Source of the DNA: a bacterium | GTDB taxonomy: Bacteria > BMS3Abin14 | Assembly (NCBI GenBank): GCA_029210545.1 | Contig: JARGFV010000060.1 | Span: 1 to 15,282 of the forward strand | DNA length: 15,282 nt | Direction: 5' to 3' | Part shown: piece by piece, positions 1-15,282 of the stretch | Layout: each line of letters starts with the position of its first letter | Numbering within the stretch: the first letter of the stretch is position 1 | The notes under the pieces: generated by a model | Told to the model about the DNA's origin: nothing | The model's input: the letters and a program-made list of their open reading frames with translations, nothing else | Databases searched by the model: none | Translations under genes and position numbers: made by a program

Positions 1-120
1 TCAATGACTTACGGAGTGAGTCATTGATTTGGGCGCCCCGCGCGGGGCGCGTTGATGGACTTTTTGCGAGTCCATCATGCTTGACTGATCCCATGATGGA
101 AGGCATTGTAAATCCATCAT
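1..120. repeat. Cluster of four inverted repeats upstream of the PaaK-like gene
   Basis: Four palindromes lie back to back. TCAATGACT (1-9) pairs with AGTCATTGA (19-27). GCGCCCCGCGCGGGGCGC (33-50) is a perfect 18-bp palindrome. TGATGGACT (53-61) pairs with AGTCCATCA (69-77) around TTTTGCG. ATGATGGA (93-100) pairs with TCCATCAT (113-120). The third contains GGACTTTTTGCGAG (57-70), the core of an element also seen near 8470 and 13001. The stretch can be read through in frame with the downstream gene, but the palindromes and the good ribosome site at 133 argue that it is non-coding. It may be a REP-like element, or act on expression of the gene at 147. Confidence 0.7.
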
Positions 121-146
121 TCAAAAGCTACTGGAGGTACTTGACC

Positions 147-1391
147 ATGGTCAACATCGAAAGGGATATCGAATATCTGCCGGAATCAGAGGCCAGCCAG
201 TTCAAGGTGGCCCGTATCCGGGAACTCATGGCTGGCGAGTGGCAAAAGGCTCCCGGTTTCGTCAGGAGGCTGGCTGAGGCCGGTGTTACGGCCGAAGATC
301 TGAAAACCGCTGATGACATCACCAGGTTCCCCATTCTCAGAAAGTCGGAGATGACCAGTATCCAAAGCGCCGACCCTCCCTTCGGCAGCCTGATCACCGT
401 TCCCCCGGGCCAATTGAGGAGGATCTACTCCTCACCCGGCCCGATCTACGTACCTGACGGCCGCCTTCAGTCCTATTACCGGTGGGAAAGGGCCTTCGCG
501 GCCTGCGGGTTCACGCAAGGGGACATTGTCCTGAACTGTTTCAACTACCATCTGACACCCGCCGGAGCCATGTTCGAAGAGGCCGCGGGCAACCTGGGGT
601 GCGCCGTGATCCCGGCCGGGATCGGCAACAGTGAGATCCAGGTCAAGGAGGCGGCGCATTTCAAGGCCAACGCGTACGTGGGCCTGCCCTCCTACCTTAC
701 TGTTGTTCTCGAAAAGGCAGCCGAGGTCGGCGTTACCCTGGTGCTGGAAAAAGCATTTGTCATCGCCGAGAAACTTCCCGAAAGCCTGCGCAAACAACTC
801 CAGGACAAGCACGGAATAAGAGTACGGCAGGCTTACGGTACCGCCGAAGTCGGCGCCATCGCATACGAATGCGAGGAAGGCAACGGGATGCACGTCGACC
901 CTTCCGTTCTCCTCGAGATCCTGGATCCTGAAACGGGCCACCCCGTAGAGCCCGGTGAAACGGGTGAAGTGGTGGTGAGCGTGATCAATCCGATCAACAC
1001 CCTCCTGCGCTTTGCCACCGGAGACCTTTCCTCCGCGACCCGCGATGAGTGTCCCTGCGGCCGGAAAAGCCCTCGCCTGACCGGGATCCTGGGCAGAGTG
1101 GACCAGGTGATCAAGGTTCGCGGCCTTTTCGTCCATCCGGCCCAGTTGACCCAGACCTTGTCGGAGTTCGAAGAGGTGGAGAGGTTCCGGGCCGTGATTA
1201 CCCGCGAACGGGCAATGGACGATATCACCATCGAGGTCGAGGGCAAAACGCGGTTGTCTGGTGAAACCCTCAAGGACATCGGCAACCGGATCAAGCAGAC
1301 GCTCAAGCTGACTTCAGGAGTCGCTCAGGTGAAACCGGGAACGATCCCTGAGGACGCCGGGGCCATCGACGATCGGAGGAAGTGGGACTGA
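147..1391 (+). CDS. PaaK-like AMP-dependent acyl/aryl-CoA ligase family protein
   Basis: A 414-residue member of the phenylacetate-CoA ligase branch of the ANL adenylating enzymes, which activate a carboxylate as acyl-AMP and transfer it to CoA in the cytoplasm. Visible family features are QAYGTAE at 228-234 (A5), TGD at 291-293 (A7), a CPCGR cluster at 302-306 typical of PaaK, and GRVDQVIKVRG at 316-326 leading into the C-terminal domain. The A3 phosphate loop, normally SSGTTGxP, reads SSPGPIYVP (95-103). The C-terminus ends AGAIDDRRKWD instead of the usual EGKxxRV, so the usual catalytic lysine position is doubtful. The ATG at 147 is chosen because GGAGG lies at 133-137; an upstream in-frame ATG at 24 would translate the palindromes. 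The substrate cannot be read from sequence. PaaK-like genes often accompany 2-oxoacid:ferredoxin oxidoreductases, and one lies about 3 kb away here. Confidence 0.88.
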   Translation: MVNIERDIEYLPESEASQFKVARIRELMAGEWQKAPGFVRRLAEAGVTAEDLKTADDITRFPILRKSEMTSIQSADPPFGSLITVPPGQLRRIYSSPGPIYVPDGRLQSYYRWERAFAACGFTQGDIVLNCFNYHLTPAGAMFEEAAGNLGCAVIPAGIGNSEIQVKEAAHFKANAYVGLPSYLTVVLEKAAEVGVTLVLEKAFVIAEKLPESLRKQLQDKHGIRVRQAYGTAEVGAIAYECEEGNGMHVDPSVLLEILDPETGHPVEPGETGEVVVSVINPINTLLRFATGDLSSATRDECPCGRKSPRLTGILGRVDQVIKVRGLFVHPAQLTQTLSEFEEVERFRAVITRERAMDDITIEVEGKTRLSGETLKDIGNRIKQTLKLTSGVAQVKPGTIPEDAGAIDDRRKWD

Positions 1392-1393
1392 AA

Positions 1394-1432
1394 AACGTGT
1401 GTGCGTCAAACGTACGTGCGTTAGCGCGTGTT
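1394..1432. repeat. Heptad array, GCGT family, after the PaaK-like stop codon
   Basis: Degenerate units of about 7 nt, such as GTGCGTC, AAACGTA and CGTGCGT, start three bases after the TGA stop. CGTACGTGCG (1411-1420) is the exact reverse complement of CGCACGTACG (1852-1861) in the array beyond the next gene, so the two arrays form an inverted pair around it. Confidence 0.6.
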
Positions 1433-1458
1433 GGTCCTGGAATTGCACATGAACCAAC

Positions 1459-1845
1459 ATGGCAAAATTGGCGATCAGTTTCAGAGATCTCGAGGTTTAC
1501 AAAATCTCCATGGAAGCGGCGATGGATGTTCGCTCCCTGGCCCTAAGTTTCCCGGCGAGCGAAAAGTTTTCTCTCTCAGATCAGATAACACGGTCTTCCA
1601 GATCCGTTTGTGCAAATATTGCTGAGGCGTGGCATAAAAGGCGTTATCGAAAAGCCTTTATTGCATCCCTTAACGTGGCTGAAGGCGAAGCGGCTGAAAC
1701 TCGTGTCTGGTTGGAATTTGCATTCAGGTGCAAATATTTGGATCAAAATAATTTTGAATCCCTGGATGATCGGTTCGACCACATATGCCGCATGCTCCAC
1801 CGAATGACCCAAACTGCTGAAAAGTGGACCCGCAGCGGAAATTGA
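1459..1845 (+). CDS. Four helix bundle protein (23S rRNA intervening-sequence type)
   Basis: A 128-residue small helical protein of the family first found in 23S rRNA intervening sequences of Leptospira and others; the family's molecular function is not established. The hallmark N-terminus FRDLEVYK is at residues 8-15. The second helix shows QITRSSRSVCANIAEAW (42-58), matching the family's QIRRA..S...NIAEG pattern. The rest is a highly charged helical region. It is the first possible start after an in-frame TGA at 1450. No Shine-Dalgarno sequence precedes it. The gene is visibly more AT-rich than its neighbours, which suggests transfer. It is flanked by inverted GCGT/ACGC heptad arrays, so it may be a cassette inserted between the ligase and DUF2784 genes. 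There is no rRNA around it. Confidence 0.9.
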   Translation: MAKLAISFRDLEVYKISMEAAMDVRSLALSFPASEKFSLSDQITRSSRSVCANIAEAWHKRRYRKAFIASLNVAEGEAAETRVWLEFAFRCKYLDQNNFESLDDRFDHICRMLHRMTQTAEKWTRSGN

Positions 1846-1850
1846 TCTTT

Positions 1851-1884
1851 TCGCACGTACGCTTCACGGACCTACGCACCCACG
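1851..1884. repeat. Heptad array, ACGC orientation, abutting the DUF2784 start
   Basis: Units such as ACGTACG, CTTCACG and CTACGCA run from just after the four-helix-bundle stop to the base before the next ATG. The array closely resembles the one near 4409: both run TCGCACG, then one variable base, then ACGCTTCACG. It leaves no room for a Shine-Dalgarno sequence upstream of 1885. Confidence 0.6.
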
Positions 1885-2313
1885 ATGCATACTGCTCTCC
1901 CTGACATTCTCATGATCATCCATCTCCTCTGGGTGGTCTTCATGATCGCCGGCCTTCCCCTGGGCTTGTACCTTGGATCTTCCATACTGCGCTGGGCCCA
2001 CTTGACCGGGATGATCATCACCGGCATTTTCGCCGTGCTTGGCCTGTACTGTCCCCTGACGGCCTGGGAGGAGCAGCTGCGCTGGCAGGCCGATCCAGGC
2101 TTCAGCTACCACGGGTCGTTCCTGGCCGAGCGCCTTTCTCCTGTTCTGTACCCGCATGTCGAACCGTGGATCATCAGGACAGCGACCATCTTTTGGCTTG
2201 TCACCACGGTGATTTCCATATTCCTGGTCCCAGGGGGAAAACACCGGGACAGATCTCACAACGGTCCTGCCAGTCCAGGTTCAGGACCCTCTGTCAGACA
2301 GCGGTTCCGTTAG
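1885..2313 (+). CDS. DUF2784 family membrane protein
   Basis: A 142-residue integral membrane protein. Hydrophobic segments lie at about residues 6-29, 35-55 and 93-112. The DUF2784 signature CPLTAWEE sits at the end of the second segment (about 56-63), followed by a loop with YHGSFLAERLSPVLYP, also family-like. The function of DUF2784 proteins is unknown. The charged tail after about residue 115 (KHRDRSHN...) looks poorly conserved. No ribosome site precedes the ATG: the heptad array ends directly against it. The next in-frame ATG (1912) has none either. The stop codon is 6 bases from the convergent stop of the phosphotransferase gene, so there is no terminator between them. Confidence 0.85.
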   Translation: MHTALPDILMIIHLLWVVFMIAGLPLGLYLGSSILRWAHLTGMIITGIFAVLGLYCPLTAWEEQLRWQADPGFSYHGSFLAERLSPVLYPHVEPWIIRTATIFWLVTTVISIFLVPGGKHRDRSHNGPASPGSGPSVRQRFR

Positions 2314-2319
2314 TCGGAG

Positions 2320-4310
2320 CTATCGTTTCGGGGCCAGCCTGTTCTCGAGGATCTGGTCCCAGCTGACCTGTATAAACGAGAGAAGCTGTTTTTTCATGAG
2401 GCCGGGATCGGACGTTAGAGGCTGTCCCGTGTCCAGATCGGTAAAACGCAGGACCTCCCCCTCAGGATCGACGGTAAGGACCTTCCCGTCCTCGATCCAC
2501 CCGTACCCCTGGGAAAAGTTGAGGTAGGCAAAACCCGTGCGGTTTTCCCGCAACAGGGACTGGCCCATGGCGTGGTGGGGGCTCGTGATCCCGAGCAGAT
2601 CAAGCACTGTGGGAACTATATCCAGCTGGGTGCCGACGATACCTGAGACCCCGGGATCGACCCTCCCGGGGGCGATGATCAACAGGGGGATGTGGTAGCG
2701 CTCCGACAAGGAAGCGTTGCTCCGGGCGGCGTGATCGGCCGTGACGATGAAGACCGTGTTTTCCATCAGACCGGCAAGGCGCGCCCTTTCAAAGAACCGG
2801 CCAAGATGGTGATCCGTGTAACGGATCGTGTCCTGAAACGCACCTTCCGTATCTCCGTTTCCGGCGGTACGGAAGGTGTCGTCCGGAAGATCGTAGGGCG
2901 GGTGATTGGTGAGGGACAGCCAGAGGGCAAAAAACGGCTGGCGCTCCTTTCGGACCACTTCGTAGAGACAATCCAGAACAGCGTGATCCCAGGCGCCCCA
3001 GGCGCTGTCGGCCTCCTCGCGGGTAATGCCAAGTTCCTCCCTGCCCAGGTGTTTCTCGACCCCGATCATCCGGGCAAAACTTTTTATCCGGTCCTTTCCA
3101 CTGCTCTCTCCGTGAAGAAACAGGGTGCGATAACCTTGTCGGGCCAGGATCTCCCCCAGGCCCACGAAACGGTTCTGCTCCAGCGAACCCGAAAGCACCG
3201 ACCCCTCGATGAGATCCCCGTGATGGTTGAAGGAGGGGATCCCCATGTTGACAGCCCCCAAACCTTCGATTGTCCGGCTCCCCACCGCATAGAAATTATT
3301 AAAGAGAAGGCCCTCCGATGCCAGTTCATCAAACCGGGGAGTAATGCCGTTTTCATACCCCAGGGAACCGACATACCGGGCCGACCAGCTTTCCAGCATG
3401 ATGAGTACCACCAGGTTCGGTCGATCTTTCGCGTATCGGTCTGGAACGGCACGGGAGCGGTAAAGAGGATACCCGGCGTCTTCCCACAGGACACCGGAAG
3501 CGTCCAGCAGGTCGTGGACATTGTCGAGAGCCTCAACCCTGTCAAGAAAATGGAAACTGCCGGCATTCCCGGCCTGAAGGCTTCTCCCGACCGTGAAGGC
3601 CGGGTTCAGAACCAGGTGCCCCAACTCGGTCCTGCCCTGGCTGAAAGCGTCGACCATCCGGATCGGTTTGCCCGAGACCGTTCCCTTCAGACCAAAGATC
3701 AGGACCACGAAGTACACCAGGAACCATCCGGCTTCAACAGTCCATTTTACTGTTCCATGCCTTTCCCCAAGAGGCCTGAGCACAACCCTCCACAACAGAA
3801 AAAGAACAACGGCCAGGAGGACCAGCGAAAGGATCGACCACCTGTACTCGACCATCATCTTGAGGGAGGCACCCATATCTCCCTCATCCCTGCTGACCTG
3901 AAGGACCTCGTAGGAGAGGTGCCGGCCGGACTCGGTATAGTAGTAGGTATCCAGGACACCGAGGGCGATAATGGGGAAAGTCAGACCGAGGGGTAACCAG
4001 GCGAGGGGCCTTACCAGGTTGCCACTGTTTTTCCAGCCGCCCGGAATATGCAGCAGCAGGAAGAACAGGCCTGTAACAAGCAGGATCACGTGCAGGTCAA
4101 ATCGAATACCGTTGAGAAAGGAAAGGAGGATAGCCGATGTCTCGATGTTCCCGTATATACCCCGGTTGGCAAAGAGAAAAAAAATCTCAACCCGGTCATC
4201 GCCGCGAGAAGGAGCACAAGAGCCGGGACAAAAACACGGAACTGCGGGGGAACGCTCCCACGGATGCGCTCCCTCAAAACGGAAAATTTCATTTTCATGG
4301 TGATTTTCAT
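2320..4310 (-). CDS. LtaS/MdoB-like phosphoglycerol transferase (alkaline phosphatase superfamily), N-terminal frameshift
   Basis: A polytopic inner-membrane protein with a periplasmic sulfatase-fold domain, like lipoteichoic acid synthase and proteobacterial OpgB/MdoB, which transfer phosphoglycerol or a similar headgroup from lipid to glycan. In the main frame, from a GTG at 4089, there are 589 residues: membrane helices up to about 137, then MLESW (metal-ligand Glu233), SRTIEGLG (nucleophile Thr273), TNHPPY (about 394-399) and TADH (Asp452, His453). The sulfatase C/SxPxR motif is absent, as expected for LtaS types. Upstream, the family hallmark NGIRFDL continues in the same frame, but its start is in another frame: ATG at 4310 opens MKITMKMKFS and a first membrane helix ending LRFFF. 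The frames meet at eight A (4177-4184, T on the coding strand). One extra T, or a -1 ribosomal slip, would give about 663 continuous residues. It could be a sequencing error, a pseudogene or slippage. Confidence 0.88.
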
Positions 4311-4408
4311 TTCACCCTGGAGATAACCATCAGGATCTTCGCCGGAGTGCTCCCGTCACAGGTCACATGGTGGGGCGTTGTGCAGGGGAAACTGTTTTTT
4401 TCGCACGC

Positions 4409-4433
4409 ACGCTTCACGCACCCGTGCACCCAT
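4409..4433. repeat. Heptad array, ACGC orientation, downstream of the gamma-subunit gene
   Basis: Units such as ACGCACG, CTTCACG and CACCCGTG lie in the 176-base gap between the phosphotransferase start and the oxidoreductase gamma stop. On the coding strand it reads GTGCGTGAAGCGTGCGTGCG, about 55 bases after the gamma stop. The remainder of the gap (4311-4408) shows nothing recognisable beyond the phosphotransferase leader. Confidence 0.55.
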
Positions 4434-4443
4434 TCTGAGAACT

Positions 4444-4475
4444 CCCATCCTCCACATCCCCAAGCCCTCTCCCCC
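4444..4475 (-). other. Possible G-quadruplex motif after the gamma-subunit stop
   Basis: On the minus strand, guanine runs of 5, 3, 4 and 3 occur in order (C runs at 4471-4475, 4465-4467, 4458-4461 and 4444-4446), with loops of 3, 3 and 11 bases. The first lies 11 bases beyond the gamma-subunit stop codon, so it would be in the mRNA 3' region. The long third loop makes this a weak candidate. Confidence 0.3.
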
Positions 4476-4486
4476 TGTTCAGCCTG

Positions 4487-5032
4487 TTATGCCTTTGCCG
4501 CGTAACGGGCTCCCTGCATGATGGCCTTTTCGTTAAGGGGGATGAGTTTCTTGTTGCGGGCCGAGATGACCGCCTCCAGCGCTCCCGCCAGTTCCGACGG
4601 TTCAATAGCGCCGGTGATCCGGGCGTAGGCACCGAGGGCTACCATATTGGTGAGCCGGGCGTTGCCCAGTTCAATGGCAAGCAGGCTCATGGGAACCTCG
4701 TGGACCTCGATACCGGTCCTTGTGACATCCTCCATCCTGGCCATGGAACTGTTGACGATGAGTTGGCCTCCTTCTTTAACCACATTCTGGAACCGCAGAA
4801 GGGAAGGCTGATTCATGGCGATGACACAGTTGGGGCTGTCCACGATGGGCGACCCGATCTCCCGGTCCGAGAACACCACAGTACAGCGCGCGGTGCCGCC
4901 GCGCATCTCGACCCCGTAGGAGGGGAAGAATGTGACGTTGAGCCCCTTCTCCATGGCCGCTTCGGCCAGGAGCTGCCCGGCCAGGAGGATCCCCTGGCCG
5001 CCGAAACCGGATATGAATACATCGTAGTACAT
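4487..5032 (-). CDS. 2-oxoacid:ferredoxin oxidoreductase, gamma subunit
   Basis: A 181-residue gamma-domain subunit of a cytoplasmic, CoA- and ferredoxin-dependent 2-oxoacid oxidoreductase (PFOR/KOR/VOR superfamily). The Rossmann-like N-terminus GFGGQG is at residues 9-14, and the family-typical [11 protein letters not shown] follows at about 38-48. It is the last gene of the operon ferredoxin, alpha, beta, gamma. ATG at 5032 is chosen because GGAG lies 8 bases upstream and the protein then begins [14 protein letters not shown], as is usual. A TTG at 5056 is also in frame but falls inside the ATCCAAA heptad array. Substrate class (2-oxoglutarate, branched-chain, pyruvate or aryl pyruvate) cannot be decided from this subunit. 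Confidence 0.93.
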
Positions 5033-5042
5033 AGTTACTCCG

Positions 5043-5122
5043 AATCTAAAATCCAAGATCCAAGATCCAAAAAGGGTAGCGATCTACCATTACCTTGGAT
5101 TTTGGTTTTTGGATTTTGGATC
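5043..5122. repeat. Inverted pair of ATCCAAA heptad arrays in the beta-gamma gap
   Basis: On the coding (minus) strand the TGA stop of the beta gene runs straight into four 7-nt units of the type ATCCAAA (about 5094-5120). After a small internal hairpin (GGTAG/CTACC, 5076-5089) come units of the type TCTTGGA (5043-5073), the approximate reverse complement. The 80-base gap can therefore fold on itself as one long imperfect hairpin ending next to the gamma-gene ribosome site. No similarity to the heptad families in the neighbouring gaps is visible beyond the 7-nt period. Confidence 0.7.
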
Positions 5123-5864
5123 AATCGGCTTCCCTTTCCTTAAACACCCCCAGCGGAAAGTACGGAACCAGCTCTTCCTTGATCCGCTTGATGGAGTCAG
5201 ACGGGTTCAGCCCCCAGTTTGTGGGACAGGTGGCAAGAAGTTCAACAAAGGAAAAACCCATCTCCCTGACCTGCATATGAAACGCCTTGAAAACCATCTT
5301 CCTCGCCTTGAGGATGTTCCCGGGGGTGTCGAGGGCCATCCGTCCCACGAAGGAGGGACCCTCCAGTGTGGACAACATCTCGGCTATACGGATGGGATAT
5401 CCGTCGGTATTGAAGTTCCGGCCGTAGGGGGAGGTGGTCGTCTGCTGCCCAAGGAGAGTGGTGGGGGCCATCTGGCCACCCGTCATCCCGTAGACAGTGT
5501 TGTTGACGAAAATGACGGTGACGTTCTCGCCCCGGTTGGCGCAGTGGACGATCTCGGAAAGGCCGATGGAAGCGAGGTCGCCGTCTCCCTGATAGGTAAA
5601 GATGACCAGATCCGGACGGGATCGTTTCATCCCCGTGGCGAGGGCGGGGGCCCGCCCGTGAGGCGCTTCCATGATATCGCAGTTAAAGTAATCGTACATG
5701 AGCACCGCGCAGCCAACGGGAGCGACACCAACGCTCCTTTCGGTGAGATCGTAATGGTCCAGGGCCTCCGCCACCAGCCGGTGGGCGACCCCGTGGCTGC
5801 ACCCGGGACAGTAGTGCATCACGGCGTCGTTGAGGGCGGCAGGTTTTGAGAATACGGTTTTCAT
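5121..5864 (-). CDS. 2-oxoacid:ferredoxin oxidoreductase, beta (thiamine pyrophosphate-binding) subunit
   Basis: A 247-residue TPP-binding subunit that decarboxylates the 2-oxoacid and passes electrons to FeS clusters. CPGCSHG at 19-25 is the conserved cysteine motif near the N-terminus. GDGDLASIG (93-101) with NNTVYGMTGGQ (121-131) forms the TPP and Mg binding motif, and the GQM/S-type segment after it is also typical. The length and motif order match VorA/KorB-type beta subunits rather than the longer PorB. ATG at 5864 has AAGGAAAT a few bases upstream (coding strand). The stop codon leads directly into the ATCCAAA array. The alpha gene lies upstream across a 103-base gap. Confidence 0.94.
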   Translation of the reverse strand: MKTVFSKPAALNDAVMHYCPGCSHGVAHRLVAEALDHYDLTERSVGVAPVGCAVLMYDYFNCDIMEAPHGRAPALATGMKRSRPDLVIFTYQGDGDLASIGLSEIVHCANRGENVTVIFVNNTVYGMTGGQMAPTTLLGQQTTTSPYGRNFNTDGYPIRIAEMLSTLEGPSFVGRMALDTPGNILKARKMVFKAFHMQVREMGFSFVELLATCPTNWGLNPSDSIKRIKEELVPYFPLGVFKEREAD

Positions 5865-5875
5865 AGAATTTCCTT

Positions 5876-5975
5876 AGTTTACGGTTCACGGTTCACAGTT
5901 CACAGAAAAAACCCTTTCAAACGAAAATTCAGAGTAGCACTTACTGTGAACAGTTAACTGTATACTGTTAACTGA
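5876..5975. repeat. Inverted pair of GTTCACG/GTTAACT heptad arrays in the alpha-beta gap
   Basis: Plus-strand units ACGGTTC, ACGGTTC and ACAGTTC occupy 5881-5901. The opposing array at 5942-5975 has units ACTGTGA, ACAGTTA, ACTGTAT and ACTGTTA. GTTCACAG (5898-5905) is the exact reverse complement of CTGTGAAC (5944-5951), so the arrays can pair around a 38-base loop. The second array overlaps the alpha-gene stop codon (5968-5970); the first lies just before the beta-gene ribosome site. Confidence 0.7.
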
Positions 5976-7023
5976 AACTATCTTCTATCTTCTCCAGAAT
6001 CTCATTGGGTGTCGGGATTCCCCCTCCGGGACGGCCGTAGAATGAGACATCGGCTTCCCGGGAGACGTTGAGCCTCACATCTTCCACCATCTGTCCGGTG
6101 TTCATCTCTACAACGAGGATTTTTTTAACCCTTTCGGAAAGTGCCTTCAGTTCCCTTTTAGGGAACGGAAACAAGGTCACAGGACGAAACAGCCCGACCT
6201 TGAGCCCCTTATCCCGAGCCATGCTGACCGCAGTCCGGGCGATGCGGGCGGCTGTACCAAAAGCCGCCACCACCAGTTCGGCATCTTCCGTGAGTAACTC
6301 GTCGCAACGGACCTCGTGCTTTTCGATCTCCCTGTACTTTTCCTGGAGCATGCGGTTGTGTGCCTCCAGCTCACCATCTTTCAGGTACAGGGACTTGAGA
6401 TACCGCATGGGGCGGTTTTTGGCCCCGGTCAGAGCCCACGGTTTCCTGGGCTCAGGTTGAACGTCGTCGCACTCGACAATGGGTTCCTGCATCTGGCCGA
6501 GAACGCCATCGGCAAGGACCATGGTGGGGTTCCGGTAGCGGTCCGCCAGGTGAAAGGCGGCAATGGTGTGATCGTACATCTCCTGTACGCTGGCCGGGGC
6601 AAGGACAATGAGCCTGTAATCCCCGTGACCGCCACCCTTGACCGCCTGAAAATAATCGCCCTGGGACGCGGCGATGCCGCCCAGCCCCGGACCGCAGCGG
6701 ACCACGTTGATAACGACGGCGGGCAGTTCCTGGCCGGCCAGGTAGGAGAGTCCCTCCTGCATAAGGGAGATCCCGGGACTGGAGGAGGATGTCATGGATC
6801 GGACACCGAGGGAGGACGCACCCATGACCATGTTGATGGACGCCAGCTCACTCTCGGCCTGGACGTACTGTCCGCCGAGACCGGGCAGGACCCGGGACAT
6901 ATACTCGGGCACCTCGTTCTGGGGAGTGATAGGGTATCCGAAGTAAAAAAGGCACCCCGCCTTGATGGCTCCCATGGCCAGGGCCTCGTTCCCCTTGACT
7001 AGAATCCGTTTTGACTCAGACAA
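5968..7023 (-). CDS. vorB: 2-oxoacid:ferredoxin oxidoreductase, alpha subunit (VorB/KorA type)
   Basis: A 351-residue alpha subunit holding the pyrimidine-binding domain I and domain II. The hallmark GYPITPQNEVPEYM (29-42) is followed by ESELASINMVMGAS (about 58-71) and SSSPGISLMQEG (about 79-90). The length and pattern fit the family usually annotated as 3-methyl-2-oxobutanoate (branched-chain 2-oxoacid) dehydrogenase VorB, but KorA of 2-oxoglutarate oxidoreductase is close, so the symbol is tentative. The start is TTG at 7023: the coding strand has GGAGAGATATT before it, and the protein then begins MSESKRILVKGNEALA as family members do. The ferredoxin gene is upstream with a 123-base gap that carries an AGCACGT-type heptad array and a 21-bp inverted repeat. 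Confidence 0.92.
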   Translation of the reverse strand: MSESKRILVKGNEALAMGAIKAGCLFYFGYPITPQNEVPEYMSRVLPGLGGQYVQAESELASINMVMGASSLGVRSMTSSSSPGISLMQEGLSYLAGQELPAVVINVVRCGPGLGGIAASQGDYFQAVKGGGHGDYRLIVLAPASVQEMYDHTIAAFHLADRYRNPTMVLADGVLGQMQEPIVECDDVQPEPRKPWALTGAKNRPMRYLKSLYLKDGELEAHNRMLQEKYREIEKHEVRCDELLTEDAELVVAAFGTAARIARTAVSMARDKGLKVGLFRPVTLFPFPKRELKALSERVKKILVVEMNTGQMVEDVRLNVSREADVSFYGRPGGGIPTPNEILEKIEDSFS

Positions 7024-7054
7024 AATATCTCTCCGGTTTTTTCTATCAGCAGCA

Positions 7055-7103
7055 CTGAGCTACGGATCATGTGCCAAGTGCTACGTGCTATGAGGTATGA
7101 GCT
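7055..7103. repeat. Heptad array of AGCACGT type between ferredoxin and alpha genes
   Basis: On the coding strand seven successive 7-nt units can be laid end to end over exactly 49 bases: AGCTCAT, ACCTCAT, AGCACGT, AGCACTT, GGCACAT, GATCCGT and AGCTCAG. It begins immediately after the 21-bp inverted repeat and ends about 30 bases before the alpha-gene start. The unit is unrelated to those in the other gaps. Confidence 0.65.
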
Positions 7104-7160
7104 AAGTTTTCAAATGATCAGCCGTCTATTTTCTTGCGGCGGCTGATCATTTGAAAACTT
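7104..7160. repeat. Perfect 21-bp inverted repeat overlapping the ferredoxin gene end
   Basis: Positions 7104-7124 and 7140-7160 are exact reverse complements with a 15-base spacer. The arm at 7140-7160 covers the last codons (GAA GTT TTC AAA) and the stop codon of the ferredoxin gene; the other arm is an inverted copy of that gene tail. There is no T run after the hairpin on the coding strand, so it is not a classical terminator. It could stabilise or process the mRNA between ferredoxin and alpha genes, or be a template-switch inverted duplication. Confidence 0.85.
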
Positions 7161-7353
7161 CGATGCACATGTCCGGGCACACCACACCGCACACGGTACA
7201 CCCCGTGCACCTTCCATCGGGATCGTCGAGGATGACGTACTGGTACCCCTGGTCGTTGATCGCCTTCTTCTGGCGGATAAGGACGTGGGGACAGACCTCG
7301 ACGCAAAGGACACACCCTTTGCATTTTATTTCATCTATCTTGATAGTCGGCAT
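7147..7353 (-). CDS. 2-oxoacid:ferredoxin oxidoreductase, delta subunit (2[4Fe-4S] ferredoxin)
   Basis: A 68-residue dicluster ferredoxin that carries electrons from the catalytic subunits. The first cluster is at Cys11, Cys14, Cys17 and Cys21 followed by Pro22. The second is at Cys49, Cys52, Cys55 and Cys59 followed by Pro60. It is the first gene of the operon. ATG at 7353 is chosen because the product then starts MPTIKIDEIKCKGC, as is normal for this subunit. A longer reading from 7434 would add residues with no family resemblance, and ATG at 7359 is two codons longer with an equally weak ribosome site. The gene end lies inside a perfect inverted repeat. Confidence 0.92.
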   Translation of the reverse strand: MPTIKIDEIKCKGCVLCVEVCPHVLIRQKKAINDQGYQYVILDDPDGRCTGCTVCGVVCPDMCIEVFK

Positions 7354-7452
7354 AAACATCCCAATCTCAGATCTTAAATAATCGTTGAACGGTGAAGAGT
7401 TGGCACCGACCGGACCTTGCACCCTAATCACCACCTGCCCCGAGCCTGGTCG

Positions 7453-7485
7453 ACCGGTGTCTCCGCGTCACCGTGTCTCCGCGTC
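7453..7485. repeat. GCGGAGACAC tandem repeat over the PAP2 stop codon
   Basis: On the coding (minus) strand two copies of a 16-base unit, GACGCGGAGACACGGT and GACGCGGAGACACCGG, lie in tandem. The first encodes the last residues of the PAP2 protein; the TGA stop straddles the junction. Internally the units approximate a 7-8 nt period. Beyond it, 7354-7452 shows only a weak remnant (GTTGAACGGTGAAG at 7384-7397) and no clear promoter. Confidence 0.6.
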
Positions 7486-8394
7486 CGGCTCTCTCTCCAC
7501 CACTCCCATGCGCCCCCTCTCCCCCTCGGGAGCAGCTTCACAGCTGCCGTACACCCTCTTCCCCCACAAGAACACCGCGAGACCGACAACCACGCCGGCG
7601 ACGACATCGCTCGCGTAGTGGTAACGGTTGTACACCGTGGAGATGCAGAGCATGGTAACCAGGGGCGTCATCCAGAATGCCATCCGTCGCCTGTAGGTCC
7701 ACGCAAGCAGCAGAACGACCAGGGCCACTGCCACGTGGGAACTGGGCATGCAGCCGCCCTGGATATCGCCGTGCTCCATGATGAAATCCTGGAGAGCCGT
7801 AACAAAGTACCCGTCAAGAGGCCCATTGTAAAGATGGGAAAGCATGTATCTCGGACCCACCACCGGGAACAGGATGAAACCGGAATAGGATATGAAAAAC
7901 GCTGCTGAAATGGTAAAGATGCTCCGCCGGAAGGGGATCAGGTCACCCTTTCGGTAAAGGGAGATCCCGAGGATGGGGCCGATCCAGTAATAGGAATTGT
8001 ACGATATCTTCATGATCTCTGTCAGGACGGGGCTGGCGAACTGCTCCATCCAGACCGACGGGTGAATCCCGAGGAGCGCCTTTTCGAAGTCGTAGATCAG
8101 GTGGTCCAGATACCGCCCGTGCAGGCCGAGGATGAACCGGTCGATCTGCTCGTAAAATACCGCCAGGGAGAGAGGGATGTACCAGTATCGGAAGAACCTG
8201 ATCACCGGGTGAGGGTGCTTGTCCGCGTACCTGAGGAAGAAGATGACCGCGGCGGCCCCTGCAGCGTGGCTGATCACATACAGCCACCACCGTTGGACCC
8301 CGTTGTGAAACAGGGTGACGAATACGGATATCCCCGCCAGGTAAACGAGAAAGGCCGTGTCTTCGGGGCGGAAAAGGCCATCATTGTGGGTCAT
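7468..8394 (-). CDS. PAP2_3-type membrane phosphatase / inositolphosphotransferase-like protein
   Basis: A 308-residue polytopic membrane protein of the PAP2 superfamily, which hydrolyses or transfers lipid-linked phosphates. In this numbering PSSH is at about 217-220 and the third motif STVYNRYHYASD at 252-263, giving catalytic His220, His259 and Asp263. The arginine of the classical SRxxxxxHxxxD motif is threonine here, which together with FPVVGPRY (about 176-183) matches the PAP2_3 branch related to Aur1-type inositol phosphorylceramide synthases. About six membrane helices are expected. ATG at 8394 is chosen as the first codon clear of the heptad array; it has no visible ribosome site. 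In-frame starts at 8439 and 8460 would translate the repeat. The C-terminal residues EPDAETR are encoded by another repeat. The substrate is unknown. Confidence 0.87.
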   Translation of the reverse strand: MTHNDGLFRPEDTAFLVYLAGISVFVTLFHNGVQRWWLYVISHAAGAAAVIFFLRYADKHPHPVIRFFRYWYIPLSLAVFYEQIDRFILGLHGRYLDHLIYDFEKALLGIHPSVWMEQFASPVLTEIMKISYNSYYWIGPILGISLYRKGDLIPFRRSIFTISAAFFISYSGFILFPVVGPRYMLSHLYNGPLDGYFVTALQDFIMEHGDIQGGCMPSSHVAVALVVLLLAWTYRRRMAFWMTPLVTMLCISTVYNRYHYASDVVAGVVVGLAVFLWGKRVYGSCEAAPEGERGRMGVVEREPDAETR

Positions 8395-8400
8395 TGTCGA

Positions 8401-8432
8401 GTTCACAGTATACGGTTTACGGTTAACAGTGA
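8401..8432. repeat. GTTCACAG/GTTAACAG heptad array before the PAP2 start
   Basis: Units TTCACAG, TATACGG, TTTACGG and TTAACAG run at a 7-nt period from 8402. The array lies 6 bases upstream of the PAP2 ATG. It is the same family as the arrays at 5876, 8601 and 9053. Confidence 0.65.
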
Positions 8433-8445
8433 AAATCATGGTGCA

Positions 8446-8494
8446 CCAAATCAATGACAAGCTGCGCCTGGACTTTTCGCGACCCTGTCAAATT
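8446..8494. repeat. Copy of the dispersed GGACTTTTTGCGAG element
   Basis: GGACTTTTCGCGACCCTGTC (8470-8489) resembles cores at 57-77 and 13001-13022. Its reverse complement, ACAGGGTCGCGAAAAGTCC, aligns closely with 12977-12995 (ATAGGGTCGCAAAAAGTCC). The flank AAATCAATGAC (8449-8459) is also found inverted near the first copy (TCATTGATTT, 21-30). Confidence 0.6.
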
Positions 8495-8530
8495 GCTGAC
8501 CGGCGATTATTAACCGTAACGGCTGATCTG

Positions 8531-8586
8531 TCCACCCTGAGCTTGCCTGCCATGACCCGGCCGCCTGTCCTGAGCTTGTCGAAGGG
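8531..8586. repeat. CCTGAGCTTG repeat (CTTCGACAAGCTCAGG-type intergenic sequence)
   Basis: CCTGAGCTTG occurs at 8536-8545 and again at 8569-8578, the second extending as GTCCTGAGCTTGTCGAAGGG (8567-8586). The reverse complement CCCTTCGACAAGCTCAGG is a sequence I recall as a common intergenic repeat in many unrelated bacterial genomes; its role is not known to me. Confidence 0.55.
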
Positions 8587-8600
8587 AATTGACGAAGAAT

Positions 8601-8657
8601 AAACCGTGGACCGTGAACCGTGAACGGTCATCCCATTGCTGACGCAATGGGATGACC
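8601..8657. repeat. GTGAACC heptad array with a 14-bp hairpin
   Basis: Units AACCGTG, GACCGTG, AACCGTG and AACGGTC (8602-8629) lead into a perfect hairpin. GGTCATCCCATTGC (8626-8639) and GCAATGGGATGACC (8644-8657) pair around TGAC. No T run follows on either strand, so a terminator role is unlikely. Confidence 0.7.
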
Positions 8658-8844
8658 CCCGTGTCAAATCCCCTCACATGTGTGATTTCCCCCACGACCT
8701 GAGCGGACTCAAAGGGCCAGATTCTGGATATGTATTTGTAACTTATTGTTATCAAAGATATATATCAACATCCCGATTCCACACCTTATAGGGAATGTTT
8801 TTTGCAACTAATTGGTTGAGAATCGGGGAAACAGGGTTATTTAG

Positions 8845-8994
8845 GTCAAAACACACGGTATTCATCTTTCCCTTACAAAAGGACCTCCGGGGGCTGCCCC
8901 GAGGCGGGAACCTCCTTCTTAAAGCCCCCGCTGCAATAGGTGCAGCGGGGGCGCCTCCCTTTGAAAAGGAATGGCTCGATGCCATTCCTTTTTT
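8845..8994 (+). ncRNA. Candidate non-coding transcript: tandem hairpins ending in a terminator
   Basis: In the gene-free region 8658-9052 the plus strand shows an imperfect hairpin CCTCCGGGG/CCCCGAGG (about 8884-8904), a perfect 12-bp stem GCCCCCGCTGCA/TGCAGCGGGGGC (8924-8952, loop ATAGG), and then a terminator at 8964-8994. A possible promoter, TTGAGA (8816-8821) and TATTTA spaced 16 bases, lies upstream. No convincing protein is encoded on either strand and no known RNA family is recognised (6S, SRP, RNase P and tmRNA signatures were looked for). The whole could instead be the distal 3' end of the leftward ABC-transporter operon. Confidence 0.3.
8964..8994 (+). terminator. Rho-independent terminator (plus-strand T run; weaker on minus)
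   Basis: AAAAGGAATGGC (8964-8975) and GCCATTCCTTTT (8981-8992) form a perfect 12-bp stem with loop TCGAT, followed by T run 8989-8994. Read leftward it has only four T after the stem, but could still end transcription of the ABC-transporter operon, whose last stop is at 9176. Confidence 0.75.
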
Positions 8995-9052
8995 AGTACT
9001 AAGAATTAAAGCCTGGTTTGGAGGAAAGTGAAAACCATAGCTTCGCGATCTG

Positions 9053-9081
9053 ACTGTGAACCGTTAACAGTAAACCGTATG
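9053..9081. repeat. GTGAACC/GTTAACA heptad array
   Basis: Units ACTGTGA, ACCGTTA, ACAGTAA and ACCGTAT follow at a 7-nt period from 9053. It is in roughly inverted orientation to the array at 8401, so the two bracket about 680 bases. Confidence 0.6.
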
Positions 9082-9127
9082 CTTAGCAAAATAAGGTCCT
9101 CGCCAGAAAGCTGGTGCCGCTCCTGAG

Positions 9128-9175
9128 CTACCCACACTCTACGCTTTCACGCTCCACGCTCTACGCACACACGGA
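9128..9175. repeat. Heptad array, GCGT family, directly after the second permease stop
   Basis: On the coding strand the TGA is followed within two bases by GTGTGTG, CGTAGAG, CGTGGAG and CGTGAAA units and a further CGTAGAG, with a 7-nt period broken by one extra base. It is the cleanest array of this family. Confidence 0.65.
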
Positions 9176-10159
9176 TCATTTAAGACGTGGATCGACGGCA
9201 TCCCTGAGACCCTCTCCCACGAGATTATACGCCGTGACGGTGATGAAGATGGCCGCTCCCGGGAAGATGGTGAGCCACCAGGCAAAATCGATGTAATTCT
9301 TGGACTGGGACAGGATCTCACCCCAGGAAGGGGTGGGGGGCGGGACACCGAACCCGAGGTAGCTCAGGGATGACTCGACGAGGATGGCCCCGGCGATGCC
9401 GAAGGTGGCCGAAACCAGCACCGGCGCCAGGGAGTTGGGCAGGATATGATAAAAGATGATCCGCAGGTCGGAAGCCCCGATGGCACGGGCGGCGATCACG
9501 TAATCCAGCTGACGCTGCTTGAGAAACTCTCCCCTTACGAGGCGCGCCACACCAGGCCAGCCTGTCACTCCGATGATCACCATGATGTTGTAGATGCTCG
9601 GTTTCAGGAACGCGAGGACGGTGAGGATGAGAAAAAAGGTTGGAAAGCACATCATCACCTCGATGGCACGGCTGATGACAGCATCCATCTTCCCCCCGAA
9701 ATACCCGGCCAGGGCTCCCAGAAAGACACCGATGAAGATGTATATGGACACCGCCACGAAACCCACCGAAAGAGAGACCCTCGAACCGTGGACCATGCGG
9801 GCCATGACGTCCCTGCCGCGATCGTCCGTACCGAGGAGGTGGTCCGCTCCCGGAGGCATGAGGTTTTCGGCAAGGTTGATCTCGGTGGGCCCATAGCGGA
9901 TGGGCGGATAAAGAGCCCAGCCCCGATCCTCCTCGCCGGCCCGGTTGAACGCCCGATCCGCTTTTTTGGAGACCGAGGGGAAAAGGAGATCGCCGCCCAC
10001 CACCGCCGCTATGGGACGGCTGCCGGCGATAAAGGGCGCCGCCAGGGCGATGACGAACAGGATGAGAACAAAAACCAGTCCCGCGATGGCTACCGGATCG
10101 CGCCGGTACTGGGCCCAGACCAGTCTCGTGTAGCTCTGTTTTTTCACTCCCGGGTTCAT
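9176..10159 (-). CDS. Peptide-type ABC transporter permease (OppC/DppC family)
   Basis: A 327-residue inner-membrane permease of an oligopeptide/dipeptide importer. The N-terminal OppC_N region with the first helix (about 17-46) is followed by a long periplasmic segment, LLGTDDRGRDVMARMVHGSR (about 111-130), a family hallmark, and the EAA-type coupling motif AARAIGASDLRIIFYHILPN at about 224-243. The C-terminus ends GLRDAVDPRLK, typical for OppC. ATG at 10159 lies 15 bases after the first permease's stop without a visible ribosome site, so translation may be coupled. No ATPase gene follows: the next genes downstream are unrelated. Confidence 0.93.
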   Translation of the reverse strand: MNPGVKKQSYTRLVWAQYRRDPVAIAGLVFVLILFVIALAAPFIAGSRPIAAVVGGDLLFPSVSKKADRAFNRAGEEDRGWALYPPIRYGPTEINLAENLMPPGADHLLGTDDRGRDVMARMVHGSRVSLSVGFVAVSIYIFIGVFLGALAGYFGGKMDAVISRAIEVMMCFPTFFLILTVLAFLKPSIYNIMVIIGVTGWPGVARLVRGEFLKQRQLDYVIAARAIGASDLRIIFYHILPNSLAPVLVSATFGIAGAILVESSLSYLGFGVPPPTPSWGEILSQSKNYIDFAWWLTIFPGAAIFITVTAYNLVGEGLRDAVDPRLK

Positions 10160-10174
10160 GATATCAAGAGGGGG

Positions 10175-11179
10175 TCACGACTCGTAGCTGATGCGGGGAT
10201 CTACCCAGACGTAAAGCAGATCCGACACCAGGATGCCGAAGAGGGTGAGAAAAGCCGAGATGGTGGCGATGGCCAGCACCACCGGGTAATCCCTGGACAG
10301 GACAGCTTCGAAACCGAGCTGCCCCATGCCGGGGATGGAAAAGATGCTCTCGATGATGACGCTGCCGCCGAACATGGCGGGCAGGAGGTACCCCATGAGA
10401 GTGATGATGGGAATAAGCGAGTTGCGCATGGCGTGCTTGAAGATGACGAGCTTTTCCGGCAGGCCCTTGGCCCGGGCAGTGCGGATATAATCCTGGCGGA
10501 TCACCTCCAGCATGCTGGCCCGCTGGTATCGGGAAAGGGCCGCAAACCCGCCATAGGTCAGGCAGAACACGGGGAGGACGAGGTGCCAGAAGTGGTCGAA
10601 AAGCCTGGCCAGGAACGGCTGGCTCTCCATGCCTGTCGAGGTGATCCCGTAGACCGGGAACCAGTCCAGGAAGTCCCCTCCACCGAGGAACATGATGAGA
10701 AGAGCCGCCACCCAGAAGTTGGGGAGAGAATAGAGGATAAAGAGGGCAATGGTGCTCATCCGGTCGCCCATGGTGCCCTGCTTCACAGCCGAGAAAACTC
10801 CGATAGGGATCGCGATGAGATAGACGAGGAAGATGGAGATGAGGTTGAGCTCCACCGTAACGGGGAGCCGCTCCGCGATCTTGTCGAAGACCGGCCGGTG
10901 ATCCTTGTAGGAGGTCCCGAAGTCGAGGGTGACGATCCTTTTGATCCAGATCCCGTAACGGGTCCAGATGGGCTTGTCGAGACCGTAAAGTTTCTTCGTC
11001 TGCTCCACGATCTGCAGGGTGACCTCATCGCCCATCATCCCCTGATCCCCCATGCGCAGCTTCATGGCCGCCGGATCGCCGGGAGCCAGCTGGATCACCA
11101 GGAAAGTGATGAGGGTGATCCCCAGGAAGGTGGGGATGATGAGCAGCAGCCGCCGTATGAGGTATTCGCGAAGGTTCAT
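10175..11179 (-). CDS. Peptide-type ABC transporter permease (OppB/DppB family)
   Basis: A 334-residue inner-membrane permease. The start MNLREYLIRRLLLIIPTFLG and the following ITLITFLVIQLAPGDPA (about 21-37) are classic OppB. The cytoplasmic EAA-type motif RTARAKGLPEKLVIFKHAMR is at about 227-246, and the protein ends DLLYVWVDPRISYES, also family-typical. GAGGTAACCGC precedes the ATG at 11179. It pairs with the OppC-type permease downstream and the binding protein upstream. The 136-base gap to the binding protein holds inverted heptad arrays and a small hairpin. Confidence 0.94.
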   Translation of the reverse strand: MNLREYLIRRLLLIIPTFLGITLITFLVIQLAPGDPAAMKLRMGDQGMMGDEVTLQIVEQTKKLYGLDKPIWTRYGIWIKRIVTLDFGTSYKDHRPVFDKIAERLPVTVELNLISIFLVYLIAIPIGVFSAVKQGTMGDRMSTIALFILYSLPNFWVAALLIMFLGGGDFLDWFPVYGITSTGMESQPFLARLFDHFWHLVLPVFCLTYGGFAALSRYQRASMLEVIRQDYIRTARAKGLPEKLVIFKHAMRNSLIPIITLMGYLLPAMFGGSVIIESIFSIPGMGQLGFEAVLSRDYPVVLAIATISAFLTLFGILVSDLLYVWVDPRISYES

Positions 11180-11189
11180 GCGGTTACCT

Positions 11190-11320
11190 CGTGTGTGCGT
11201 GGAGCGTACTTGCGTGATGGCGAAAATTCAGGATTCTGAGGCTTCGCCTTTTTGATGTACGCACAGACCATGAATAAAAAGTTTTTACGCACCAACGCTT
11301 TACGCACCAACGCACCTACT
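11190..11320. repeat. Inverted pair of GCGT heptad arrays between binding protein and permease genes
   Basis: On the coding strand, GTGCGTT, GGTGCGT, AAAGCGT and TGGTGCG follow the TAG stop of the binding-protein gene at a strict 7-nt period (11288-11315). An inverted array (ACGCAAG, TACGCTC, CACGCAC) lies at 11190-11217 just before the permease ribosome site. Between them, GGCGAA (11219-11224) and TTCGCC (11243-11248) with an inner TCAG/CTGA stem form a hairpin followed by five T on the plus strand. Confidence 0.65.
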
Positions 11321-12944
11321 TGAACCGCTGATTCCTGGCCGGCACCCACCACTCTGTGGTGTCGATGCCCAGCGGGTAGATGTTGACGTTCTCGAAACGG
11401 CGGTCGATGGCCACCAGGCTCTCGCCAACGAAAAGGAAGGTGTAGGGCTGCTCCTCGTGGAGGATCCGGTGGAACCGCCGGTAGAGCTTGACCCGTGCTT
11501 CCTTGTCGAAGGTGACCCTGGCCTCTTCGATGATCCTGTCCGCCTCCCTGTTGCTGAACCCGACGTGGTTGGACCCACTTTCCACCTGGCTGGAGTGCCA
11601 CACCTGGTAAGGGTCCGCCTCGACGGGCAGGCTCCACCCAAGGGTGACGGCATCGTAGGTCCTGTCGTCCAGCACCTGGGTGAAAAGGGCCCACTCGAGG
11701 GGGCGGATCGTCATCTCGATGCCGACCTTGGAAAACTCTTCCTTCAGGACGGTGGAAAGCTGCTCGTGGAACTGGACACCCGAAACGATGGAAAATTCGA
11801 AACGGAAAGGGACGCCGTCCTTGTCGCGGACCCCGTCATCGTCAGTGTCCACCCACCCCGCCTCATCCAGCAGGGCCGCGGCGGCCTTCGGGTCATAGGG
11901 CCAGGGTTCAATGGCCTTGTCGTAGTCGGGGCCCTCGTAAAAAAAGCTGCCGGTTACGATGTTGCCAAAACCGAAGAGAAGGTTTTCCAGGATCGCTTCC
12001 CGGTCCACCAGCATGGTCAGGGCCCGCCTCACCATTCGATCCTCGAAAAACGGCCGCCGGGAATTCCACCCGATGTAGCGGTAGCCGGGCAGGTAGTACT
12101 TGTGCTTGTCGAACATCCTCTTGAACTTCCTGGTTTCGGTCTGTCTCACCCACTGGATGGGATTCAGGGCCATGAGATCCATCTCACCGCTTTTGAGAAC
12201 ATTCAGGGCTGCGTTGTCGTCAGTGATGATCTTGAAGACGATCCTGCCCAGGTTGGGCTTTTCTCCCCAGTAGGCATCGTTTTTCTCGAGGACGATCTCC
12301 TTGCCGGTGTCCCACTTGACGAACCGGTAGGGACCCGTACCCAGGGGAGCCCGTCCCGTTGGGTGGGTGTTGAAATCACCCTTGGAAAAAAGATGTTTCG
12401 GGATGATCGACTGGCCGCCGATCATCTCCAGCGATTTGAAGTACGGTTTTGAAAAGGTGAACCTCACCGTTCTGCCGTCGAGGGCCTCGACCTTGACCAG
12501 ATCCTTGAAATAGCTTTTCAGGTGGGGACTGTCCACGCCGGGATCCACGATACGGTCGAAGGTGTAGGTAACGTCCCCGGAAGTGAGGGGCTGTCCGTTC
12601 TGCCAGGTGACCCCGTCCCGGAGGGTGAACAGGTAGCTCAACCGGTCGGGAGATATCTCGAACGTCTCGGCCAGCAGGGGGACGAGATCCAGAGTCCGGT
12701 TGTCCCTTTCAAGGAGGCTCTCGTAAATGTAGCCGTTGACGCTGCCCTCGTAGACGTCGGTGGCCGTCACCGGGTTTAACGTGGCCGGTTCGGCAGACAG
12801 GTGTCGAATCAGCCAGTCGCCGGTCTCGGGAGCCGCGGCGTCCCCAGCAGCCCAGGCCCCCGTGGGGATCGCGAGGAAAAGAGCCAGCAGCAGCCCGGCC
12901 AGCAAAGAACCTTTCGGAGATGAAAGTCTGTGGGTCCTTGACAC
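11316..12944 (-). CDS. Peptide-binding protein of an ABC transporter (SBP family 5)
   Basis: A 542-residue periplasmic solute-binding protein. A signal peptide (hydrophobic core about 14-28, likely cut after GAWA near 32) has no lipobox cysteine, so it is soluble and periplasmic. Family landmarks are EPATLNPVTATD (about 52-63), YIYESLLERD, TWQNGQPLTSGDVTYTFDRI (about 118-137), GTGPYRF and an acidic DTDDDGVRDKDG loop (about 353-364) that looks calcium-binding. The family serves oligopeptides, dipeptides, nickel and other ligands; the ligand here is not readable. The start is GTG at 12944, supported by AAGGAGG five bases upstream on the coding strand. It is first in the operon with the two permeases. 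Confidence 0.95.
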   Translation of the reverse strand: MSRTHRLSSPKGSLLAGLLLALFLAIPTGAWAAGDAAAPETGDWLIRHLSAEPATLNPVTATDVYEGSVNGYIYESLLERDNRTLDLVPLLAETFEISPDRLSYLFTLRDGVTWQNGQPLTSGDVTYTFDRIVDPGVDSPHLKSYFKDLVKVEALDGRTVRFTFSKPYFKSLEMIGGQSIIPKHLFSKGDFNTHPTGRAPLGTGPYRFVKWDTGKEIVLEKNDAYWGEKPNLGRIVFKIITDDNAALNVLKSGEMDLMALNPIQWVRQTETRKFKRMFDKHKYYLPGYRYIGWNSRRPFFEDRMVRRALTMLVDREAILENLLFGFGNIVTGSFFYEGPDYDKAIEPWPYDPKAAAALLDEAGWVDTDDDGVRDKDGVPFRFEFSIVSGVQFHEQLSTVLKEEFSKVGIEMTIRPLEWALFTQVLDDRTYDAVTLGWSLPVEADPYQVWHSSQVESGSNHVGFSNREADRIIEEARVTFDKEARVKLYRRFHRILHEEQPYTFLFVGESLVAIDRRFENVNIYPLGIDTTEWWVPARNQRFK

Positions 12945-12968
12945 AAAGTCCTCCTTGTCACCATAATC

Positions 12969-13022
12969 AGCTATTGATAGGGTCGCAAAAAGTCCTGGCG
13001 GGACTTTTTACGAGGTCATCAA
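12969..13022. repeat. Palindromic copy of the GGACTTTTTGCGAG element between divergent genes
   Basis: AAAAAGTCC (12987-12995) and GGACTTTTT (13001-13009) pair around TGGCG; TCG/CGA extends the stem past one mismatch. Both strands have a run of five T, so it looks like a bidirectional terminator. It sits between divergent genes where no terminator is expected, which favours a repeat element or a regulatory palindrome. The flank ATAGGGTCGCAAAAAGTCC matches the copy near 8470. Confidence 0.65.
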
Positions 13023-13051
13023 CTATTACCTGCCATCCGAAGGGAAAGGAC

Positions 13052-13630
13052 ATGTCCCTGCCAGATCGAAAACAAGCGCTCACAAAAGCTCTCCAGGATC
13101 CTGAGGAAATGGTCCGCGCAGCGGCCTCCCGGGCCCTGGACCGTGTGGAGGGGCTCGAAAGGCTTGCCGATATCATCGAGACCGCTTCCGGTGGGGAGAA
13201 GCCCGGCCGCATCAGGGCCATCCATTTCCTGGGGTTCCTGGGTACCGACGAATCGGTGAATGCCATGCTGAGGCATCTCCAGGACCCTGAACCCGATATC
13301 CGTGTCGCCGCTGTGAAGGCAGCCCAGATCAACCTTCCCGGGCGCGCCCTCGTCCCCCTCCTCGGAGCCCTTGAAGATCCGGACATCTCGGTTGTCCAGG
13401 TCGTCATCGAGACCCTGTCATACTACCGTGATCCCAAGGTCACCGAGTTCATCCTGCCCTTTTTAAATTTCCAGGACACGGAAACCGCCGGTGTTGCGGC
13501 GGAGGGTCTCGGCCGCAACGGCGATCCCAGGGCCGAACCTTACCTGATCAAGGTTCTGGCAGAAACCGGGGACCCGTTCCTGCGCGCCCGCGTCGCCGAA
13601 GCGCTGGGGAATCTCAGACCTGCTGTCTGA
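13052..13630 (+). CDS. Small HEAT-repeat protein
   Basis: A 192-residue all-helical protein made almost wholly of HEAT repeats (about five or six units of 30 residues). Typical unit signatures are DPEEMVRAAASRAL (about 14-27), DPEPDIRVAAVKA (about 76-88), DPDISVVQVVIETL and DPFLRARVAEALGNL near the end. Such proteins are protein-protein scaffolds; no enzyme motif is present. ATG at 13052 is chosen because AAGGGAAAGGAC lies just before it; a reading from 12920 would translate the palindromic element and the binding-protein gene region. It is convergent with the HD-GYP gene, with inverted heptad arrays in between. A link to c-di-GMP signalling through its neighbour is only a guess. Confidence 0.88.
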   Translation: MSLPDRKQALTKALQDPEEMVRAAASRALDRVEGLERLADIIETASGGEKPGRIRAIHFLGFLGTDESVNAMLRHLQDPEPDIRVAAVKAAQINLPGRALVPLLGALEDPDISVVQVVIETLSYYRDPKVTEFILPFLNFQDTETAGVAAEGLGRNGDPRAEPYLIKVLAETGDPFLRARVAEALGNLRPAV

Positions 13631-13754
13631 CCCGTGCGTCCGTAGAGCGTACGTGCATTAAGCGTAAGATCATCCGGACGTACAAACATTAACAATTCAC
13701 GCGAAAACCCCAAGAACCTCGCATCCACGCACACACCCTTCACGCACCTACGGG
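13631..13754. repeat. Inverted pair of GCGT heptad arrays between convergent genes
   Basis: After the HEAT-gene TGA the plus strand reads GTGCGTC, CGTAGAG, CGTACGT, GCATTAA and GCGTAAG (13634-13668). From the HD-GYP TAG the minus strand reads GTGCGTG, AAGGGTG, TGTGCGT and GGATGCG (13720-13747). Both genes therefore run directly into the same repeat family in sense orientation. There is no ordinary terminator in the gap. Confidence 0.65.
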
Positions 13755-15103
13755 AATGCGTGTTCCGCGCGCAGGCCGTGCAATGCGGGATCGATAACGG
13801 CTGCCACCACGCGTCCCTGTGACTCGGGGCCGTCCAGGTCCAGCTCCCACGGCTCGGAGAACGGTTTCCCCTTCCCGTCGACGATCATCTTCACCGCGGG
13901 CTTTCCCGGTTTTCCCCCCGCCTGGACCACCACCCCTATCTCGTTGCTCGAAAGCCTCACCATTGCTCCGGGCGGGTAAGCGCCCACCATCGACAGGAAG
14001 GCGTCCACGTGGTAGGGATCGAACCTGGTTCCCCGCCCCTTTTCCAGGAATGTCATGGCCTCGACAGGGGTCATGGGCTTCTTGTAGGACCGCACCGTGG
14101 TAATGGCGTCATAGGCATCCACCACCGACACCAGCCTGGCGAGAACCGTGGGGCCGTCAGTCTCCCTCAGGACCGGGTACCCGCCCCCGTCGTAGTGCAT
14201 ATGGTGCCCTTCCACCGCATGTACCAGGACGTCCGCTCCCCCCATCCCCCGGATGACCTCGGCCGAATGGACAGGATGGGACTTGATGGCCTCCCACTCC
14301 CTCAGGGTCAGCCCGCCCGGCTTGTTGAGGATGGTGCCGGGGATCCTGACCTTACCGATGTCATGCATCATGCCGGCCAGGGCTGCCCATTTTATCTTCT
14401 TCTCGTCGAGCCCCTCCTTTTCCGCCAGCAGCAGGGACAGGATCCCCACGTTGACACAATGCTGGTAAGTGTAGGCATCGTACCCCTTAAGACTCGACAG
14501 AAGCATGAGCAGGGACTTGTTGGTGGACAGTTTTTCCATGAACCCTTCCACCATGGTTTCCGCTTCTCTTAAAGGGGGAAGCCGCCCGGCGCCAACCTCA
14601 TCGAAGAACCCGTTCATGGTGGTGATGGCGTCCCGGTAGGTCTCGAGGCTCCGCGCAGGCAGGTCGGCGTCTTCCCGTCCCATGGTGAAACTCTTCAGGC
14701 CGATGTTCGTCAGCCCCTCCTCCTCACACTTTTTCAGGAACAGGTCCTTGTCGTGTTCCTTGAGCTTGAGGATATCGGCCAGCTTGAGGATTTGTTCAAC
14801 CGTTACGCCGCGGGTGATGAGAAGATCGTCGATGCCAAAGCCGCTCATGATCTTCAGAAAGCTCTCGGAGTAAGGGGTAGACTCGTAGAACAGGTAGTCT
14901 TCCACGTACAGGACCCCGTTGATCACGCCGATGAGGACCTCGTCCCTGCCCTCGAAGACCTCGCCGAGAAGGTCGTGAATACGCTTGGCAACCCCCTGAA
15001 CGGAAGGGTGCTGTGCCGGATAGAGGGCGATGTTCTTGATGACGTTGTCGAGAAACTTGACGATTCCCCTGTACCGCTCTATCTGTTTGGGGTCCTGGGT
15101 CAA
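13748..15103 (-). CDS. HD-GYP domain protein, probable c-di-GMP phosphodiesterase
   Basis: A 451-residue cytoplasmic protein with an N-terminal helical region of no recognised family (1-200), a central HD-GYP domain (about 205-370), and a C-terminal tail. Metal and catalytic residues are intact: YQHC His215, MMHDIGK His247-Asp248, KSHP (275-278), HHMHYDGGGYP (300-310) including the GYP triplet. This suggests real hydrolysis of cyclic di-GMP. No membrane segment or receiver domain is visible. The start is TTG at 15103, because GGGAGGAG lies 7 bases upstream on the coding strand and no ATG fits. The stop codon of a 24-codon upstream ORF overlaps this TTG (TTGA), so translation is probably coupled. 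The gene end runs into a heptad array. Confidence 0.93.
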   Translation of the reverse strand: MTQDPKQIERYRGIVKFLDNVIKNIALYPAQHPSVQGVAKRIHDLLGEVFEGRDEVLIGVINGVLYVEDYLFYESTPYSESFLKIMSGFGIDDLLITRGVTVEQILKLADILKLKEHDKDLFLKKCEEEGLTNIGLKSFTMGREDADLPARSLETYRDAITTMNGFFDEVGAGRLPPLREAETMVEGFMEKLSTNKSLLMLLSSLKGYDAYTYQHCVNVGILSLLLAEKEGLDEKKIKWAALAGMMHDIGKVRIPGTILNKPGGLTLREWEAIKSHPVHSAEVIRGMGGADVLVHAVEGHHMHYDGGGYPVLRETDGPTVLARLVSVVDAYDAITTVRSYKKPMTPVEAMTFLEKGRGTRFDPYHVDAFLSMVGAYPPGAMVRLSSNEIGVVVQAGGKPGKPAVKMIVDGKGKPFSEPWELDLDGPESQGRVVAAVIDPALHGLRAEHAFP

Positions 15104-15174
15104 AGCAACACTCCTCCCGTTGCGTTCAGTGGAAAGTGAAAAGGTTCTTCAGCTATCTGCTGAAAGCTTTTCAT
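15100..15174 (-). CDS. 24-residue leader ORF overlapping the HD-GYP start
   Basis: ATG at 15174 is preceded by TAAGGAGGTTAAT, one of the two strongest ribosome sites in the window. The ORF begins MKSFQQIAEE and ends GGVLL, with TGA at 15102-15100 sharing two bases with the TTG start of the HD-GYP gene. Its last codons contain the HD-GYP ribosome site. The DNA also folds into an imperfect hairpin (TTCAG/CTGAA and GAAAAG/CTTTTC, about 15137-15173). This arrangement is what translational coupling or leader-peptide control looks like. No conserved peptide family is recognised. Confidence 0.55.
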   Translation of the reverse strand: MKSFQQIAEEPFHFPLNATGGVLL

Positions 15175-15208
15175 ATTAACCTCCTTAGTCCCTTTCCTCA
15201 ACACATCT

Positions 15209-15282
15209 AGCCCGGACTATTCACGAGGTTCTTTTCCGTTCCGGCGGCGTTGCTGAGTCGTTCGCTTGTGCGGAATACTAAA
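15209..15282. other. Window edge upstream of the HD-GYP leader, possible repeat remnant
   Basis: GGACTATTCACGAGG (15214-15228) resembles the GGACTTTTTACGAGG core at 13001-13015. The rest has no recognisable gene or clear promoter and is cut by the window end. Confidence 0.3.

Follow-up and report, generated by a model that had tools for sequence, protein, structure and literature searches.

The DNA analysed here, referred to as the window, is an entire contig (C60; 15,282 nt) from a bacterial genome of 2.72 Mb in 241 contigs (97.5% complete). It encodes a four-helix-bundle protein of the IVP (S23p) family, whose gene lies between two short tandem arrays, and further arrays lie in other gaps. 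The initial annotation had reported some 17 intergenic arrays, and about 17-18 are identifiable:

1394-1430, plus strand: left (5') array of the window IVP cassette, CGTGCGT-type, mixed 7/8 nt (period 15)
1459-1845, plus strand: IVP/S23p four-helix-bundle gene (PF05635, E 2.4e-32; weak bAvd match)
1850-1884, minus strand: right (3') array of the window IVP cassette, ACGCACG, the reverse complement of the left unit
4402-4431, minus strand: orphan array, ACGCACG-type, in the gap 4317-4486
5043-5070, plus strand: left array ATCCAAG, of a pair without a gene
5095-5121, minus strand: right array TTGGATT, inverted partner of 5043-5070
5877-5905, plus strand: left array GTTCACG/A
5943-5974, minus strand: right array GTGAACA/GTTAACT, inverted partner of 5877-5905
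7055-7104, unstranded: array AGCACTG/TGCTACG/TGCTATG, like the GCTATG unit of the source-genome IVP cassette L002
7459-7485, minus strand: 8-nt array GTCTCCGC/GTCACCGT, whose unit type is that of subfamily-A IVP cassettes from other phyla
8400-8433, plus strand: left array GTTCACAGTATACGGTTTACGG
8603-8628, minus strand: right array GTGAACC, inverted partner of 8400-8433
9053-9079, minus strand: array GTGAACCGTTAACAGTAAACC, unpaired, in the gap of the 8400/8603 arrays
9132-9173, minus strand: array CTCTACGCTTTCACGCTCCACGC, unpaired
11191-11216, plus strand: left array GTGTGTGCGTGGAGCGTACTTGCGTG
11258-11316, minus strand: right array TACGCACAG..TTTACGCACCAACGC x2, inverted partner of 11191-11216
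13633-13673, plus strand: left array CGTGCGTCCGTAGAGCGTACGTGC
13726-13753, minus strand: right array CACGCACACACCCTTCACGCACC, inverted partner of 13633-13673

Read from their sequences, the arrays pair as 1394/1850, 5043/5095, 5877/5943, 8400/8603, 11191/11258 and 13633/13726. Across the window gaps the lag-7 match was 0.307 versus 0.253 in dinucleotide shuffles (z 5.2), with lesser peaks at lags 14, 15 and 21, and the gaps 5033-5120, 5865-5967, 7024-7146, 7354-7467 and 8395-9175 were individually significant. The arrays had been described as having a period near 7 nt throughout, which holds for many of them, while others have a period of 8 or a mixture of 7 and 8 (lag 15). At 7055-7104, the AGCACGT-type array was confirmed. 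In contrast, the GTGCGTA-type arrays once assigned to 7 nt (1394, 1850, 11191, 11284, 13633 and 13726) gave no lag-7 score, their 7- and 8-nt steps alternating to yield lag 15, while 8 rather than 7 is the period of the GCGGAGACAC type (7459-7485).

Other repeats also occur on the contig. A dispersed repeat with the core GACTTTTTGCGA lies at 55-75, at the contig start (130 exact matches on both strands of a 1.18-Mb sample of the source genome); it is also found near other IVP loci (L007) and bears no relation to the arrays. The contig end (15219-15282) is a second repeat, ACTATTCACGAGGTTC (10 exact matches in 1.18 Mb), which also adjoins the IVP cassette of L001 and at which contigs appear to break. 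The motif CCTGAGCTTGTCGAA (7 exact matches in 1.18 Mb) lies at 8569-8583, between the 8400 and 8603 arrays.

Periodicity and array pairing in the source genome

The source-genome sample comprised 1.18 Mb of the 2.72 Mb (60 stretches plus the window), with genes called by a simple codon-usage caller, so that gap borders are approximate. The proposed spacing periodicity survived comparison with shuffled intergenic DNA: lag-7 autocorrelation in the gaps stood 41.5 SD above dinucleotide shuffles, accompanied by its harmonics at lags 14 (z = 22.8) and 21 (z = 12.1) and by lag 8 (z = 13.8), which ranks second among the short lags and has no harmonic tie to 7. Coding DNA of the same sample showed no lag-7 excess (match 0.2498), only the codon period. 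In the sampled gaps a segment detector returned 342 seven-nt and 135 eight-nt arrays, versus roughly 13-40 at most other lags, harmonics aside, and 233 of 653 gaps contained a seven-nt array. The 342 seven-nt arrays use 152 distinct canonical units, which drift inside arrays; the claim of varied units at a single spacing thus extends genome-wide, joined by a second class of 8 nt.

Neighbouring arrays are frequently inverted copies of a common theme. Among 132 array neighbours no more than 700 nt apart, 21 shared a unit in inverted and 4 in direct orientation, versus 2.7% inverted and 2.7% direct among random array pairs. Nine IVP (PF05635) genes were identified in the source genome, five of which (L001, L002, L005, which is the window, L006 and L008) are enclosed by inverted arrays whose units differ by locus (GTTTACG, GCTATGG, CGTGCGT and the 8-nt units GGTATGGA and CGGAGTAA). 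Of the remaining genes, some lie at contig ends, some are truncated and some have a single flanking array; at L003 a clear inverted pair was not found. Arrays far outnumber IVP genes (342 seven-nt arrays in 1.18 Mb versus nine genes genome-wide) and most have no IVP gene nearby. Of the 342, only 83 fall within one base of a seven-nt cassette unit from this genome, a minority, though above the 40 expected; gene-less arrays are at most putative derivatives of cassettes.

IVP cassettes across phyla and the link of period to IVP phylogeny

Protein sequence alone was used to search 84,980 species, with the subfamily alignment of the window's IVP, as IVP alignment A1 was too diverse for a collection-wide scan. 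The search recovered 80 loci of this subfamily in the Acidobacteriota, Bacteroidota, Chloroflexota, Cyanobacteriota, Verrucomicrobiota, Planctomycetota, Nitrospirota, Fidelibacterota and others, and arrays flanked the IVP gene on both sides in 56 of them. Within 200-nt flanks, two-sided arrays occurred at 55/78 IVP genes versus 9/149 control ORFs of the same loci, and the lag-8 match was 0.35-0.40 up to 150 nt from IVP genes versus 0.24-0.27 farther away. The array-IVP-array layout also occurs in relatives of the source genome and in unrelated families. The cassette architecture is present in many phyla, and the arrays travel with the gene. A weak lag-7 signal was seen in G004, in which no IVP was detected, and in a small comparison of IVP-free with IVP-bearing relatives, with several contigs masked, some signal was present in the IVP-free G004 and G006.

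The two arms of a cassette resemble one another in specific ways. They were inverted in 50 of the 56 two-sided loci and equal in period in 53, and in 51 an arm matched its own partner better than swapped arms. The order of units is not mirrored between arms (mean z about 0, n = 52), suggesting that the arms share a common vocabulary rather than a copied stem; an ordered stem was rejected on this ground, and a conserved base-paired stem is not supported. The purine-richer array is the upstream one in 49/50 eight-nt and 27/35 seven-nt cassettes. Arrays had a median length of 4.75 units with a wide spread and many longer examples, as scored by a detector that is itself biased, and a strict five-unit site matching a pentamer was unsupported given these varying lengths.

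The solved relatives of the window IVP, 2rld and 2gsc, contain five chains each; 2gsc is the structure of XCC0516, the IVP of X. campestris. On a tree of 109 IVPs, in which few alignment columns leave many forks unresolved, the 7/8 period label required 10 changes versus 35.6 when shuffled, and none of 500 shuffles gave a value as low. The source genome holds both 7- and 8-nt kinds, each with its own IVP clade, so the period is not dictated by the host. Unit similarity likewise tracked IVP distance (rho -0.46, permutation SD 0.055), and between phyla, for the 8-nt type only, the correlation (rho -0.19, SD 0.078) exceeded that in all 300 permutations. The IVP clade thus goes with both unit length and unit type. 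Recognition of the units by IVP could explain this tracking, as could shared ancestry of the block with its gene; under either reading the arrays are tied to IVP.

Cassettes mostly run co-directionally with both neighbouring genes (36 along versus 3 against), as would be expected if they depend on, or merely persist in, a host transcript. This sense-strand bias in operons, together with unit variation and the weak similarity of the window IVP to bAvd, would suit a route through RNA in which IVP, as kin to the Avd proteins of diversity-generating retroelements, acts as the partner of a reverse transcriptase. That route is nonetheless very improbable: no RVT_1 matches were found in the 97.5%-complete source genome (G000) or in G001 (closed) and G008, both one-contig IVP carriers (three and six IVP genes, respectively), and it was rejected for that reason. 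Similarly doubtful is a REP/RAYT-like process, in which a Y1 transposase would act on array hairpins. In its favour, the arrays are intergenic and paired, and Y1_Tnp genes occurred in 19 of 21 genomes examined. However, IVP-free genomes have Y1 genes equally, two IVP carriers (G010 and G011, incomplete assemblies) had no Y1 match, and clear inverted-array flanks were seen at only one (L263) of 20 Y1 loci inspected. This route was also rejected, Y1 loci being present regardless of IVP and, save that one, not flanked by arrays. At L263 (in G004), a RAYT-like Y1 transposase gene lies between inverted 8-nt arrays of GTTAAGTT (1385-1405 and 2451-2472).

Mobility of the array-IVP-array block

Comparisons among Microcystis genomes place the same block in different surroundings. 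One cassette of 470-505 nt, about 94-97% identical between copies, occurs at two unrelated sites, and the homology between these sites stops at the arrays. In the Neomarinimicrobiota, L163 and L176 have nothing in common beyond a 584-nt block at 96% identity and a 29-nt stretch. At a third Microcystis site, nine genomes have the uninterrupted, array-free sequence AAAATTATCCCCCCACCCTGGG (its C run slightly variable), while in G053 about 520 nt, including the arrays, have been inserted between flanks 96-99% identical to those of its nine relatives. In this one clean case, the block was inserted into an array-free site. Any duplication there amounts to at most 3-4 C, and the target CCCCACCCT resembles the array unit CACCCTACACCCCA, so that microhomology may guide insertion, as judged from this single sequence comparison. 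No other clean empty site was found; at L207 and L209 the flanks are themselves repeated, making the empty-site comparison uninformative.

Replication slippage, with 7 nt as a favoured step and IVP as a chance or selected neighbour, would make the arrays ordinary microsatellites. Copy number and unit mix do vary among Microcystis genomes at one site, and the slippage listed as possible in the initial annotation accounts for copy-number change among relatives. Earlier surveys cited in PMC4679880, in which heptamers were the most frequent class of long repeat, had also invoked slippage. Slippage does not account for inverted pairs with a common unit, for two-sided arrays concentrated at a single gene family relative to control ORFs, for a period that tracks the IVP tree rather than the host genome, or for the entry of an entire block into an array-free site. 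Slippage is therefore improbable as the origin of the arrays and strongly disfavoured as the whole story.

At Microcystis site 2, the outer arrays are constant while the content between them varies: six genomes have IVP there, four have other sequence, and G041 and G050 diverge further. Across its copies (L233-L244), one array pair holds three or more unrelated contents between flanks 96-98% identical, and cassette exchange at this site is possible. AAATTA on both sides is a single suggestive target-site duplication; over 83 cassettes, no excess of duplications was found immediately outside the arrays, and the signal was marginal when array sequence was counted. Retained outer arrays, the lack of target-site duplication and a unit common to cassette and site are all compatible with arrays that were in place beforehand and served as landing pads or recombination hot spots, with IVP genes as passengers swapped by homologous recombination or gene conversion. 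This alternative is unlikely, though it carries more weight than slippage, as the site-3 target is array-free in nine genomes, cassettes including their arrays are common to loci with unrelated flanks, and unit type tracks IVP clade across phyla.

Plasmids, some of them conjugative, also bear IVP genes, and all six plasmid copies inspected had two-sided arrays; one cassette lies between cas6 and cas4 and another beside sufB. The arrays of L319 (Pseudanabaena plasmid, between cas6 and cas4) and L317 (Oscillatoria plasmid) are direct rather than inverted, an arrangement seen in these 2/6 plasmid cassettes and in a few others. Among 50,697 phage records, no IVP match was obtained with the subfamily-B query.

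The preferred reading, with a probability of about 0.7, is that the arrays are the paired inverted ends of minimal IVP-bearing mobile elements. Each element would measure about 0.45-0.65 kb and consist of a tandem 7- or 8-nt array, an IVP gene and a second array of the same unit in inverted orientation; IVP is the only gene content of the cassettes. The arrays are probably the binding sites of IVP. A pentameric ring of four-helix-bundle subunits would bind them at about one unit per subunit, which would hold the spacing constant and leave the sequence free to drift, and could bring the two array ends together. Movement would then proceed by host recombination or replication, with no cassette-encoded transposase, a route favoured because reverse transcriptase is absent from several carriers and Y1 genes, save one, are not array-flanked. 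Gene-less array pairs would be non-autonomous or decayed relatives, which may change copy number by slippage and swap contents by recombination between arrays. The initial annotation, in offering a modular nucleic-acid-binding protein, was right in kind, the candidate being the IVP encoded at 1459-1845 between two arrays. Its picture of intergenic arrays with a special period of 7, a freely varying unit and something shared other than one conserved sequence also stands, though it overlooked the inverted pairs, the IVP-bearing mobile element, the period of 8 and the dependence on IVP clade.

A broader proposal, put forward tentatively and at less than even odds, is that IVP is a ring-shaped end binder defining a transposase-free class of mobile element, in which subunits read units, the clade sets unit length and gene-less arrays are mobilised in trans. 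If so, bacterial heptamer and octamer repeats would largely be the footprint of the IVP family. The design would unite two puzzles, the orphan protein S23/IVP and the repeats built of tandem heptamers, turning the function of the one and the commonness of the other between bacterial genes into a single testable question, for which a gene, a unit length that tracks gene phylogeny and empty sites for comparison are now available. It would also place such elements within operons, as in the cassette flanked by cas6 and cas4, and on conjugative plasmids, and repeats previously taken for G-quadruplex motifs in Xanthomonas, regulator sites in Geobacter or post-transcriptional signals in Beggiatoa may be parts of mobile elements.

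Comparison with known systems

The TRAP ring binds spaced triplets on RNA, and by analogy an IVP ring taking one unit per subunit would parallel it. The short tandemly repeated repetitive (STRR) sequences of cyanobacteria are intergenic tandem heptamers in near-identical copies of one unit and, to our knowledge, have been described without inverted pairing or an associated gene. The arrays considered here are likewise intergenic tandem heptamers, but comprise 152 units among 342 arrays and drift within arrays, so that their copies are not near-exact. Unlike MITEs and insertion sequences, cassettes have ends that differ at every locus and no clear excess of target-site duplication. They also differ from diversity-generating retroelements (Avd) in the absence of reverse transcriptase from the carriers G000, G001 and G008, and from REP/RAYT systems in that a Y1 gene was tied to repeats at only 1/20 loci.

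Several described repeats share parts of the design. TAACTGA heptamers occur in Beggiatoaceae, cyanobacteria and Bacteroidetes, and horizontal spread with a repeat-binding protein as the mobile part was suspected (MacGregor 2015, PMC4679880). AACTGAT/TAACTGA is the unit of the Microcystis site 1 and site 2 cassettes, although PMC4679880 identified no element or gene and S23/IVP is unmentioned there. In Xanthomonas, arrays of GGGAATC heptamers are mostly of four units, and each genome has 70-75 such arrays in inverted pairing, counted as pairs (Rehm et al. 2015, PMC4692102). Compared by description, they resemble cassettes in being heptamer arrays in inverted pairs, and X. campestris encodes the IVP XCC0516; however, they were read as G-quadruplex-forming and the IVP link was not made (PMC4692102). 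The sites of Geobacter metallireducens, each with three to five heptamers or octamers in tandem and usually paired on opposite strands, were instead read as binding sites of unknown global regulators (PMC2700814). No literature joining such arrays to IVP was found in the library searched, which covers few subscription papers and preprints.

The closest relative is the intervening sequence (IVS) of 23S rRNA. In Coxiella burnetii, this is a 428-nt element with an S23p ORF and inverted ends, in which two or three tandem GACAGAT heptamers, variable among strains, lie ahead of the ORF (PMC4990558). Cassettes share with it a PF05635 protein, a similar size and inverted ends. In contrast to the IVS, which lies in 23S rRNA helices, cassettes lie between protein genes, end in tandem 7/8-nt arrays of unmirrored order and occur in many phyla and many copies. 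No rRNA match was found in the window and 19 cassette loci (20 sources), and no insertion in helix 25 or 45 was encountered. Because this rRNA location is lacking, the cassettes fall outside the 23S rRNA IVS class and are a variant of the IVS kind.
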